A stretch of 64,000 bases of DNA from Candidatus Binatia bacterium (GTDB taxonomy: Bacteria > Desulfobacterota > Binatia > HRBIN30 > BPIQ01), in contig BPIQ01000001.1 of assembly GCA_026004195.1 (NCBI GenBank), positions 587,871 through 651,870 of the forward strand, read 5' to 3'. Positions 1-64,000 of the stretch are shown piece after piece. Each line of letters starts with the position of its first letter. The stretch's first letter is position 1. Below the pieces are notes generated by a model, which ran no database searches, was not told the DNA's origin, and saw only the letters and a program-made list of their open reading frames with translations. The position numbers and the translations under genes are program-made.

Positions 1-1353
1 AAGGAGCCCAAAGACCGGCGGCACTCGGAGATGCTCGTCTACGTCCAGTCGACCTACGACATCCTCCGCACGATGGAGAAGATCGAGGAAATCGGCGAGA
101 AACTCGGCACGGGCACGCAGACACGGCTCCAGGTCTCGGGCAACGCCACGTGGCCCTTCAGCTGGTATCTGCGGCACTACCCCGTCAACTGGGCCGCGAA
201 CCCCCGCGTCGTCGACACGCCCGTCGTGATCGTGGACCGCGAAGTGAAAGCCCTCGACGAACCGCTCCGCGAAGAATACGACCGCCGCATCATCGAAATT
301 CGCGGCTGGTGGGAGCCCGACTGGAAGAACCTCACCCTGCCGAAGCTCCTGCGCTGGTACTTCACGCGCGTGGCCTGGAACATGACGGGCTCGAGCGACG
401 CGCTGGTCTTCACCCACAAGAACCCGCGGCCCGGAATGACCTTCCGCAGGATCGAGGTGAACCCCCCGCCGGCACCGCGGGATTATCCCACGGTGCCGGC
501 CGTCCGGCGGAGCGAGTTCACCTTCGGCGAGCCGGGATCGGGGCCGGGCCAGTTCCAGGAACCGCGCGACATCGCCGTGGCCCGCGACGGCACGCTCTAC
601 GTCGTGGACACGAAAAACCACCGCATCCAGCACCTCCGAGCCGACGGAACTTTCCTCCACGCCTGGGGACGGCAAGGGAACGGGCCGGGCGAGTTCCAGG
701 ACCCGCACGGCATCGCGCTGGGCCCCGACGGGAGCGTCTACGTCGCCGACACCTGGAACCACCGGATCCAGAAGTTCGACGCCACGGGCCGCTTCCTCCT
801 CGAGTTCGCTCCCCAGTCGGGCTTCTGGGGGCCCCGCGACCTGGTCGTCGCGGAGGACGGGACCGTCTACGTGAGCGACACGGGCAACAAGCGCATCGTC
901 GTCTTCACGAGCGAGGGCCAGGAGCTACGGACCTGGGGCAAGGAAGGCTCGGGGCCGGGCGAGTTCATCGAACCCGTGGGCATCGCCATCGACACGAAGG
1001 GGCGCATCGTCGTGGCCGACACCGGAAACCGCCGGCTCCAGTTCTTCGACCCGCAGGGACGGTTCCTCGAGCAGTGGCAGGTGTTCGGGTGGGAGGAGTT
1101 CTACACCGAACCCTACATCGCCATCGACGGAGACCAGATCTACGTCACGGACTCCTTCAACCACCGCTTCGCCCGCTATTCCGGGAGCGGGAAACTCACG
1201 GGCACGTGGGGAAAGCCCGGAACGGAGCGGGGAGCCTTCAACCGCCCGATCGGAATCGCCGTCGGGCCCAACGGCGAGGTCTACGTCTCGGACACGATGA
1301 ACCACCGCATCCAGCGGTTCTTCCTTCCCCGGCCCGAAGGGGGAGCTAGCTAG
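1..1353 (+). CDS. Membrane glycosyltransferase-like protein (TIGR03663/Agl23 type), C-terminal part, ending in an NHL beta-propeller
   Basis: The frame is open at base 1, so the N-terminus and the expected membrane domain lie outside the window; 450 residues are visible. The first ~150 resemble the soluble end of TIGR03663 proteins (GT39-like, linked to lipid-glycan assembly), including a WPFSWYLRHYP segment. From about base 515 there are six repeats of ~47 residues with the pattern G-x-F-x-x-P-x-x-I-A-V ... G-x-x-Y-V-x-D-T-x-N-H-R-I-Q, a complete six-bladed NHL propeller. The propeller probably sits outside the membrane as a binding platform; this is inferred. The stop (1351-1353) overlaps the stop of the convergent GT2 gene, which may act on the same glycan. 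Propeller call is firm; the glycosyltransferase call depends on unseen sequence. Confidence 0.8.
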   Translation, partial: KEPKDRRHSEMLVYVQSTYDILRTMEKIEEIGEKLGTGTQTRLQVSGNATWPFSWYLRHYPVNWAANPRVVDTPVVIVDREVKALDEPLREEYDRRIIEIRGWWEPDWKNLTLPKLLRWYFTRVAWNMTGSSDALVFTHKNPRPGMTFRRIEVNPPPAPRDYPTVPAVRRSEFTFGEPGSGPGQFQEPRDIAVARDGTLYVVDTKNHRIQHLRADGTFLHAWGRQGNGPGEFQDPHGIALGPDGSVYVADTWNHRIQKFDATGRFLLEFAPQSGFWGPRDLVVAEDGTVYVSDTGNKRIVVFTSEGQELRTWGKEGSGPGEFIEPVGIAIDTKGRIVVADTGNRRLQFFDPQGRFLEQWQVFGWEEFYTEPYIAIDGDQIYVTDSFNHRFARYSGSGKLTGTWGKPGTERGAFNRPIGIAVGPNGEVYVSDTMNHRIQRFFLPRPEGGAS

Positions 1354-2087
1354 CGCCCCTCGGTCACGATCCGGCGCCAGAGGCGAAAGAGGTCGTAGAA
1401 GGCCCGGAGGATGACCCGCAGGTGGGCTCCGGTCTGCTCGCCCGCCTCGCGCGGGTAGTGGTGGACGCCCACTTCCTCGATGCCGAAGCCTTTCCGGATG
1501 GCCCGACCGTAGAGTTCGGCGTTGATGAGGGCTCCGGTCGACTCGAGCCGCACCGACTCGAGGACTTTGCGCGGAATGAGCTTGAAAGCACAGTTCAGGT
1601 CGCGGACCCGAACCCCCAGAAGGAGTCGCACGAGCACGCGGCCGAAGAGAAAAGCGTTGAGCTTGCGGACGAAAGGGTCGCGCCGTTCGAGGCGGTAACC
1701 GGTCACGATGCGATCCTCGTCCCCGGCCAGCGGCAGGAGCCGGTCGAGATCCCCGATGTCGAACTGGCCGTCTCCGTCCATGTAGAAGACGAACTTCATC
1801 CGCGCGGCTTCGAACCCCGTGCGCAACGCCGCCCCGTAGCCCCGGTTCGAGGGATGGTGGAGGGGGCGTAGTTCGGGGATTTCGCGTGCGAGCTCCTCGA
1901 GGATCCGCCCGGTCGCGTCCGTGCTCCCGTCGTCGACGACCAGGATCTCGTGCCGCAGATCACGCGCGCGCAGGTATTCCGAAACGCGCCGCACCACGCG
2001 CTCGATGTTCGCTTCCTCGTTGTAGGCCGGGAGAACGACCGAAAGTTCCGTCACACTCCCCGGTTTGCTTTTCGCTCCTTCGCCCAT
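1350..2087 (-). CDS. Family 2 glycosyltransferase (polyprenyl-phosphate sugar transferase/DPM1-like)
   Basis: A GT-A fold enzyme of about 245 residues. It has the N-terminal strand LSVVLPAYNEE, the nucleotide-sugar binding DDGSTD motif and the metal-binding DGDGQFD motif. The C-terminal part (LNCAFKLIPRKV) is typical of enzymes that load a sugar onto a polyprenyl phosphate; there are no C-terminal membrane helices. Three starts are possible: GTG 2099, ATG 2087 (chosen) and GTG 2054, the last giving the textbook N-terminus just before LSVVLP. The neighbouring TIGR03663-type protein would be a natural user of a lipid-linked sugar. Acceptor and sugar cannot be told from sequence. Confidence 0.9.
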   Translation of the reverse strand: MGEGAKSKPGSVTELSVVLPAYNEEANIERVVRRVSEYLRARDLRHEILVVDDGSTDATGRILEELAREIPELRPLHHPSNRGYGAALRTGFEAARMKFVFYMDGDGQFDIGDLDRLLPLAGDEDRIVTGYRLERRDPFVRKLNAFLFGRVLVRLLLGVRVRDLNCAFKLIPRKVLESVRLESTGALINAELYGRAIRKGFGIEEVGVHHYPREAGEQTGAHLRVILRAFYDLFRLWRRIVTEGR

Positions 2088-2092
2088 AGAAT
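2065..2092 (+). promoter_or_regulatory. Putative sigma70-type promoter of the DUF3426 gene
   Basis: TTGCTT at 2065-2070, a 16-base spacer and TAGAAT at 2087-2092. The predicted transcript starts only a few bases before GTG 2104, leaving little room for a ribosome-binding site. Confidence 0.45.
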
Positions 2093-2103
2093 CCGCCACT
2101 CCC

Positions 2104-2889
2104 GTGACGATCGAATGTCCGCAGTGTCGAACCCGCTTTCGCCGGCCGCCGGCTTCCCGGCTCGGGAGCCCCGAGCCGCTCTTCCAGTGCTCCCGCTGCC
2201 GTCATATCTTCCGGGCCCCCTCGACTCAACGATCCGAGGAGGAACGAGACACCGAAGAGGCACCCGGTCCCGCCGAGCCTCCACCCGCGCAACCCTCGCT
2301 CCCCTTCGACCTCGACGAGTTCGAACTGCGCCCGGCAGCGGAAGCGGCGGAGTTCGACCTGGTGACCGAGGAAACCCCGGTCTTTTCCATGCGCCCCTTC
2401 TACGTTCTTCTGTTCCTCGTCGGCAGCTTCTTCGTCCTCTCGGGGGCGCTCCTCGCCCGCCCTCCGCTCGCGCTCGTTCCTCTCCTTTCGGCCGCGGGCC
2501 TTCTCGGCCCACCGCCGCTCGCGCGAGAACTCTCCGTCGAAAAGCTCGAGAGCTCGTACGTCCGGCTCAAGACGGGCGAAACGATCCTGGTCGTTCGCGG
2601 TCGGGTGCGCAACGACGGTGTCCGAACTCTCCGGGAAGCCGAGGTCGAGGCGCGCGTTCTCGACGGGGAAGGACGCGAGCTCGCGCGCTCGAGCTCGCTC
2701 TGGGGAGACTTTCCTTCGCTCCGCTTTCTGGCCGAACTCTCACCCCCGGAACTCCGGAACCTCGAGGAAACCCCGCCGCCGGCGTCCTTCGGCGTCTCTC
2801 CCGGCGAGGCCGCGCCGTTCACCGTCGTGTTTTTCGCCCCGCCGGAAAAAGCCTCGTTCGTCACCGTTCGGGTGACTCGGGCGCGCTAG
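2104..2889 (+). CDS. MJ0042-type zinc-ribbon, single-pass DUF3426 protein
   Basis: About 261 residues. Cys5, Cys8, Cys29 and Cys32 form a CxxC-x20-CxxC zinc ribbon of the MJ0042 class at the N-terminus. An acidic, Pro-rich linker leads to a hydrophobic segment at about residues 97-120, and the C-terminal ~100 residues resemble DUF3426 (a beta sandwich with a VVRGRVRND core). Such proteins occur in Proteobacteria and deltaproteobacterial relatives; their job is not known. The start is GTG 2104 because the ribbon begins at once after it; upstream codons lie in the divergent glycosyltransferase gene. Its stop overlaps that of convergent tatA. Confidence 0.82.
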
Positions 2890-3095
2890 CTTTCCGCCTT
2901 CCGCTCCGCCCCTTCGGGTGTTTCGCCTTCTTTTTTCGGCGTGACGTCGATCTCGTCCGGTGCCTTCACGGCTTTCCGGAAATTCCGAATGCCCCGTCCG
3001 AGCCCCTCGCCGATCTCGGGCAACTTGCCGGCACCGAAGATGATCAACACAATCACCAGAATCAGAAGGAGCTCGCTGAAACCTAGGCCGAACAT
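2886..3095 (-). CDS. tatA: Sec-independent protein translocase subunit TatA/TatE
   Basis: Sixty-nine residues. The N-terminus [18 protein letters not shown] is the Tat transmembrane helix, followed by the [17 protein letters not shown] hinge and amphipathic helix, then a charged tail. This is the pore-forming component of the twin-arginine export system. No tatB or tatC is next to it, so the other subunits are encoded elsewhere. A likely client, the RR-signal M15 peptidase, lies about 1.2 kb away. Its ATG shares a CATG tetramer with the ATG of the divergent TonB-like gene. Confidence 0.93.
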
Positions 3096-4182
3096 GGCTC
3101 CGGCCCGCACTATACGCGAACCCCCGAGGAGCACGCAAGGAGCTCTCCCCCGAAGCCCGAAGCTGCGCTTCCTGCCCGCCTTTTCCGCCTCGGTGCTCCT
3201 CCATTCGCTCTTTTTCCTCTGGATGGTCCTGGTCTCGGCGCCTCCCCTTCCCGGCCCCGACCGACGTCCTCCGCCGCGGATTGCCGTCTCGGTCGAGCCC
3301 CGTGTCCCCCCGGGATCCCGAACCGAGCTTCCCCCCGAGCCGGCCCCGCCGGTACCCGAGCGGCAGATCGTCGCACCACCCGAAGCCGGGAGGGAAGTGG
3401 CTCCGGAGAACACCCGGCTCCTCAGCGACGTCGACCGCAGCACGGAGGTCGAGCAAATCGCGAGGGGAGAGTCCGGCGAGAGTTCGGCCGGCCGCCGACT
3501 CGAAGTTCCCGAGGACCGGCCCGAGACGCAAGAGAGCGCGCGCAGCGAGACCGGCGACACCGACGCTTCTCCCGGCGAACCTCCGCCCCGGGTGGCGCTC
3601 GCCGACCTCCTGCCCGACACCCGGGAACTTCTCGGATCGGGATGGGCCGAAGCGCCCGCCCCGAAACGCGAACCGCCGCAGGAAGCTTTTGCGGAGCGGG
3701 CGGCCCGGACGAACCTCTTCCTCTCGCCTGGCTCCCGCGACTACCTCCCGGGCCTCCGCGAAGGGGACATCACGCTGCTGAACACCAAGGCCTACCGGTT
3801 CGCCCCCTTCGTGCGGCGGGTGGCCGGGAGGGTGTTCGACCACCTCGTCATCGCGCTCCGGCGGACGATCCACGACCCCGGCGTTCACCCCGGCCGGGAG
3901 ATCGCCCGGGTCGAAGCGGTCATGGACGGGGCGGGCAATTTTCTCTACGCGCGCGTCCTCGAAAGGGTCGGCAGCAACGGGCTGCGTCTGGACCAGCAAC
4001 TGCTCCGGGCCGCGACGCCCCGCACGTTCTTCGACGCCAACCCGCCGCCCGGAGTCGCCGCGGAGGACGGGAACATCCACTTTCTTCTCTTCCTCGACCT
4101 CTCGGTCTTCCCGGCCCTGAATCCGGTCTCCGGTCTCACCGTGCTGGGCTACCGGGGTGTGGCCGGGGTCGGGCTTCGCTGA
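3094..4182 (+). CDS. TonB-like periplasm-spanning protein with C-terminal TonB-type domain
   Basis: About 362 residues. A basic N-terminus precedes one transmembrane helix at about residues 28-49 (a TonB/TolA-like anchor), then a Pro/Arg/Glu-rich region of ~190 residues that could span the periplasm. Residues ~265-345 resemble the TonB C-terminal fold, with [10 protein letters not shown]-x-G and a terminal L-F-L-D-L strand. A role as an energy transducer or envelope linker is inferred; no exbB/exbD or receptor is adjacent. The ATG at 3094 overlaps the tatA start on the other strand, so a later start cannot be excluded. Confidence 0.7.
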
Positions 4183-4199
4183 GGGGCCGGGTTTCGGAT

Positions 4200-4229
4200 T
4201 TGAGTTAACGCCGGTGTCGTGGCTAGAAT
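4200..4229 (+). promoter_or_regulatory. Putative sigma70-type promoter of the M15 peptidase gene
   Basis: TTGAGT at 4200-4205, an 18-base spacer and TAGAAT at 4224-4229. It lies in the only gap before ATG 4257. Confidence 0.5.
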
Positions 4230-4256
4230 GCGTCTTGCGCTCGTCTCTTGCTTCCC

Positions 4257-5120
4257 ATGAACAGGAGAGCCTTCCTCAAACGGCTGGCAACGACGGTCCT
4301 CGGCGTGGGTTTGGCCCCTTCGGCTCTCGCGGAAGTTCTGCCGGCTTCGCACGGCCCCTCGAGCAGTTCCTCGCCCGACCTTCTCGACCGCCACATTCGC
4401 GACTACCTCTACAAGATGCGGCACTTCGACGAGCCGCACCCGGACGACATCGTGCTGCCGGAGGAGGAGCTGCCGCTGTTGCGGGCTTGCGTCGAGAAAC
4501 TCGAGCGGCTCCAGCGCACGGTGGGCCACGGGAACTTCCAGATCCTGAGCTTCGACGAAGCCCTGCGCTTCGCGCGCCGCTACTCGCAGGTCGGCGAGTT
4601 TTCCCGGGTCGAGGTCGCCTTCCTCGAGAGGATCTTCTACGCCGATGCGTCCCGTTACGGCTTTTTCGGCGAAAAACCGGTCAAGGAAATCACCGACCGG
4701 ATCCCGCCCCGCGAAGTCGTGAAGATTCCCCGCACCGGAAATTACCTCTACCGCGGAACGGCACAGGAGCGCTACGAGCAGATCCGCAAGGAGATCGGCG
4801 AGGAGGTGATCCTGACCTCGGGGGTCCGGAGCGTCATCAAGCAGTTCCTGCTTTTCCTCCGCAAGGCGGCGGACAACCGGGGCAACCTCTCGCTGGCTTC
4901 GCGGTCGCTCGCGCCGCCCGGCTTTTCGTACCACGGCGTCGGAGACTTCGACGTGGGGCAGGTCGGCCTCGGTGCCGCGAACTTCACGGAAAAATTCGTG
5001 TCGACACCCGTCTACCGGAAACTCAAAGAGCTCGGCTACCTCGACCTTCGTTACCCGGAGGGCAACTTCCTCGGCGTCCGCTTCGAGCCCTGGCACATCA
5101 AGATGCAGCCCCACGTCTGA
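4257..5120 (+). CDS. Tat-exported M15-family (D-Ala-D-Ala carboxypeptidase/VanY-like) metallopeptidase
   Basis: A protein of 287 residues. It begins MNRRAFLKRL followed by a hydrophobic stretch and a Ser-rich region, a twin-arginine signal. The catalytic domain shows the M15 landmarks: SGVR at 188-191, a zinc-site block SYHGVGDFDVG (His226, Asp230/Asp232) and a C-terminal EPWHIK (Glu277, His280). In classical VanY the Asp lies seven residues after the first His; here the acids lie at +4 and +6, a variant spacing. The expected role is trimming of peptidoglycan stem peptides outside the cytoplasmic membrane. ATG 4257 is preferred to TTG 4248 because the Tat motif starts there. Confidence 0.8.
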   Translation: MNRRAFLKRLATTVLGVGLAPSALAEVLPASHGPSSSSSPDLLDRHIRDYLYKMRHFDEPHPDDIVLPEEELPLLRACVEKLERLQRTVGHGNFQILSFDEALRFARRYSQVGEFSRVEVAFLERIFYADASRYGFFGEKPVKEITDRIPPREVVKIPRTGNYLYRGTAQERYEQIRKEIGEEVILTSGVRSVIKQFLLFLRKAADNRGNLSLASRSLAPPGFSYHGVGDFDVGQVGLGAANFTEKFVSTPVYRKLKELGYLDLRYPEGNFLGVRFEPWHIKMQPHV

Positions 5121-5298
5121 GGGGGGTGCGGGGAACCGAGCGGGAGGCCGGCCGACCCCAGGAGGTCGAGACGGGGAAGCAGGACGTTTCCGTCCTTTCG
5201 GAGAAGACGAGGCAGCCCGTGGGATGAGACCGGCTCCCGAAACCGGACCTTTCACGGCCCTTCGGGGAAAAACGTTCGAGCTCCGAAGGCGAAACGGC

Positions 5299-7585
5299 AT
5301 GCCTTCGGGTTGCTCTCCGGAACGGGGGCCGCACGGGGACTCAATCCTCGTGGGACTCCTGGCCGCACTCGTTGCCGCGTTCTGGGTCCTCCGGGTCGTC
5401 CTGCCCGCCCACCGAAACGTGCCGCGGCTCGAGCTGTCCAATAGCGACCTATTCACCGAAATCTACCCCATGTCCTATCGGGCAGCGGCGTGGTGGAAAG
5501 AAGGCATCGTTCCTCTCTGGAATCCCTTCCAGTTGGCCGGCCAGCCGTTCCTCGCCGCCCAGCTCTACGGAGTGGTCTACCCCTTCCACGCCTTCTACCT
5601 CTTTTTGGACACGGCCACGGCAATCGAGGTGGTGGCGGCGTTCCACGTCTTTCTCGCAGCGGGGCTCTCTTACTTCTGTGCCCGCGAGCTCGGTCTCGGG
5701 AGGACGGGCGCTTTTCTCGGAGGTGTGGCCTTCGCTCTTTCGGGCTACACGCTCGCACAGGCCGTGTCATTTCCTTCGGGGTGTGCTGCCCTCTCGTGGC
5801 TTCCCCTGGGGATTCTCGGCGTGGAGCGGCTTTCCCGGGGTCGGAGCCGGGCTGGCCTTGGGTTCCTCTGCCTTGCCGTAGGGCTTTCTCTTCTTGCCGC
5901 GTACGCCCAGTTCTCGCTTTATGCCGTCTACGGGATCGTCGCCTATGCCCTCTGGAAGTGGCTCGGGCTCGTGCGGCGTCGTGACCCGGGGTGGAAGACT
6001 TTCCCGCTTTACGTGGCGCTCGGGGGAGCCATGGGCCTGTGTCTCGGGGCCGTTCAGTGGCTTCCCACGCTGGAGCTTCTACCCGAAGCTTCCCGGAGTC
6101 TCGAGAACCTCCCGGCTCACAGCCGTCTTTCTTTCGATTATGAGCCCCGGGAATTCTTGGAGTTGGCGCTCCACACGGACGCGGATCTGCCGACAAGGCC
6201 GTATGTCGGTGTCGTGCCTTTTCTGCTCGCCTGCGTGGGCATTTTTTCCCGTCGCGGGCGGAGCTCGGGCCTTTTCTGGGGTCTTCTCGGCGTACTTGCA
6301 GCCCTGATTTCCCTGGGCTCCCACACGCCCGTCTACGGCTGGTACAAGCAGGTTGCACCTACGGGATGGCTTCGGAACGAGCCTCACCGCATCCTGCTTC
6401 TCTACGCCTTTTCCGTTTCCCTTCTCGCGGCGCTCGGATTAGAGGAAATCGAGCGAAGCCCCGGGTGGGCTCCCATCACGAAGCTCCTCGGCGGAGCATT
6501 CGTCGTTTTTTTTCGCGCGGGTTCGTGCTTCCCCACCGGACGGCGTCTTTTTGGCCTTGCTACTCTCGGCACTTGCGCTCGCCCTCCTCGGCGTCCTGTC
6601 GAAGGGCATCCGGTCTCGGCGAGCCTTTGGGGTTCTCCTCGCCGTCCTGGCTTCGGCGGAGCTTTTTCGTGGGAACGTGGAGGCCCGGGTACACCCGATC
6701 CACAGGGCCGACCTGTTTCACCGGCACGCATCGCTTCTCGAATGGATGCGTGAGCACCAGGGTCTTTACCGGTGCTACTTCTCCTGGGGCGTGGCACCTC
6801 CAGTTTCGCTCGCGCCCAAGCAGGGGACGCTCCGCGGTGTCTTTTCCCTGACCGATCACGAGCCGCTCGCGCTAGCTCGGTACGGCCATGTGTTTTCTCT
6901 ACTCGATTCAACCGACCCAACGATCTGGGATATCTTCCGTCGGGACGGACGAATCGAGCTCGACCCGGCAAGTCCCCACCTGCGCCTCCTCGACCTCTTT
7001 TCCCTGCGCTTCGTGGCGGTGCCGCGGAACGAGCAGGCGCGGTTTCGTGCCGTTTGGGGGGAAGGCTCGGGATGGCTCGAGGCTCGATCCGCCCCGACTC
7101 TCACGCACGTCGTCTTCGTCCGCGCAAATCCCCTGCCGCGCGCCTACGTGGTCTTTTCGTGGAAGGGGGTCACCTCGCGCGAGGAAGCCTTCTCGGCTCT
7201 GACGTCGGCCGATTTCGACCCGAGGCGGGAAGCGATCGTCGAAGCTCCGAAGGGGGAACACCTCCCGGGCGAGGGGGGAAAAGGGCCCGAGCTCTTCCCG
7301 GCCAGAGTGGCAAGCTATCGCCCGACGGCAGTGGAAGTGGAGGTTTCTCTCGAGGAACCCGGGCTCCTGGTTCTCACCGACGCCTACTACCCGGGATGGA
7401 AGGCCAGGCTCGACGGCGAGCCGGCGGAGATTCTCAGAACCAACTACCTCTTTCGCGGGGTGTTCGTTCCGAGGGGGGATCACCGCGTGGTCTTCCGGTA
7501 CGAGCCAGCGTCTTTTCGCCTGGGGCTCGGGCTTTCGGCCGCGGCCCTGCTTGCACTCGGGGCTCTCCTCGCCGGAAGGAAATAG
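5299..7585 (+). pseudogene. YfhO-family polytopic membrane protein, split by a frameshift
   Basis: Two consecutive frames code for one protein. The first (5299 to about 6510) has an N-terminal helix, then LWNPFQLAGQPF and repeated membrane helices typical of the YfhO/GT-C-like family. The second (to 7585) has the remaining helices and the characteristic soluble end with LTDAYYPGWKARLDG and a final transmembrane helix. The frames join at a run of eight T at 6506-6513; seven T would give a continuous protein of about 760 residues. A sequencing or assembly indel is as likely as true inactivation. In Firmicutes YfhO helps glycosylate lipoteichoic acid; here a role in glycan assembly is only inferred. 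ATG 5224 is an alternative start. Confidence 0.8.
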
Positions 7586-7612
7586 CCCGCGAGTCCCGCC
7601 CGGGCACGGAAC

Positions 7613-9091
7613 TCAGCCCACCCCACGTTCCGGACGCCACCGCAGCACCGGCTTCCGCGCGGCTCGCGCTTCGTCGAGACGCGCGAGCGGCGTCCTCTCC
7701 GGAGCGTTCCTGAGCCGTTCGGGAGCCGTTTTCGCTTCTTCGGCTATGGCCCGCATGGCTTCCACGAACTCGTCGAGCGTCCTTTTGGACTCCGTTTCCG
7801 TCGGTTCGATCATCATGGCACCGCTTACCACCTGCGGGAAGTAGATCGTCGGGGCGTAGAAGCCGTGGTCGAGAAGGCGCTTGGCGATGTCGAGGGTCTT
7901 CACGCCGTATCGTTCGAACCCTCGGTCGGTGAGCACGCACTCGTGCATGCAGGGCCGCGGATAGGGCGTGTGGAAGACGCCTTCGAGCCGTTTCCGGACG
8001 TAGTTCGCGGCCAGGATGGCGAGCCGTGTCGCCTCCCGAAGCCCTTCCGAGCCCATGGCAGCGAGATAGGCGTAAGCCCGCACGAGCACACCCACGTTCC
8101 CGTAGAACGAACGGACCCGGCCGATCGAACGGGGAAAATCCTCCGACCAGTTCCACCGCCCGTCCGCACGCACGAGCCGGGGAACCGGCAGGTAGGGCTC
8201 GAGAAGGCGACGGACGGCCACCGGTCCCGCACCCGGGCCGCCTCCGCCGTGGGGTGTCGAGAACGTCTTGTGCAAGTTGAACTGGAGCACGTCCACCCCC
8301 ATGTCTCCCGGCTTCGCCACGCCGAGCAGCGCGTTCAGGTTCGCCCCGTCCATGTAGACGAGACCTCCGCGCTCGTGGACGATTTCGGAAACCTCGCAGA
8401 TCTCGCGCTCGAAAAGTCCGAGCGTGTTCGGGTTCGTCACCATGAGAGCCGCCACTTCGTCGTCCATGACTTCCGCGACCCGCGAAGCCTCGAGGATCCC
8501 TTCTTTCCCCACGGGAACCTCCACGACCGAGTAGCCGGAGAGCGCCGCGCTCGCGGGGTTCGTGCCGTGGGCCGTGGCGGGGATCAGGACCTTCGAGCGG
8601 GGCCGGCCCCGCTCGGCGTGGTAGGCACGGATCATTTTCATGCCCGTGAGCTCGCCGTGGGCACCGGCCGCGGGCTCGAGCGTGACCGCGTCGAGGCCCG
8701 CGATTTCCGCGAGCCACCTCTCGAGCTCCGCCAGGCACTCGAGCAGACCCTGCGCCAGTTCCTCGGGAACGAGGGGGTGAAGCCTCGCGAAACCGGGAAG
8801 CCGTGCCACGACCTCGTCGGCCACCGGGTTGTACTTCATCGTGCACGACCCGAGGGGATAGAAGGTCGTGGCAGCCCCGAGGTTCCACTGCGAGAGCCTG
8901 AGAAAATGGCGGAGAACCTCCGGCTCGGAGAGTTCGGGGAACCCCTCGAGGCTCTCGCGCCGCATTCCCTCCGGCACGTCGGCCACCTCGTTTTCTTCGA
9001 GATCGACGCCACGAGCGCCGGGCCGGCTCAGCTCGAAGATCAAGGGCTCGTCGAGGACGAGGCCCGCACGCTTTTCCCTCTCGACGCTCAT
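7613..9091 (-). CDS. gcvPB: Glycine dehydrogenase (decarboxylating), subunit 2
   Basis: A protein of 492 residues, the PLP-binding half of the two-subunit P-protein. The Schiff-base lysine lies in NLHKTFSTPHGGGG, with the glycine-rich loop after it; HGTNPASA and YMDGANLNA are also diagnostic. It decarboxylates glycine and passes the aminomethyl group to the lipoyl arm of GcvH. It is the last gene of folD-gcvT-gcvH-gcvPA-gcvPB; its ATG overlaps the gcvPA stop by four bases, so the two subunits are translationally coupled. Confidence 0.97.
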   Translation of the reverse strand: MSVEREKRAGLVLDEPLIFELSRPGARGVDLEENEVADVPEGMRRESLEGFPELSEPEVLRHFLRLSQWNLGAATTFYPLGSCTMKYNPVADEVVARLPGFARLHPLVPEELAQGLLECLAELERWLAEIAGLDAVTLEPAAGAHGELTGMKMIRAYHAERGRPRSKVLIPATAHGTNPASAALSGYSVVEVPVGKEGILEASRVAEVMDDEVAALMVTNPNTLGLFEREICEVSEIVHERGGLVYMDGANLNALLGVAKPGDMGVDVLQFNLHKTFSTPHGGGGPGAGPVAVRRLLEPYLPVPRLVRADGRWNWSEDFPRSIGRVRSFYGNVGVLVRAYAYLAAMGSEGLREATRLAILAANYVRKRLEGVFHTPYPRPCMHECVLTDRGFERYGVKTLDIAKRLLDHGFYAPTIYFPQVVSGAMMIEPTETESKRTLDEFVEAMRAIAEEAKTAPERLRNAPERTPLARLDEARAARKPVLRWRPERGVG

Positions 9092-10425
9092 GCGAGGCAG
9101 CGCACCAGACGCTCGATTTCTTCGTCGGTGGGAAGTTCGGTCACGCAGACGAGAAGGCTCTCCGCGAGCTCCGGATACCACCTTCCCAGAGGAAAACCCC
9201 CGAGAACGCCCGCCCGCGCACAGCTCCGGAGCGCTTCGTCGGCGTCCGCACCGGCGAGCACGAACTCGTTGAAAAAAACCCCGGGAAAGCGGAGCTGCCA
9301 GCGCCCGCTCGCCACGAGTCGCTCCGCTACCTCGTGCGCCCGGCGATAGTTCATCTGCGCGAGCGCCCGCAGGCCTCGCTTGCCGAGCAGCGAGAGGTAC
9401 ACCGTGGCCGCCAGCGCCCCGAGCGCGTGGTTCGTGCACACGTTCGAGGTGGCTCTCTCGCGCCGGATGTGCTGCTCGCGAGTGGCGAGAGTGAGGACGA
9501 AGCCGCGCTTTCCCCGCGCGTCGACGGTCTGGCCCACGAGCCGCCCGGGCATGGCCCGGACGTAAGCTTCCTTCGTGGCGAAAAGGCCCAACCCGGGACC
9601 CCCGTAAGACAACGGGAGGCCGAAACTCTGCCCCTCGCCCACCGCGATGTCGACGCCGAAATCGCCGGGGGGACGGAAGAGCGCGAGCGCGAGCGGTTCG
9701 AGCGTCACGGAGACGACCCGGGCGCCCACGCGGCTCGCGACGCGCGTGGTCTCGGCGAGGTCTTCGAGAATTCCGAAGACGTTGGGGTATCCCACGACGA
9801 CGGCGGAGGTATTCTCGTCGCAGAGGGCCCCGAGGCGTTCGACGTCGGTGCTCCCCGTCTCGTTCCACGGGACTTCGGCCACCTCCACGTGCGGCAACCC
9901 ATCGAGGTAGGTGCGCACGACGGCTCGCACCTGCGGGTGGAGCGCCGAGCTCAGCACGACCCGCTCGCGATTCGGGGCGAGCCGCCGCGCCATGAGGACG
10001 GCCTCGGCCGCCGCCGACGCCCCGTCGTAGAGGCTCGCGTTGGCGACTTCCATCCCGAAGAGCGTCGCCACGAGCGACTGGAACTCGAAGGCCGCCTGCA
10101 GCGTCCCCTGGCTCACTTCGGGCTGGTACGGCGTGTAAGCGCTCCAGAACTCCGCCCGGGAGAGGACGTGATCGACGACGGCCGGGACGAAGTGCGGGTA
10201 AGCCCCCGCCCCGAGAAAGCAGGGCATCTTCGCTCCCGGATTCGCCTCGGCCTTCTCCTCGAGACGGCGGAGGACTTCCTGCTCGCTCCCCGAAGGGCCG
10301 ATGCGAAGCTGCGCTCGCTCACGGAGCGACTTCGGAACGTCGGCGAGCAGCTCGTCGATCGACGACACCCCCACGGCTCGGAGCATCTCGGCGACGTCGT
10401 CCGGCGTGTGGGGCAAGAACCTCAT
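9088..10425 (-). CDS. gcvPA: Glycine dehydrogenase (decarboxylating), subunit 1
   Basis: A protein of 445 residues, starting MRFLPHTPDDVAEML as in other GcvPA proteins. FLGAGAYPHFVP, the aromatic YTPYQPEVSQG and ATSNVCTNHAL are family hallmarks. It lacks the PLP lysine, which the GcvPB partner provides, as expected for the split P-protein. Fifteen bases separate it from gcvH upstream and it overlaps gcvPB downstream. Confidence 0.97.
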   Translation of the reverse strand: MRFLPHTPDDVAEMLRAVGVSSIDELLADVPKSLRERAQLRIGPSGSEQEVLRRLEEKAEANPGAKMPCFLGAGAYPHFVPAVVDHVLSRAEFWSAYTPYQPEVSQGTLQAAFEFQSLVATLFGMEVANASLYDGASAAAEAVLMARRLAPNRERVVLSSALHPQVRAVVRTYLDGLPHVEVAEVPWNETGSTDVERLGALCDENTSAVVVGYPNVFGILEDLAETTRVASRVGARVVSVTLEPLALALFRPPGDFGVDIAVGEGQSFGLPLSYGGPGLGLFATKEAYVRAMPGRLVGQTVDARGKRGFVLTLATREQHIRRERATSNVCTNHALGALAATVYLSLLGKRGLRALAQMNYRRAHEVAERLVASGRWQLRFPGVFFNEFVLAGADADEALRSCARAGVLGGFPLGRWYPELAESLLVCVTELPTDEEIERLVRCLA

Positions 10426-10440
10426 CGTCCGGCGGCCATG

Positions 10441-10836
10441 TCACTCCGCTTCTTCCTCTTCGGCGATGTACGCCTGGTATTCTTCGGCCGTGAGGAGGTC
10501 GTCGAGCTCCGTCGTGTCCGTCATCTCGATCCTCACGATCCAACCGTCGCCGTAGGGGTCCTCGTTGACGAGCGTCGGGTTGTCGGGAAGGTCCTCGTTC
10601 ACCTCCACCACCGTACCGCTCACGGGCGCGTAGATATCCGAGACCGTTTTCACGGATTCCACGACGGCGAAGGCATCCCCCTTCGAGACCTTGTCGCCGA
10701 CGGAAGGCAGCTCCACGTACACGATTTCTCCGAGCTGATCCTGGGCGTAGTCCGTGATGCCGACCGTCGCCGTGTTTTCCTCGACGAGAACCCACTCGTG
10801 CTCGCGCGTGTATTTCACATCTTCCGGAAACTCCAT
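10441..10836 (-). CDS. gcvH: Glycine cleavage system H protein
   Basis: A protein of 131 residues, the lipoyl carrier of the glycine cleavage complex. The sequence after the initiator reads KYTREHEWV, and the lipoylation site is Lys63 in VESVKTVSD. The barrel strands end with GDGWIVRI, followed by the usual C-terminal helix. It has an unusually acidic tail (EEEEAE). The gene lies between gcvT and gcvPA with short gaps. Confidence 0.97.
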   Translation of the reverse strand: MEFPEDVKYTREHEWVLVEENTATVGITDYAQDQLGEIVYVELPSVGDKVSKGDAFAVVESVKTVSDIYAPVSGTVVEVNEDLPDNPTLVNEDPYGDGWIVRIEMTDTTELDDLLTAEEYQAYIAEEEEAE

Positions 10837-10853
10837 GACGGCCTCCCCGAAGT

Positions 10854-11948
10854 TCAGCGACGCCTGTAGAACGGAAGCGGAACGACTTCCGCGGCGACGC
10901 GGCGACCTCGAATACCGATCGCGAGTGGGCGCCCCGCCTCCGCGAACTCCGGCCTCACATAGCCGAGAGCGACGGGCTTGCCAAGGGAGTAAGAGAAGGT
11001 GCCGCTCGTCACGTGTCCCACCGCACGCTCGCCCGCGAAAATCTCGTTTCCCGGTCGTGCCAGAGCGTTTCCCCGGACCTCGAGACCCACGAGCCTCCGC
11101 GGGACGCCCTCGCGGAGCTGTCGCTCGAGCGCTTCTCTCCCGACGAAGGCGTGCCCGAGGTCCACGAAGCGTCCGAGCCCGGCCTCCCACGGGGTCGTCG
11201 ACTCGTCGATCTCGTGCCCGTAGAGCGGGAGTGCGGCTTCGATGCGCAGCGTATCCCGCGCTCCGAGCCCCGCGGGGACGAGTCCCCAGGAGCGCCCCGC
11301 GTCGAGCAGAGCGGCCCAGAGTCGCTCGCCGAGCCCGGGAGCTCGCAGGTAGATCTCCCAACCGTCCTCTCCCGTGTAGCCGGTGCGGGCCAGGAGGACC
11401 GGCATGTCCAGGATCCGCGCCTCGACGAAAGCGAAGCGTCCGACGGACCGGAGGTCCAGGGGGACGGAGGACGAGAGGATTTCCGTGGCGGCGGGACCCT
11501 GCAGCGCGAGCTGCACGAACTCGGCGCTCGCGTCGCGGACTTCCGCGTCCCGAGGGGCGTGGCGCCGGATCCAGGCGAAATCCCTTTCCGTGTTCGCGGC
11601 GTTCACGCAAAGAAAAAACCGCTCCCCCGAGAGCCGGTGCACCGTCACGTCGTCGAGGATCCCGCCCTGCGGAGAACAGAGGAGCGAGTACTGCACCCTT
11701 CCGTCCCGCAGCCGCCGGGCGTCGTTCGTCGCGACCCCGAGAACCAGCTCCAGGGCAGCCGGCCCTTCGATCTCGATCTCCCCCATGTGGCTTACGTCGA
11801 AAAGCCCGGCACGGTGCCGCACGGCTTCGTGCTCCTCCCGAATACTCGAGTACCAGAGCGGCATTTCCCAGCCGGCAAAGCGCGTGAACCGGGCGCCGAG
11901 GGCCCGGTGAGCGCCGTGGAGGGGGGACCGTCTAGGCTCTTCCGGCAC
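10854..11948 (-). CDS. gcvT: Aminomethyltransferase (glycine cleavage system T protein)
   Basis: About 364 residues. It transfers the aminomethyl carbon from GcvH to tetrahydrofolate with release of ammonia. FAGWEMPLWYSS, FDVSHMGE, LARTGYTGEDGWEIY and PAGLGARDTLRIEAALPLYGHE are all classical GcvT blocks. The proposed start is GTG 11948, which overlaps the end of folD by 17 bases; an in-frame ATG at 12017 would overlap far more. Coupling to folD fits their shared product and substrate, methylene-tetrahydrofolate. Confidence 0.95.
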   Translation of the reverse strand: MPEEPRRSPLHGAHRALGARFTRFAGWEMPLWYSSIREEHEAVRHRAGLFDVSHMGEIEIEGPAALELVLGVATNDARRLRDGRVQYSLLCSPQGGILDDVTVHRLSGERFFLCVNAANTERDFAWIRRHAPRDAEVRDASAEFVQLALQGPAATEILSSSVPLDLRSVGRFAFVEARILDMPVLLARTGYTGEDGWEIYLRAPGLGERLWAALLDAGRSWGLVPAGLGARDTLRIEAALPLYGHEIDESTTPWEAGLGRFVDLGHAFVGREALERQLREGVPRRLVGLEVRGNALARPGNEIFAGERAVGHVTSGTFSYSLGKPVALGYVRPEFAEAGRPLAIGIRGRRVAAEVVPLPFYRRR

Positions 11949-12816
11949 GGAGCTCCGACTCTCCCCGCCCGGCCCGGCGTTTGGCTGCTTCGACGGTATT
12001 CCAGAGAAGCATGGCAATCGTCATCGGCCCGACCCCGCCGGGCACCGGGGTCACGAACGCGGCGCGTTCGATGGCTTTCTCGGATTCGACGTCGCCCACG
12101 AGCTTCCCCTCGGGCGTGCGGTTGATCCCGACGTCCACGACCACGCTTCCGGGGGCGACCCACTCGCCGCGAATGGCCCTCGCCTTTCCCACGGCGGCAA
12201 CGAGGATTTCCGCCCGGGCCACCTCTCCCGCGAGGTCGACCGTGCGCGAGTGGCACACGGTGACGGTGGCGTGTTTCTCCAGGAGCAAAAGCGCCACCGG
12301 TTTTCCGACGAGCCTGCTTCGGCCGACGACGACGGCCCGCTTGCCTCGAAGCTCCGTTCCCGTGCTCTCGACCAGCCGCAGGATGCCGAGCGGCGTGCAG
12401 GGTCGCAGTCCGGGCTCGCCGAGGAGAAGCCGGGCCTGGTTGGACGGGGTGAGGCCGTCGACGTCCTTCTCGGGATCGAGCAGGTCGAGGACTCGCGCCG
12501 GGTCGAGCGGCGCCGGCAGCGGCAACTGCACGAGGATGCCGTCGACGTCGGAGCGCCGGTTGAGGTCCCGGATCAGGGCGTCGAGCTTTTCCTGCGGCGT
12601 GTCGGCCGGAAGCTCGAACCCGAACGACTCGATGCCCGCTTCCCCGCAGGCCTTGCGCTTGTTGCGCACGTAGGTACGGGAAGCCGGGTCGTCCCCCACG
12701 AGCACGGTGGCAAGGCCCGGAGGACGACCGTAACGCTCCCGGAACCGAGCCGCCTCCCGCTCGACCTCCTCGCGAACGGTCGCCGCGAGCCGCTTTCCGT
12801 CGATCCACTCTCCCAT
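11932..12816 (-). CDS. folD: Bifunctional methylenetetrahydrofolate dehydrogenase/methenyltetrahydrofolate cyclohydrolase
   Basis: A protein of 294 residues. It shows the catalytic-lysine segment YVRNKRKAC, the folate-site DGILVQLPLP, the Rossmann loop GRSRLVGKP and the C-terminal PVPGGVGPMTIAML. It interconverts methylene-, methenyl- and formyl-tetrahydrofolate. Placed first in the glycine cleavage operon, it would handle the one-carbon unit made by GcvT. The ATG at 12816 follows a predicted -10 element by seven bases, so its mRNA may be leaderless. No glycine riboswitch is visible. Confidence 0.96.
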   Translation of the reverse strand: MGEWIDGKRLAATVREEVEREAARFRERYGRPPGLATVLVGDDPASRTYVRNKRKACGEAGIESFGFELPADTPQEKLDALIRDLNRRSDVDGILVQLPLPAPLDPARVLDLLDPEKDVDGLTPSNQARLLLGEPGLRPCTPLGILRLVESTGTELRGKRAVVVGRSRLVGKPVALLLLEKHATVTVCHSRTVDLAGEVARAEILVAAVGKARAIRGEWVAPGSVVVDVGINRTPEGKLVGDVESEKAIERAAFVTPVPGGVGPMTIAMLLWNTVEAAKRRAGRGESELRAGRA

Positions 12817-12823
12817 GGCGCCG

Positions 12824-12851
12824 CCCTTAACAGACAGGGGCGTCTTTTCAA
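12824..12851 (-). promoter_or_regulatory. Putative promoter of the folD-gcvTHPAPB operon
   Basis: On the minus strand TTGAAA (12846-12851), a 16-base spacer and TAAGGG (12824-12829). Only seven bases separate the -10 from ATG 12816, predicting a leaderless transcript. Confidence 0.45.
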
Positions 12852-12865
12852 GGGATGGTTCGCGA

Positions 12866-13324
12866 GACGCGACGGAGCGCGTCCCTCCGGCCCGTGCGCG
12901 CGTGGGCCGGCGTCGATCGTCGCGGAGGCGGCCGGGCCCCTAGAATCGGAGGGCCACGCTCTGTCGTGGCCGCGTTCATCGATGGCACGGACCTCCATCG
13001 TCCGACACACACGGCCGCGTGCATCCCCCGCCGGAGCGCGTCCCTCCGCGGGCGCGTCCTCATCGTGGCGCGTCCCCCCCCCCCGGACGCGACGGAGCGC
13101 GTCCCTCCGGCCCGTGCGCGCGTACCCCGTGCGCCTCCGCGCGGCGCTTCGAATCCGCAATCGGAGGGCCACGCTCTGTCGTGGCCGCGTTCATCGATGG
13201 CACGGACCTCCATCGTCCGACACACACGGCCGCGTGCACCCCCCGCCGGAGCGCGTCCCTCCGCGTGGCCGTGCCTCATCCGTGGCGCGTCCCCGCCCCC
13301 CGACGCGACGGAGCGCGTCCCTCC
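12866..13324. repeat. REP/BIME-like array: five complete and two half palindromic repeats, period about 217 bases
   Basis: The gap 12817-13364 holds no gene but a 2.2-copy tandem array. Complete hairpins lie at 12866-12888, 13085-13108 and 13302-13324 (read on minus) and at 12948-12971 and 13163-13186 (read on plus); half copies lie at 13033-13047 and 13248-13262. Each complete one starts GGAGG at the 5' foot, followed by a 6-7 bp stem with a six-base loop. Stem type A is GACGCG/CGCGTC with loop CTCCGT; type B is GGCCACG/CGTGGCC with loop CTCTGT. Aligned, they differ by paired, compensating changes. The 5' GGAG foot and inverted pairing are as in REP/BIME elements. No RAYT transposase is in the window. 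Confidence 0.85.
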
Positions 13325-13339
13325 GCGTGGCGTGTCCTG

Positions 13340-13368
13340 GAACGTCGGGGACGTTCGCTCCGACCTAC
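13340..13368 (-). repeat. Third REP-like hairpin with GGAG/GTAG foot, touching the stop codon of the next gene
   Basis: On the minus strand GTAG (13365-13368) and GGAG (13358-13361) precede a perfect 7-bp stem GAACGTC/GACGTTC with a three-base loop (13340-13356). The architecture is that of the adjacent array with a different stem. Its GTAG includes the TAG stop (13365-13367) of the broken choice-of-anchor gene. It could also work as a 3' transcript-end structure, but no T-run follows. Confidence 0.6.
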
Positions 13369-14255
13369 ATTGCGGCAAGGGGGCAAGGAGTCCCGGCCAG
13401 GACCGCGTCGAACACGACCCGCACGAGAGCCGAGAGATCCTCCTCCCCCGCGCGACCGTCGCAATCCGGGTCCGCCGGGCACGCGGGATCGACACCGCCC
13501 AGGATCTTCACCCAGGCGAGCAGGTCGGCGGCGGAGACCTCGCCGTCGCAGTTCGCGTCCCATCTCGCGTCCGGCGGTCGGCAAGCGTGGGGGAACTCGT
13601 CGGCGAAGGCGTCGGCGACGAAGTGGCGGTAGCACTCGGGGAGCGAGTCGGAGTCGGCGGTGCCGTGGGAGTCCGCGACGGGCTCGGGGTCGGCGTCGGG
13701 CTCGGCACGCCGAGAACGACCTCGAGCGTCGTCATGGCCGCGCGGTCGCCGCTGTTGTTCCGGTTTCCATTGACGGCATTTCCCCAGGCCGTGAAACGAA
13801 AAGGGCCGCCGCTCGCAGGTGCCGTCCAGAGGAAACTGAAGCGAACGACGCCGTCCTCTGCAAGCTTCGGCATGTCGTGGGTCACCTCCGTGCGCCCGCC
13901 TGCGCCGATCAGGGTACGAGTCAGATCGCTGTGCGTCCCTCCCTCTAGCTAGCGTCCCGCCGTCGGCCCGGACGTTGAGGCCGCCGAAAGGCTGCCCCGG
14001 CGGGGTCACGATCTCGAAGGTGTACTCGTGCGTCGAAAGCGGCTCGACGGCGAGAGGACCCGAAAGCCGGACCTCCGGCGCCATCCCGCCGCTGTGGCAC
14101 GCCACCTGGTTGCAGCCCGCGCTGCCGAAGGCCGTCGAGGGAATTCCGCCGGAAAACCCGCGGGCCGTTCCGGCTGTACCGAGCACGCACGCGCCGCCCA
14201 GTACGAAAAGCATCGCGAATCCCGGCCATGCTTCGACTCCACTTCGCCGACGCAT
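13365..14255 (-). pseudogene. Secreted choice-of-anchor V / dockerin-like protein, broken by two compensating frameshifts
   Basis: Signal peptide from ATG 14255 (good GGGGGA ribosome-binding site). Then comes a choice-of-anchor V-like domain that starts GFSGGIP with a CNQVACHSGG motif and ends in another frame with SFLWTAPASGG and NAVNGNRNNSGD. A Pro/Thr/Ser linker follows. Back in the first frame are two dockerin/EF-hand-like repeats (DANCDGEVSAADLL and DPDCDGRAGEEDL). The first break falls at CTAGCTAG (13945-13952), where losing one CTAG restores the frame. The second falls in the linker near 13580-13600, where one base is missing. The encoded protein would be secreted, with a calcium-binding tail. 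Sequence error and decay cannot be separated here. Confidence 0.75.
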
Positions 14256-14305
14256 ACGATTTCCCCCTTCAGCTCGACCCAACACACAACCCCCGGCCGG
14301 AGTTC

Positions 14306-15256
14306 TCAGACGACCGGGTGGAGCAGCTCCTCGCCCCGGCAGAACCTGAGGACTTCCTCCACGGCGAGCTCCGCCATTTTCCTGCGTGTTTTCTCGGTCG
14401 CACTACCGAGATGCGGGAGAAGAACCACGTTCGGGAGATCCAGGAGCGCCCGGTCGACTTCCGGTTCCCTCTCGTAAACGTCGAGGCCCGCGGCAAAAAG
14501 CCCGCGCTCGCGGAGCACGCGGGCGAGAGCACGTTCGTCGACGACAGGCCCCCGCGAGGTATTCACCAGGACGGCCGACGGCTTCATCTTCCGGAGCTCC
14601 TCTTCGCCCAGAAGGTGGTAGGTCTCCTCCGTCAAGGGACAATGCAGGGACACGAAATCCGACCGTTCGAGCAACTCCTGGAGCGGCACGTACGAAAGAC
14701 CCAGCGCCGCTTCCGTCTCCACGGGCAAGCGATGGCGCTGGGTGTAGAGAACACGCATCCCGAAGCCGGAAGCGCGCCGGGCGACGGCTCGTCCGATCCG
14801 GCCCGCGCCGACGATGCCGAGCGTCGCGCCGAAAAGCTCCTGCCCGAGCAAGAGGTCGGGCTCCCAACCGTGGAACCGTCCCTCCCTCACGAACCGGTCG
14901 CCTTCGACCACCCGGCGGGCGCAAGCCAGAAGAAGGGCCCACGCGAGATCGGCCGTGGCCTCGGTCAGTACGTCGGGCGTGTTGGTGACGCGCACCCCGC
15001 GCCGTCGGGCTTCTTCGAGGTCGATATTGTCGACGCCGGCCGCCATGTTCGCAACGAGCCGAAGTTCGGGCCCTGCCGCGTCGAAAACTTCCCTGTCGAT
15101 CCGATCCGTGAGGAGGCACACGAGCGCGCTCGCTCCGCGGATCCTTCGGAGAAGATCCGCCCTGTCGCTCGCGGGGGATCCGACCTCGAGCGTGCACATA
15201 CCCTGGAGCTTCTTCTCGACTCCACCGGGAAGCGGTCGCGTGACCAGAACCCGCAT
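14306..15256 (-). CDS. D-isomer-specific 2-hydroxyacid dehydrogenase (glyoxylate/hydroxypyruvate reductase-like)
   Basis: A protein of 316 residues. The Rossmann motif is GIVGAGRIGRAVARRA. The catalytic triad is visible: Arg in NTSRGPVVDE, Glu in GLDVYEREP and His in LPHLGSATEKTR. The last motif and length are most like NAD(P)H-dependent glyoxylate/hydroxypyruvate reductases (GyaR type). Near a glycine cleavage operon and an ethylmalonyl-CoA cluster, reduction of glyoxylate or hydroxypyruvate is a sensible but unproven role. A strong ribosome-binding site (AAGGAGGGG) precedes ATG 15256. Confidence 0.92.
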   Translation of the reverse strand: MRVLVTRPLPGGVEKKLQGMCTLEVGSPASDRADLLRRIRGASALVCLLTDRIDREVFDAAGPELRLVANMAAGVDNIDLEEARRRGVRVTNTPDVLTEATADLAWALLLACARRVVEGDRFVREGRFHGWEPDLLLGQELFGATLGIVGAGRIGRAVARRASGFGMRVLYTQRHRLPVETEAALGLSYVPLQELLERSDFVSLHCPLTEETYHLLGEEELRKMKPSAVLVNTSRGPVVDERALARVLRERGLFAAGLDVYEREPEVDRALLDLPNVVLLPHLGSATEKTRRKMAELAVEEVLRFCRGEELLHPVV

Positions 15257-15311
15257 GGCCCCTCCTTACGCCCGGCGACCCGGAAAAAAGCAACCCACCC
15301 CCTTTGCCCTC

Positions 15312-15339
15312 GTTGCGTCGTTTGCTAAGGATGGTAGAT
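15312..15339 (+). promoter_or_regulatory. Possible promoter of the DUF1329 gene
   Basis: TTGCGT (15312-15317), a 16-base spacer and TAGATC (15334-15339), about 57 bases before ATG 15397. The -35 is imperfect. Confidence 0.35.
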
Positions 15340-15396
15340 CGATTGATCCAATCTCGTCCTTTCGGCTTGCCGGGGAATAGTTCCAGAGGAGGTTCC

Positions 15397-16769
15397 ATGC
15401 AGGGCTTTCACCGAAGAGGATGGCGAGTTTTGTTCCTTTCCCTGACGACCGCCCTCCTGGCGGCGTCCGTCCAAGCCCGCGCGGCGGAGCCCGGCCCGGG
15501 CGGAAGCCAGAAGAAGTCCACCCTCGAGCCCATCGGCGTCGTGAACTCCGAAACCTGGGAGCAGTACAAGGATCTCCTGCCGGCGGAGTTTCTCGAGCGG
15601 TACAAGAACGGGGAGTGGGAGCACGAGGTGTACGAGATTCCGGAGGGAACCGTGCTGGCCGACCTGGACTTTCTCGCGGCCGGAGAGCGCAACCGCGGCA
15701 AGTACGACATCGGCAAGTACGGGGAAGTGATCGACGTGAAGACCGGCAAGCAACCGCAGTTCATCTACGGGCCTCCGTTCCCCGACATCGACCCGGCCGA
15801 CCCGAAAGCGGGAATCAAGTGCGTGTGGAATTTCTTCTACCAGTCCTACCTTCTCGGCAACAGCCTCAATTACGTGAACCTCGACTTCGTCGGGCGCCGC
15901 GGAATGGAACGAAGGATCGTCAGCGACGTCTACCAGAAGTTCTACGACGGCCAGCCCCCGAAGTACCTTCCCAAGTCGAATCCTCAGAATTTTCTCTTCC
16001 AGCAAATCAGCGGTGTCGTCGCTCCGGCCGACCTCCAGGGGACGGTCGCGCTCTCGCACCGCTTCCGCGACCCCCGCAAAAGGGACCAGCAGTGGACCTA
16101 CGTGCCCGCCTTGCGGCGGGTGCGTGCGGTCTCGCCGGCGAACCGGTCGGACGGTTTTCTCGGCTCGGACATGAGCCAGGACGACGGCTCGTACTTCGAC
16201 GGAAAGCCCGAGGACTTCGAGTGGAAGCTCGTGGGCGAAGGCGAAGTGCTCATGCTCTACGACCGGACGGCGCTGCTCGAGAAAAAGCACAACCTGCGCG
16301 CTTTGCCCGAAGGAGGACGCAGGGAGTCGACGACGCAAGGCCTCGTTTCAAGTACCAGCTCGAAGGCTACCGCCCCGAGGACGGCCTCGCCTGGGCTCCG
16401 CTCAAGTCGGAATACGTCCTCATCAAGCGGCCCGTCTGGATCGTGGAGGGGAAACCCAAGGACCCCTACTACCTCTACGGCAAGCTCGTCCTCCGGTTCG
16501 ACAAGTACAGCTGGCGGGGTACGTACAACTCGAAGTACGACTGGCGGGGAGAAATCCTGAACTCGTACATGCCGGTCTACGGCCCCTACTTCAACATCAA
16601 CGGTGAATGGAGGGCGTACGCCTGGGCGCTCTTCACGATGGCGCAGAACTGGAAGGCCAACCGGGCCACCGTGAGCTACCCCGACCCGAACAACCCCGTG
16701 TACAAGTCCCGCATTTCGTACCCCGACGACTTCTTCAACGTGGACCGGCTTCTCCGGCGCGGGAAGTAA
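15397..16769 (+). pseudogene. DUF1329 family exported protein, interrupted by one frameshift
   Basis: Starts at ATG 15397 behind a clear AGAGGAGG site, with a Sec signal peptide ending near ARAAEP. The first ~310 residues match the DUF1329 fold (LolA/LppX-like, outer-membrane associated), including RDQQWTYVPALRRVR and SDGFLGSDMSQDD. After HNLRALPEGG the frame fails near 16320-16332. It resumes one base off with RFKYQLEGYRPEDGLAWAP and RPVWIVEGKPKDPYYLYG and ends at 16769. Adding one base restores a protein of about 457 residues. DUF1329 proteins often occur with hydrophobic-substrate catabolism genes; the function is not established. Confidence 0.82.
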
Positions 16770-16794
16770 GGTCCTCGCGGCGAGAAGGCAGGCC

Positions 16795-16819
16795 AAAAAA
16801 GAAAGCCGCGGACGGTTTC
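16795..16819 (-). terminator. Possible intrinsic terminator after the thiamine-diphosphate enzyme gene
   Basis: On the minus strand a short stem (GAAACCG pairing with CGGCTTTC, one bulge) leads into TTTCTTTTTT. It lies between the convergent DUF1329 and thiamine-diphosphate enzyme genes. Confidence 0.35.
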
Positions 16820-16853
16820 CCGGAGCCGGGCGGAGAAAAAAGACCGGCCCTAT

Positions 16854-18587
16854 TCAGAGTTTCGTCGAGCCCAGAAGGTTCCCGCCGAGCGTCGGGTGGC
16901 CGATCCTCTTGTCCCCCACCACGTTCAGCACGGCGGTCCGTCCGCTCCGAAGTGCACGCTCGAGGGCGGGGCGGAACTCCTCGGGACGTTCCACGTGCTC
17001 GGTGTGGCAGCCCAGGACCTCGAACATCCGGTCGTAACGGATTCCTTCGAGCATCTCGAAGGGGTCGGTCCTGCCGCGCAGGAGCGGCATCTCCTCGAAG
17101 CTCGGCCCCCAGGACGAGTTGTTCCACACGAGAACGACGATCGGAAGCCGGTAGCGCAAGGCCGTTTCGATGTCCCAGCCTCCGATTCCGAGCCCCCCGT
17201 CCCCGCTCAACACCACGACCTGCTTTCCGGGCCGGGCGAGTTGCGCCCCGATGGCCATCCCGACACCGTGGCCCACGGGAGCCAGAGGGCCCGCGTCGAC
17301 GACCTGCCCCGCAAAGCGGGCACGGAACCACTGCGTGAACCACCCGCTCAGCGTGAAACTGTCGACGACGACGGTCGCGTCCGGATCGAGGACTTCGCAG
17401 AGCTCCCGGGAAAGCCGGTCGGGGTGCGTGGGCACGGCATCGTGCGTCCCGGCCTCGCGCTCGCGGAGCACGCGCTCGTAGTTCGCGCGAACCTGCTCGC
17501 GTTCCCGAGCCCACTCGGAGTTCCGGTGCCGTCCGAAATCGAGCCCGAGACGCTTCGCCTCCTCGAGCATTTGCCGGAGAACGAGCTTCGGATCCCCCAC
17601 GAGCGCGAGCGAAGCGTCCACGTGCCATCCGATCCGAGACGGTGCCGCGTCGAGCTGGATGTAGGTGGCCTTTTCGTTCCACGTGGGCGGCTGGCCGAAA
17701 CGTTCGCCGCTCCAGAAGCGAAAACCCACGGCCAGGACGACGTCCGCGCGGCTCGTGAAGGGTTTCTTCCAGGCGCCGCGCACGGCGAGGGGATGGTCTT
17801 CCGGCAGAGCGCCCTGCCCCGCCCTGCGCGTGTAGACCGGGATGCCCGTCCACTCGGCGAACTCCCGCAGCTCTTCCGAAGCCCCCGACCAGAATATTCC
17901 GTCCCCGCCTGCCAGAAGGGGTCTTTCGGCACGCGCCAGAAGTTCGAGAGCCTCGCGCACCGCCCGGGGATCGGCTTCCGAGCGAACCTCGCCCGGAGCG
18001 TAGACGCGAGCCCCCCGCCGCTGCTCGGACAGGGCACCGCGTTCGTAGAGGATGTCGGTCGGAATCTCGACGACGGAAACGCCCTGGGGGGACAAGAGCG
18101 CCGCACGCAGGGCCTGCCGCGTTTCGAAGGCGATGTTCGACCACGCGAGGACGCGCCGAACGTGCTTGGCGAAGCTGCGGCAGATCTCGCTCCCGTACGC
18201 TTCCTGGAAGGATCCGAGGCCGTCTTCGCCCGCAGGGTGCTGACCGGAGATGCAGACGACGGCGCTCCCGGCCAGGGCGGCCGTACAGAGCCCCGTGACG
18301 GCGTTCGTGAGCCCGCATCCTGCCGTCACGCAGCACACCCCTACCCGCCCCGAGCTCCTCGCGAAGCCGTCCGCGGCGTACGCGCACGCCTGCTCGTGCC
18401 TCATGTGGATCATGCGGATCCCGTTCTCGCGCAAAGCGCCGAGAATGGGAAAGATGTGGCCGCCGTTGATCGTGAAAAGATACTCCACCCCGGCTTCCGC
18501 GAGAACGCGAGCGACCACGACACCACCGTCCGCTTGCTCCCCCGGTTCCCGGTAAAGAGAACGCTCCCAGTTTTTCTCCGGCGGCAT
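16854..18587 (-). CDS. Thiamine-diphosphate-dependent enzyme (acetolactate synthase / 2-hydroxyacyl-CoA lyase superfamily)
   Basis: A protein of 577 residues with the three domains of the superfamily. The N-terminal Pyr domain has the cofactor-activating Glu in MRHEQACAYAADG; a central Rossmann-like domain follows; the C-terminal PP domain has GDGGLGIGGWDIETAL and NNSSWG, the Mg/ThDP motif. No regulatory small subunit is adjacent and the genes around are not for branched-chain amino acids, so a lyase or decarboxylase is more likely than acetolactate synthase. ATG 18587 is chosen for its AGGAGGCGAG site and upstream promoter. The substrate is unknown. Confidence 0.88.
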   Translation of the reverse strand: MPPEKNWERSLYREPGEQADGGVVVARVLAEAGVEYLFTINGGHIFPILGALRENGIRMIHMRHEQACAYAADGFARSSGRVGVCCVTAGCGLTNAVTGLCTAALAGSAVVCISGQHPAGEDGLGSFQEAYGSEICRSFAKHVRRVLAWSNIAFETRQALRAALLSPQGVSVVEIPTDILYERGALSEQRRGARVYAPGEVRSEADPRAVREALELLARAERPLLAGGDGIFWSGASEELREFAEWTGIPVYTRRAGQGALPEDHPLAVRGAWKKPFTSRADVVLAVGFRFWSGERFGQPPTWNEKATYIQLDAAPSRIGWHVDASLALVGDPKLVLRQMLEEAKRLGLDFGRHRNSEWAREREQVRANYERVLREREAGTHDAVPTHPDRLSRELCEVLDPDATVVVDSFTLSGWFTQWFRARFAGQVVDAGPLAPVGHGVGMAIGAQLARPGKQVVVLSGDGGLGIGGWDIETALRYRLPIVVLVWNNSSWGPSFEEMPLLRGRTDPFEMLEGIRYDRMFEVLGCHTEHVERPEEFRPALERALRSGRTAVLNVVGDKRIGHPTLGGNLLGSTKL

Positions 18588-18612
18588 CTCGCCTCCTCCT
18601 TTCGCCGAGGCA

Positions 18613-18641
18613 CTATTGCCTCTCCCCGTTCGCTGGTGCAA
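18613..18641 (-). promoter_or_regulatory. Putative promoter of the thiamine-diphosphate enzyme gene
   Basis: On minus, TTGCAC (18636-18641), 17-base spacer, CAATAG (18613-18618), about 25 bases before ATG 18587. The same stretch read on plus gives TTGCCT-17-CAATGA, a possible overlapping divergent promoter for the small ORF at 18667. Confidence 0.5.
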
Positions 18642-18666
18642 TGAGGTGCGCGTTCCGGAGCTGGCC

Positions 18667-18921
18667 ATGCTTTCCTTCGGTCGTCCTTCAGGGAACACGG
18701 CCCTCCGGGCCCACGCGAAAGAAAAAGGCGGTGCGATCTCGCTCGCTGCCCGCGAGCTCCGGATCGGTCCTTCCTGCGTCCTCGACGCCACGGGCGAGGA
18801 CGACGGCACGATCACGCTGACCCACGCGGGGCCGTTCGAGATCGCCGAGAGCGCACGCTTCCGGCCCGAGCCCGAGATCGAAGAAGACGAGATGCTCGAG
18901 GCTTGCGAGTCCGAAGACTAG
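18667..18921 (+). CDS. Small hypothetical protein with acidic C-terminus
   Basis: Eighty-four residues, not recognised. Third codon positions are almost all G or C, as in the coding genes around it, which supports it being real. The N-terminal two thirds look like a small beta-rich domain; the tail is strongly acidic (EPEIEEDEMLEACESED). It is divergent from the thiamine-diphosphate enzyme gene and precedes mgtE by about 220 bases, a gap with only a short CCCGC/GCGGG hairpin (18973-18985). It could still be a chance frame. Confidence 0.45.
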   Translation: MLSFGRPSGNTALRAHAKEKGGAISLAARELRIGPSCVLDATGEDDGTITLTHAGPFEIAESARFRPEPEIEEDEMLEACESED

Positions 18922-19141
18922 CCAGCCCCGATCTCCTCGCTCCCGACGCACGCCCGACCCTTTCCGGAGGTCCCGCTTTGCGGGGATGGTCACCCCGCTC
19001 GAAGCCTTCCGCCTCCCGGAGCCCGATCGCGAGGTAGGCGTCCGGAAGGTCGCCGTAGTCCGTGGAAAGACCCTGCCATGGCGGCACTGGAAAACCCGGC
19101 ACGGGCCGCATAAGGTAGGGAGCTTTCCGAAGGGAGCGAAC

Positions 19142-20437
19142 ATGGGTGCACTCGAGGTCCTGGCTTCTTCGTTTGCCCGCGCGCAACCCGACGCGGCAGC
19201 GAGGGTTCTGGAGGCGTTGGAACCCGAGGAAGCCGTGCAGGTTTTCGAGACGCTCGACCCCGAAGTGGTGGGCCCGGTGCTCGAACACCTCATGCCGCAG
19301 ACGGCCGCCGCCATCCTCGAGCGCGTGAGCCCCGACCGAACCCACGAGCTTCTCCTGGCCATGACCCCGAGGCAAGCGGCCTCGACGCTTTCCCACCTGG
19401 ATCCCCGGCGGCGCGAGGAAGCGCTCGCGAAGCTACCCGACTCCCGCGCCCACGTGCTGCGCGAGCTCCTGCAGTACCCTCCGGAAACGGCGGCGGGAAT
19501 GATGGAGCCGCAGGTCACCTCGATCGCCATCGACCTCACGGTGGGCGAGGCCATCGAGCTTTTGCGCCGGGCTCCGCGGCACGCGCTCTACTACCTCTAC
19601 GTGACGGACCGGCAGCGGAAGCTCCTCGGTGTCGTGAACATCCGTGACCTCCTTCTTTCGCATCCGAGCGACCCGCTGGCACCGCTCGTCAAAACCAATC
19701 TGACGACCGTCCCTGCCAGCATGGATCGCGAGGATGCCATCACGCTCATGCGTCAGGGGCGCTTTCTCGCGCTTCCCGTCGTCGATGCCGAGGGCCGGCT
19801 GCTCGGCGTGATCAAAGCCGAGGAGGCACTGCACACCCTGCAGCAAGAAGCCTTCGAGGACCTCCAGAAAATGGTCGGAGCCGGCGGAGACGAAAGGGCC
19901 CTCTCCCCGGTTTCCGTCGTCGTCCGCAAACGCCTGCCCTGGCTCTACGTGAACCTGCTCACGGCCTTTCTCGCCTCCGCGGTCGTGGGCCTCTTCGAGG
20001 ACATCCTGGCCCGCGTGACGGCACTGGCCGTCCTTTTGCCGATCGTTTCCGGGCAGGGCGGAAACAGCGGCTCGCAGACTCTCGCCGTGGTGATCCGGGG
20101 GCTCGCCCTCCGCGAGATCCTGCCCGGGGCAGCCCGCCGCCTTTTCGTGAAAGAGCTCGTGGCTGCCGTCCTGAACGGGACGGCCACGGGCACGGCCGCC
20201 GGAGCGGCCGTTTACTTCTGGAGCGGCAACGCGGGACTCGGCATCGTGATCGCCCTCGCCATGATCGTGAACATGACCGTGGCGGGACTCGCGGCCACGG
20301 GAATCCCCCTCGCGCTCAAACGGCTCGGCCGCGACCCGGCCCAGTCCTCTTCGATCTTTCTCACGACCGTGACCGACTGCGTGGGCTTCGCTTCCTTTCT
20401 CGGGTTCGCCGTGCTCTTCTATCCCCTGCTCCAGTGA
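19142..20437 (+). CDS. mgtE: Magnesium transporter MgtE
   Basis: A protein of 431 residues with the MgtE plan: an N-terminal helical domain (SSFARAQPDAAARVLEAL and onward), two CBS domains in the middle (TVGEAIELLRRAP and ...VVDAEGRLLGVI), the connecting helix, and a five-helix membrane domain from about residue 270, with LPIVSGQGGNSGSQTLAVVIRG as the conserved pore sequence. It conducts Mg2+ and is gated by cytosolic Mg2+ through the CBS region. ATG 19142 has an AAGGGAG site; the in-frame ATG 18986 would add ~50 atypical residues. No Mg riboswitch is visible. Confidence 0.94.
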   Translation: MGALEVLASSFARAQPDAAARVLEALEPEEAVQVFETLDPEVVGPVLEHLMPQTAAAILERVSPDRTHELLLAMTPRQAASTLSHLDPRRREEALAKLPDSRAHVLRELLQYPPETAAGMMEPQVTSIAIDLTVGEAIELLRRAPRHALYYLYVTDRQRKLLGVVNIRDLLLSHPSDPLAPLVKTNLTTVPASMDREDAITLMRQGRFLALPVVDAEGRLLGVIKAEEALHTLQQEAFEDLQKMVGAGGDERALSPVSVVVRKRLPWLYVNLLTAFLASAVVGLFEDILARVTALAVLLPIVSGQGGNSGSQTLAVVIRGLALREILPGAARRLFVKELVAAVLNGTATGTAAGAAVYFWSGNAGLGIVIALAMIVNMTVAGLAATGIPLALKRLGRDPAQSSSIFLTTVTDCVGFASFLGFAVLFYPLLQ

Positions 20438-20449
20438 GGCCCGAGGACC

Positions 20450-21752
20450 ATGGCAGCCGCGCACGCTCCGCCGCAGCCGGGAGCTTTTCGAACGAGCCCT
20501 GCGCGTCGTCCCCGGGGGCATCTACGGTCACCAGAGCCCGCGGACTCTCGTTCCCGACGCCTACCCTTTTTTCTTCGAGAGCGGAGAGGGTTGCCGGGTC
20601 CGGGACGTCGACGGCAACGAGTACATCGACTACGTCTGTTCCTACGGCCCCGTCGTGCTCGGCCATCGCCATCCCGCCGTCGAATCCGCGGCCGAGCTGC
20701 AACGCCGAAAAGGAAACTGTTTCGACGGACCGGCTCCCGTGTGGGTGGAGCTCGCGGAGCGGCTCGTCGCCCTCACGCCTTTCGCCGACTGGGTCGTTTT
20801 CGCGAAAAACGGCTCCGACGTCTGTACCTGGGCGGTGCAAGTGGCTCGCGCGCACACGCGGAAGCGCAAGGTGCTCAAAGCCGAGGGTGCCTACCACGGC
20901 ATCGACGCCTGGTGTACACCGTTTCCGCGCGGCACGTTGCCCGAGGAGAGAGCGCACGTCTCGACCTTTCGCTACAACGACACGGCGAGCCTCGAGGCGG
21001 CCTTCGCCGAGAGCCGCGGCGACGTGGCGGCGCTCGTGCTCACGCCCTTCCGCCACGACACGGGCCGGGACCAGGAACTCCCCGAGCCCGGGTTTCTCGC
21101 CGCGGCGAGACGGCTTTGCGACGAAGAGGATGCGGTGCTCGTACTCGACGACATCCGGGCGGGTTTCCGGCTCGGCCTGCGGGGCTCCGGCGAGTTTTTC
21201 GGCCTCCGCCCGGACCTCTCCTGCGTCTCGAAAGCCCTCGCCAACGGCTATCCCCTCTCGGCTTGCCTCGGGAGCGAGAAGCTCCGGGGCGCCGCCGAAG
21301 GCGTCTTTTTCACGGGATCCTTTTTCACCTCGGCCGTCCCCATGGCGGCAGCGCTCGCCTGTCTCGAGGTGCTCGAGAAAACGGACGCACCGGCACACAT
21401 GGCCGCGATGGGCCGACTCCTCCTCGAGGGTCTCGGCCGGCAGGCCGAAGCGCACGGGCTCCGCGTCCGTCTCACCGGTCCCCCGGCTCTCCCCTTCCTC
21501 ACGTTCCCCTCCGACCGGGGGAGCTTCGAGCGCAGCCGGCTCTTCTGCGCCGAGTGTGTGCGGGGCGGTGTCTATTTTCACCCCTACCACAACTGGTTTC
21601 TCTCGGCCGCCCACACCGAAGAGGACATTCGTCGCACGCTCGAGGTGACCGATGCCGCTTTCTCGGCCGTGCGACGAACCTTCGGCTCTTGTCCGGAGAG
21701 CGACACCGGGTCTATTCGAGAGGGCACGAACACGAGAGCCCGATGGACCTGA
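20450..21752 (+). pseudogene. Class III PLP aminotransferase (glutamate-1-semialdehyde aminomutase-like), N-terminal frameshift
   Basis: The body (from about 20475) is a HemL-like class III aminotransferase: SRELFERALRVVPGG, GNEYIDYVCSYGPVVLGHRHP, FAKNGSDV, GAYHG and the PLP lysine in VSKALANGYP. This frame has no ATG, GTG or TTG before base 20655, inside the conserved N-terminus, while the good ATG at 20450 is one frame off. Deleting one base between 20453 and 20475 joins them into a standard ~433-residue enzyme. The chain after the break is intact. True HemL is unlikely because the partner genes are acyl-CoA dehydrogenases, not haem genes; the substrate is unknown. Its stop overlaps the next gene by 10 bases. 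Confidence 0.78.
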
Positions 21753-22927
21753 GGGACAGCCCCGAAGAACGAGCCCTGCGAAAGAAGGTACGGGCCTGGC
21801 TCCGCCGGAACGTACCGCGGGAGCTTCGAGACGGTCCGGGCGCGGAGTACGGCGATCCGGCCAGGATCGAAGCCGCCAAGCGCTGGCAACGAAAACTCTA
21901 CGAGGCCGGGTACGTGGCCATGGGCTGGCCCAGGGAGTACGGCGGCCAGGGAGCGGACTTGCGCACCCAGACCATCGTCAACGAGGAGCTCGTCCGCGCT
22001 CGGGCTCCGAGCCTCATCGGCATGATGGGGATCCAGATGGTGGGCCCGACGCTGATCCAGTGGGGAACCGAAGAGCAGAAGCGACGCTTCTTGCCCCCGA
22101 TTCTCACCGCGGAAGAAATCTGGTGCCAGGGATACTCCGAACCGGGCGCGGGCTCCGACCTGGCGTCGCTCCAGACCCGCGCGGAGCTCGTGGGGGACGA
22201 GTTCGTCGTGAACGGGCAGAAAATCTGGACGTCGAACGCGCAGTTCGCCGACTGGATGTTCTGCCTCGTCCGTACGGATCCCGAAGCACCCAAGCACCGG
22301 GGGATTTCCTACCTGCTCGTCGACATGAAAAGCCCGGGCATCACCGTCCGCCCCCTCGTCCAGATGACGGGCGACGCCGGCTTCAACGAGGTCTTTTTCG
22401 AGGACGTGCGCGTTCCGCGGAAAAACCTCGTCGGCGAGCTCCACGACGGGTGGCGCGTGGCGAACTCGACGCTCCTGCACGAACGAAACATGCTCGGGTC
22501 CGCGACGCGCACCCGCCAGCTCTTCGACCGCCTCTGCCGGCTCGCCAGGACACGCGAGCGGAACGGCCGGAAAGCCATCGAGGATCCGTTCGTCCGGCAG
22601 CGGCTCGGGGATCTTTTCGCCCGCGTGGAAGCGTTGCGACTCGACTCCTACCGCCAGCTCTCCGAAGCCGTACGCGGCTCGACGCGTCCCACGGCCGCGT
22701 CGATGACGAAGCTCGTCGGCACCGAGCTCAACCACGAAATCTGCGCGCTCGCGCTCGAGCTCCTGGGCTCCTACGCCCCCCTCACGCGGCGCTCGCGCCG
22801 CGCGATCGACCGCGGGATCTGGGCCTGGGAGTTCCAGTTCACGCTCGGGATGATCATCGGCGGCGGGACTTCGCAGATCCAGAAGAACATCCTGGCCGAG
22901 CGCGGGCTCGGCATGCCGCGGGGATGA
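21743..22927 (+). CDS. Acyl-CoA dehydrogenase, first of an adjacent pair
   Basis: A protein of 394 residues with the acyl-CoA dehydrogenase fold: helical N-terminus, the FAD-contacting beta domain with QGYSEPGAGSDLASLQT and GQKIWTSNAQFADW, and the C-terminal helical domain with a final GGGTSQIQKNILAERGLGMPR. It oxidises an acyl-CoA between C2 and C3 and passes electrons to ETF. ATG 21743 overlaps the end of the aminotransferase gene, and the next gene begins four bases after its stop, so the three are one operon. Paired genes of this size can form heteromeric enzymes, as in actinobacterial steroid-chain oxidation; here this is inference. Confidence 0.92.
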   Translation: MDLRDSPEERALRKKVRAWLRRNVPRELRDGPGAEYGDPARIEAAKRWQRKLYEAGYVAMGWPREYGGQGADLRTQTIVNEELVRARAPSLIGMMGIQMVGPTLIQWGTEEQKRRFLPPILTAEEIWCQGYSEPGAGSDLASLQTRAELVGDEFVVNGQKIWTSNAQFADWMFCLVRTDPEAPKHRGISYLLVDMKSPGITVRPLVQMTGDAGFNEVFFEDVRVPRKNLVGELHDGWRVANSTLLHERNMLGSATRTRQLFDRLCRLARTRERNGRKAIEDPFVRQRLGDLFARVEALRLDSYRQLSEAVRGSTRPTAASMTKLVGTELNHEICALALELLGSYAPLTRRSRRAIDRGIWAWEFQFTLGMIIGGGTSQIQKNILAERGLGMPRG

Positions 22928-22931
22928 CGGC

Positions 22932-24071
22932 GTGGACTTCTCGCTGACCGAGGAGCAGGAGCTCCTCCGGAGGACGGCACGGGAATTTCTCGCAGCGGAG
23001 TGCCCGCCGGCCTTCGTGCGTCGGCTCGCGTCCGAAGAGGACGGTTTTTCTTCGTCCTTCCACCGCGGGATCTCGGCACTCGGCTGGCCGGGGCTGGTGG
23101 TGCCCGAAGCCTACGGCGGACAGGGTCTCGGGTTCCTCGAGGCCGCGCTGCTGCTCGAGGAATTCGGCCGTGCGGCGGCACCGGGGTATTTCGCGCCTTC
23201 TTACGTTCTCGCCGCCGCGGCCCTGCGCTCGGCCTCGCCCCGCCTGGCTCGCTCCTGGCTTCCCCGGCTCGCGACCGGCGAGGCGATCGGCACCGTGGCC
23301 CTCTTCGAGGAGTCGGAGCTCCTCGATGCGCGCGGCGTCACCGGGCGAGCCCGACGCACCCGAGGTGGCTTCGTCCTTCGCGGCAAAAAGCTCTTCGTCC
23401 CGTACGCTCGGGTCGCCGACTTCTTTCTCGCCCCGTTCCGGCTCGGGTCGGGAATCCCGCTCTTTTTCGTCCCGAAAGAAACGCCCGGAATCCGGATCGA
23501 AGAGCTCTCCTCCTACGACCTCACGCGAAGACTCTACGAGGTTCACTTCCACGACGTCCGGGTGCCCGAGGAGCACGCCCTCTTCCCGAAAGCCTCGCCC
23601 TGGTCGACGTTCGACGGCCTTCTCCTCCTCGGCGCGCTCGCCGTCTCCGCGGACTCGCTCGGCGGCGCCGAGTCCATGCTCGAGCGAAGCGTCGAATACT
23701 CGAAAGTCCGCCAGCAGTTCGGCCGGCCCATCGGGTCTTTCCAGGCGCTCAAGCACATGGCGGCGGAGATGTGGGTGGAAATCGAGTTCTCCCGTCCGCT
23801 CGTCTGGTACGCGGCGCACCTCTGCGACACGCAGCCCCGCCGTGCCTCGGTGGCCGTCTCCATGGCCAAGGCACGCACGTCGGAAGTGTTTTCCTCGGTC
23901 GCCGACCGTGCGGTCCAGATGCACGGCGGAATCGGCTTCACGTGGGAACACGACCTGCACTTCTGGTACAAGCGCGCGATGGCGAACCGCGCCGCGTACG
24001 GCGACCCTGCCTTCCACCGCGAGCGGGTCGTCAGTGAGGGTCTCGAGGGCCGCCGCCACGCGAGCCCGTGA
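22932..24071 (+). CDS. Acyl-CoA dehydrogenase, second of an adjacent pair
   Basis: A protein of 379 residues that begins MDFSLTEEQELLRRTAREF from a GTG. It has the FadE-type C-terminal half: SVEYSKVRQQFGRPIGSFQALKHMAAEM and AVQMHGGIGFTWEHDLHFWYKRA. The FAD-loop motif is altered: TVALFEESELLDARG replaces the usual TEP..GSD, so flavin contacts may differ and it may depend on its partner. This divergence is a common sign of the second subunit of a heteromeric dehydrogenase. It ends the aminotransferase-dehydrogenase operon. Confidence 0.88.
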   Translation: MDFSLTEEQELLRRTAREFLAAECPPAFVRRLASEEDGFSSSFHRGISALGWPGLVVPEAYGGQGLGFLEAALLLEEFGRAAAPGYFAPSYVLAAAALRSASPRLARSWLPRLATGEAIGTVALFEESELLDARGVTGRARRTRGGFVLRGKKLFVPYARVADFFLAPFRLGSGIPLFFVPKETPGIRIEELSSYDLTRRLYEVHFHDVRVPEEHALFPKASPWSTFDGLLLLGALAVSADSLGGAESMLERSVEYSKVRQQFGRPIGSFQALKHMAAEMWVEIEFSRPLVWYAAHLCDTQPRRASVAVSMAKARTSEVFSSVADRAVQMHGGIGFTWEHDLHFWYKRAMANRAAYGDPAFHRERVVSEGLEGRRHASP

Positions 24072-24095
24072 GCTCCCGGCCGGAACGAGGACCGC

Positions 24096-24123
24096 TTGTC
24101 CGGGCCCGGAGGGGGGGCATAAT
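24096..24123 (+). promoter_or_regulatory. Putative promoter of cysE
   Basis: TTGTCC (24096-24101), a 16-base spacer and CATAAT (24118-24123). A GGAGG site follows before ATG 24142. Confidence 0.5.
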
Positions 24124-24141
24124 GGGGCGCGGAGGTGACGG

Positions 24142-25056
24142 ATGAGAGATCTCGCCGAGCGGCACGCCGCCCTCGAAGCCGCGATCGATCTCGTCACGGA
24201 AAGCTACACCGGCGAGAGGGAAATCGACAGTCTCGAAAGCGCGGCGCTGCCGAACCGCAGGGCCGTCATCGAGGCTCTCAACCACCTGAAGCCCGTGCTC
24301 TACATCGGTTTCTACAGCCGGCGACCGCTCACCCGCGCGAACCTGCGGTTCGCGATCAGCGAACACCTCTATCCCGCCTACGACATCCTCACCGAACAGA
24401 TCCACCGGGCCGTGAGCTACGAGGACGCCTACAAGCAACGGCGCGAGCCGAGGGACCGTTCGTGGAGCGAACGGATCGTCCTCGAGCTCTTCCGGTCCCT
24501 TCCCGCGATCCGGGACAAGCTCAACAAGGACGTGCTCGCGGCTTACGAGGGAGACCCCGCGGCCAAGAGCGTCGAGGAGGTCGTCTTCAGCTATCCGGCC
24601 ATCGAGGCCATCACGGTCTACCGGATCGCCCACGAGCTCTACGTCCGGGACGTCCCCATGATCCCCCGGATCATGAGCGAGTACGCGCACAGCGAGACGG
24701 GCATCGACATCCACCCCGGCGCCCGCATCGGGGAGCGCTTTTTCATCGACCACGGCACGGGCTGCGTGATCGGCGAGACGTGCGTGATCGGCAACAACGT
24801 GAAGCTCTACCAGGGCGTCACCCTCGGTGCCCTGAGCCTACCGCGAACGGTGGAATCGTCCGAAATGCGGGACCGCAAACGGCACCCGACGATCGAGGAC
24901 GACGTCGTCATCTACTCCGGGGCCACCATCCTCGGCGGCGACACCGTGATCGGACGCGGTTCCGTGATCGGCGGGAACGCCTGGCTCACCCGTTCCGTGC
25001 CGCCGGGAACCCGAATCGTCGGCGAGTCCAGGACGCCGGGAAAAACAAGGAGCTAG
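24142..25056 (+). CDS. cysE: Serine O-acetyltransferase (EpsC-type CysE)
   Basis: A protein of 304 residues. The N-terminal ~170 residues are helical. From about residue 180 the left-handed beta-helix hexapeptide repeats begin, with DIHPGARIGERFFIDHGTG, VIGETCVIGNNVKLYQGVTLGA and VIGRGSVIGGNAWLT; the catalytic His is in the FIDHGTG block. It makes O-acetylserine for cysteine synthesis. The length and the long N-terminal region match the EpsC branch. No cysK is adjacent. An intrinsic terminator follows. Confidence 0.94.
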   Translation: MRDLAERHAALEAAIDLVTESYTGEREIDSLESAALPNRRAVIEALNHLKPVLYIGFYSRRPLTRANLRFAISEHLYPAYDILTEQIHRAVSYEDAYKQRREPRDRSWSERIVLELFRSLPAIRDKLNKDVLAAYEGDPAAKSVEEVVFSYPAIEAITVYRIAHELYVRDVPMIPRIMSEYAHSETGIDIHPGARIGERFFIDHGTGCVIGETCVIGNNVKLYQGVTLGALSLPRTVESSEMRDRKRHPTIEDDVVIYSGATILGGDTVIGRGSVIGGNAWLTRSVPPGTRIVGESRTPGKTRS

Positions 25057-25072
25057 CTCGCCGGCAAAGAGG

Positions 25073-25090
25073 GCCCCTCTCGGGGCTTTT
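25073..25090 (+). terminator. Intrinsic terminator after cysE
   Basis: GCCCC (25073-25077), loop TCTC, GGGGC (25082-25086), then TTTT (25087-25090). It lies 16 bases after the cysE stop, in the gap before the convergent CDF gene. Confidence 0.65.
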
Positions 25091-25176
25091 CCTCCGCACC
25101 GCTTTCATCCGGCGGACCCGATCCCTTCTCGGGACGCGAGCGGACGAAGGTCCGAACGGAGGGGGTGAAGCCGCCC

Positions 25177-26070
25177 TCAGCGGTGCCTCGCCGTTGCCCG
25201 GCAGGTCTCGTCGCCCGGCTGCTCGACCTGCACGGTGGCGTGCTCGACGCCCGTCTGCTCTTCGAGAACGCGCCGCACGTCGCGGAGCACCTTCTCCGGC
25301 TCGCTCCCGGGCGAGGCGAGCACGTGCACGCTGGCCGAGTGAAAACCGGACGTGAGCGTCCAGAGGTGGAGATCGTGGAGATCGTCCACGCCCGGTATGG
25401 AGAGGAGTTCGTCCCGGAGTCTCGCGAGGTTCACGTCGCGCGGCGTCCCCTCGAGGAGAACGTGGCCCGCCTGTCGCAGGATGGAGAAAGCACGGGGCAG
25501 GATCGCCGTCGCGATGCAGGCCGAAAGAAGCGGGTCGATCCAGTGGATCCCCGTCCACCCGATCGCCACGGCTCCCGCGAGCACGGCGAAGGAGCTCGCG
25601 GTGTCCGTGAGCACTTCGAGGTAGGCCGCGCGCACGTTGAGACTCGCTCTCCGGTGGCCGTGGAGCAGGAAGACCGCGGCCACGTTGGCGAGAAGGCCGA
25701 GAAAAGCCACCGCCCCCATGAGGCCCGTCTCCACCTCGGCCGGCTCCCGGAACCGGACGTAGGACTGGAAGAGCAGAAGACCGCAGACGACGAGCAGGAG
25801 CTGCGCGTTGACGAAAGCCGCGAGGATTTCGGCCCGGTAGAGGCCGAACGTGTACTCTTTCGAGGCCGCCCGTTCCGCCAGCGTCATGGCCGCGTAGGCC
25901 AGAAGAAGGGCTCCCACGTCCGTGAACATGTGAGCCGCGTCGGCGAAAAGCGCGAGACTCCCGCTCCAGTAGCCCCCGGCCGTCTCGACCACGAGCATCC
26001 CGACCGTGAGCCCGAGCGCCCAGCGCAGTCGCGCTTTTCCCGTCGCCCGATCCCGCCCGGCGGAGTTCAT
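25177..26070 (-). CDS. Cation diffusion facilitator (CzcD/ZitB-type) metal exporter
   Basis: A protein of 297 residues with six predicted membrane helices and a C-terminal cytosolic domain ending DLHLWTLTSGFHSASVHVL, typical of zinc/cadmium/cobalt exporters. Helix 2 has the metal-site DAAHMFTD (HxxxD). Helix 5 reads EVLTD where ZitB proteins have HxxxD, so one ligand is changed from His to Glu. The ATG overlaps the stop of the arsR gene (four bases), so regulator and pump are co-translated. Export of Zn2+ is expected from the regulator's sensor site; the helix-5 change leaves selectivity open. Confidence 0.92.
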   Translation of the reverse strand: MNSAGRDRATGKARLRWALGLTVGMLVVETAGGYWSGSLALFADAAHMFTDVGALLLAYAAMTLAERAASKEYTFGLYRAEILAAFVNAQLLLVVCGLLLFQSYVRFREPAEVETGLMGAVAFLGLLANVAAVFLLHGHRRASLNVRAAYLEVLTDTASSFAVLAGAVAIGWTGIHWIDPLLSACIATAILPRAFSILRQAGHVLLEGTPRDVNLARLRDELLSIPGVDDLHDLHLWTLTSGFHSASVHVLASPGSEPEKVLRDVRRVLEEQTGVEHATVQVEQPGDETCRATARHR

Positions 26071-26459
26071 CGGCCCGAACCGCGGTCTTTCCGGCGCCCG
26101 TGCCGGAGGTGCGCGAGCGAAAGCTCCAGAAGGGACCGCACGTGCTCGTCGTCGAGGGCGTAATAGACGAGCCGCCCCGACCTCCGGGACCGGACGATCC
26201 CGAAGGCCCGGAGCAGGCGCAACGCGTGCGACACGGCCGTCTCGGACGCCCCGACCGCCGACGCGAGCTCGCAGACGCAAAGCTCCTGCGCGCGGGCGAG
26301 CGCGTAGAGAATGCGCGTGCGCGTGGGATCCCCGAGGAGACGGAAGATCTCCGAAAGCCGAGCCGCCTCCGCCGGGTCGATCGAAGCCGACGGGACGCGC
26401 CCCGCCCGCAGATGCGTCTCGGGCACGCAGCGATCGAGGCCGAGGACCTTACCCTTCAC
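26067..26459 (-). CDS. ArsR/SmtB-family zinc-sensing repressor
   Basis: A protein of 130 residues with a winged helix-turn-helix (LSEIFRLLGDPTRTRILYAL; recognition helix ETAVSHALRLLRAFGIV). The alpha-5 sensor has Asp104, His106, His117 and His120, the exact DxH-x10-HxxH spacing of CzrA (SmtB has Glu in place of the last His). It also has CVC at 61-63, the alpha-3 motif of ArsR/CadC, so two sites may exist. It should leave DNA when zinc binds, releasing the downstream CDF exporter. It starts at GTG 26459 without a Shine-Dalgarno site, seven bases after its -10. Confidence 0.93.
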   Translation of the reverse strand: MKGKVLGLDRCVPETHLRAGRVPSASIDPAEAARLSEIFRLLGDPTRTRILYALARAQELCVCELASAVGASETAVSHALRLLRAFGIVRSRRSGRLVYYALDDEHVRSLLELSLAHLRHGRRKDRGSGR

Positions 26460-26463
26460 GCCT

Positions 26464-26483
26464 GAACATCTAGACAGATGTTC
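26464..26483. promoter_or_regulatory. ArsR operator (perfect inverted repeat)
   Basis: Arms GAACATCT (26464-26471) and AGATGTTC (26476-26483) with a four-base centre. It covers the -10 element and lies four bases from the arsR start, as expected for an autoregulating SmtB/ArsR repressor, whose operators carry a TGAACA-like half-site. Confidence 0.75.
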
Positions 26484-26496
26484 CCGGAAAGCGCAA
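26467..26496 (-). promoter_or_regulatory. Promoter of the arsR-CDF operon
   Basis: On minus, TTGCGC (26491-26496), 18-base spacer, TAGATG (26467-26472). Seven bases separate the -10 from GTG 26459. The operator overlaps the -10 and part of the spacer. Confidence 0.55.
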
Positions 26497-26501
26497 CGGC
26501 T

Positions 26502-28163
26502 CTATCCGGAGACCGCCGGAACGCGGCCGCCGGCGGGCCGCTCGAGGGGGACCGAGAGCGGCGAGCTGTCGAAATTCGGCTGCACGACGACGTCGGTCGG
26601 GGTGTCCTTGCGGTTCGTGTCCGCCCAGTACTGCCAGAGGAGGTTCGGGCGACCCGCGAGGGCGTCGACGACCCTGCCCTTCCACCGGGCGAGCTTCTGC
26701 ACGCGGCGCAAAACCCGGGCGAAGAGCCGGATGTGCTTCCGGAAAAAGCGCCGCTTCCTCAGGAAGTGGACCAGGAACGGCGGAAATCCGTGCACGGCCA
26801 TGGCGTAGAGAACGTCCCAGTAGAGGTCCTCGGGTTTCCGGTGGTGCAGGAGCGCCCCGCCCCAGAGGTGGTAGCCCTTTTGCGCCACGTCTTCGACGTC
26901 GGCCTCCGTGATGTGGCCGTCGCGCAGCGCCCGTTCGGTGAGCGACACGCCGGGGAAATACGTGAGCGAGAAGAAGTTGAAGTAGAAAGGCTTCGGTAAC
27001 CGTAGGAGGAGGTCGAGTGTCTCGAGCCGGTCGGCGTCCGTCTCGTAGGGATTGTCGCCGATGAAGTCCAGGTTTCTCTGCACGCCGTACCGCGCGAAGA
27101 TGCGACAGGCTCGGAGAATCGTCTCGTTCGAGGTCTCGCGCTCGTAACAGTCCCGCCGGATTCTCTCGGAGCCGGACTGGATGCCGATCGTCGTGCACCA
27201 GAGACCCGCCTCCCGCATGAGCCGCACTTTCTTCTCGTCCACCATCCCCGGGAAGGAGTAGACGATGAAGGGGAGGCCGATTTCGCGCTTGTACCGGGTA
27301 CAGAACTCCTCGAGCCAGGGCCGCGGCGGCGCGAAGATGTCGTCGCTGATCGCGATGGTCCGCAGCCGCGGACGAGCCTCTTTCGCAGCTCGAAGCTCCG
27401 CGAGCACGTGCTCGACGCTCCGCCGCCGGAGATACGTCCCGAGGTCGGAAAAAGCGGTCCGGGTGAAGTTGTGGATGCAGAACGTGCATTCGAAAGGACA
27501 CCCTCGGGCCGTCATGATGTCGTAGCTCACGGCTTGCAGGTCCCAGCTTGCCACGTCCCGCCAGCTCTCGTAGCCGAGGTAATACTTGTTCTCGGGGGTC
27601 AAGTCGGCGGGCGGCAGGAGGTCGAGGTCGGAAAGGAAAGCGCGCGAGGGGTTCTCCCGGATCTCGTCACCGGTGCGGACCCAAGTGCCCGGTAGATCCG
27701 TCCAGTCGAGACCGAGGCTCATCCGGTCCGTGAGCTCCGCGAGCACGAGCTCCCCTTCCGCCTTGCAGACGAGGTCCGCGTGCTCGAGGCACTGGCGGGG
27801 CTTCGTCTGCGGATGGATCCCGCCCCAGATGACGACGGCTCCCGTCCGTCGCTTGATCTCGCGGGTGAGCCGGGCCGCGAGCTGGTAGTAGGTGGACCAC
27901 ACGCTCATGCCGACCAGGTCCGGCTCGAGCCGTTCGACGAGGTCCAGCACGAGAGCACAGTCCTTCGGCGTGGGCTCGTGGTACGTGAAGTAGTTCTTGA
28001 AGAAGATGGAGTGGACGTCGTGCCCCCGGTGGCGCAGCAGGGGGTGGAAAATTCGTAGCGCATGGGACTGGTAGTTGTAGAAGGCGAGGAGCACGACCCG
28101 CAGCGGCCGGCCCGGCGCCTTCGCGCGCAAGTCGACGTCCGGCGGGAGGACGCGAAGCTCCAT
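26502..28163 (-). CDS. B12-binding-domain radical SAM protein
   Basis: About 553 residues. The N-terminal ~150 residues resemble a B12-binding Rossmann domain (VVLLAFYNYQSHALRIFHPLL, VGMSVWSTYYQ, VIWGGIHPQTKP). The radical SAM cluster motif is CPFECTFC, a CxxxCxxC, after TARG, followed by a TIM-barrel part with a GIQSGSERIRRDCYERE core. A ~130-residue C-terminal region is rich in Arg/Phe. Members catalyse methylations or rearrangements on poorly reactive carbons; substrate unknown. ATG 28163 follows TTGACA-18-GAAAAT by six bases, so it is another leaderless candidate. It is not in an operon with arsR. Confidence 0.9.
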   Translation of the reverse strand: MELRVLPPDVDLRAKAPGRPLRVVLLAFYNYQSHALRIFHPLLRHRGHDVHSIFFKNYFTYHEPTPKDCALVLDLVERLEPDLVGMSVWSTYYQLAARLTREIKRRTGAVVIWGGIHPQTKPRQCLEHADLVCKAEGELVLAELTDRMSLGLDWTDLPGTWVRTGDEIRENPSRAFLSDLDLLPPADLTPENKYYLGYESWRDVASWDLQAVSYDIMTARGCPFECTFCIHNFTRTAFSDLGTYLRRRSVEHVLAELRAAKEARPRLRTIAISDDIFAPPRPWLEEFCTRYKREIGLPFIVYSFPGMVDEKKVRLMREAGLWCTTIGIQSGSERIRRDCYERETSNETILRACRIFARYGVQRNLDFIGDNPYETDADRLETLDLLLRLPKPFYFNFFSLTYFPGVSLTERALRDGHITEADVEDVAQKGYHLWGGALLHHRKPEDLYWDVLYAMAVHGFPPFLVHFLRKRRFFRKHIRLFARVLRRVQKLARWKGRVVDALAGRPNLLWQYWADTNRKDTPTDVVVQPNFDSSPLSVPLERPAGGRVPAVSG

Positions 28164-28169
28164 GACGGC

Positions 28170-28199
28170 ATTTTCGCGGTGCCGCGAGGCGGGTGTCAA
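28170..28199 (-). promoter_or_regulatory. Promoter of the B12-radical SAM gene
   Basis: On minus, consensus TTGACA (28194-28199), 18-base spacer, GAAAAT (28170-28175), then six bases to ATG 28163. Confidence 0.55.
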
Positions 28200-28230
28200 G
28201 GACATTTCGAGCGGTTTCCCGCGCCGGCCC

Positions 28231-29514
28231 TCAGAACCAGGGCTCCGGTTCGATGCGCTCGCGACCTCCCATGTAGGGGCGCAGGACCTCGGGTACCACC
28301 ACGCTGCCGTCCTCGCGCTGGTAGTTCTCCAGAACGGCGATCATCGTCCGTGGAAGCGCGAGCCCCGAGCCGTTGAGCGTGTGGACGAACCGGGGCTTTC
28401 CGCCGCCCGCGGGACGGTAGCGGATGTTCGCCCGGCGGGCCTGGAAGTCGCGGAAGTTCGAGCACGAACTCACCTCGAGCCACTCGCCGCAGCCCGGCGC
28501 CCACACCTCGATGTCGAACTTCATGGCCGCGACGAAGGAAAGATCCCCGGTGCACATCTGGACGATCCGGTACCGCAGCCCGAGCCGACGGCAAACGTCC
28601 GCCGCGTCGTCGACGAGCCTCTGGAGCTCCCGGTCCGAATCCTCGGGAGGGACGAACTTGACGAGCTCGACCTTGTCGAACTGGTGCCCGCGTTTGATGC
28701 CCCGCACGTCGCGTCCCGCGGACATCTTCTCGCGGCGAAAACACGGGGTGTAGGCGACGTGGTAGATCGGGAGATACGCCTCGTCCAGGATCTCCTCGCG
28801 GTAGAGGTTCGTCACCGGCACTTCCGCCGTCGGAACGAACCAGATGTCTTCTTCGGCGTCGCGGTAGAGGTTGTCCCCGAACTTCGGCAGGTTCCCGGTT
28901 CCCACCAGGCACTCCCTCTTGACCATCGCGGGCGGATAGACCTCGCGGTAGCCGTGTTCCCGGACGTGGAGGTCGAGCATCCACTGGATGAGCGCCCTCT
29001 GCAGTGCGGCACCCGCCCCGCGGAGCACGTAGAAGCGGGAGCCGGAAATCTTCACGCCGCGCTCGAAGTCGAGAATCCCGAGCTCCACGCCGAGATCCCA
29101 GTGGGGCTTCGGCGGAAAATCGAACGTTTTTTCCTCGCCGACGGTCCGTACGACCACGTTGGCCGTCTCGTCGGGACCGACCGGAACGTCCGGGTGCGGG
29201 AGGTTCGGAATCTCGAGCATTTTCTCGCGAAAGGCACGCTCGAGTGCCTCGAGCTCCTTCTCGAGCGCCGAAATGCGCTCCCCGAGCGCCCGCATCTCCT
29301 CGATGCGACGGGTCCGCTCGGGCTCCTCGAGTCGGGGGATCTCCCGGGAGACGGAAGAGCGCTGCGCCTTGAGCGACTCCACCTCGTGGATTTTCGCCCG
29401 CCGCTTTCTGTCGATCTCGAGAAGAGCGTCGATCTCCGCGGGATCGAAACCGACTTTCCGGAGCTCGCGCTTGACGAAGTCGGTCTCCTCGCGGACGAGA
29501 CGGATGTCCAGCAT
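28231..29514 (-). CDS. serS: Seryl-tRNA synthetase
   Basis: A class II synthetase of 427 residues. The N-terminal coiled-coil arm (about residues 30-100) binds the tRNA-Ser long arm. Motif 2 ([25 protein letters not shown]) and motif 3 ([19 protein letters not shown]) are complete, and the serine pocket TAEVPVTN is present. It charges tRNA-Ser with serine. ATG 29514 sits nine bases from a predicted -10, with no Shine-Dalgarno sequence. Confidence 0.97.
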
Positions 29515-29523
29515 CGAGTCCAG

Positions 29524-29552
29524 CGGTTAGCACGCACCCCGATTCGCAACAA
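29524..29552 (-). promoter_or_regulatory. Putative promoter of serS
   Basis: On minus, TTGTTG (29547-29552), 17-base spacer, TAACCG (29524-29529), nine bases before ATG 29514. Confidence 0.4.
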
Positions 29553-29554
29553 GG

Positions 29555-29932
29555 CTACGCGGTACCGCTCGGGACGCAGAACGCCCCCTCGACGTGTTCG
29601 AGGATGCGGAACCGCTCGGCCTCCCGGCGCACCACCACGACGTCGAACCGAACCGGCACTTCCTCGAGGCCGTGCGTCGCCAGGAACCGCAGCGCCGTCC
29701 GGACCATCCGGCGCTGCTTGGCGCGGCCGACGGCGAGAAGGCCCCACGAGGGAGACCCACGCCGCGTCTTCACTTCCACGAAAACGAGCGTCCCGCCGTC
29801 GAGCGCCACGAGGTCGAGCTCCCCGTAGCGAGAGCGGACGTTGCGGGCGAGAACGCTCCAGCCCCGACCCCGCAGGTACCGCGCCACCGCTTCTTCTCCC
29901 GCGAAGCCTTCGAGTTGCCGTGTCCCTGGCAC
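29555..29932 (-). CDS. YraN/UPF0102 family putative endonuclease
   Basis: A protein of 125 residues with the YraN signature: GFAGEEAVARYLRGRGW, then RSRYGELDLVALDGGTLVFVEVKTR, the restriction-endonuclease-like core (E..D...ExK). YraN proteins are widespread; their exact role in DNA processing is unsettled. It starts at GTG 29932, six bases from a predicted -10, and is divergent from gatC. serS begins 40 bases beyond its end. Confidence 0.9.
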   Translation of the reverse strand: MPGTRQLEGFAGEEAVARYLRGRGWSVLARNVRSRYGELDLVALDGGTLVFVEVKTRRGSPSWGLLAVGRAKQRRMVRTALRFLATHGLEEVPVRFDVVVVRREAERFRILEHVEGAFCVPSGTA

Positions 29933-29938
29933 GGAAGG

Positions 29939-29967
29939 AGTCTAGCCCGGAAGCCCCCGAAGCCCAA
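29939..29967 (-). promoter_or_regulatory. Putative promoter of yraN
   Basis: On minus, TTGGGC (29962-29967), 17-base spacer, TAGACT (29939-29944), six bases before GTG 29932. It is back to back with the gatC promoter. Confidence 0.5.
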
Positions 29968-29974
29968 GGCCACG

Positions 29975-30003
29975 TTGAAGGGAGCGGGGCCGTGTGTTAG
30001 AGC
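29975..30003 (+). promoter_or_regulatory. Putative promoter of the gatCAB-crotonase operon
   Basis: TTGAAG (29975-29980), 17-base spacer, TAGAGC (29998-30003), then seven bases to GTG 30011. This predicts a leaderless gatC message. Confidence 0.5.
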
Positions 30004-30010
30004 CCGGCCC

Positions 30011-30298
30011 GTGCCCCTCTCGCTCGAAGAAGTCCGGCACGTCGCGGCGCTCGCGCGGCTCGAGCTCGAGCCCGAAGAGGAGAGGCTTTTCGCCGAGCAG
30101 CTCGGGGCCGTGCTCGAGTACGTCCGGAAGCTCGAGGAACTCGAACTCGACGGCGTCGAACCGACCTCCCACGTCGTCGCGGTGGAACACCCCCTCCGAG
30201 AAGATCGGGTCACGAACCGCCCCCGTCCCGAGGAACTCCTGGCGAACACGCCGGAGAGGGACGGAAACTTCGTCAAGGTGCCGAAGATCCTGGAATGA
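30011..30298 (+). CDS. gatC: Aspartyl/glutamyl-tRNA amidotransferase subunit C
   Basis: Ninety-five residues. [17 protein letters not shown] and the C-terminal [17 protein letters not shown] are the GatC hallmarks. It wraps around GatA and GatB and stabilises the amidotransferase that converts misacylated Glu-tRNA-Gln and Asp-tRNA-Asn. GTG 30011 is chosen because the conserved N-terminus begins there; upstream codons belong to the divergent yraN. Its stop overlaps the gatA ATG. Confidence 0.95.
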
Positions 30299-31776
30299 CC
30301 GACCCTTTCCGGCTCTCGGTCCGCGAGGCCCGGAGGCTTCTGGACGAAGGCGAACTTTCCTCGAAGGAGCTCACGCGAGCCACGCTCGAGCGCATCCACG
30401 GGACCGACGAGGTCCTCGGCGCCTTTCTCACCGTGTGCGAGGACCTCGCGTTGCGGCAAGCGGAAGAGAGCGACTCGAGGCGCGGGCGTCCCCTCTCCCC
30501 CCTCGACGGGATCCCGGTCGGCGTCAAGGACGTCATCTGCACCCGGGGAGTCCGTACGACGGCGGCGTCGCGGATGCTGGAGTCGTTCGTACCACCGTAC
30601 GACGCGACCGTCGTCGAACGGCTGCGGCGCGCGGGCGCCGTGCTGGTGGGAAAGCTCAACTGTGACGAGTTCGCGATGGGAAGCTCGACGGAAAACTCGG
30701 CTTTCCGGCGGACCCGCAATCCCTGGGACCGCGAACGCGTCCCCGGCGGCTCCTCGGGCGGGTCGGCGGCCGCGGTGGCCGCGCGGCAGTGCCCGCTCGC
30801 CCTCGGAACGGACACCGGAGGGTCGATCCGCCAGCCGGCGGCGCTCTGCGGCGTGGTGGGTCTCAAGCCCACCTACGGCCGGGTGAGCCGCTACGGAGTG
30901 GTCGCCTACGCGTCTTCTCTCGAGCAGGTGGGTCCGATCGCCCGCGAAGTGTGGGACTGCGCGGCGGCTCTCGGCGTCCTGGCGGGCCACGACCCGGCCG
31001 ACGCGACTTCCGTTCCGAGGGAAGTACCGGACTATCTCGGCGTCCTCGAGCGACCGCTGGGGCGCCCTCGTGTCGGACTCCCGAGCGAATACTTCGGCGA
31101 CGGGATCGACCCGGTCGTACGGGACAGGGTCCTTTCGGCCGTGGAAGTCCTGCGAGAGCTGGGCGCGGAAGTGGGGGAGACTTCCCTTCCCCACACGCCC
31201 TACGCCGTGGCCTGTTACTACCTCGTCGCCACGGCCGAGGCCAGCTCGAATCTCGCACGTTACGACGGCATCCGCTACGGTTTTCGCGCCCCGGACGCGA
31301 AGGATCTGCTCGACCTCTACTGCCGGACGCGACGACTCGGCTTCGGGCCCGAGGTCAAGCGGCGGATCATGCTCGGCACCTACGCGCTTTCGGCCGGATA
31401 CTACGAGGCGTACTACTTGCGAGCCCAGAAGGTCCGAACGTTGATCCGAAGGGATTTCGAAACGGCCTTTTCCCGGTACGACGTGCTGGCGACGCCGACC
31501 TCGCCCACGTCGGCTTTTCCGCTGGGTTCCAGGCTCCACGACCCGCTCCAGATGTACCTCTCCGACGTCCTCACCATCGCCGTCAACCTGGCCGGTCTTC
31601 CCGCGATCTCCCTGCCCTGCGGTTTCGACGACTCGGGCCTCCCCGTGGGACTGCAACTCGTAGGCCGCCCCTTCGAGGAGGAAACCATCCTCCGGCTCGG
31701 CCACGCCTACCAGTCCGCCACCTCGTGGCACCGCGCGGAGCCTCCCCTGGACCAGCGAGGCTCGACGGGAGGATGA
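30295..31776 (+). CDS. gatA: Aspartyl/glutamyl-tRNA amidotransferase subunit A
   Basis: A protein of 493 residues, an amidase-signature enzyme that releases ammonia from glutamine. The Ser-cisSer-Lys triad is visible: Lys in [10 protein letters not shown], cis-Ser in [13 protein letters not shown] and the nucleophile in [26 protein letters not shown] and SQDTIGP-like [10 protein letters not shown] also match. It overlaps gatC and gatB by four bases at each end (ATGA), so all subunits are co-translated. Confidence 0.97.
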
Positions 31777-33245
31777 GCTTGGCCTGGGAACCCGTCATCG
31801 GTCTCGAGGTCCACGCCGAACTGCTCACCGAAGCGAAGATTTTCTGCGGCTGTTCGGCACGGTTCGGGGCGGCACCCAACGAGAACACCTGCCCGGTGTG
31901 CCTCGGGCTTCCCGGCGTGCTACCGGTGCCCAACGGCAAGGTCGTCGACTTCGCCCTTCGTCTCGGGCTCGCCACGAACTCCCGGATCGCCCGGACGAGC
32001 CGCTGGGCACGCAAGAACTACTTCTACCCGGACCTCCCGAAAGGCTACCAGATCAGCCAGTACGAGCTCCCGATCTGCGAGGGCGGCTACGTGGAAATCG
32101 ACGTCGGAGACGCCGTCCGCCGCATCGGCCTCGTGCGGATCCACATGGAAGAGGACACGGGCAAGAACATCCACGACGCCCGTGCCGACGCGAGCCTCGT
32201 CGACTTCAACCGCTCCGGCGTGCCGCTCCTCGAAATCGTGAGCGCTCCCGAGCTTCGCTCGCCCGAGGAAGCCGGCGCCTACCTCCGTGCTTTGCGCACC
32301 CTGCTCCGCTACCTCGAGATCTGCGACGGAAACATGGAAGAGGGGAGCTTTCGGTGCGATGCCAACGTCTCGGTCCGTCCGGCGGGCAGCTCCGAGCTCG
32401 GCGTCAAGGTGGAGGTGAAGAACATGAACTCCTTCCGCGCCGTCGAGCGGGCGCTCGCCTACGAGATCGCACGGCAGATCGACGCCCTCGAAAGCGGCGA
32501 GCCGGTGGTCCAGGAAACGCGACTCTGGGACCCCGAAGCGGAACGCACCCGGCCGATGCGGCGCAAGGAGTACGCCCACGACTACCGCTACTTCCCCGAC
32601 CCGGACCTGCCGCCGCTGCGGGTCGACGACGGGTGGATCGACCGAGTCCGTGCCGACTTGCCCGAACTTCCGCGGACCCGGCGAGACCGCCTCGTCCGAC
32701 AGTACGGGCTTCCCCGTTACGACGCGGAGGTGCTCACCGCGCGAAAGGACCTGGCGGACTTCTTCGAAGAGGCCGTGCGCGAGCATCCGAACCCCAAGGC
32801 CATCAGCAACTGGACGATGGGAGAGGTGTTGCGCGTCGTGAGAGAACGCGGGCTCGACCGCGAGCTCGTGATCCGCGACTGGCCCGTGCCGCCCCGGTCG
32901 CTGGCCCGGCTCGTCCGGCTCGTGGACGAGGGGAAGATCAGCGGCAAGATCGCGAAGCAGGTGTTCGAAAAGATGCTCGCGGGCGGAGGCTCGCCCGAGG
33001 AAATCGTGGAAGCGGAAGGTCTCGTGCAGGTGTCGGACGAGTCCGAGCTCGAGCGGGCGATCCGGGAGGTGCTGGCCTCGCACGCGGACAAGGTGGAGGA
33101 GTACCGGGCGGGAAAGGAAAAGCTTTTCGGATTTTTCGTGGGCCAGGCCATGAAGCGTCTCGGCGGAAAAGCGCACCCGGGAAAGCTCAACGAGCTCCTC
33201 AGGCGAGCGCTTTCCGCGGCCCCGAAAGGAGAGGAACGACCATGA
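31773..33245 (+). CDS. gatB: Aspartyl/glutamyl-tRNA amidotransferase subunit B
   Basis: A protein of 490 residues. [13 protein letters not shown] at the N-terminus, the zinc-site cysteines (CGCS and CPVCLG), [14 protein letters not shown] and [17 protein letters not shown] mark the cradle domain. The helical and tail domains ([16 protein letters not shown]) bind tRNA. It phosphorylates and amidates the misacylated tRNA with ammonia from GatA. The following crotonase starts within its last codons. Confidence 0.97.
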
Positions 33246-34039
33246 AGTACGAAGTCTTCACCGTCGAGAAGGACCCGGGAACGCGTGTGGCCACGCTCTG
33301 GCACGACAACGCCGAGAGGCGGAACGCCATGGGGCCCGCTTTCTGGAAGGAACTTCCGCTCGTCATGGAGGAACTCGCGAACGATCGAGAAGTCCGGGCC
33401 GTCGTGCTCGCCGGCCGCGGCCGGGACTTCTCGGTGGGGCTCGACCTGAAAACCATGATGGGAACGCTCGAGGGCGGCCGCGAGGCGCTCCTCGAACAGA
33501 TTCTGCGGCTCCAGCGCTCCATCTCGTCGGTGGCGGACTGCCCGAAACCGGTCGTCGCGGCCGTCCACGGTTACTGCCTCGGAGGCGGCGTCGACCTCGC
33601 GACCGCGTGCGACATTCGCTACGCCTCGGCCGACGCGGTGTTTTCCATCCGCGAGACGCGCATGGCCATGGTGGCCGACGTGGGGACGCTGCAGCGTCTT
33701 CCGGCCATCGTCGGCAAGGGGTTCGTCGCCGAACTCGCGTTGACGGGCGACGACATTCCCGCTTCGCGGGCCAAAGAGATCCATCTCGTCAACGAAGTGT
33801 TCCCCGACGCGGAAAGCACGCTCGCCGCGGCCCGCTCGCTCGCCGCGCGCATCGCCCGGAACTCGCCCCGTGCCGTCACCGGTACCAAGCGGGTGCTGCA
33901 GTTCTGCGAGGGAAAGTCGGTAGCGGACGGTCTCCGCTACGTCGCCGTGTGGAACGCGGCGTTCCTGCCGAGCAAGGATCTCGAGGAAGCGGTGCGCGCC
34001 TTTCTCGAGAAACGAGAGCCCGAGTTCACGGGCGAGTGA
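33242..34039 (+). CDS. Crotonase-fold enzyme, Delta3,5-Delta2,4-dienoyl-CoA isomerase-like
   Basis: A protein of 265 residues. The CoA-oxyanion loops are AGRGRDFSVGLDL and HGYCLGGGVDLATACDIRY. Three acidic residues match those of the mitochondrial ECH1 isomerase: the Asp of CDIRY, the Glu of SIRETRMAM and the Asp of VADVGTLQRLP. This favours dienoyl-CoA isomerisation in unsaturated fatty-acid breakdown over simple hydration. Its ATG overlaps the gatB stop, so it is translated with the tRNA amidotransferase genes, an odd pairing with no evident functional link. Confidence 0.9.
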   Translation: MKYEVFTVEKDPGTRVATLWHDNAERRNAMGPAFWKELPLVMEELANDREVRAVVLAGRGRDFSVGLDLKTMMGTLEGGREALLEQILRLQRSISSVADCPKPVVAAVHGYCLGGGVDLATACDIRYASADAVFSIRETRMAMVADVGTLQRLPAIVGKGFVAELALTGDDIPASRAKEIHLVNEVFPDAESTLAAARSLAARIARNSPRAVTGTKRVLQFCEGKSVADGLRYVAVWNAAFLPSKDLEEAVRAFLEKREPEFTGE

Positions 34040-34044
34040 CGGTT

Positions 34045-35280
34045 TCAGCTCCGGTAGGCGGAATTCAACCGGACGTAGGCCGGCGTCAGGTCCGACGTCG
34101 TCCTTCTCGCCTCGGCGCTTCCCGCCCCGAGGTCCAGGGTCAGGACGAACTCCGCGCGCGCCGCGATCGCACGGGCGCGTGCGAGATCCCGGGCCGAACC
34201 GCAGGGTCGACCCTCGCGCGCCACGCAGACGGGCCCCACGAAAACCCGGAGCTTCGAGGGGTCGAACCGTGCGCCGCTGTAACCGGCGGCGCAGACGAAG
34301 CGGCCGACGTAAGGATCCCCGGCGAAAAAGGCCGTCTTGCACAAGGGAGAGCGCGCGATGGCCTCGGCGACCTTCTCGGCGTCCGACTTCGTCCGCGCGC
34401 CCCGCACGACCACGTCGACGACCCGCGTCGCACCCTCGCCGTCCCGCACGATCATGCGGGCGAGATCGACCATGACCTCGGTCACGGCTTCGGCCACGCG
34501 AACGTAGTCGCGAGAGCGAGGCCGGAGAGGAAAAGGTAGCGAGGCTCCGTTGGCCAGCAAGAGGACGGTGTCGTTCGTGCTCGTGTCGCCGTCGACGACG
34601 ATGGCGCCGAAGGAAACCGGCAAAGCTTCCCGGAGAATGGAGCGGAGCGAAGACGCCGAGAGCGCCGCGTCGGTGAGCACGAAGGCGAGCATCGTGGCGT
34701 GACCGGGCCCTACCGTGCGCATCCTGGGAGCGATCATGCCCGCGCCTTTGGCCATCCCGGTAACCACGACCGTCCTGCCGTCCGCCCGGAGCGTCCTCGA
34801 GGACCATTTGGGAAAGGCGTCGGTCGTCCGCATGGCCTCGAGCGCGTCGAAAAATCCCTCGGGCGAAAGCCTCGCGGCGGCCCGGAGAATCCCCTTCCGC
34901 AGTGGGGCGAACGGCAGAGGTGCTCCGATGGGCCCCGTCGAACACGGCAGGACGGCGTTCTCCGGGACCCCGAGCACGCGCGCCGCTTCGGCACAGAGCC
35001 GGCGGGCCACCCGAAGCCCCTCGGCGCCGGTGAACGCGTTGGCGTTACCGCTGTTCGCGAGAATGGCGCGCGCCTCGCCGGAGCGGAGCCTTTCCGCGGC
35101 GATCTCCACCGGGGCCGCACGCACGACGTTGGTGGTGAGCGCGCCGGCGACCCTCGCCGGAAGGTCCGAAAAGACGAGCGCGAGGTCTTTCCCGCGCCGC
35201 TTCTTCAAGCCGCAGGAGACGCCCGCGAACCGGTAGCCGAGGGGCAGCGAGGGAAGACGTTCTCGCGACCTGCGCCGCAA
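34045..35280 (-). CDS. argJ: Bifunctional ornithine acetyltransferase / N-acetylglutamate synthase
   Basis: A protein of 411 residues. ALTTNVVRAAPV, ILANSGNANAFTG, LPCSTGPIG, the self-cleavage region KGAGMIAP...ATMLAFVLTD and GDTSTNDTV are ArgJ motifs. The enzyme cuts itself before the Thr of ATML; that Thr becomes the nucleophile for moving acetyl groups between ornithine and glutamate in arginine synthesis. Just before ATML there are seven extra residues (RTVGPGH, 34699-34719). The stop of the HisN-like gene lies a few bases upstream, so the two are in one operon. Confidence 0.95.
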   Translation of the reverse strand: MRRRSRERLPSLPLGYRFAGVSCGLKKRRGKDLALVFSDLPARVAGALTTNVVRAAPVEIAAERLRSGEARAILANSGNANAFTGAEGLRVARRLCAEAARVLGVPENAVLPCSTGPIGAPLPFAPLRKGILRAAARLSPEGFFDALEAMRTTDAFPKWSSRTLRADGRTVVVTGMAKGAGMIAPRMRTVGPGHATMLAFVLTDAALSASSLRSILREALPVSFGAIVVDGDTSTNDTVLLLANGASLPFPLRPRSRDYVRVAEAVTEVMVDLARMIVRDGEGATRVVDVVVRGARTKSDAEKVAEAIARSPLCKTAFFAGDPYVGRFVCAAGYSGARFDPSKLRVFVGPVCVAREGRPCGSARDLARARAIAARAEFVLTLDLGAGSAEARRTTSDLTPAYVRLNSAYRS

Positions 35281-35283
35281 GTC

Positions 35284-36066
35284 TCACCCGCTCCCGGTCT
35301 CGATCTCGCCCCGAAGCAGACGGAGCACCTCGTCGTGCACGAGCCCGTTCGAAGAAACCCCCCCGCTCCCGTAGATGGTCGGGTGGCCGTCGAGGTCCGT
35401 GAAGCGACCTCCCGCCTCTTCCACGAGAATTTTCACGGCCGCCATGTCCCACGGCTTCAAGTCGAGCTCGAGCATCGCTTCCGCCTGCCCTCGGGCGACG
35501 CACAGGTGGCCCAGGTAATCCCCGTAGGCACGTTGCCGGACCGAACGAGCCACCAGCCGCCCGAGAGCGTCCCATCTGCCGGCCTTCTGCCACGCTTGCA
35601 GGCCCCCGAAGACCAGCATGCTCTCCTCGATCCGGGACCGCCGGGACACCGCGAGCCTCCCCCGGGGGCCGTAAGCGCCTTCCCCTCGCACCGCGTAGTA
35701 CGTCTCGCCCGAGACGGCTTCGTGAACCACCCCGAGCACCACTTCCCCCTCCCGCTCGAGAGCGAGCAGCGTGGCAAAAAAAGGGAGGCCGCGGACGAAA
35801 CTTTTCGTCCCGTCCAGGGGGTCGACGATCCACCGGACGCGGTCGTTCCCACGGCTGCCGAACTCCTCCCCGAGGACTCCGTAGGAGGGAAACTCCGCCT
35901 CGAGAATCCGCACGATCGTGGCTTCCGCCTCCCGATCGGCGGCGGTGACCGGCGATGCGTCGGCCTTGCGCTCGACGGCCAGCGGTTCGCCGAAGTATTT
36001 CCGCAGGATGTTTCCCGCTTCCGCCACCGCGCGCCGCGCGGCGGCAAGTTCTCGGTCGAGCCGCAT
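35284..36066 (-). CDS. Inositol-monophosphatase-family phosphatase (histidinol-phosphatase/HisN-like)
   Basis: A protein of 260 residues. Metal-site motifs GEEFG, WIVDPLDGTKSFVRGLPFFATLLAL and KPWDMAAVKILVEEAGG are present. The GTKSFVRGLP version and length are closer to the HisN-type histidinol phosphatase than to true inositol monophosphatase, and its operon partner argJ is also an amino-acid biosynthesis gene. ATG 36066 is seven bases from a predicted -10; an in-frame start at 36102 would overlap the -35. Confidence 0.88.
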   Translation of the reverse strand: MRLDRELAAARRAVAEAGNILRKYFGEPLAVERKADASPVTAADREAEATIVRILEAEFPSYGVLGEEFGSRGNDRVRWIVDPLDGTKSFVRGLPFFATLLALEREGEVVLGVVHEAVSGETYYAVRGEGAYGPRGRLAVSRRSRIEESMLVFGGLQAWQKAGRWDALGRLVARSVRQRAYGDYLGHLCVARGQAEAMLELDLKPWDMAAVKILVEEAGGRFTDLDGHPTIYGSGGVSSNGLVHDEVLRLLRGEIETGSG

Positions 36067-36073
36067 CGCGCGC

Positions 36074-36102
36074 ACTCTAGTCGAGGGTTCACCGGCGGGC
36101 AA
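36074..36102 (-). promoter_or_regulatory. Promoter of the HisN-like/argJ operon
   Basis: On minus, TTGCCC (36097-36102), 17-base spacer, TAGAGT (36074-36079), seven bases before ATG 36066. Part of it lies inside the end of the upstream membrane-protein gene (stop at 36089). Confidence 0.55.
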
Positions 36103-37720
36103 TTCTTTTCGCCCCTCGGGCCGCGAGCATCGCCCGAAGTCGGCGGGCCTCCTCGACCCACCCCGCCTCCTCGAGCAGGACCGCCGCTTCCTCGAGCGAA
36201 GGGTTCCGGAGCGCGCCGCCCCACTCCAGGAGCCGACCGACTTGCCGACGCACGGCCGGCTCGGGCCCGAGCTCCCGGAGGAGATCGCGCAGGAGCGTCG
36301 TTCGCGCGAGCACGGACGGCGGCAACTCGAAATACGACACTTCGGAGTACGTCGATTTCCTTCCGACGAGTTGGGTCACGTAGTACACCTCGGGGCTCTC
36401 GGCGGGGCTCAAGTCCACGACGACCCGGGTCCGGAGTCTCGACTCGAGTGCTGCCCAGCCGGGATGCAGGCGGGAGCGGTCGGACACCACCACCCACGCT
36501 CTCTCCGCAGGAACGAGCCGCGCAGCCTCCTTGTGCGGTGGCAGGCCGGGACGCGAGCCCATGCGCCGCTCGAGTTCCGGCGCGTAGAAAAGGAGTCCCC
36601 TGGCTGCGAGCGGTGCGAGGACGAGCGCGTCGGGAGCGAGGTTGGGGGTGATCACCGCAGCGGCCGCCCGCCAGTCCGGCCCCGTGCGCCCACCGACGGC
36701 AGGCGGAAAGGCGCGGAGCCACCACGTCCCGAGAACGACGACGGACGTCGCAGCCGCGAGGGGAGCGAAAAGACGAGCTCGGCGCGCGAGAAGGGACCCG
36801 ACTCTCCAGAGGAAGAGGCCGGCCGGCACGGCGAGGAGCACGAAAGGCGCCGCACTCTCCGCTCCGACCGTCCGGGAGGGCCACCGGAGAAACCCGACGA
36901 ACGCGGGAAGCAGGCACCCGAGGAGCCAGGTGCGCTCGCCGCTGCGGGCCAGAAAAAAACCCCCGAGGGCCGAGGCGGCGAGAAAGTAGAGTTCCGGCCC
37001 CGTCCGCCAGGACGGGGGAGAAAACATCGTCCGGGGAGAAAACCGGCCCGCGAGCGCGAGCGCCCCTAACACCCCGAGGAGCGTGACGCCCGAGGCAGCG
37101 GCCAGAACCCGTCCGGCTCTCGCCCGACTCTCGGCTTGCCGGAGACCGGCCACGCAGGCGAGGAGCGCGAGGGGGAGGACGAAGGCGAGAAAGAAAAACC
37201 GGCCGGCTACCAGAGCCAGAGCCGCGCCCACCACCTCTCCGAGCCCCCGACTCCCCCGGACGAACGCCCAGGCACTCGCCCAGAACCAGACGAGGAAAAG
37301 ACCCGTCGCCGCCGCGGCATCGACACGTCGCGCGTCCTCGACGAACGGGGGGCAAAAGGCGACGAGGGCTCCCGCAAGGAGAGCGGGTCCCCGCCCTACC
37401 ACGCCGATCTCGGCAAGAGCGAGCGTCGCCAGGACGGCTCCGGTTCCGGCGAGCACGAAGGGAAGCCTGACCCAGGCTTCCTCGAGCCCGCGCTCCGTGA
37501 ACGGAAGCTCGACGAGGAAAACCAGGGGGGAAATTCTCGGAGGCAGAGGCGCGACACGCACCGCGGCCGGCCTTCCCTCCCGGGCGGAGCTCACGTAGGC
37601 GATTTCCCACTCCGAAAGGGACGGTTCGCCGACGCGAAAAGCACGGACCCCGAAGGCGCCGAGAAGGAGCAAAAGGCTCGCGAGAAACCAGGCCCGGGGG
37701 GCCGGGGCCGACCCGGTCAC
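36089..37720 (-). CDS. Polytopic membrane protein, GT39/ArnT-like (GT-C fold)
   Basis: About 543 residues with eleven or more hydrophobic helices. After the first helix a loop carries SLSEWEIAYVSSAREG, which resembles the first periplasmic loop of GT-C enzymes, where an acidic residue is catalytic. Helices fill residues ~80-330, then a soluble domain of ~200 residues carries ERAWVVVSDRSRLHPGW and YYVTQLVG. It probably moves a sugar from a polyprenyl-phosphate donor to an exported target; neither is identified. GTG 37720 is chosen because the first helix follows; the small 83-residue gene lies upstream. Confidence 0.8.
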   Translation of the reverse strand: MTGSAPAPRAWFLASLLLLLGAFGVRAFRVGEPSLSEWEIAYVSSAREGRPAAVRVAPLPPRISPLVFLVELPFTERGLEEAWVRLPFVLAGTGAVLATLALAEIGVVGRGPALLAGALVAFCPPFVEDARRVDAAAATGLFLVWFWASAWAFVRGSRGLGEVVGAALALVAGRFFFLAFVLPLALLACVAGLRQAESRARAGRVLAAASGVTLLGVLGALALAGRFSPRTMFSPPSWRTGPELYFLAASALGGFFLARSGERTWLLGCLLPAFVGFLRWPSRTVGAESAAPFVLLAVPAGLFLWRVGSLLARRARLFAPLAAATSVVVLGTWWLRAFPPAVGGRTGPDWRAAAAVITPNLAPDALVLAPLAARGLLFYAPELERRMGSRPGLPPHKEAARLVPAERAWVVVSDRSRLHPGWAALESRLRTRVVVDLSPAESPEVYYVTQLVGRKSTYSEVSYFELPPSVLARTTLLRDLLRELGPEPAVRRQVGRLLEWGGALRNPSLEEAAVLLEEAGWVEEARRLRAMLAARGAKRIARR

Positions 37721-37742
37721 GTCCCTGCCCGGCCGGTTCGAC

Positions 37743-37994
37743 TCAGTACTGTTCCCGGACCGAATCCAGGTCGCGGGAACGCGGGAGGACGGCACTCCAG
37801 TTCGAGCCGGGCGGCGGCTTGAGCCGGAGAGGGTCGCTCACCACCCTCACGACGATCCCGAACGGGAGGACGACGACGAAGTAGAGCAGCGTCATGATCA
37901 CGCGAGTGTTGAAGACTCCGACGGCGTGGGCGAAGCGTTTCCACCCCTCCCAGAGTCGGCGCCAGACACTCGCGGGTTCCGAGGAGTCCTGCAT
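37743..37994 (-). CDS. Small single-pass membrane protein of unknown function
   Basis: Eighty-three residues. A Trp-rich amphipathic start (WRRLWEGWKRFAHAVG) leads to one membrane helix (IMTLLYFVVVLPFGIVV) and a Pro-rich tail. Small proteins of this form occur with glycan-export and carbamoyltransferase genes in deltaproteobacterial genomes, but I do not recognise a named family. It sits 22 bases upstream of the GT-C protein in the same direction, likely one operon. The ATG has a GGGGAAA ribosome-binding site. Confidence 0.72.
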   Translation of the reverse strand: MQDSSEPASVWRRLWEGWKRFAHAVGVFNTRVIMTLLYFVVVLPFGIVVRVVSDPLRLKPPPGSNWSAVLPRSRDLDSVREQY

Positions 37995-38042
37995 GCTTTC
38001 CCCGTGCCACGACGCGCGGGGTTTCTCAACGCCTTTCCGGTC

Positions 38043-38396
38043 TCAGCCCGTGTAGCCCCACTTGCGCTTGTTCGCCTCGACCTGCTCGGCCGTGGGACGT
38101 TCTTTTTGCTCGTGCTTCGCGACCTCGAAGTCGCTCGTGAATTCCATGATCTTGTAGTTCAGCGCGATGTCCTCGCGGAAAACCTCCGGCACGGCCGCTT
38201 CCTCGAAAATGGCCTGCCAGGGACACTCGGGCTCGCAGGCTCCGCAGTCGATGCACTCGTCCGGATGGATATAGAGCTGGTTGGGAAAGGTCTCCGTGTC
38301 CGTCCCCTTGTACTGGTAGATGCAGTCCACCGGGCAAACCGCCACGCATCCGGTATCCAAGCAGTCCCGACAGAGCCGAGTGATGATGTACGCCAT
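38043..38396 (-). CDS. FdxA-type ferredoxin with two iron-sulfur cluster motifs
   Basis: A protein of 117 residues. The N-terminus has [19 protein letters not shown] and a second motif [12 protein letters not shown]; the extra spacing in the first is typical of [3Fe-4S][4Fe-4S] FdxA ferredoxins. A ~55-residue acidic and basic C-terminal extension follows. It is a soluble electron carrier. It lies nine bases after an Rrf2-type regulator gene with an AAGGAGG site, so its level probably responds to that regulator. Confidence 0.93.
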
Positions 38397-38405
38397 GATT
38401 CCTCC

Positions 38406-38957
38406 TTACCCTTGCCCGGTCCACCTTGCCGGCGATCCGGGTTCGACGTTCTGCCGCAGCCGGGGGAGGAGCCCCCGACCGTCCGCGATATCCTGGAGCG
38501 TGATGCCGTCGAGGTACCTCGCCAGGAGAACCTGAGCTCCTCGCCAGACGGCGATTTGCGTGCAAACCGGCGCGAAGCAGCAAAAGGCTTCTTCCTCCTC
38601 GACGCATTCCATCAAGCAGAGCTTTCCCTCCACGCACTCGTAGACCGCCCGCAACGTCACGTCTTCGGGGGAACGGGAAAGGCGGAAACCACCCCGAGCC
38701 CCGCTCACGGACTCGAGGAGACCGCCGGAGACCAGAAGCCTCAGGATCTTCGAGAGGAAGTGCTGCGGAATCTGCTGCCGCTGCTGGATCTCGCTTCGCG
38801 GGACGACACGGCCCGGAGTCTGTGCCGCCACGTAGCAGAGAGCCCTGACCGCGTAGTCCATCCGGCGCCCCACGTTCAGCAGCGAACTCCTCCGCCGGCG
38901 TCTCTTCCCCCCCTCGCGCACCCGCGCGGGGGTCTTCGACTCCGGACTCCGTACCAT
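38406..38957 (-). CDS. Rrf2-family transcriptional regulator with a cysteine cluster
   Basis: About 183 residues. The winged helix begins NVGRRMDYAVRALCYVAAQ, with recognition region QIPQHFLSKILRLLVSGGLLE and wing GARGGFRLSR. The Cys-rich part (CLMEC ... CC ... C) lies where IscR and NsrR hold an iron-sulfur cluster, so redox or NO sensing is likely. Start ATG 38957 fits the promoter at 38990-39018 and has GGAGG just upstream; longer frames reach 39011. The C-terminal extension is longer than in IscR. Its direct partner is the ferredoxin gene. Confidence 0.9.
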   Translation of the reverse strand: MVRSPESKTPARVREGGKRRRRRSSLLNVGRRMDYAVRALCYVAAQTPGRVVPRSEIQQRQQIPQHFLSKILRLLVSGGLLESVSGARGGFRLSRSPEDVTLRAVYECVEGKLCLMECVEEEEAFCCFAPVCTQIAVWRGAQVLLARYLDGITLQDIADGRGLLPRLRQNVEPGSPARWTGQG

Positions 38958-38989
38958 GGTCCTCCGCAGGGCAAGATCCTCGACCCCGC

Positions 38990-39018
38990 AACATAGACTT
39001 CCAAACTCCACCTTGCAA
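38990..39018 (-). promoter_or_regulatory. Promoter of the Rrf2-ferredoxin operon
   Basis: On minus, TTGCAA (39013-39018), 17-base spacer, TATGTT (38990-38995), about 33 bases before ATG 38957. Confidence 0.55.
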
Positions 39019-39030
39019 CCGCTACCGCGC

Positions 39031-40695
39031 TCAGCGAGCGAGAAGGGCGCGGGCGATGACCTTGAGTTCGAGAATGGGCTTGACCCCCTCGAAGATCGGC
39101 AGGACGAGCGCGTCCACGACGTATCGCGAGATCGGGAACTCCTCCGCGTAGCCCCAGCCGCCGTGGAGGAGCTGCCCCTCCTGGGTCACCCACACGGCCA
39201 CGTCCGAGGCGAGAAGCTTGGCCATGGCAGGCTCGAGCGCGGCCGATTCGTCCTCGTCCATCCGACGCGCGGCGGCGTAGGTCAGTTGTCGGGCCGCCAT
39301 GACGTGCGTGGCCATCCTGCCGACCTTGTACTCCGTCAAGGGAAACTTTCCGATGGGCCGGCCGAACTGCCTCCGATCGTTCGCGTACTCGCACGACCGC
39401 TCGAGCGCCGCCTGCGCCACGCCCGTCGCGCGCCCGCCGGTCTGGAGCCGCCCCGCCGCGAAGCCGCCCATCTGGAGATAGAACCCCTTTCCGAGCCCTC
39501 CCTCCTCGCCGACGACGTTTTCCGCGGGCACGAAGTACTTCTCGAACTGCAGCGTGAACGAGTGCATCCCCCGGTAACCGGGCGTGCGGTCGGCCTTGCC
39601 CGTGATGGTCCCGCCGTGGGGTTGCTTCATGACGAACTCGTGCCCGTAGAAGGGGTCTTTCTCCACGATGAAGAGAGAGAGCCCCCTCGCGCCCTTCGAG
39701 GGGTCGGGATCGGTCCGCGCGAGCAATGCGAGGATGTCGGCGCGCCCCGCGAACGTGGACCACGCCTTCGCGCCGTCGAGAACGTACCCCTTGCGCCCGC
39801 CGACTTCCGCGGGCGTGGCCCGGCACTGGACCGAGGCGACGTCCGACCCCACGTCGGGCTCGGTCACGGCAATGGCCACCATGCGTTTCCCGCTCGCGAT
39901 CAGGGGAAGCCACTTTCGTTTCTGACGCTCCGTGCCCCCGCGCAGCAAGGCCTTTGTCAGGATCTCCGGACGGGTGATGAGACTCCCGCCCGCCGCGAGC
40001 GAGACGGCCGACAACTCTTCGGTCGTCACGATCATGGCGGGGTTTCCCATCCCGCTACCACCGTACTCTTCGGGAACGGACAGCCCGAAGTATCCGAGCT
40101 CGGCCATCTTCGCGACGATCTCGTCCGGCACGAGCTCGTCGTTGCGGTGGATCCGATCCGCGTGGGGGGCGATCTCCCGCCGCGCGAACTCCCGGACGGA
40201 ATCCCGCGTCAGCGCGAGCTCCTCGGGCTCGAGCCACCAGTGGTTCTCGCCCCGTGTTTCGATGGCGTGCCTTCCCACGGCGCGAACGCGGGATTCGGAG
40301 AGTGCCTCCCGCACGGCCGCACGCACCGACGGCGACCCGAGGCCGCTCCGGAGAAACGCCTCGTCGATCCCGAACCGCGCGCCGTGAACCTCGAGGAGCG
40401 AGAGGGCCTTCTGCGCGACCTCGCCCGCGAACACCGCACCCATCTCGCGCAAGACCTCGGGCCCCTTCCCCGCCTCTTCCGCCGCTCGCACGTAGTCGAG
40501 AAGGCTCTCCACGGCGGCCACCTCCGTGGCCAGATAAGCCAGGCGTTCGCAGTCGACCTGCTCCTCGTCGATCCCCCGCCCCTTCCCGGTCTTCTGCGCC
40601 ATCCGCTCGACCGCGAAATCCACCGCCGAGCGCAAGGCATCGCGCAGAACTCCCAGGGATCGCCATTCGACGGGTACGGTACGTTCTTCCGCCAT
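39031..40695 (-). CDS. mcd: (2S)-Methylsuccinyl-CoA dehydrogenase-like acyl-CoA dehydrogenase
   Basis: A protein of 554 residues, longer than ordinary acyl-CoA dehydrogenases because of a helical N-terminal extension of ~150 residues. That extension and total length are typical of methylsuccinyl-CoA dehydrogenase. The core has AVTEPDVGSDVASVQ, DGAKAWSTFAGRAD, DRRQFGRPIGKFPLTEYKVGRMA and HGGWGYAEEFP. It oxidises (2S)-methylsuccinyl-CoA to mesaconyl-CoA in the ethylmalonyl-CoA pathway. The adjacent malyl-CoA lyase and ethylmalonyl-CoA mutase genes strongly support this call. Confidence 0.85.
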   Translation of the reverse strand: MAEERTVPVEWRSLGVLRDALRSAVDFAVERMAQKTGKGRGIDEEQVDCERLAYLATEVAAVESLLDYVRAAEEAGKGPEVLREMGAVFAGEVAQKALSLLEVHGARFGIDEAFLRSGLGSPSVRAAVREALSESRVRAVGRHAIETRGENHWWLEPEELALTRDSVREFARREIAPHADRIHRNDELVPDEIVAKMAELGYFGLSVPEEYGGSGMGNPAMIVTTEELSAVSLAAGGSLITRPEILTKALLRGGTERQKRKWLPLIASGKRMVAIAVTEPDVGSDVASVQCRATPAEVGGRKGYVLDGAKAWSTFAGRADILALLARTDPDPSKGARGLSLFIVEKDPFYGHEFVMKQPHGGTITGKADRTPGYRGMHSFTLQFEKYFVPAENVVGEEGGLGKGFYLQMGGFAAGRLQTGGRATGVAQAALERSCEYANDRRQFGRPIGKFPLTEYKVGRMATHVMAARQLTYAAARRMDEDESAALEPAMAKLLASDVAVWVTQEGQLLHGGWGYAEEFPISRYVVDALVLPIFEGVKPILELKVIARALLAR

Positions 40696-40711
40696 CGTCG
40701 TCGGAAGGCTT

Positions 40712-40741
40712 CCCTTAGCACCGTGCCCCCCTCGAAGCCAA
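40712..40741 (-). promoter_or_regulatory. Putative promoter of mcd
   Basis: On minus, TTGGCT (40736-40741), 18-base spacer, TAAGGG (40712-40717). It lies in the 140-base divergent gap with mcl. Confidence 0.4.
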
Positions 40742-40750
40742 CGGTGCGGT

Positions 40751-40779
40751 TTGCTTTCCCGAAGCCTGCCCGTTAGGGA
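40751..40779 (+). promoter_or_regulatory. Putative promoter of the malyl-CoA lyase gene
   Basis: TTGCTT (40751-40756), 17-base spacer, TAGGGA (40774-40779). It is back to back with the mcd promoter, so both may share a regulator. Confidence 0.4.
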
Positions 40780-40835
40780 TTGACGCGAGCCGGAAACGCC
40801 CGGCGAGTCGGAAACCGAAAAGGGGGTATCGCTCG

Positions 40836-41873
40836 ATGTTCGTTCTCGACGGAGGCCGAAGGTTCGTCATCCCGCGAACGGAACTCACCTACCCGGGCCA
40901 CAACATGAAGTTCCACCAGAACGCAGCCGACCCGGTGAAATCCCCGGTCGACCACGTCATGGCGGATTTCGAGGACGCCTGCCCGTACGAGTTCAAGGGT
41001 GAAAAAAGCCGCAAGGTCATGGTCGAGGCTCTGAACACCCTCGACTTCGGAGAAAAGGTCGTCACCGTCCGCCCCAACAACATCCACTCTCCGTTCTTTC
41101 TCGAGGACGTCGAAGCCGTCGTGCTCGGGGCGCCGAACCGCTTCCACGGCATCATCCTGCCGAAAACGCGGGGGCCGGAAGACATCGTTCACCTCTCGAA
41201 ACTTCTCGACCACCTCGAACGGCGAGCCGGTTGGAAGTACCGGCTGCAAATCGAGGCTCTGATCGAGACCCCGCACGCGCTCATCCGGGCCTACGAGATC
41301 GCCACGGCTTCGGACCGGATGGCGGGCCTCATCTTCGGCATCGCGGACTTCGCCGCCACGCTCGGCGTGCGCGAGATCGTCGAAGAGCAGAACCGGAATT
41401 TCCACTACGCCAAGCAGGCCATGGTCGTCGCCGCGAAAGCCGCCGGGCTCCACGCGATCGACAACGTGTACCTCCGCCTGGTCCGCAAGGACGACCCGCC
41501 CGAGCGGGTCGCGGAAATCGAACGGGGACTGCGGGAGAAAAACCTGGGATCCGCCGCGCTCGGCATGGACGGGACGTGGGTCATCCACCCGCAGCAGGCC
41601 AAGATCTGCAACGAGTGCTACACGCCGAGCCCGGAGCAGGTGGCCCGCGCCAAACGGGTGATCGAACTCTACCACGAGAAAGGCGGAGGCTCGATGGCGG
41701 ACCCCGAAACCGGAGAAATGATCGACGAGGCCACGATCAAGATCGCGCTCATGGACCTCGCCAAAGCGGCACAGGCCGGGCTCGTGAGCCGGGAGTACCT
41801 CGCCGAGCAGGCGGCGAAGTCCAAAAGCGTGACCGGCTACGACATCCTCGAACTCATGCGCCGAGCCGTCTGA
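40836..41873 (+). CDS. mcl1: L-malyl-CoA/beta-methylmalyl-CoA lyase (HpcH/CitE family)
   Basis: A protein of 345 residues. The CitE-type barrel shows ADFEDACPYEFKG (metal-binding acids), QIEALIETPHALIRAYEIA with the second metal Glu, and GMDGTWVIHPQQAKICNECY. It splits beta-methylmalyl-CoA to glyoxylate and propionyl-CoA, and malyl-CoA to acetyl-CoA and glyoxylate. Between mcd and ecm it gives the expected last steps of the ethylmalonyl-CoA pathway. The end overlaps the convergent ecm gene by 20 bases. Confidence 0.86.
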   Translation: MFVLDGGRRFVIPRTELTYPGHNMKFHQNAADPVKSPVDHVMADFEDACPYEFKGEKSRKVMVEALNTLDFGEKVVTVRPNNIHSPFFLEDVEAVVLGAPNRFHGIILPKTRGPEDIVHLSKLLDHLERRAGWKYRLQIEALIETPHALIRAYEIATASDRMAGLIFGIADFAATLGVREIVEEQNRNFHYAKQAMVVAAKAAGLHAIDNVYLRLVRKDDPPERVAEIERGLREKNLGSAALGMDGTWVIHPQQAKICNECYTPSPEQVARAKRVIELYHEKGGGSMADPETGEMIDEATIKIALMDLAKAAQAGLVSREYLAEQAAKSKSVTGYDILELMRRAV

Positions 41874-43863
41874 GTCCGGGCGCTCCGGCTCGCGCCCCGG
41901 CGCCTCCCGAGGAACGCTCGAGTTCCGCGACGAACTCCGAGACGATTCGAGTGAAGCTGGCCTCCCCGGGCCCGTAGATCCCGGCGACGCCGAGTTCCCG
42001 GAGGCGCGCCCGATCCGGCTCGGGAACGATGCCGCCGACGAACACCGGAACCCGCACCCCCCTCGCGCGCAGCAGCTCGAGCACTTTCGGGACGAGCGTC
42101 ATGTGGGAGCCGGAGTGGATGGAAATCCCGACCGCGTCCACGTCCTCGTCGGCTGCCGCCTGCGCGATTTCGGCCGGAGAAAGCCGGATTCCGTTGTAGA
42201 CGACCTCGAACCCGGCCTCGCGGGCTCGCACCGCGAGCTGTTCCGCGCCGTTCGAGTGGCCGTCGAGCCCGGGCTTGGCCACGAGAATGCGGGGAGGCCG
42301 CCCGAGCTTCTCGGAGAGGTCGCGCACCCGCGCCCGCAGAGCTTCGAGCTCCCCGCCCTCGCCGCGGACCACGAGCCCCTCGAGTCCCGTGGGCGCCCGG
42401 TACTCTCCGAACACCCGCCGGAGAACCGACGCCCACTCTCCGGTCGTGACTCCCGCGTGCGCGGCACGAATCGACGGGGGAAGGATGTTCGCTCCGGTGC
42501 GCGCCGCTTCTTCGAGGGCGCGGAGCGCGGCCTCGGCCTCTCGCGCGTTCCTCTTTTCGCGGAAGGCACGCAAGCGTTCCACCTGCCGGCGCTCGCCCTC
42601 CGGGTCCACGACGAGAAAGCTCCGGGCGTCGGAGGAGAGCAGCGGGCTCGGTTCGGTCTCCGTGAACCGGTTCACCCCCACGACGACGATCTCCCCCGCC
42701 TCGATGCGGCGTTGCCTTTCCGCATGGCTCGCCACGAGACACCGCTTCATCTCGCGGATGGCCCGTTCGAGGTCTCCGAGGCTCTCGATGCGGCGGAGTT
42801 CCTCCTCCGCGGCTTCCTCGAGACTTCGGACCTTTTCCTCCACGACCACGGACCCCTCGAAGAGATCGCGGTCGTACTCGAGCAAATCCGTCTCGTAGGC
42901 CAGCACCTGCTGGATCCGGAGAGACCACTGCTGGTCCCAGGGGCGTGGCAAGCCGAGCGCCTCGTTCCAAGCCGGAAGTTGCACGGAGCGGGCACGCGCC
43001 TCCTTGGACAGGGTAACCCCGAGCATCTCGAGGACGATGCGCTGGACGTTGTTCTCCGGTTGCTGCGCCGTGAGTCCCAGCGAGTTGACCTGGACGCCGT
43101 AGCGGAAACGCCGGAGTTTCGGGTCCTCCACGCCGTAGCGCTCGCGCGTGAGCCGGTCCCAGAGACGCGTGAACGCCTTCATCTTGCACATTTCTTCGAC
43201 GAACCGGATGCCGGCGTTCACGAAAAAAGACATCCGGCCGACGACCTGGGGCACGGGGACGCCGGGGCGCCGTCGCACGCGGTCGAGCACGGCGAAAGCG
43301 TTGGCCAGCGTGAAGGCGATCTCCTGCACCGGTGTCGCCCCGGCCTCCTGGAGGTGGTAGCTGCACACGTTCATGGGATTCCAGTTCGGGACGTGCCGGA
43401 CCGTGTACTCGATCACGTCGACCGTGAGCCGGAGGGACGGCTCGGGCGGAAAGATGTAGGTGCCCCGGGAGAGAAACTCTTTCAGGACGTCGTTCTGCGT
43501 CGTGCCGCGTAGCACGGCCGGGTCGATCCCCCGCCGCTCGGCGAGCGCAACGTAGAGCGCGAGCAGCCAGGGGGCCGTCGCGTTGATCGTCATCGAGGTG
43601 TTCATCCGCTCGAGCGGAATCCCCTCGAAGAGAAGCTCCATGTCTTCGATGTGGCAGACGGGCACGCCGACCTTGCCGACCTCCCCTTCGGCCATCGGGT
43701 CGTCGGAGTCGTAACCGGTCTGCGTCGGGAGGTCGAAGGCCACGCTGAGACCGGTCTGTCCCTTGGCCAGGTTTTTCCGGAAAAGATCGTTCGCCGCGCG
43801 GGCATCGGTGTGCCCCGCGTAGGTGCGCATGAGCCACGGAGCGTCCGCCATGCTGCTCTTCAT
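41854..43863 (-). CDS. ecm: Ethylmalonyl-CoA mutase (MeaA family)
   Basis: A protein of 669 residues with catalytic and B12 domains fused. The N-terminus MKSSMADAPWLMRTYAGHTDARAAN and GLSVAFDLPTQTGYDSDDP are characteristic. The substrate barrel has YHLQEAGATPVQEIAF and GLTAQQPENNVQRIVLEMLG; the cobalamin domain has AKPGLDGHSNGAEQLAVRA (base-off His) and the GGIVPEPD segment. Length and N-terminus favour ethylmalonyl-CoA mutase over methylmalonyl- or isobutyryl-CoA mutase. It converts ethylmalonyl-CoA to methylsuccinyl-CoA, the substrate of Mcd. An ATG at 43851 is an alternative start. Confidence 0.85.
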   Translation of the reverse strand: MKSSMADAPWLMRTYAGHTDARAANDLFRKNLAKGQTGLSVAFDLPTQTGYDSDDPMAEGEVGKVGVPVCHIEDMELLFEGIPLERMNTSMTINATAPWLLALYVALAERRGIDPAVLRGTTQNDVLKEFLSRGTYIFPPEPSLRLTVDVIEYTVRHVPNWNPMNVCSYHLQEAGATPVQEIAFTLANAFAVLDRVRRRPGVPVPQVVGRMSFFVNAGIRFVEEMCKMKAFTRLWDRLTRERYGVEDPKLRRFRYGVQVNSLGLTAQQPENNVQRIVLEMLGVTLSKEARARSVQLPAWNEALGLPRPWDQQWSLRIQQVLAYETDLLEYDRDLFEGSVVVEEKVRSLEEAAEEELRRIESLGDLERAIREMKRCLVASHAERQRRIEAGEIVVVGVNRFTETEPSPLLSSDARSFLVVDPEGERRQVERLRAFREKRNAREAEAALRALEEAARTGANILPPSIRAAHAGVTTGEWASVLRRVFGEYRAPTGLEGLVVRGEGGELEALRARVRDLSEKLGRPPRILVAKPGLDGHSNGAEQLAVRAREAGFEVVYNGIRLSPAEIAQAAADEDVDAVGISIHSGSHMTLVPKVLELLRARGVRVPVFVGGIVPEPDRARLRELGVAGIYGPGEASFTRIVSEFVAELERSSGGAGARAGAPGLRRLGA

Positions 43864-43906
43864 ACCAAGCGGACCGGACCTCTCGCAAACCTCCCCGAGG
43901 TTCGGC

Positions 43907-43935
43907 TTGAAAAGACCCTTGCGAGCCAGCAGAGT
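43907..43935 (+). promoter_or_regulatory. Putative promoter of the FG-GAP protein gene
   Basis: TTGAAA (43907-43912), 17-base spacer, CAGAGT (43930-43935), then seven bases to GTG 43943. Confidence 0.45.
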
Positions 43936-43942
43936 CTTGAAG

Positions 43943-46510
43943 GTGAATCTCTCTCGCGCCGTCGGACGGCTCGCGCTGGCTTTCGCTCTCCTCGTCCCGT
44001 GGGTGGAATCCGCCCTTTCCCAGCCGGAGCCGACCCGCACGCCGAGGCCGACGCGTACGCCACGCCCCACGCGCACCCCCCGCGGGGCGACACCGCCACC
44101 GACGGCGACACCCACCCCCGAGCCGGGCACGAGCACGCCCGCGGAGGGAGCCACGAGCACGCCGACTCCGCCAGGGCCTCCCACGACCACGCGCACCCCG
44201 ACCCCGACGCCGAGCGTCACCCCCACGCGCCCCACCCGGACACCGACGCCGACCCGCACGCCCACGCTCCCGCGCCCCCGACCCGTCCGCTTCCGGCAGG
44301 CCCTCTTCTTCCCGCTCGAGGCCACCCCCTCGGAACTCGTCGCCCTCGATCTCGACACCGACGGGCGAGCCGATGCGGCGGTCCTCGACCGGGAGAGCTC
44401 CGTTCTCTCGGTCTTCCGCAACCTGGGTGGGACCGAACTCCAGCGGGCCGCGATCCTGCCGGTGGCCCGCGGAGCGACCGGCCTCCTGGGAAAGCGCGTC
44501 GACGGCGATCGATTTCCGGACCTCCTACTCGCGAACGAAGGCGAAGGGAGCCTTTCGGTGTTCTTTCACCGCGGGGGCTTCCGGTTCGACGAGCGTCGCG
44601 TGGGGTTCGACGGGAGCCCGAATCTCCTCGCGGATTACGGGGAGAAACTCCTCGTCGGGGACAGGAGGGGCTTGCGGGTCGTCCTCGTCACCGTCCTCCC
44701 CGACGGGGCGCTCGTGCCCGAAGGCGAGTTTTCCACCCGAGGCCGACCTACGGCAGCGGTTTCCGGGGATTTCGACGGAAACGGGCTTCTCGGGTTCGCC
44801 GTCGCCGAGTCGGGAGAAGCGGGCATCGAGGTTTTCGAGCTCGAGGAGTCGGGCTTTCGCGACCCACGGCGCATCCGGCTGCCCGGAGATCCCGGCAAGC
44901 TTGCCGCGGGAGATTTCAACCTCGACGGACGGTCGGACCTCGTCGTTACCCTACCGCAACGCGACGAAGTTCTCGTTTTCCGGAGCCGAGGCGGCAGCTT
45001 CGCCTCTCCTCTCGTCCTCCCTTCCGTCCCGATTCCGTCCGACCTCGTGTTCGCCGACGACCGAACTCTTCGCTTCAGTGGGGACGGGCGACCCGACCTC
45101 GGGGTGCTGGCGCTGGGCAGCAGCACCCTTCTGGCGTTCCGGGGCCGCGAGAATCCCGACCGCCCCGAGGACATCGTGCTCGAGCTCGGCGCGCGTTTCG
45201 TCACCGGGACCGCGCCCGTCGCCCTGGCCGCCGGGCAATTCGACGCGGACTCCGAGGGCTTTGCCGACTGGCTCGTGGCCAACGGAGTCGGACGCTCCCT
45301 CACCCTCTTTCTGGGCCGCGAGAACCTGAGTCTCGTGGGGACGCCGGCGTTCGGAGTGGGAGCGAACCCGGTGGCGTTCGGCCTCGCCGACCTCGACGGA
45401 GACACGCATCTCGACCTGGTCACGGTGAACCGGGGGACGGGAACCGTCACGGTGGGAAGGAACAACGGGGGGGGCAACTTCGTGAGACCGGAGGAGGTGC
45501 CCGTGCTTTCCGACCCGGACCTTCTCGCGCTCGGCGATTTCACGGAAGACGGGCTCGTCGACCTCGTGGTGGGACGTTCGGCCCCCGCGGAGGTGCGGCT
45601 CTACCGGAACGACCTCGGGACGGGTTTTCGCCAGGTGAAAAGCTTGCGCCTGCCGGCGGAGCGTCTCCAGCCGACGCTCGTGCGGCTCGCGGCCGGGGAT
45701 CTGAACGGGAACGCTTCCGCCGACCTCGTCGTGGCCGACTCCGCCAACGGTTTCGTCCTCGTCTTCCTCGATCCTCTCAGGAGCGATTCCGTTCACGCCC
45801 GGCTGCCCGTGGTGGGAAGCCCGAGCGACCTTCTGGTCGGGGACGTCGACGGGGACGGCCGCGTCGACGTCGTGGCCTCTTCGTCCGCCTCGGGCGAGGT
45901 GACGCTCTGGACACAGCGCCCGGACGTGAGCTTCTCTCCGCCGGTGAGCCTGCCTACCGGCCTCGCACCCGACCGCCTGGCCCTGGGCGACTCGGACGGT
46001 GACGGGAGGCAGGACCTCTTCGTTCTGGACAGGGAAGCCGCGAGGGTGGCGGTTTTCTTCGGGGCCGGGGACGGGTTCTCCGGGCCCGCGACCCTGGACG
46101 TCGGCGGAGCGCCCGCAGCCTTCGCAGTCGCGGATTTCAATCTCGACGGTTTCGCGGACATCGCCGTCGCCGACGCCGGCTCGGACCTCGTGTCCCTGTT
46201 CCTGGGCAGTGCCGCGAAAACCTACGTTCCGGGACCGGAACTCGAGGCAGGTCTGGCTCCGAGCGAGATTCTCGCCGAACGCATCCGCCCCGTGCGAGTC
46301 CCGGACATCCTCGTCCTCAATCCGGCCGCGGATCAGGTCACAATGCTCCGGAACACGACGAGCACCGGACTGCCTCCCCTGCCCACCGCGACCCCCGTGC
46401 CCACCCCCGCGTCGTCCGGGGGATCGGGTTGCGCCGTAGGGAGCAGGAGCTCTTGGTGGCTCGGCTGGCCGCTCGTCCTCTGGACCTTGCGTCAGAGACG
46501 AAGGGCGTAA
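43943..46510 (+). CDS. Secreted FG-GAP/VCBS repeat protein with Pro/Thr linker and C-terminal sorting-type tail
   Basis: About 855 residues. A Sec signal peptide ends near ALSQPE and is followed by ~85 residues of degenerate TRTPRPTRTP-type repeats. Then come many FG-GAP/VCBS units carrying calcium-binding D-x-D-x-D-G loops (DLDTDGRAD, DFDGNG, DFNLDGRSD, DVDGDGRVDVV and more), forming at least one seven-bladed propeller. The tail is a short Thr/Pro spacer, SGGSGC, one hydrophobic helix and RQRRRA, like C-terminal sorting signals processed at a Gly/Cys site. Function unknown; a surface adhesion or sensing role is only a guess. Convergent overlap with the next gene is 19 bases. Confidence 0.8.
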   Translation: MNLSRAVGRLALAFALLVPWVESALSQPEPTRTPRPTRTPRPTRTPRGATPPPTATPTPEPGTSTPAEGATSTPTPPGPPTTTRTPTPTPSVTPTRPTRTPTPTRTPTLPRPRPVRFRQALFFPLEATPSELVALDLDTDGRADAAVLDRESSVLSVFRNLGGTELQRAAILPVARGATGLLGKRVDGDRFPDLLLANEGEGSLSVFFHRGGFRFDERRVGFDGSPNLLADYGEKLLVGDRRGLRVVLVTVLPDGALVPEGEFSTRGRPTAAVSGDFDGNGLLGFAVAESGEAGIEVFELEESGFRDPRRIRLPGDPGKLAAGDFNLDGRSDLVVTLPQRDEVLVFRSRGGSFASPLVLPSVPIPSDLVFADDRTLRFSGDGRPDLGVLALGSSTLLAFRGRENPDRPEDIVLELGARFVTGTAPVALAAGQFDADSEGFADWLVANGVGRSLTLFLGRENLSLVGTPAFGVGANPVAFGLADLDGDTHLDLVTVNRGTGTVTVGRNNGGGNFVRPEEVPVLSDPDLLALGDFTEDGLVDLVVGRSAPAEVRLYRNDLGTGFRQVKSLRLPAERLQPTLVRLAAGDLNGNASADLVVADSANGFVLVFLDPLRSDSVHARLPVVGSPSDLLVGDVDGDGRVDVVASSSASGEVTLWTQRPDVSFSPPVSLPTGLAPDRLALGDSDGDGRQDLFVLDREAARVAVFFGAGDGFSGPATLDVGGAPAAFAVADFNLDGFADIAVADAGSDLVSLFLGSAAKTYVPGPELEAGLAPSEILAERIRPVRVPDILVLNPAADQVTMLRNTTSTGLPPLPTATPVPTPASSGGSGCAVGSRSSWWLGWPLVLWTLRQRRRA

Positions 46511-47736
46511 AGGAAACCGTCCTCCGAGCCCACGTAGAGTACGGGCGTTCCGTCGGCGCCCGAAGCGAGCGCCGGTGAGGATCGTACCGGCCCTTGCGTG
46601 GCAAACGCCCAGACCAATTCGGGGCTTTCTCCCAGGTCGCGCAACGAGAAAACGGAGCCCGAATCGCTTCCGAAGTAAATCCGGGAATCGAAGCCGATCG
46701 CGGGCGAAGACCGCACGGGACCGTCCGCCTCGAAAACCCACCGGACATCGCCCGTCGAGGAGTCCAGGGACCAGAGCCGGCCGGCCGTGTCGGCCACGTA
46801 GAGAACCCCGTCCCGGGAAAGTGCGGGCGACGCCTCGATCGGGGCTCCCGCGTCGAAGGCAAAACCCGGCCGTGCGGTTCCGTCGACCGAGACGGCGACC
46901 ACGGACCCGGATCGGTCGGCAAGATAGGTCGTGCCGTCGGAATCGACGACCGGGGACGCCCGGAGTCCCTCCGCGAGCGAAAAGCCCCAGAGGGCTTCTC
47001 CCGTTTCCGGCTCGAAAACTCGGACTCGCCGCTCGTCTCCGGTGCCTCCGACGACGAGAGCGCCATCCGGGCGGATGGCAGCCGTGGCGGACACGGCCCC
47101 CAGGGCCTGTCCCCATCGCGCCACCGCGTTCGGGCACACGGCAAAAAAGGCTCCGTTCAGGGTTCCCAGGTATGCAACCCCGGTATCCTTCGGCCCGCCA
47201 CCGATCGTGGGACCTGCCGAGAGAAACCCCCCGAGGTTCACGCTTCGAAGCACCGCTCCGGTGTCCGAGTCGACGATATAGAGGTTGCGGTCCCCGGAGG
47301 GAACGTAGAGGCGGCCTTCTCGATCGAGGGCGAACGCTGCCACGATGGCGTCTTCGGTCTCGAGGGGAGGCCACTTCTCTTGGCCTTCCGGCAGGTACGC
47401 GTACACCTTGCCGTCGGCGGAGCCGACGTAAACGGTTCCGTCCGAGCCTACCACGGGAGAGGCTACGATCGGCCCGCCCGTGGCACGCCTCCAGAGGCAA
47501 AGCGCCCCGTCTTCTCCACAGAGGAGCTCCGGGTCACCGGAATCCGACGGCAGGATCTCGACCGTCGCCCGTCCCGTGTTTCCCGGATCTCCGCGGAACT
47601 TGGGCCAGGTACCGGTCCCGGAAAGAAGAGGGGCACCCCCTTCGAGACTGCATCGAGGTCCCCCGCCGCCTCCCGAGCACGCGGCGAACGCGACCGCGAG
47701 GACCGCGACAAAAACCGAGCCGACGAGCCGATTCAT
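46492..47736 (-). CDS. PQQ-type beta-propeller lipoprotein (downstream member of a pair)
   Basis: A protein of 414 residues. The lipobox is AFAACSGG, so Cys19 would be lipidated. About seven beta-propeller blades follow with the recurring pattern G-x-V-Y-V-G-S-x-D-G-x-V-Y-A-x. It is a PQQ-like/BamB-type propeller; no enzyme residues are visible, so a scaffold or binding role is likely. ATG 47736 overlaps the stop of the upstream propeller gene (ATGA), and the two proteins share overall architecture, suggesting a duplicated pair that act together. Confidence 0.82.
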   Translation of the reverse strand: MNRLVGSVFVAVLAVAFAACSGGGGGPRCSLEGGAPLLSGTGTWPKFRGDPGNTGRATVEILPSDSGDPELLCGEDGALCLWRRATGGPIVASPVVGSDGTVYVGSADGKVYAYLPEGQEKWPPLETEDAIVAAFALDREGRLYVPSGDRNLYIVDSDTGAVLRSVNLGGFLSAGPTIGGGPKDTGVAYLGTLNGAFFAVCPNAVARWGQALGAVSATAAIRPDGALVVGGTGDERRVRVFEPETGEALWGFSLAEGLRASPVVDSDGTTYLADRSGSVVAVSVDGTARPGFAFDAGAPIEASPALSRDGVLYVADTAGRLWSLDSSTGDVRWVFEADGPVRSSPAIGFDSRIYFGSDSGSVFSLRDLGESPELVWAFATQGPVRSSPALASGADGTPVLYVGSEDGFLYALRL

Positions 47737-49169
47737 GGGCCTAACGCGTAAAGAAAACCGTCGGCCGTGCCGAAATAGAGCGTGCCGTCGAGCCCTACGG
47801 CAGGGGGGTGCTCCACGGCTGCGAGCGTTCCCAGGCAGGGAACTCCGTCGGAACAGTCGAGATCGTCGCGACAAGCCGTTCCCTCGAGCTCCCCTCCGCA
47901 ACGGCCGTCCGAGAAACTCCAGCGAAGAGCCGCGACGCCCCCTTCCTCGGTTTCGGGTGTGCAGGACGCGTTCGGACAATCGGCCTCCGTCCTGCAGAGA
48001 ATTCCGGCTCGCTCTCCTGCGCTGCACACCTTGGGGGAAAGCAACCGGACGGTCGTGCCTCCTTCCAAGTTCCGGGTGAAGAACACGAGAGTCCCGTCGC
48101 TCCCGGAAGTGGGCGGTACCGCGGGCGCCTCGCCCAGAGGGTAGAACACTTCGCCCGCGCAGCTACCGAGTTCGCAGTCTCGGTCCCTCCAGCAGGGAAA
48201 GCCGTCCGATTCTCCACCCACGCAAACCCCGGAGGGCCTTCCCGTTCGCCCGTCGAGCAGAAAGACCCGCCCGGCCTCGTCCACCGCCACGACCAGCACG
48301 AGGAGCTCTCCGCCCGAGAGGGCCGAAGTGCGAGCCAGCCCTCCGGCAAGCGGCGCCGGAAGGTCGGCTGCCCACCTGGGTGTCCCCGCCTGCGTCCAAC
48401 TCCTGACCGCACCCATCGCCGTCCCGAACCCCACGACCGGAGAGATGTCGAGAAGCATCGGCGCCGCCACGGGGGCGTCTCCGGTTTCGATGCGGAGGAG
48501 CCGCGTTCCCCGAAGGCTCAGCACCTCGAGCTGCCCCGAGGTCGCGAGCGCATAGATTCGTCCGTCGACGTCCCGGGCAGGCGCACCGGCAGGCATCCCG
48601 AGATCCGACACCTGCCACCGGATGTCCCCGGATTCCCCGTCGAGGGCAAGAAACCTTCCGTCCTCGGTGCCCCCGAAGACTCCCGTCACCGTGAGGTCGA
48701 AGGAATCGACCTCGAGAAGCGGGGAAAAGGGCACGAAACTACCGAGATCCCTCCGCCAGATCTCGATGCCCTCCTCGGACACCGCGCGGAAAATGCCGTC
48801 CTCGGTCCCGAAGTAGAGTCGCCCGTGGAGATCGGCGAGCAACCCGCCCACGGCCTGCGGCGCGCCGGTGGAAAACCGCCAGCGAAGCTCCCCGGTGGGC
48901 TCGAGGGCGAAAAGCTCTCCGGCTTCCGTACCCACGTAAATCACCCCGGTCGGCCCCACGACCGGCGAAGCGCTCGGCCGGGCTTCGAGGTCGAACCGCC
49001 ACCGAAGCGTGCCCGGGTTTCCCGAAAGAGGAACCGAGAGGCGACCATTCGCTGCGTCTCCGTCCGAGCGCGGCCATTCCGGGGCCGGGGGAGCCACGAA
49101 GCTTCCGCCGCCCCCGGACGAGCACGACACACCGGCCCAACACAAGAGGAGCAGCATCCAACGGCGCAC
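47733..49169 (-). CDS. PQQ-type beta-propeller lipoprotein with three four-cysteine modules
   Basis: About 478 residues. The lipobox is WAGVSCSSGGGG. Propeller blades resemble those of its downstream partner (GVIYVGTEAGELFAL, GRLYFGTEDG). Three insertions interrupt them, each with four cysteines in the spacing C-x6-8-C-x5-DC-x3-4-C: CVGGESDGFPCWRDRDC, CSAGERAGILCRTEADC and CGGELEGTACRDDLDC, each ending a few residues later in Cys. The modules probably form disulfide loops outside the cell. The start is GTG 49169; GTG 49190 and ATG 49157 are alternatives. Confidence 0.8.
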   Translation of the reverse strand: MRRWMLLLLCWAGVSCSSGGGGSFVAPPAPEWPRSDGDAANGRLSVPLSGNPGTLRWRFDLEARPSASPVVGPTGVIYVGTEAGELFALEPTGELRWRFSTGAPQAVGGLLADLHGRLYFGTEDGIFRAVSEEGIEIWRRDLGSFVPFSPLLEVDSFDLTVTGVFGGTEDGRFLALDGESGDIRWQVSDLGMPAGAPARDVDGRIYALATSGQLEVLSLRGTRLLRIETGDAPVAAPMLLDISPVVGFGTAMGAVRSWTQAGTPRWAADLPAPLAGGLARTSALSGGELLVLVVAVDEAGRVFLLDGRTGRPSGVCVGGESDGFPCWRDRDCELGSCAGEVFYPLGEAPAVPPTSGSDGTLVFFTRNLEGGTTVRLLSPKVCSAGERAGILCRTEADCPNASCTPETEEGGVAALRWSFSDGRCGGELEGTACRDDLDCSDGVPCLGTLAAVEHPPAVGLDGTLYFGTADGFLYALGP

Positions 49170-49216
49170 GGCCCAGAGCCTTTGGCACACTCGGCGGCCG
49201 AACACAATTTCCGGGG

Positions 49217-49744
49217 TCAGCTCCGAGGCTTTTCCGCGAGCAGCCGCGCCAGAAAAAGGGGACCCGACTCGCTTTCGAGCTCCCCCTCCTCCCAGCGCAG
49301 GATTCGAAAGTCCGAAAACCATCGGAGGAGCTCCCCGTGCTCGAGCACGAACGCCGGATTTCGGGGATGGCCCCGGGCGAGCTGTTCCACGGTGAAGGTC
49401 TCGAAGACGATGCGGCCGCCCGGTTTGAGGGCCGCCTTCATGGCGGGAATCAAACTCCGCTGCAGGTAGCGAATGTCCACGACGACGTCGAAGCGGTCGC
49501 GAGGAAGGGGAAAATCCTCGAGGTCGGCCCGCACGAGCTTGAGATCGAGCCCCCGCCGCGATGCTTCCTCTCTGGCCCTGGCGAGAGCTTCCTCCGAGCG
49601 GTCGATCCCGTAGACGTCGAAACCCCGCGAGGCCAGAAACAGCGCGTTTCTTCCCTCCCCCACCGCGACTTCGAGCACCGAGCCCCGTGGCAGTTCGTCG
49701 ACCACCGAGGCGAGAAACGCCGACGGCTGCGACGCGCGTGTCAT
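49217..49744 (-). CDS. SAM-dependent methyltransferase (class I, TehB/UbiE-like)
   Basis: A protein of 175 residues. Motif I is VLEVAVGEGRNALFLASRG, followed by GIDRSEEALARAREEA and VVVDIRYLQRSL, then GGRIVFETFT. It is short, with no added substrate domain. Similar small methyltransferases act on tellurite, thiols or small molecules, but the substrate cannot be read from sequence. ATG 49744 overlaps the comF stop by four bases, so the two are coupled. Confidence 0.88.
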   Translation of the reverse strand: MTRASQPSAFLASVVDELPRGSVLEVAVGEGRNALFLASRGFDVYGIDRSEEALARAREEASRRGLDLKLVRADLEDFPLPRDRFDVVVDIRYLQRSLIPAMKAALKPGGRIVFETFTVEQLARGHPRNPAFVLEHGELLRWFSDFRILRWEEGELESESGPLFLARLLAEKPRS

Positions 49745-50505
49745 GCCGGAACCGCCCTGGCCAGGCACAGTGCAGAGACTCCCCTGGCTCCGGCGTCTCT
49801 CAGTGCCCTCGCGCAAGCCAGGAGGGTAGCGCCGGACGTCACCACGTCGTCGACCAAGAGAACGCATCGATCGCGAACACGGCCGGGCCGGGCGCGGAAA
49901 GCGTCCCGCACGTTGCGCCGACGCTCGGAGGGTCCGAGGCCGACCTGGGGGGCCGTGGCCCGAACACGCTCGACCCCGAGAGGATCGAGGAGAGCCCCGA
50001 GCTTCCGCCCGAGGGGGCGAGCCAGCAGCAGGGCCTGGTTGAAGCCCCGCTGCCGCAACCTGGAAACGTGGAGGGGGACGGGAATCACGCAGTCGATCTC
50101 GCCGAGCCCTTCGAGAGGACACGACAAGAGAAGGGCTCGAAGCGCGGGAAGCACACTCAGGTCTCCCGCGTACTTGAGTCTCCAGATCGCCCGCTCGAGC
50201 GGTCCGGGGTCGTGGGCACGGGACCAGTAGAGAGCACGGACCCGGAGCGCGTCGAGAGGCCAGGAAGGAGAGAGGCATTGCGGGCAAAGAGTACGGGCGT
50301 CGGGGGCGAGGACCTCCGACCCGCAAAGCCGGCAACGAGATCGCCCTGCCCGGTCGATCGCCCGGTAGCAGCTCTCGCAGAACGCCCTCGAGATCCGGCT
50401 CTCACAACCGGGACAGAGTTGCGGCAGCAAGGCATCGACGAGACGCCCCGAGAGACGAGCCGCCCGTGCGAGAAACCGAGCGGCGCGAGATCCCGCTTCG
50501 CCCGT
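49741..50505 (-). CDS. comF: ComF family phosphoribosyltransferase-like protein
   Basis: About 254 residues with an N-terminal double zinc finger (LCPGCESRISRAFCESC and CRLCGSE ... CPQC) and a PRTase domain with CVLLVDDVVTSGATLLACARAL. ComF proteins take part in DNA uptake in competent bacteria but occur widely elsewhere. No ATG, GTG or TTG gives a good start: the frame runs back past the gene, and a perfect AGGAGGG (50512-50518) lies six bases before ACG at 50505. TTG 50430 is the first conventional start but would begin almost at the finger. Confidence 0.86.
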   Translation of the reverse strand, partial: TGEAGSRAARFLARAARLSGRLVDALLPQLCPGCESRISRAFCESCYRAIDRAGRSRCRLCGSEVLAPDARTLCPQCLSPSWPLDALRVRALYWSRAHDPGPLERAIWRLKYAGDLSVLPALRALLLSCPLEGLGEIDCVIPVPLHVSRLRQRGFNQALLLARPLGRKLGALLDPLGVERVRATAPQVGLGPSERRRNVRDAFRARPGRVRDRCVLLVDDVVTSGATLLACARALRDAGARGVSALCLARAVPA

Positions 50506-50511
50506 AGCTTT

Positions 50512-50518
50512 CCCTCCT
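50512..50518 (-). promoter_or_regulatory. Ribosome-binding site pointing to an ACG start of comF
   Basis: AGGAGGG on the minus strand, six bases before ACG 50505. Its spacing is ideal for that codon and for no normal start codon in the comF frame. Confidence 0.5.
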
Positions 50519-50527
50519 GGAACGCCC

Positions 50528-50556
50528 GGCTTACACTGGGGGCGGTGCGCTGTAAA
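50528..50556 (-). promoter_or_regulatory. Putative promoter of the comF operon
   Basis: On minus, TTTACA (50551-50556), 17-base spacer, TAAGCC (50528-50533). It interlocks with the opposite -10 (TACACT, 50532-50537) of the 115-residue gene. Confidence 0.4.
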
Positions 50557-50892
50557 GTTTGCGCAGAAGAAGCCGGGTGGTTCCGGCGCTGGTGCCGAAG
50601 CTGTTCCCGCCTCTGGGAGATCTACCGGCAGTCCGGGGAAATCCTTTCGCCCGCCGACCTCCTTTCCGCGTTCGACGCGAGCGGAGCTTCTCCGCGACAG
50701 ATCGAAGCCTTCCTTCGTTTCGATCCCGATGGCGAGGGGAGCATCGAGGATCGCCTGGCCGCACGAACCGCCAACGCCCTTCTCGCGGCACTCGGCCGAC
50801 CGGAGCGCCAGACGGCCCAGGACGTCGCGAGACTGCGCCGGGCCGGGCGATGGAAGGCGTACGATCGGAAGCCCCCCGAGGGCTTCCTTTGA
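50545..50892 (+). CDS. Small zinc-ribbon protein of unknown function
   Basis: A protein of 115 residues. It begins with a compact zinc ribbon, CKVCAEEAGWFRRWCRSC, then a mostly helical segment of about 90 residues. I do not recognise the family. GTG 50545 is seven bases after TACACT, with no Shine-Dalgarno sequence. It is divergent from comF, and its stop falls inside the promoter of the 60-residue gene downstream. Coding character (third-position G/C) is clear. Confidence 0.65.
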   Translation: MRCKVCAEEAGWFRRWCRSCSRLWEIYRQSGEILSPADLLSAFDASGASPRQIEAFLRFDPDGEGSIEDRLAARTANALLAALGRPERQTAQDVARLRRAGRWKAYDRKPPEGFL

Positions 50893-50918
50893 CACACCCC
50901 ACCTCGGGCGGGTATAAA
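50889..50918 (+). promoter_or_regulatory. Near-consensus sigma70 promoter of the 60-residue gene
   Basis: TTGACA (50889-50894), 18-base spacer, TATAAA (50913-50918). Only five bases follow before GTG 50924, so transcription should begin at the start codon. This is the closest match to the consensus in the window. Confidence 0.65.
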
Positions 50919-50923
50919 AAGCC

Positions 50924-51106
50924 GTGTTCAAACGGTTCGTGATCGGTCTCCTCGTGGGGATGGCCGGCATGCATTGGTATATCCACAGCAGCGAGCCGGT
51001 TTTACGGCAGATCCAGGACTGGCTCCACGGCAAAGCGTCTCTCTACAGCGACGAAAAAACCCGCGAGGTACTCGACGACCTTTTCGGTTCCGGCACGGAA
51101 CCCTGA
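50924..51106 (+). CDS. Small membrane protein of unknown function
   Basis: Sixty residues. A glycine-containing hydrophobic helix (FVIGLLVGMAGMHWYI) is followed by a charged amphipathic helix. No family is recognised. The strong promoter directly before it suggests it is expressed and probably leaderless. greA begins about 100 bases after it, in a stretch where I see nothing but the greA ribosome-binding site. Confidence 0.6.
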   Translation: MFKRFVIGLLVGMAGMHWYIHSSEPVLRQIQDWLHGKASLYSDEKTREVLDDLFGSGTEP

Positions 51107-51207
51107 CGTTCTCGCACCGTGCCTCCCCTGCCCCCGGCCTCCGTCTCGGGGCGTGGCGGGCAGGTGATCGAGGCCGAACTCCCCGAAGGAAGGAGGACTC
51201 CGTTCCC

Positions 51208-51696
51208 ATGCCCGGTTCGAGCACGGAACTGCCGATCGTCACGAAGCTGAAAAAAGAACTTGCCGAGTTGCAAGAAGAGCTCACCAAAAAACTCCCGAAG
51301 GAGCTCGAAGCCGCCCGGGCTCACGGAGACTTGAGCGAGAACGCGGAGTACGAAGCGTGCAAGGAGCGGCAGGGGTTCCTCACGGCTCGCATCGCCCAGC
51401 TCCAGGCTCGAATCCGCCAGCTCTCCCTCTACAACACGTCTTCGGTTCCGCGCGACGTCGTGGGTTACGGAAGCTTCGTCACGGTGGAAGACGTCGACAC
51501 AGGGGCACAGGCCACCTACGAGATCGTTTTTCCCGAGGAGGTGGACGCCGGGGCGGGAAAGATTTCCTTACAATCGCCCCTCGGAAAAGCGCTTCTCCAC
51601 CGCTCGGAGGGGGACGAAGTCACGGTTCAAACCCCACGGGGCAAGAAAGTTTACCAGATCCTCCGCGTCCTGACGCTTCACGACCGCACCGAGTAA
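51208..51696 (+). CDS. greA: Transcription elongation factor GreA
   Basis: A protein of 162 residues. The N-terminal coiled coil contains the catalytic-tip acids in AHGDLSENAEYEACKERQ, and the C-terminal FKBP-like domain ends with SPLGKALLHRSEGDEVTVQTPRG. It enters the RNA polymerase secondary channel and restarts backtracked complexes by stimulating RNA cleavage. AAGGAGG precedes ATG 51208. Confidence 0.96.
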   Translation: MPGSSTELPIVTKLKKELAELQEELTKKLPKELEAARAHGDLSENAEYEACKERQGFLTARIAQLQARIRQLSLYNTSSVPRDVVGYGSFVTVEDVDTGAQATYEIVFPEEVDAGAGKISLQSPLGKALLHRSEGDEVTVQTPRGKKVYQILRVLTLHDRTE

Positions 51697-51717
51697 GGCC
51701 CGGCTTTTCGGGGTAGC

Positions 51718-51746
51718 TTGCAGGGCGCGCTGCGCTGTGGTACCAA
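51718..51746 (+). promoter_or_regulatory. Promoter of the rimP-nusA-infB operon
   Basis: TTGCAG (51718-51723), 17-base spacer, TACCAA (51741-51746). The 12 bases CTGTGGTACCAA that end the spacer and form the -10 are identical to those of the rpsO promoter. Confidence 0.6.
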
Positions 51747-51770
51747 ACACCGTTGAACTGGCCGCAACAA

Positions 51771-51793
51771 GTGGGCCGAGAGCCCACTTTTTT
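51771..51793 (+). terminator. Intrinsic terminator/attenuator in the rimP leader
   Basis: GTGGGC (51771-51776), loop CGAGA, GCCCAC (51782-51787), then TTTTTT (51788-51793). It lies downstream of the rimP promoter and 17 bases before rimP, so it can end greA transcripts and also attenuate the operon. Confidence 0.85.
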
Positions 51794-51810
51794 ATTTCGG
51801 GCATGACACG

Positions 51811-52311
51811 ATGGAATCCATGGCGACGATCCAACGGATTTGGGGGCTCGTGGAGCCCGTCGCAGCCGCAGAGGGTCTCGAAGTCGTCGACATCGAGCTT
51901 CGCAGGGGTGCTCGAGGGTCGACACTCCGGATCTTTCTCGACCGCCAGGGAGGCCCGGGCACGATCGACCTCGACACCTTGTCGACGGTCAGCCGCTACC
52001 TGAGCGACATCCTCGACGTTCACGACCCGATCCCCGGGCCGTACACCCTCGAAGTCTCGTCTCCGGGGATCAACCGCCGGTTACGCCGCCCCGACCACTT
52101 CCGGCGCTACCTGGGACGCCGTATTCGCGTCAGAACGTATCGGCCGATCTCGGGGCGACGAAATTTCGTCGGTCTTTTGAGGGCCGTCGAAGACGATGGT
52201 ATCGTTGTGACCGTCGAAGGACACGAAGAAGTGTTTCCGTTCGCGGAGATTGCGCAGGCCAACTACGAACACGATTTCGTGGGCGAGCCCTTCGCCAGTC
52301 GGCGGCGTTAA
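51811..52311 (+). CDS. rimP: Ribosome maturation factor RimP
   Basis: A protein of 166 residues with the two RimP domains: GLEVVDIELRRGARGSTLRIFLDRQGG, then LEVSSPGINRRLRRPDHFRRYLGRRI. It helps assemble the 30S subunit. First gene of the operon; nusA follows by nine bases. ATG 51811 or ATG 51820 could be used. The leader has a terminator (see that entry). Confidence 0.95.
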   Translation: MESMATIQRIWGLVEPVAAAEGLEVVDIELRRGARGSTLRIFLDRQGGPGTIDLDTLSTVSRYLSDILDVHDPIPGPYTLEVSSPGINRRLRRPDHFRRYLGRRIRVRTYRPISGRRNFVGLLRAVEDDGIVVTVEGHEEVFPFAEIAQANYEHDFVGEPFASRRR

Positions 52312-52320
52312 GGAGGCACT

Positions 52321-53715
52321 ATGCAACCCGAGCTGAGCCGCGTCATCGAACAGGTCAGCAAGGAAAAGCGGATGGACCGGGAGGTGGTCATCAAGGCGGT
52401 GGAAGAGGCCATGGAAGCCGCCGCGCGGAAGGTGATGGGCATGGAGAGTCGTATCGAGGCCCATTACAACGCCGACCTCGGGGAAGTGGAGCTTTTCAAG
52501 ATCCTGAAGGTCGTCGAACACGTCACCGACCCGGCCAAAGAGATCTCGCTCGAGGCCGCCAGAGCACAGCTCGACCCCGAAGCCCAGATCGGCGACGAAC
52601 TTCTCGAAAAGCTCGACCAGCGATACAGCCGCATCGCGGCGCAGGCCGCCAAGCAAGACCTGATCCAGCGCCTGCGGGCCGCCGAACGGGAAATCATCTA
52701 CAACGAGTTCAAGGACCGGATCGGGGAGCTCACCCACTCCGGGATCGTTCAGCGCTTCGAGAAAAAGAACATCATCGTCAACCTCGGGCGCACGGACGCC
52801 ATCCTACCGGAAAGAGAACAGATCCCGCGCGAACGCTATCGCCAGGGCGATCGCATCCGGGCCTACATTCTGGACGTGGATCCCAACACGAAGGGGCCCC
52901 AGGTCATCCTTTCCCGCACCCACCCCGGTTTCCTCGTCAAACTCTTCGAGCAGGAAGTCCCCGAGATCTACGAAGGCATCGTCGAAATCAAAGCGGCCGC
53001 CCGGGAACCCGGGAGCCGCGCGAAGATCGCCGTGGTGTCCCACGACAAGGACGTCGACCCCGTCGGGGCCTGCGTCGGAATGAAGGGAACCCGCGTGCAA
53101 GCGGTCGTGCAGGAGCTCCGGGGCGAAAAGATCGACATCGTCCCCTGGAGCCCGGATCCGGTGGAATTCGTCTGCCGAGCTCTCGCGCCGGCAAAAGTAT
53201 CGCGCATCGTGATCGACGAGGACGAGCACTCGATGGAAGTGATCGTCCCCGACGACCAGCTTTCTCTCGCCATCGGCAAAAAAGGGCAGAACGTACGACT
53301 CGCTTCTCGGCTGACGGGCTGGAAGCTCGACGTCCGCAGCGAGTCGGAAGTCGAGGCCGAACTCAGAGCAGCCAGGCTTTCTTTGATGGAAGTGCCGGGC
53401 ATGGACGAAGCTCTGGCCGACCTCCTCGTGCAGAACGGCTTCAAGTCCGCCGAGGAACTCGCTCACTCCGACGAGCGGGCACTCGCCGAAATCGAGGGCA
53501 TCGGCCCGGAAAGGGCAAGAGAGCTCCTGCGGGCCGCGAGGGCTCACGTCGAGGAAAAGGCCCGCCTGGAAGCCGAGGCCGAGAAAGCGTCCACCGAACC
53601 CGAGGGAACCGCGCCGCCACCGGACGACACGCAGCTCTCCGCGGGCCCGACGATCGAACCCGCGCCGAGCGAGCCTCCGGTGCTGGAGGCCACGGCCGGG
53701 GGCGAAGAAAAGTAG
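52321..53715 (+). CDS. nusA: Transcription termination/antitermination factor NusA
   Basis: A protein of 464 residues: N-terminal RNA-polymerase-binding domain, S1 domain (GIVQRFEKKNIIVNLGRTDAILP), two KH domains (VGACVGMKGTRVQAVVQELRGEKIDIV and SLAIGKKGQNVRLASRLTGWKLDV), then a C-terminal helix-hairpin-helix (PGMDEALADLLVQNGFKSAEEL). In other bacteria NusA represses its own operon by acting on a leader terminator, and such a terminator is present. Confidence 0.96.
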   Translation: MQPELSRVIEQVSKEKRMDREVVIKAVEEAMEAAARKVMGMESRIEAHYNADLGEVELFKILKVVEHVTDPAKEISLEAARAQLDPEAQIGDELLEKLDQRYSRIAAQAAKQDLIQRLRAAEREIIYNEFKDRIGELTHSGIVQRFEKKNIIVNLGRTDAILPEREQIPRERYRQGDRIRAYILDVDPNTKGPQVILSRTHPGFLVKLFEQEVPEIYEGIVEIKAAAREPGSRAKIAVVSHDKDVDPVGACVGMKGTRVQAVVQELRGEKIDIVPWSPDPVEFVCRALAPAKVSRIVIDEDEHSMEVIVPDDQLSLAIGKKGQNVRLASRLTGWKLDVRSESEVEAELRAARLSLMEVPGMDEALADLLVQNGFKSAEELAHSDERALAEIEGIGPERARELLRAARAHVEEKARLEAEAEKASTEPEGTAPPPDDTQLSAGPTIEPAPSEPPVLEATAGGEEK

Positions 53716-53726
53716 AGAGTGGAGAA

Positions 53727-53984
53727 GTGGGAGTCCACGTGCCGATCCGAACCTGCGTGGGTTGTGGGAAAAAAAGCCCCAAGTCGGAGCTTCTCCGCTT
53801 CACCGCGGTCGAGGGACGCCTCGTCCCGAGCTCCGGGTGCGGCCGGGGAGCCTACCTCCACCGGAACCCCGAGTGTTGGCAGGCCTTTCTCTCTCGCAAG
53901 CCCAAGCTTCGCTCCCTCCGGCGTACGGTCGACAGGGGGCAGCGGCAAGCCCTGATCGAGGAACTCCTCCGCCTTTCGAGGTAA
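53727..53984 (+). CDS. ylxR: YlxR/RnpM family RNA-binding protein
   Basis: Eighty-five residues, DUF448. RTCVGCGKKSPKSELLRF and GRGAYLHRNPECWQAFLSRK are the signature. YlxR (RnpM) binds RNase P RNA in Bacillus. It sits between nusA and infB as usual. GTG 53727 is the proposed start, 11 bases after the nusA stop; GTG 53739 would also work. Confidence 0.92.
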   Translation: MGVHVPIRTCVGCGKKSPKSELLRFTAVEGRLVPSSGCGRGAYLHRNPECWQAFLSRKPKLRSLRRTVDRGQRQALIEELLRLSR

Positions 53985-53990
53985 GCGGTC

Positions 53991-56597
53991 ATGGCTCGAA
54001 AGCGAATCAGCGAGTGGGCGCGGGACTGGGGTGTCGAAAGCCGCGACATCATCTCGGCGCTCCAGAAACACGGATTCGGTACCCGGAAAGCCCAGAGCGC
54101 GATGAGCGAGGAAGAGGCGGACCGGGTGCGTGCCGAGCTCGGTCTCGGGCTGAAACCGGAGTCCGTCGTCGGCAACGAGCGGGTCGTGCGAGACGGCTCG
54201 CAAACCGTCGTCGAGCGGCGTGTCCGCCCCAACGTGATCCGCAGGCGCGCTGCGCAGAACCTCGAGCCCACTCCGCCTCCCGTCGCACCTCCACCCGCGG
54301 AGCCGGCACCCACCGGGGTCGTCGCGCCACCGACTCCCGCCCCGTTCGAGACCACCGTCCCCGAGATCACGCCGCCCGTGCCACCCCCACCGGCTCCCGA
54401 GCCTCCTCCCGTGACCCCGGCGGCCGAAACCGCTCCCCCACCGGCAGTCGAGGCCCGCGAGGCGGAAGAGGTCCCGCCGCCGAGCCCGCAGGAACCTCCC
54501 CTGCTCTCCGAGGACATCCAGAGACCGCGGGTCCTCGGCCGCGTCGACCTGAAAAAGACCTCGCCCGAGCACGCCGGCGACCGGGCATGGGCACAGAAGA
54601 GAACGACCACGCCTCCGGCTCCTACGCCACTCGAACTCGAAGACGAAGCACCTCGCAAGAAGAAGAAGCGGGTCGTCAAGAAGGACCTTCTCGCGGACTT
54701 CCAGGACCGAGAATATCGGCCCACCAAACGACCTCACAAAAAGAAAGCGCAGCCCGGAAAGGAACAGAAGAAACCCGAGATCACCGTCCCGAAGGCCAGC
54801 AAGCGCGTCGTGCGGATCAGCGAGGTCATCACCGTCGGAGAGCTCGCCAAGGCCATGGGCGTCAAGGCGGCGGAAGTCATCAAGAAGCTCATGGAAAACG
54901 GCATGATGGCCACGATCAACCAGGTCCTCGACGCCGACACCGCAGCGCTCGTCGCCTCCGAATTCGACTACACCGTGGAGAACGTCGCCTTCGATGCCGA
55001 GCAGGTCATCGAGGAGGCCCACGAGGCGCAACCGGAAGAGGCGCGGCTCCCGCGACCTCCGGTCGTGACCGTGATGGGCCACGTCGACCACGGCAAGACC
55101 TCGCTTCTCGACGCGATTCGCAAAACGAACGTGACGGCGGAGGAAGCCGGCGGGATCACGCAGCACATCGGCGCGTACCAGGTCCGCATCGACGGCAAGC
55201 AAGTGACCTTCCTCGACACCCCGGGGCACGAAGCGTTCACCTCGATGCGGGCCAGGGGGGCCAAGGTCACCGACATCGTGGTGCTCGTCGTCGCGGCCGA
55301 CGACGGTGTGATGCCGCAGACCGTGGAAGCGATCAACCACGCCCGGGCAGCCGACGTTCCCATACTGGTCGCGATCAACAAGATCGACAAACCGGACGCC
55401 AACCCCGAGCGGGTCAAGCAGGAGCTCGCGAACCACGGTCTCGTCCCCGAAGAGTGGGGAGGGGACACGATCTGCGTACCCGTCTCCGCCAAGACAGGGG
55501 AAGGCCTCTCCACGCTGCTCGAGATGTTGCTCCTGCAGGCGGAAATCCTGGACCTGCGGGCCAACCCGGACAAGCTCGCCCGGGGCACGATCATCGAGGC
55601 CCGACTCGACAGGGGGCGCGGCCCGGTGGCGACCGTGCTCGTACAGGAGGGAACCCTCAAAGTCGGGGACCCGTTCGTCTGCGGTACGACGTACGGCAAG
55701 GTACGGGCCATGATGGACGACAGGGGGCAGCGGGTCGACCGAGCGGGTCCGTCCATGCCCGTGGAGATTCTCGGGCTGCAGTCGGTACCGGAAGCGGGCA
55801 CGGCCTTCGTCGTCGTGGCCGACGAGGCGACGGCCCGGCAGGTGGCCGAGCACCGCAAGACGAAACAGCGAGAAGCGGAGCTCGCCAAGACGAGCCGCGT
55901 GTCCCTCGAGGATCTGTACCAGAGGATCCAGGAAGGAAACGTGAAAGAACTGCGCGTCATCGTGAAAGCGGACGTGCAGGGCTCCGTCGAGGCCCTGACC
56001 GAAGCCCTGCGGCGGCTGTCGACCGACGAGGTCCGCCTCAACGTGATCCACGCGTCCGTCGGCGGCATTTCGGAAAGCGACGTGCTCCTGGCCACCGCTT
56101 CGGATGCCATCATCGTGGGCTTCCACGTGAGACCCGAATCCAAGGCGAGTGCCGTGGCGGAGCGAGAGGGGGTCCAGATTCGCCTCTACAACGTCATCTA
56201 CGACGTCCTGAACGACGTCCGCGCGGCCATGGAGGGGCTGCTCGAGCCGCTGGTCCGCGAAAAGGTCACCGGGAAGGCCGAAGTCCGGCAGGTTTTCCAC
56301 GTGGCGAACTTCGGGGCTGTCGCGGGCTCGGTCGTCGTCGAAGGAAAGATTTCCCGAGGGTCCGCTGCCCGGCTCGTCCGCGACCACGTGGTCGTGTACG
56401 AGGGTCGGATCGCGAGCCTCCGCCGGTTCAAGGACGACGTGAGGGAGGTGGCCTCGGGGCTCGAGTGCGGGATCGGACTCGAGAACTACTCGGACATCAA
56501 GGTGGGGGACGTGATCGAGACCTACGAAACCGAGCGCGTCGTCCGGCGGCTCGGAGCGCCGAGTCCGCGGAGCGTCGGAGCCGAAGGTCACGCCTGA
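53991..56597 (+). CDS. infB: Translation initiation factor IF-2
   Basis: A protein of 868 residues. An IF2_N domain (residues 1-55) is followed by a long Pro/Glu-rich linker and a second IF2_N block ([27 protein letters not shown]). The GTPase domain starts near residue 355 with [31 protein letters not shown] and SAKTG, followed by domains II, III and the C-terminal fMet-tRNA-binding part. It loads initiator tRNA on the 30S subunit. ATG 53991 is six bases after ylxR. Confidence 0.97.
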
Positions 56598-56616
56598 GAG
56601 CCCGGAGAGGAACCGC

Positions 56617-56904
56617 ATGGTGGTGGGCATCTTGAAGCTCACCCTCTACCTTCCCGAGAACCACTCCCTGAAAGGCAAGCGGGGTGTCCTCAAGAAAATC
56701 AAGGCGCGGGTGGGCAACAAGTTCAACGTCTCCATCGCGGAATGCGACGCCCACGACCTCTGGCAAAGGGCCGTGCTGGGCATCAGCGCGGTGGGCACGG
56801 AGGTCGGGCACGTCGATGCGTCGCTCCGGGAAGTGTGCACGTTCATCGATTCGCTCCACCTCGCGGAGCTCGGACCCCAAGAGATCGAATTCGTCCACTG
56901 CTGA
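56617..56904 (+). CDS. DUF503 (YlxP) family protein
   Basis: Ninety-five residues. VGILKLTLYLPENHSLKGKR and FNVSIAECDAHDLWQRAVLGI are typical of DUF503, a small ferredoxin-like fold often found between infB and rbfA. Its function is not well defined; the position suggests a role in ribosome assembly. Confidence 0.93.
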   Translation: MVVGILKLTLYLPENHSLKGKRGVLKKIKARVGNKFNVSIAECDAHDLWQRAVLGISAVGTEVGHVDASLREVCTFIDSLHLAELGPQEIEFVHC

Positions 56905-56910
56905 GAAGGC

Positions 56911-57276
56911 GTGTGCGACACCATGGGAGCGCGAAGAGCCGACCGCGTCGCGGACGCGGTCCGGTCGGCGCTGGCCGAAATCCTGTTGAAAGAGGCCAAG
57001 GACCCGCGAATCGGGTTCGTGACCCTGACCGAGGTCCGCATGAGCGACGACCTCCGGCACGCGCGCGTCTATTTCAGCGTCCTGGGAGACGAAGAGGCGC
57101 GCCGCCGCTCGCTCGAGGGGCTCGAGAGCGCGGCACCCTTCCTGCGCCGCGAAGTCGGTAGACGGCTTCGGCTGCGTTTCGCACCCGAGATCGTGTTCCG
57201 GTTCGACCCGAGGCCCACCGAGGCCGAGCACGTGGCGAGGCTCCTGCGAGGGCACCCTCGCGACGAAGAGGAGTGA
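56911..57276 (+). CDS. rbfA: Ribosome-binding factor A
   Basis: About 121 residues. KH-type fold: [51 protein letters not shown] is the family core (shown here by its parts: [27 protein letters not shown] and ARVYFSVLG). It works in late 30S assembly near helix 1 of 16S rRNA. The start is GTG 56911, with ATG 56923 a good alternative. It lies six bases after the DUF503 gene. Confidence 0.94.
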
Positions 57277-57285
57277 GGGGGTCCG

Positions 57286-58173
57286 GTGGACGGAATCCTC
57301 GTCGTGGACAAGCCGGAAGGCCCCACCTCGGCGGCCGTCGTCCGGGAGGCGCAGAAACTCTTGCGGACGAAAGTCGGGCACCTCGGGACGCTCGATCCGC
57401 TCGCCACCGGGGTCCTACCGCTCTGCGTCGGCGAAGGGACGAAAGTGTCGCAGTTTCTCGTCGGGGCCGAGAAGGAATACGAGGGGAAAATCCGACTCGG
57501 GAAGCGAACGGACACCGGCGACCTGGCGGGCCAGGTGGTCGAAGAGGCCCCGGTCCCGCCGATCGACGCCTCGGAGTGTCGGCGGGTGGCCGCGCAGTTC
57601 GAGGGCAAGCGGCTCCAGGTTCCGCCGATGCATTCCGCGATCAAACGGGAGGGTGTCCCCCTCTACAAGCTCGCGCGCCGTGGCATCGAAGTCCGGAGAG
57701 AGGCTCGACCGGTGGAAATCTTCGAACTCGGCCTCGAACCGGACGGACCCGATCGGCTCGCTTTCCGCGTCGTGTGCTCGAAAGGAACCTACGTCCGGGT
57801 CCTGGCCGAGGAAATCGCCCGGGCTCTCGGGACCGTGGGAGTCCTGGAAAAGCTCCGACGGCTGCGCTTCGGACCATTCCGGATCGAGCGAGCCCTGGCC
57901 TTTCCCTTCGCCGCGGACGAAGCCAGAGAACGGATGGTCGGACTGCGGGAAGCCCTCGAGGGCCTACCGGAGTGGCACCTCGCGCAAGAACCCGCCCGAC
58001 GGGCCAGGCAGGGCCAGGTTTCCGTACTTCTCGGCCTTCCCCGGCCCCCGGGCCCGGATTCGCTGGCCAAGCTCGTCGACCCCGAGGGGAGGCTCGTGGC
58101 CGTCCTGCGAGCGGACGCCAGGGGGAACTGGACCTACGCGAGAGTTTTTCCGTCACGGCCCGCAGGAGCCTAG
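57286..58173 (+). CDS. truB: tRNA pseudouridine(55) synthase TruB
   Basis: A protein of 295 residues beginning with a GTG. The catalytic Asp is in [55 protein letters not shown] and [19 protein letters not shown] are further TruB motifs. It makes pseudouridine 55 in the T-arm of tRNAs. The C-terminal ~60 residues form a PUA-like domain. rpsO follows after 71 bases, with its own promoter. Confidence 0.96.
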
Positions 58174-58185
58174 GGGTGCTCCAGC

Positions 58186-58214
58186 TTTACATTGGCGCCC
58201 CCCTGTGGTACCAA
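58186..58214 (+). promoter_or_regulatory. Promoter of rpsO (and probably pnp)
   Basis: TTTACA (58186-58191), 17-base spacer, TACCAA (58209-58214). The 12 bases CTGTGGTACCAA around the -10 are identical to those of the rimP operon promoter. A GGAGG site precedes ATG 58245. Confidence 0.6.
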
Positions 58215-58244
58215 GCCGGCGAGAAACGAGAAGGTTGGAGGTTT

Positions 58245-58514
58245 ATGGCATTACTTCCGCAGCAGAAGCGGGAGTTGGTCGAGGCGTACGGGCGGGCTCC
58301 GAAGGATACCGGGTCTCCGGAAGTTCAGGTGGCTCTGTTGACCGCCCGAATCGAGTACCTTACCGAGCACTTCAAGACGCACAAAAAAGACCACCATTCC
58401 CGTAGAGGGCTCTTGAAGCTGGTCGGTCAAAGGCGGCGCTTGCTCGAGTACCTCAAGCGTCGGGACAACGAACGCTACAAGGCCCTGATCGAGCGCTTGG
58501 GCCTCCGCAAGTAG
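58245..58514 (+). CDS. rpsO: 30S ribosomal protein S15
   Basis: Eighty-nine residues. [49 protein letters not shown] are the S15 core. It binds helices 20-22 of 16S rRNA. rpsO-pnp order is conserved in many bacteria. ATG 58245 is preceded by GGAGG. Confidence 0.98.
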
Positions 58515-58572
58515 GCCTCTCGCACCACCCTCCCCGTCCTGCGGGCCCTTCAACCGCTCCAGGGAGGCCACG

Positions 58573-60723
58573 ATGTACCGCAAAGTCGAAACCGAGTTCC
58601 ACGGGCGACCGCTCTCGATCGAAACGGGCCGCCTCGCCAAGCAAGCTCACGGGTCCGCGCTGGTTCGCTACGGCGAGACCGTCGTCCTCGCCACCGCCGT
58701 GTCGGCCTACCAGGGGCGCGAGGGAATCGACTTCTTCCCCCTGACGGTCGACTACCTCGAACGCACCTTCGCAGCGGGAAAGATCCCCGGCGGCTTTTTC
58801 AAGCGAGAAGGTCGGCCTTCCGAAAAAGAAATCCTCACTTCCCGCTTGATCGACAGACCCATTCGCCCCCTTTTCCCGCCCGGTTACGCCTGCGAGACCC
58901 AGGTCATCGCCACGGTGCTGTCGTTCGACCGGGAAAACGACCCGGACGTCGTGGCGCTTCTGGCTGCTTCCACGGCGCTGCACGTCTCCGACATTCCGTT
59001 TCTCGGTCCCATCGGTGCCGTACGGGTCGGGCGGCTCGACGGCCGGTTCGTGATCAACCCCACGACCGAGCAGCTCGAGCGGTCGGACCTGAACCTCGTG
59101 CTCGCCGGCACCCGTCAGGGGATCGTGATGGTCGAGGCGGGCGCCCGCTTCGTCCCCGAGGAGGCGATGCTCGACGCCCTCTACTTCGGGCACGAAGCCC
59201 TGCAACCCTTGCTCTCTCTGCAGGAAGACCTCCGGGAGACCGCGGGAAAGCCGAAACGCGAGTTCGAGCCTCCCGCTCGGGACGAAGAACTCCGACGCCG
59301 GGTCCGGGAGTTCGCCTCCCCGAAAATCGAGGCGGCACTCCAGGAACCGGCCAAACAGCAACGTGCCGATGCCCTCGAGCAGGCGAAAGAGGAGACGGTG
59401 GCGACCCTCGCTGCCGAGGGTTTCGCCGGTCGCGAGAAGGAACTCGCCGACGCCTTCGAGGATGCCGTGCGGGAGCGCGTGCGGCAGATGATCGTCCAGG
59501 AGAACCGGCGGGTGGACGGCCGCGGGCTGGCCGAACTGCGCGACATCTCTTGCGAGGTCGAAGTTCTCCCACGCACCCACGGCTCCGCCCTTTTCACGCG
59601 GGGAGAAACCCAGGCGCTCGTCGTCACGACGCTCGGTACTTCCTCGGACGAGCAGAAAATCGACGCCCTGCTCGGCGAGCAGTACAAGAAGTTCATGCTC
59701 CACTACAACTTCCCGCCGTTCAGCGTCGGGGAAATCCGTTTCCTGCGCAGCCCCGGTCGGCGGGAAGTCGGCCACGGCGCGCTGGCGGAACGGGCCCTCT
59801 CCCCGGTTCTTCCGGCCGAAGAAGAGTTTCCGTACACGATCCGGATCGTCTCCGAGATCCTCGAATCGAACGGCTCCTCTTCGATGGCGACCGTGTGCGG
59901 GGGGAGCCTCGCGCTCATGGACGCGGGGGTGCCGATTTCCGCCCCCGTGGCGGGGATCGCCATGGGACTGATCCAGGAAGGGGAAGAGGTGCGAATCCTT
60001 TCCGACATCCTCGGAGACGAGGACCACCTCGGCGACATGGACTTCAAGGTCGCGGGTACCGCCGACGGTGTGACGGCCCTGCAGATGGACATCAAAATTC
60101 CCTCGGTCGACCGGGAGGTCATGCGGCGCGCCCTCGAGCAGGCCAGGGAGGGGCGCCTTCAGATCCTCGAAATCATGCGGCGGGCCATTGCCGAGCCGAG
60201 AAAGGACATTTCCGTCCACGCGCCGCGGATCGTGACGTTCCACATCAAGCCGGAGAAAATCCGGGACGTCATCGGGCCGGGAGGCAAGGTGATCCGCGCC
60301 ATCGTGGAAGACACGGGCTGCAAGATCGACATCGAAGACGACGGGACGGTCGTGGTCGCTTCCACCAACCAGGAGGCCATGCGGCGGGCGATCGACCAGA
60401 TCCAGGCGATCGTGGCGGAGGTCGAAGTCGGGAAGATCTACAAGGGAAAGGTGCGCCGGATCGTGGACTTCGGCGCTTTCGTGGAAATTCTACCGGGAAC
60501 CGACGGGCTCTTGCACATCTCGCAAATCGGGCCGGGAAGGGTGCACCGGGTCACGGACGTGCTGCGCGAAGGGGACGAGGTGATGGTGAAAGTACTCGAG
60601 GTCGACCGTTCCGGAAAGATCCGTTTGAGCCGCAAGGAAGCGATGGCAGAGCTCGAAAAGGGCGGCGACAAGAACAAACAGAGGCCCCGCGCGGGAGGCG
60701 GAAACCCGGCGAGGCCTTCCTGA
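58573..60723 (+). CDS. pnp: Polyribonucleotide nucleotidyltransferase (PNPase)
   Basis: A protein of 716 residues. Two RNase PH domains (first: [28 protein letters not shown]; second: [31 protein letters not shown], with the phosphate-binding [12 protein letters not shown]), a helical domain between them, a KH domain ([25 protein letters not shown]) and an S1 domain ([28 protein letters not shown]). It degrades RNA 3' to 5' by phosphorolysis. AGGGAGG precedes ATG 58573. Its stop overlaps the next start. Confidence 0.98.
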
Positions 60724-61982
60724 TGACGCGCCGCTCGACGCTGTCGAACGGAATCCGGGTCCTCACCCACTCCATCCCGAACTCCCCCTCGGTCACCCTG
60801 GGGATCTGGGTTCGGAACGGCTCCCGTTTCGAGGAGCGAGAACAGGGAGGGATCTCCCACTTTCTCGAACACCTGATCTTCAAAGGCACGGAGCGGAGAA
60901 CCGCGAGGCAAATCGCCCAGGAAATCGACGCGGTAGGAGGCATCCTGAACGCCTTCACGGGGAAAGAGTACACCTGTTACTACGCCAAAGTCCTCGGCGA
61001 GCACCTTCCCGTCGCGCAGGATCTTCTGGCGGACATCTTCTGTCACTCCACGTTCCCTCCCGAAGAAATCGACCGCGAGCGAAGCGTCGTGATCCAGGAG
61101 ATCCTGCAGAACGAGGACACGCCCGACGACTACGTGCACGACCTCTTCAACCTCCGGTTCTGGCCCGACCACCCTCTCGGCTGGCCCATCTGCGGCAGCG
61201 TCGAGACCATCCGGCGGCTCGGCCGCGAGGACTTCCTCCGTTTCTTCGAAGCCCGCTACCGCCCCGACCGGGTTCTTCTCGTGGCGGCGGGTCGGGTCGA
61301 ACACGACCGCTTCCACGACTGGGCGGAACGGGTCTTCGGCGCCCTGGACGGGCGTTCGCAGATTCCCCCGGTCTTCCCCCCGGAACCGAAGTCCGGCATT
61401 TCCGTCGTGCCGCGCTCGCTCGAACAAGTCCACATCTGCATGGGCCTCCCCGCGGTCGCCCAAGCCGCACCGGATCGCTTCGCCGGCTACGTGCTCAACA
61501 CCGTGCTCGGCGGTGGCATGAGCTCCCGGCTCTTCCAGGAAATTCGCGAGCGCAGAGGCCGGGCCTATTCGGTGTATTCCTTCCTGTCCTCCTACTCCGA
61601 CTGCGGCTATCTCGGGATCTACGTGGCGACGAGCCCCGAGTGGGTCGAAGAAGTGATCGCCGTCACGCGCGACGAGCTCTTGCGACTGGCCACGGAGAAA
61701 GTTCCCGACGACGAGCTCGAACGCGCCAAGAACCAGCTCAAGGGCAACCTCTTTCTCGCCCTCGAGACCAGCGAGCACCACATGCACAGGATCGCGAGAA
61801 ACGAGATCTACCACGGGCGGGACATCCCCCCGTCCGAAGTTGCGGCGTGCGTGGAAGCGGTCTCGTCCGAGGACGTGCTGGATTTCGCGCGGTCCTACGT
61901 CGTACTCGACCGTCTCGCCGTGACACTGCTCGGGGACCTCGAGGGCCGCGAGCTCAAGCCCGATATCCTCACCGCCGCTTGA
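60723..61982 (+). CDS. M16 family zinc peptidase (mitochondrial-processing-peptidase-like)
   Basis: A protein of 419 residues. The inverted zinc motif HFLEH is in [15 protein letters not shown] and the third ligand Glu is in [17 protein letters not shown]. The C-terminal half has [20 protein letters not shown] and the clamp region. Such YmxG/PqqL-type peptidases commonly follow pnp. The physiological substrate is unknown. The ATG shares one base with the pnp stop (60723). Confidence 0.94.
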
Positions 61983-61984
61983 AA

Positions 61985-62443
61985 ATGACCGAGCCCGTGG
62001 TGGTGCGAGTCCGACGCGTGCGGCCCGAGTGCCGGGACCTTCCCCTCCCCCGCTACATGAGCCCCGGTGCCGCCGGGATGGACGTGTGCGCCGCGATCAC
62101 CGAACCCCTCGAACTCCGTCCGGGCGAGCGGGCTCTCGTGCCCACGGGCCTCGCGCTCGACGTACCCGAGGGCTACGAAGCCCAGATCCGACCCCGCAGC
62201 GGTCTCGCCTGGGAAGCGGGCATCACGCTGCTGAATTCCCCCGGAACGATCGACAGCGACTACCGAGGGGAAGTGCAGATTCTCGTCGTGAACCTCGGGG
62301 AACGGGAGTTCGTCATCCGACGGGGGGATCGGATCGCGCAGATCGTCGTCGCTCCCGTGGCGCGCGCCGTCCTCTCGGAAGTCGACGCGCTCGCGCCCAC
62401 GGCCAGGGGCTCGGCAGGTTTCGGTGCCACGGGCCGGCGCTGA
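61985..62443 (+). CDS. dut: dUTP diphosphatase
   Basis: A protein of 152 residues with all five dUTPase motifs: [43 protein letters not shown] and the C-terminal [10 protein letters not shown] lid. The trimeric enzyme removes dUTP and makes dUMP. The ATG is two bases after the M16 stop. Confidence 0.97.
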
Positions 62444-62459
62444 GGGGAGGTCGGATCCC

Positions 62460-62699
62460 GTGCGCGTCCGCGTCTACGTCATGCCCCGAGAGGACATCCT
62501 CGACCCGCAGGGAAAGGCCGTCGAAGAGTCGCTCCACTCCCTCGGGTTCACGGAAGTCCGGAGCGCCCGGCTCGGCAAGCGGATCGACCTCGAGCTGGAG
62601 GAAACGGACGAAGAACGGGCTCGGTCCCGCGTGGACGAAATGTGCCGGAAGCTGCTCGCGAACGAGGTGATCGAGGACTACTCGTTCGAGATCGTCTGA
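62460..62699 (+). CDS. purS: Phosphoribosylformylglycinamidine synthase subunit PurS
   Basis: Seventy-nine residues. [27 protein letters not shown] and the C-terminal [15 protein letters not shown] are the PurS pattern. It bridges PurL and PurQ in the three-part FGAM synthase. It starts at GTG 62460 after a short gap from dut, and purQ follows after 11 bases. Confidence 0.94.
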
Positions 62700-62710
62700 G
62701 GGGCGAAGTC

Positions 62711-63433
62711 GTGCGCTGGGGCGTGGTCACGTTTCCGGGATCGAACGACGACCGCGACGCCGTGTACGCGCTCGAGACGGTTCTCGGGGCACCCGTCGTG
62801 TCGCTCTGGCACAAGGACCGCTCCCTCGGGGGGGTGGACTGCGTCGTCCTGCCGGGCGGCTTTTCCTACGGAGATTACCTGCGCTGCGGGGCCATGGCCC
62901 GGTTTTCCCCCATCATGCAGAGTGTCGTCGAGTTCGCGCGGGACGGCGGACTCGTGCTGGGCATCTGCAACGGTTTCCAGATCGCCTGCGAAGCCGGGCT
63001 TCTCCCGGGGGCCCTCGTCCGAAACCGATCTCTGCGCTTCGTCTGCCGGGACGTCCACGTCCGCGTCGAGCGGTCGGACTCCCCCTTCACCGCACTCTGT
63101 CGGCCGGGAGAAGTCCTCCGCCTGCCCGTCAAGCACGGGGCCGGCTGTTACGTCGCGGCGCCGGCGACGCTCGAGCGGCTCGAGGCCGAGGGCCGGGTCC
63201 TCTTCCGCTACGTCGACGCCGCGGGTCGACCCACCCCGGAAGCGAACCCCAACGGCTCGCTGCACAACATCGCGGGAGTGACGAACGAGAGGGGAAACGT
63301 CGTGGGCCTCATGCCCCACGTCGAACACGCCACGGAATCGCTCCTCGGCAGCGAAGACGGCCTGAAGATCTTCCGCTCGGTCCTCTCCCACTTCCACGAA
63401 CCGCTCCCCCGCCGGACCGTTTCCTCGCCGTGA
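62711..63433 (+). CDS. purQ: Phosphoribosylformylglycinamidine synthase subunit PurQ (glutaminase)
   Basis: A protein of 240 residues with a class I glutamine amidotransferase fold. The nucleophile is in [30 protein letters not shown] is also typical, and His/Glu of the triad are in MPHVEHATE. It supplies ammonia to PurL. It starts at GTG 62711; its stop overlaps the purL start (GTGA). Confidence 0.97.
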
Positions 63434-64000
63434 AGCGAGGCCCGTCGATGGGAAGCCGCACGCCGAACCACGAGGGCGAAACGACCCTCGAACTCGCACT
63501 CGACCACGGGCTCACCGAGTTCGAGTACGGCCGGATCTGCGAGAAGCTCGGCCGCCGTCCCAACTTCGTCGAACTCGGCATGTTTTCCGTCCTCTGGTCC
63601 GAGCACTGCAGCTACAAGAGCTCGCGCCGCTGGCTCCGCGAGCTTCCGACCGAAGGACCCCAGGTGCTCCAAGGGCCCGGGGAAAACGCCGGAGCCGTCG
63701 ACATCGGCGACGGCCTCGCGGCCGTTTTCAAGATCGAGAGCCACAACCACCCCTCCTTCGTCGAGCCGTACCACGGCGCCGCGACGGGCGTCGGGGGAAT
63801 CCTGCGCGACGTGTTCACGATGGGTGCCCGTCCCGTGGCCATCCTCGACTCCTTGCGTTTCGGCTCCTTCGACCATCCCCGGACCCGCTACCTCGTCCGC
63901 GGGGTCGTCGCCGGCATCGGGGGCTACGGCAACTGCGTCGGCGTCCCGACCGTCGGGGGAGAGACCTACTTCGACGAGGCGTACGACCAGAACATCCTGG
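63430..64000 (+). CDS. purL: Phosphoribosylformylglycinamidine synthase subunit PurL, N-terminal part
   Basis: The gene runs off the end of the window; about 190 residues are visible. [14 protein letters not shown]-like start, [19 protein letters not shown] and [28 protein letters not shown] are unmistakable for PurL. It makes FGAM from FGAR with ATP in purine synthesis. GTG 63430 overlaps the purQ stop; ATG 63448 is an alternative. Confidence 0.96.

Follow-up and report, generated by a model that had tools for sequence, protein, structure and literature searches.

REP elements are short, mainly extragenic palindromes of 20-40 bp that occur in high copy number and carry, 5′ of the hairpin, a conserved unpaired tetranucleotide as their tag, or foot. 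The published feet are GT[AG]G and CGTC, with CnGA in class 3 (PMC6006769, PMC3733652). In the BIMEs of E. coli, y REPs are combined with z1 or z2 (PMC8266576), and heterodimers predominate in many REP families (PMC3733652). We describe here a REP array in the window (the whole 64,000-nucleotide stretch of DNA analysed), together with the population of hairpins to which it belongs. As in E. coli BIMEs, a foot is joined to a hairpin, two REP types lie in opposite orientation in tandem clusters, the one in the window lying between genes, and relatives of the element are found beside a Y1 HUH transposase; unlike in E. coli, the foot is GGAG and not GTAG, the 7-bp stem is perfect, without the E. 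coli bulge, and a RAYT was not found in the source genome (PMC8266576). With the GTAG and CGTC superfamilies (Di Nocera 2013, PMC3733652) the system shares short tagged palindromes, high copy number, inverted dimers and frequent heterodimers, and CGTC REPs, too, occur without an associated transposase. It departs from these superfamilies in its tag, in the RAYT associated with relatives of the GGAG hairpins and in the large size of its clusters (PMC3733652). Its inverted REP pairs would correspond to the non-autonomous, RAYT-served units of the Pseudomonas REPIN/RAYT system (Bertels and Rainey 2011, PMC3116915), from which it is set apart by two stem classes at fixed strand, another foot and a RAYT that is absent or missing in the source genome.

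The foot deserves separate comment. The sequence-only reading had matched the 5′ GGAG to REP elements; the foot is real, but it is neither the published GT[AG]G nor the CnGA of class 3 that complete the feet listed for the TnpA_Y1 subclasses (PMC6006769, PMC3733652). Nor is a CGTC tag present, and the element is therefore a variant outside the named GTAG and CGTC superfamilies. We found neither the GGAG foot nor the hairpin sequences in the REP literature, our coverage of which is incomplete, and an earlier mention may exist.

Anatomy of the Array

The array sits between two ORFs, filling the intergenic gap (12817..13364) from the start codon of folD (12816) to the position (13365) where the putative upstream gene has its stop codon, with both genes on the minus strand. 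It consists of five complete and two half hairpins with a period of about 217 bases. An A-type hairpin that has lost its outer pair and has one mismatch to the 24-nt consensus (12865..12888, -) is followed by a B-type hairpin (12948..12971, +) and by a half A-type hairpin in which foot, 5′ arm and loop are retained and the 3′ arm is degenerate (13024..13047, -). Next come an A-type hairpin of exact consensus sequence (13085..13108, -), another B-type hairpin (13163..13186, +) and another half A-type hairpin (13239..13262, -), and the array closes with an A-type hairpin bearing one mismatch to the 24-nt consensus (13301..13324, -). Spacings range overall from 215 to 220: the A copies are 220 and 216 bases apart, and a B-bearing unit of 114 nt repeats after 215 bases at 96% identity. 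A combined hairpin pattern has nine matches in the window, seven of them in the array, against 1.87 (sd 1.35) in shuffled sequence, and none of 100 shuffles reaches nine. The count of palindromes and the period proposed from the sequence alone are thus confirmed, as is the opposite orientation of the two stem types, every A copy in the array lying on the minus strand and every B copy on the plus strand.

The upstream ORF (13365-14285, -; 13508-13885, -) looks frameshifted and may be broken. One of its frames has a signal-peptide-like start and a dockerin-like end, another a Ser/Thr/Pro-rich linker, and neither 13365-14285 nor 13508-13885 had a Pfam match.

Hairpin Types

The REP unit of 24 nt comprises a 4-nt GGAG foot, a 7-bp stem and a 6-nt loop, a division that refines the foot-and-stem plan first proposed (GGAGG with a 6-bp A stem). 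The A stem is GGACGCG/CGCGTCC with the loop CTCCGT, and the B stem is GGCCACG/CGTGGCC with the loop CTCTGT; the two differ, as had been claimed, by compensatory swaps at two base pairs. A third type, C (GGACCCG/CGGGTCC, loop CTCTGT), occurs elsewhere in the genome. Folded as single-stranded DNA, all three types give exactly the GGAG foot, seven base pairs and the 6-nt loop. Their contexts in the source genome differ, with CC before and a G-run after A, and ATC before and GTGTTCG after both B and C. The G-runs, of the GGGGGNGGGG type, stand behind most A hairpins of this genome (e.g., L153, L167) and could perhaps form a G-quadruplex. A pseudoknot between the GGAG foot and CTCC in the loop was considered and rejected, as other REPtron loops (ATTTAT, GTCCCC) lack the complement, yet GGAG is kept. 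A known structured RNA was rejected as well, the hairpins having no match in Rfam.

A Large Population in One Genome

The source genome (G000) measures 3.63 Mb in six contigs, with a completeness of 98.94%. A full-length hairpin pattern, with degenerate letters where the types vary and at most one mismatch allowed, has 657 copies, against none for the reversed control pattern; an 18-base core gave 486 matches at up to two mismatches and its reversed control one. The genome-wide search suggested by the sequence-only reading therefore makes the array one of many, and a 24-nt palindrome in such numbers falls well within the size and abundance of REPs. About 1.04 Mb of the genome was examined for cluster structure and holds 518 elements in 94 clusters, in which inverted REPs alternate with linkers in tandem, as in BIMEs. 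Clusters are spread across the contigs, many linkers are repeated, and relatives of one linker turn up in different clusters. Within the phylum, the hairpin was found in only two of 296 other sampled genomes (ten copies and one copy), and each of the 57 nearest relatives has either no copy or one copy of the core. A phage or plasmid as the carrier of the array was rejected: comparison with phage and plasmid sequences gave no phage match and a single plasmid match of 43 bases.

Conservation of the Hairpin

Covariation was assessed in other genomes only, on 62 distinct sequences chosen by foot and loop (GGAG, CTCYGT) with no requirement for pairing. The sequences hold on average 5.69 Watson-Crick pairs out of 7, against 4.05 (sd 0.12) with the arms re-dealt. 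Paired cells make up 86.6% of the stem, against 67.2% in shuffles, cells changed on both sides number 79, against 24.3, and the covariation score is 0.518, against 0.177; none of 500 shuffles reaches the observed value for paired cells, double changes or score, although relatedness among the sequences can inflate such figures. Slid alignments of the arms score 0.05 to 0.19. Double changes occur in all seven stem pairs, four of which show at least four pair types. The proposal that the hairpin itself is conserved is upheld by these sequences. In the source genome, hairpins differ by 2.7% from their consensus and linkers of the same paralogous segments by 11% from each other, one figure being against a consensus and the other pairwise, so that the real difference is closer to twofold than to fourfold. 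The GGAG foot is conserved to the same degree as the stem among these copies, and roughly a quarter of the hairpins expected in the paralogous segments have been lost or replaced.

Orientation Within Clusters

The rule seen in the window holds in the clusters examined in the source genome, where A and either B or C within a cluster lie on opposite strands in 998 pairs and on the same strand in none. Adjacent pairs are mostly of the mixed kinds (B>A<, 157; A<B>, 141), with fewer A<A< (75) and B>B> (47), and at the start of many A<A< spacers stands what is left of a B hairpin. Loci from other phyla show the pattern again: nearly every inverted pair there joins A to a stem of the B class (GGCCACG, GGCCCCG, GGCCATG, GGTCACG and others), and same-strand pairs are mostly of a single class. 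It follows from the opposite-strand rule that A and B together, as a heterodimer, form the basic unit, and tandem growth from this heterodimer explains the rule inside clusters. Heterodimers may have been kept through avoidance of long perfect inverted repeats, an idea discussed by Di Nocera (PMC3733652). The sequence-only reading had considered a mixture of two stem types in one array unusual; this does not hold, given y with z1 or z2 in E. coli (PMC8266576) and heterodimers that are widespread (PMC3733652). Orientation by replication strand was rejected, because the polarity of neighbouring clusters can reverse within about 2 kb. Comparison of array orientation with gene direction, made with a crude gene caller, gave no clear pattern.

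RAYT Genes in Other Carriers

At least 120 stretches hold the core in exact form; they come from MAGs of about ten other phyla, including Kiritimatiellae, Lentisphaerae, Verrucomicrobia, Pirellulales, Phycisphaerae, Fermentibacteria, Chloroflexi, Eisenbacteria, Acidobacteria, Calditrichaeota, Neomarinimicrobiota, Syntrophaceae and others. All 39 carriers tested contain the core (1 to 392 matches each), and 34 contain Pfam Y1_Tnp. The strongest Y1_Tnp matches, one per genome, are other Y1 types with no GGAG hairpins nearby. Among 70 Y1 loci, two have hairpins on both sides and a third has one just past the stop codon; the three genes form one family, which matches the NCBIfam RAYT model NF047646 (E=1e-27) and the structure of E. 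coli TnpA_REP (PDB 4ER8, E=8.6e-9). A profile built from these genes found relatives in 33 of the 39 carriers. GGAG hairpins lie close to 13 of the RAYT subfamily's 16 best members, nearly all on both sides, where 0.046 per 3.3 kb would be expected from shuffled sequence; the search required GGAG, and the other three may have other feet. The REP/BIME-like identity originally suggested gains support from these RAYT genes flanked by related REPs, as it does from the hundreds of copies in the source genome. No flanking gene other than the RAYT was found to be common to the carriers.

Stems and loops of these REPtrons vary between genomes, with 7-bp stems in L280-L285, L287 and L289-L292 and 8-bp stems with 3-nt loops in L288 and L293; the GGAG foot, which the search required, is constant. 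The hairpins flanking the gene in L285 have the stems GGACGCG and GGCCACG, as in the window array. Relative to the RAYT gene, the A-class hairpin is on the other strand and the B-class hairpin on the gene strand; the exceptions are an additional copy in L283 and L292, which has one type alone. By NF047646 and by their HUH and Y---NP motifs the GGAG-associated genes are RAYTs like those of the TnpA_Y1 subclasses (Quentin 2018, PMC6006769). Their motifs DH[VI]H, WQ and YVR.NP have no exact match among the listed subclasses, of which 2.7 is nearest, and three of the genes (L282, L289, L292) have in-frame insertions of GGAG hairpins that separate the HUH motif from the tyrosine motif, as in subclass 2.4 (PMC6006769). 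A GGAG-footed, two-typed branch is thereby added to the REP/RAYT world, from MAGs of many phyla where REPs are little studied, and the 13 REPtrons, whose stems and loops differ, are naturally occurring combinations of a RAYT variant with a hairpin variant from which recognition could be mapped.

Origin and Maintenance of the Arrays

The suggested RAYT link thus holds in other carriers; in the source genome PF01797, the A1 family profile and NF047646 all failed to detect a RAYT. Three further genomes rich in the core (G058, G093 and G076, with 391, 257 and 161 matches), all fragmented MAGs, also lack the subfamily, and copy number therefore does not track the presence of a RAYT in this sample. 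We consider it very probable that non-autonomous REP elements, with relatives that RAYTs serve, make up the array as a BIME-like cluster in a genome apparently without a RAYT, and that its hairpins were seeded and then locally multiplied. By analogy with E. coli TnpA_REP, a Y1 RAYT of the HUH type would bind hairpin and 5′ foot as single-stranded DNA, cleave nearby and join the strand to another site. After a probable horizontal arrival, hairpins would have been seeded at many loci of the genome and multiplied there, presumably by recombination, into tandem clusters. They would now persist apparently without a RAYT, most likely lost or lying in an assembly gap. That the cognate gene is present in the organism and, being flanked by repeats, merely missing from the assembly, which would make this an ordinary active REPIN/RAYT system, is a serious possibility that falls somewhat short of an even chance. 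Arrays come within 32 bp of one end of contig C6 and 468 bp of one end of C4, so a RAYT gene may lie in a gap there; completeness is below 100%, and the RAYT genes of other carriers are embedded in just such arrays. The small number of contigs and the three empty profile searches speak against it.

The hairpins might instead have been retained chiefly because such RNA or DNA structures serve the cell, as E. coli BIMEs are reported to do by attenuating transcription, by protecting mRNA 3′ ends or as gyrase or IHF sites. Such a role would accord with their covariation, with conservation far above that of the linkers and with the position of the window array between two genes that point the same way. 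The conservation is, however, equally expected from recent spread or conversion, hardly any other sampled genome of the phylum has the hairpin, Rfam offers no match, and orientation flips between neighbouring clusters without being clearly tied to gene direction in the crude gene call; we regard such a role as unlikely to be the main reason for retention. It is a little less likely still that the population expanded and is maintained in a genome truly without a Y1 transposase, its GGAG REPs being spread or conserved via another enzyme or host selection. Tandem duplication and gene conversion alone, with no transposition, would suit the many clusters with repeated linkers, but scattered clusters that share linker relatives need dispersal, and the sister lineages lack the hairpin, which leaves this account improbable. 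Under the preferred reading of RAYT-served elements left in a genome apparently without their transposase, the repeats look like stranded mobile DNA, and a population of this size, nearly absent from the rest of the phylum, would offer a case in which to study REPs after transposase loss.

As a minor observation, one A hairpin copy (L063, about position 6282) seemingly lies within a reading frame resembling an Rhs/YD repeat protein.
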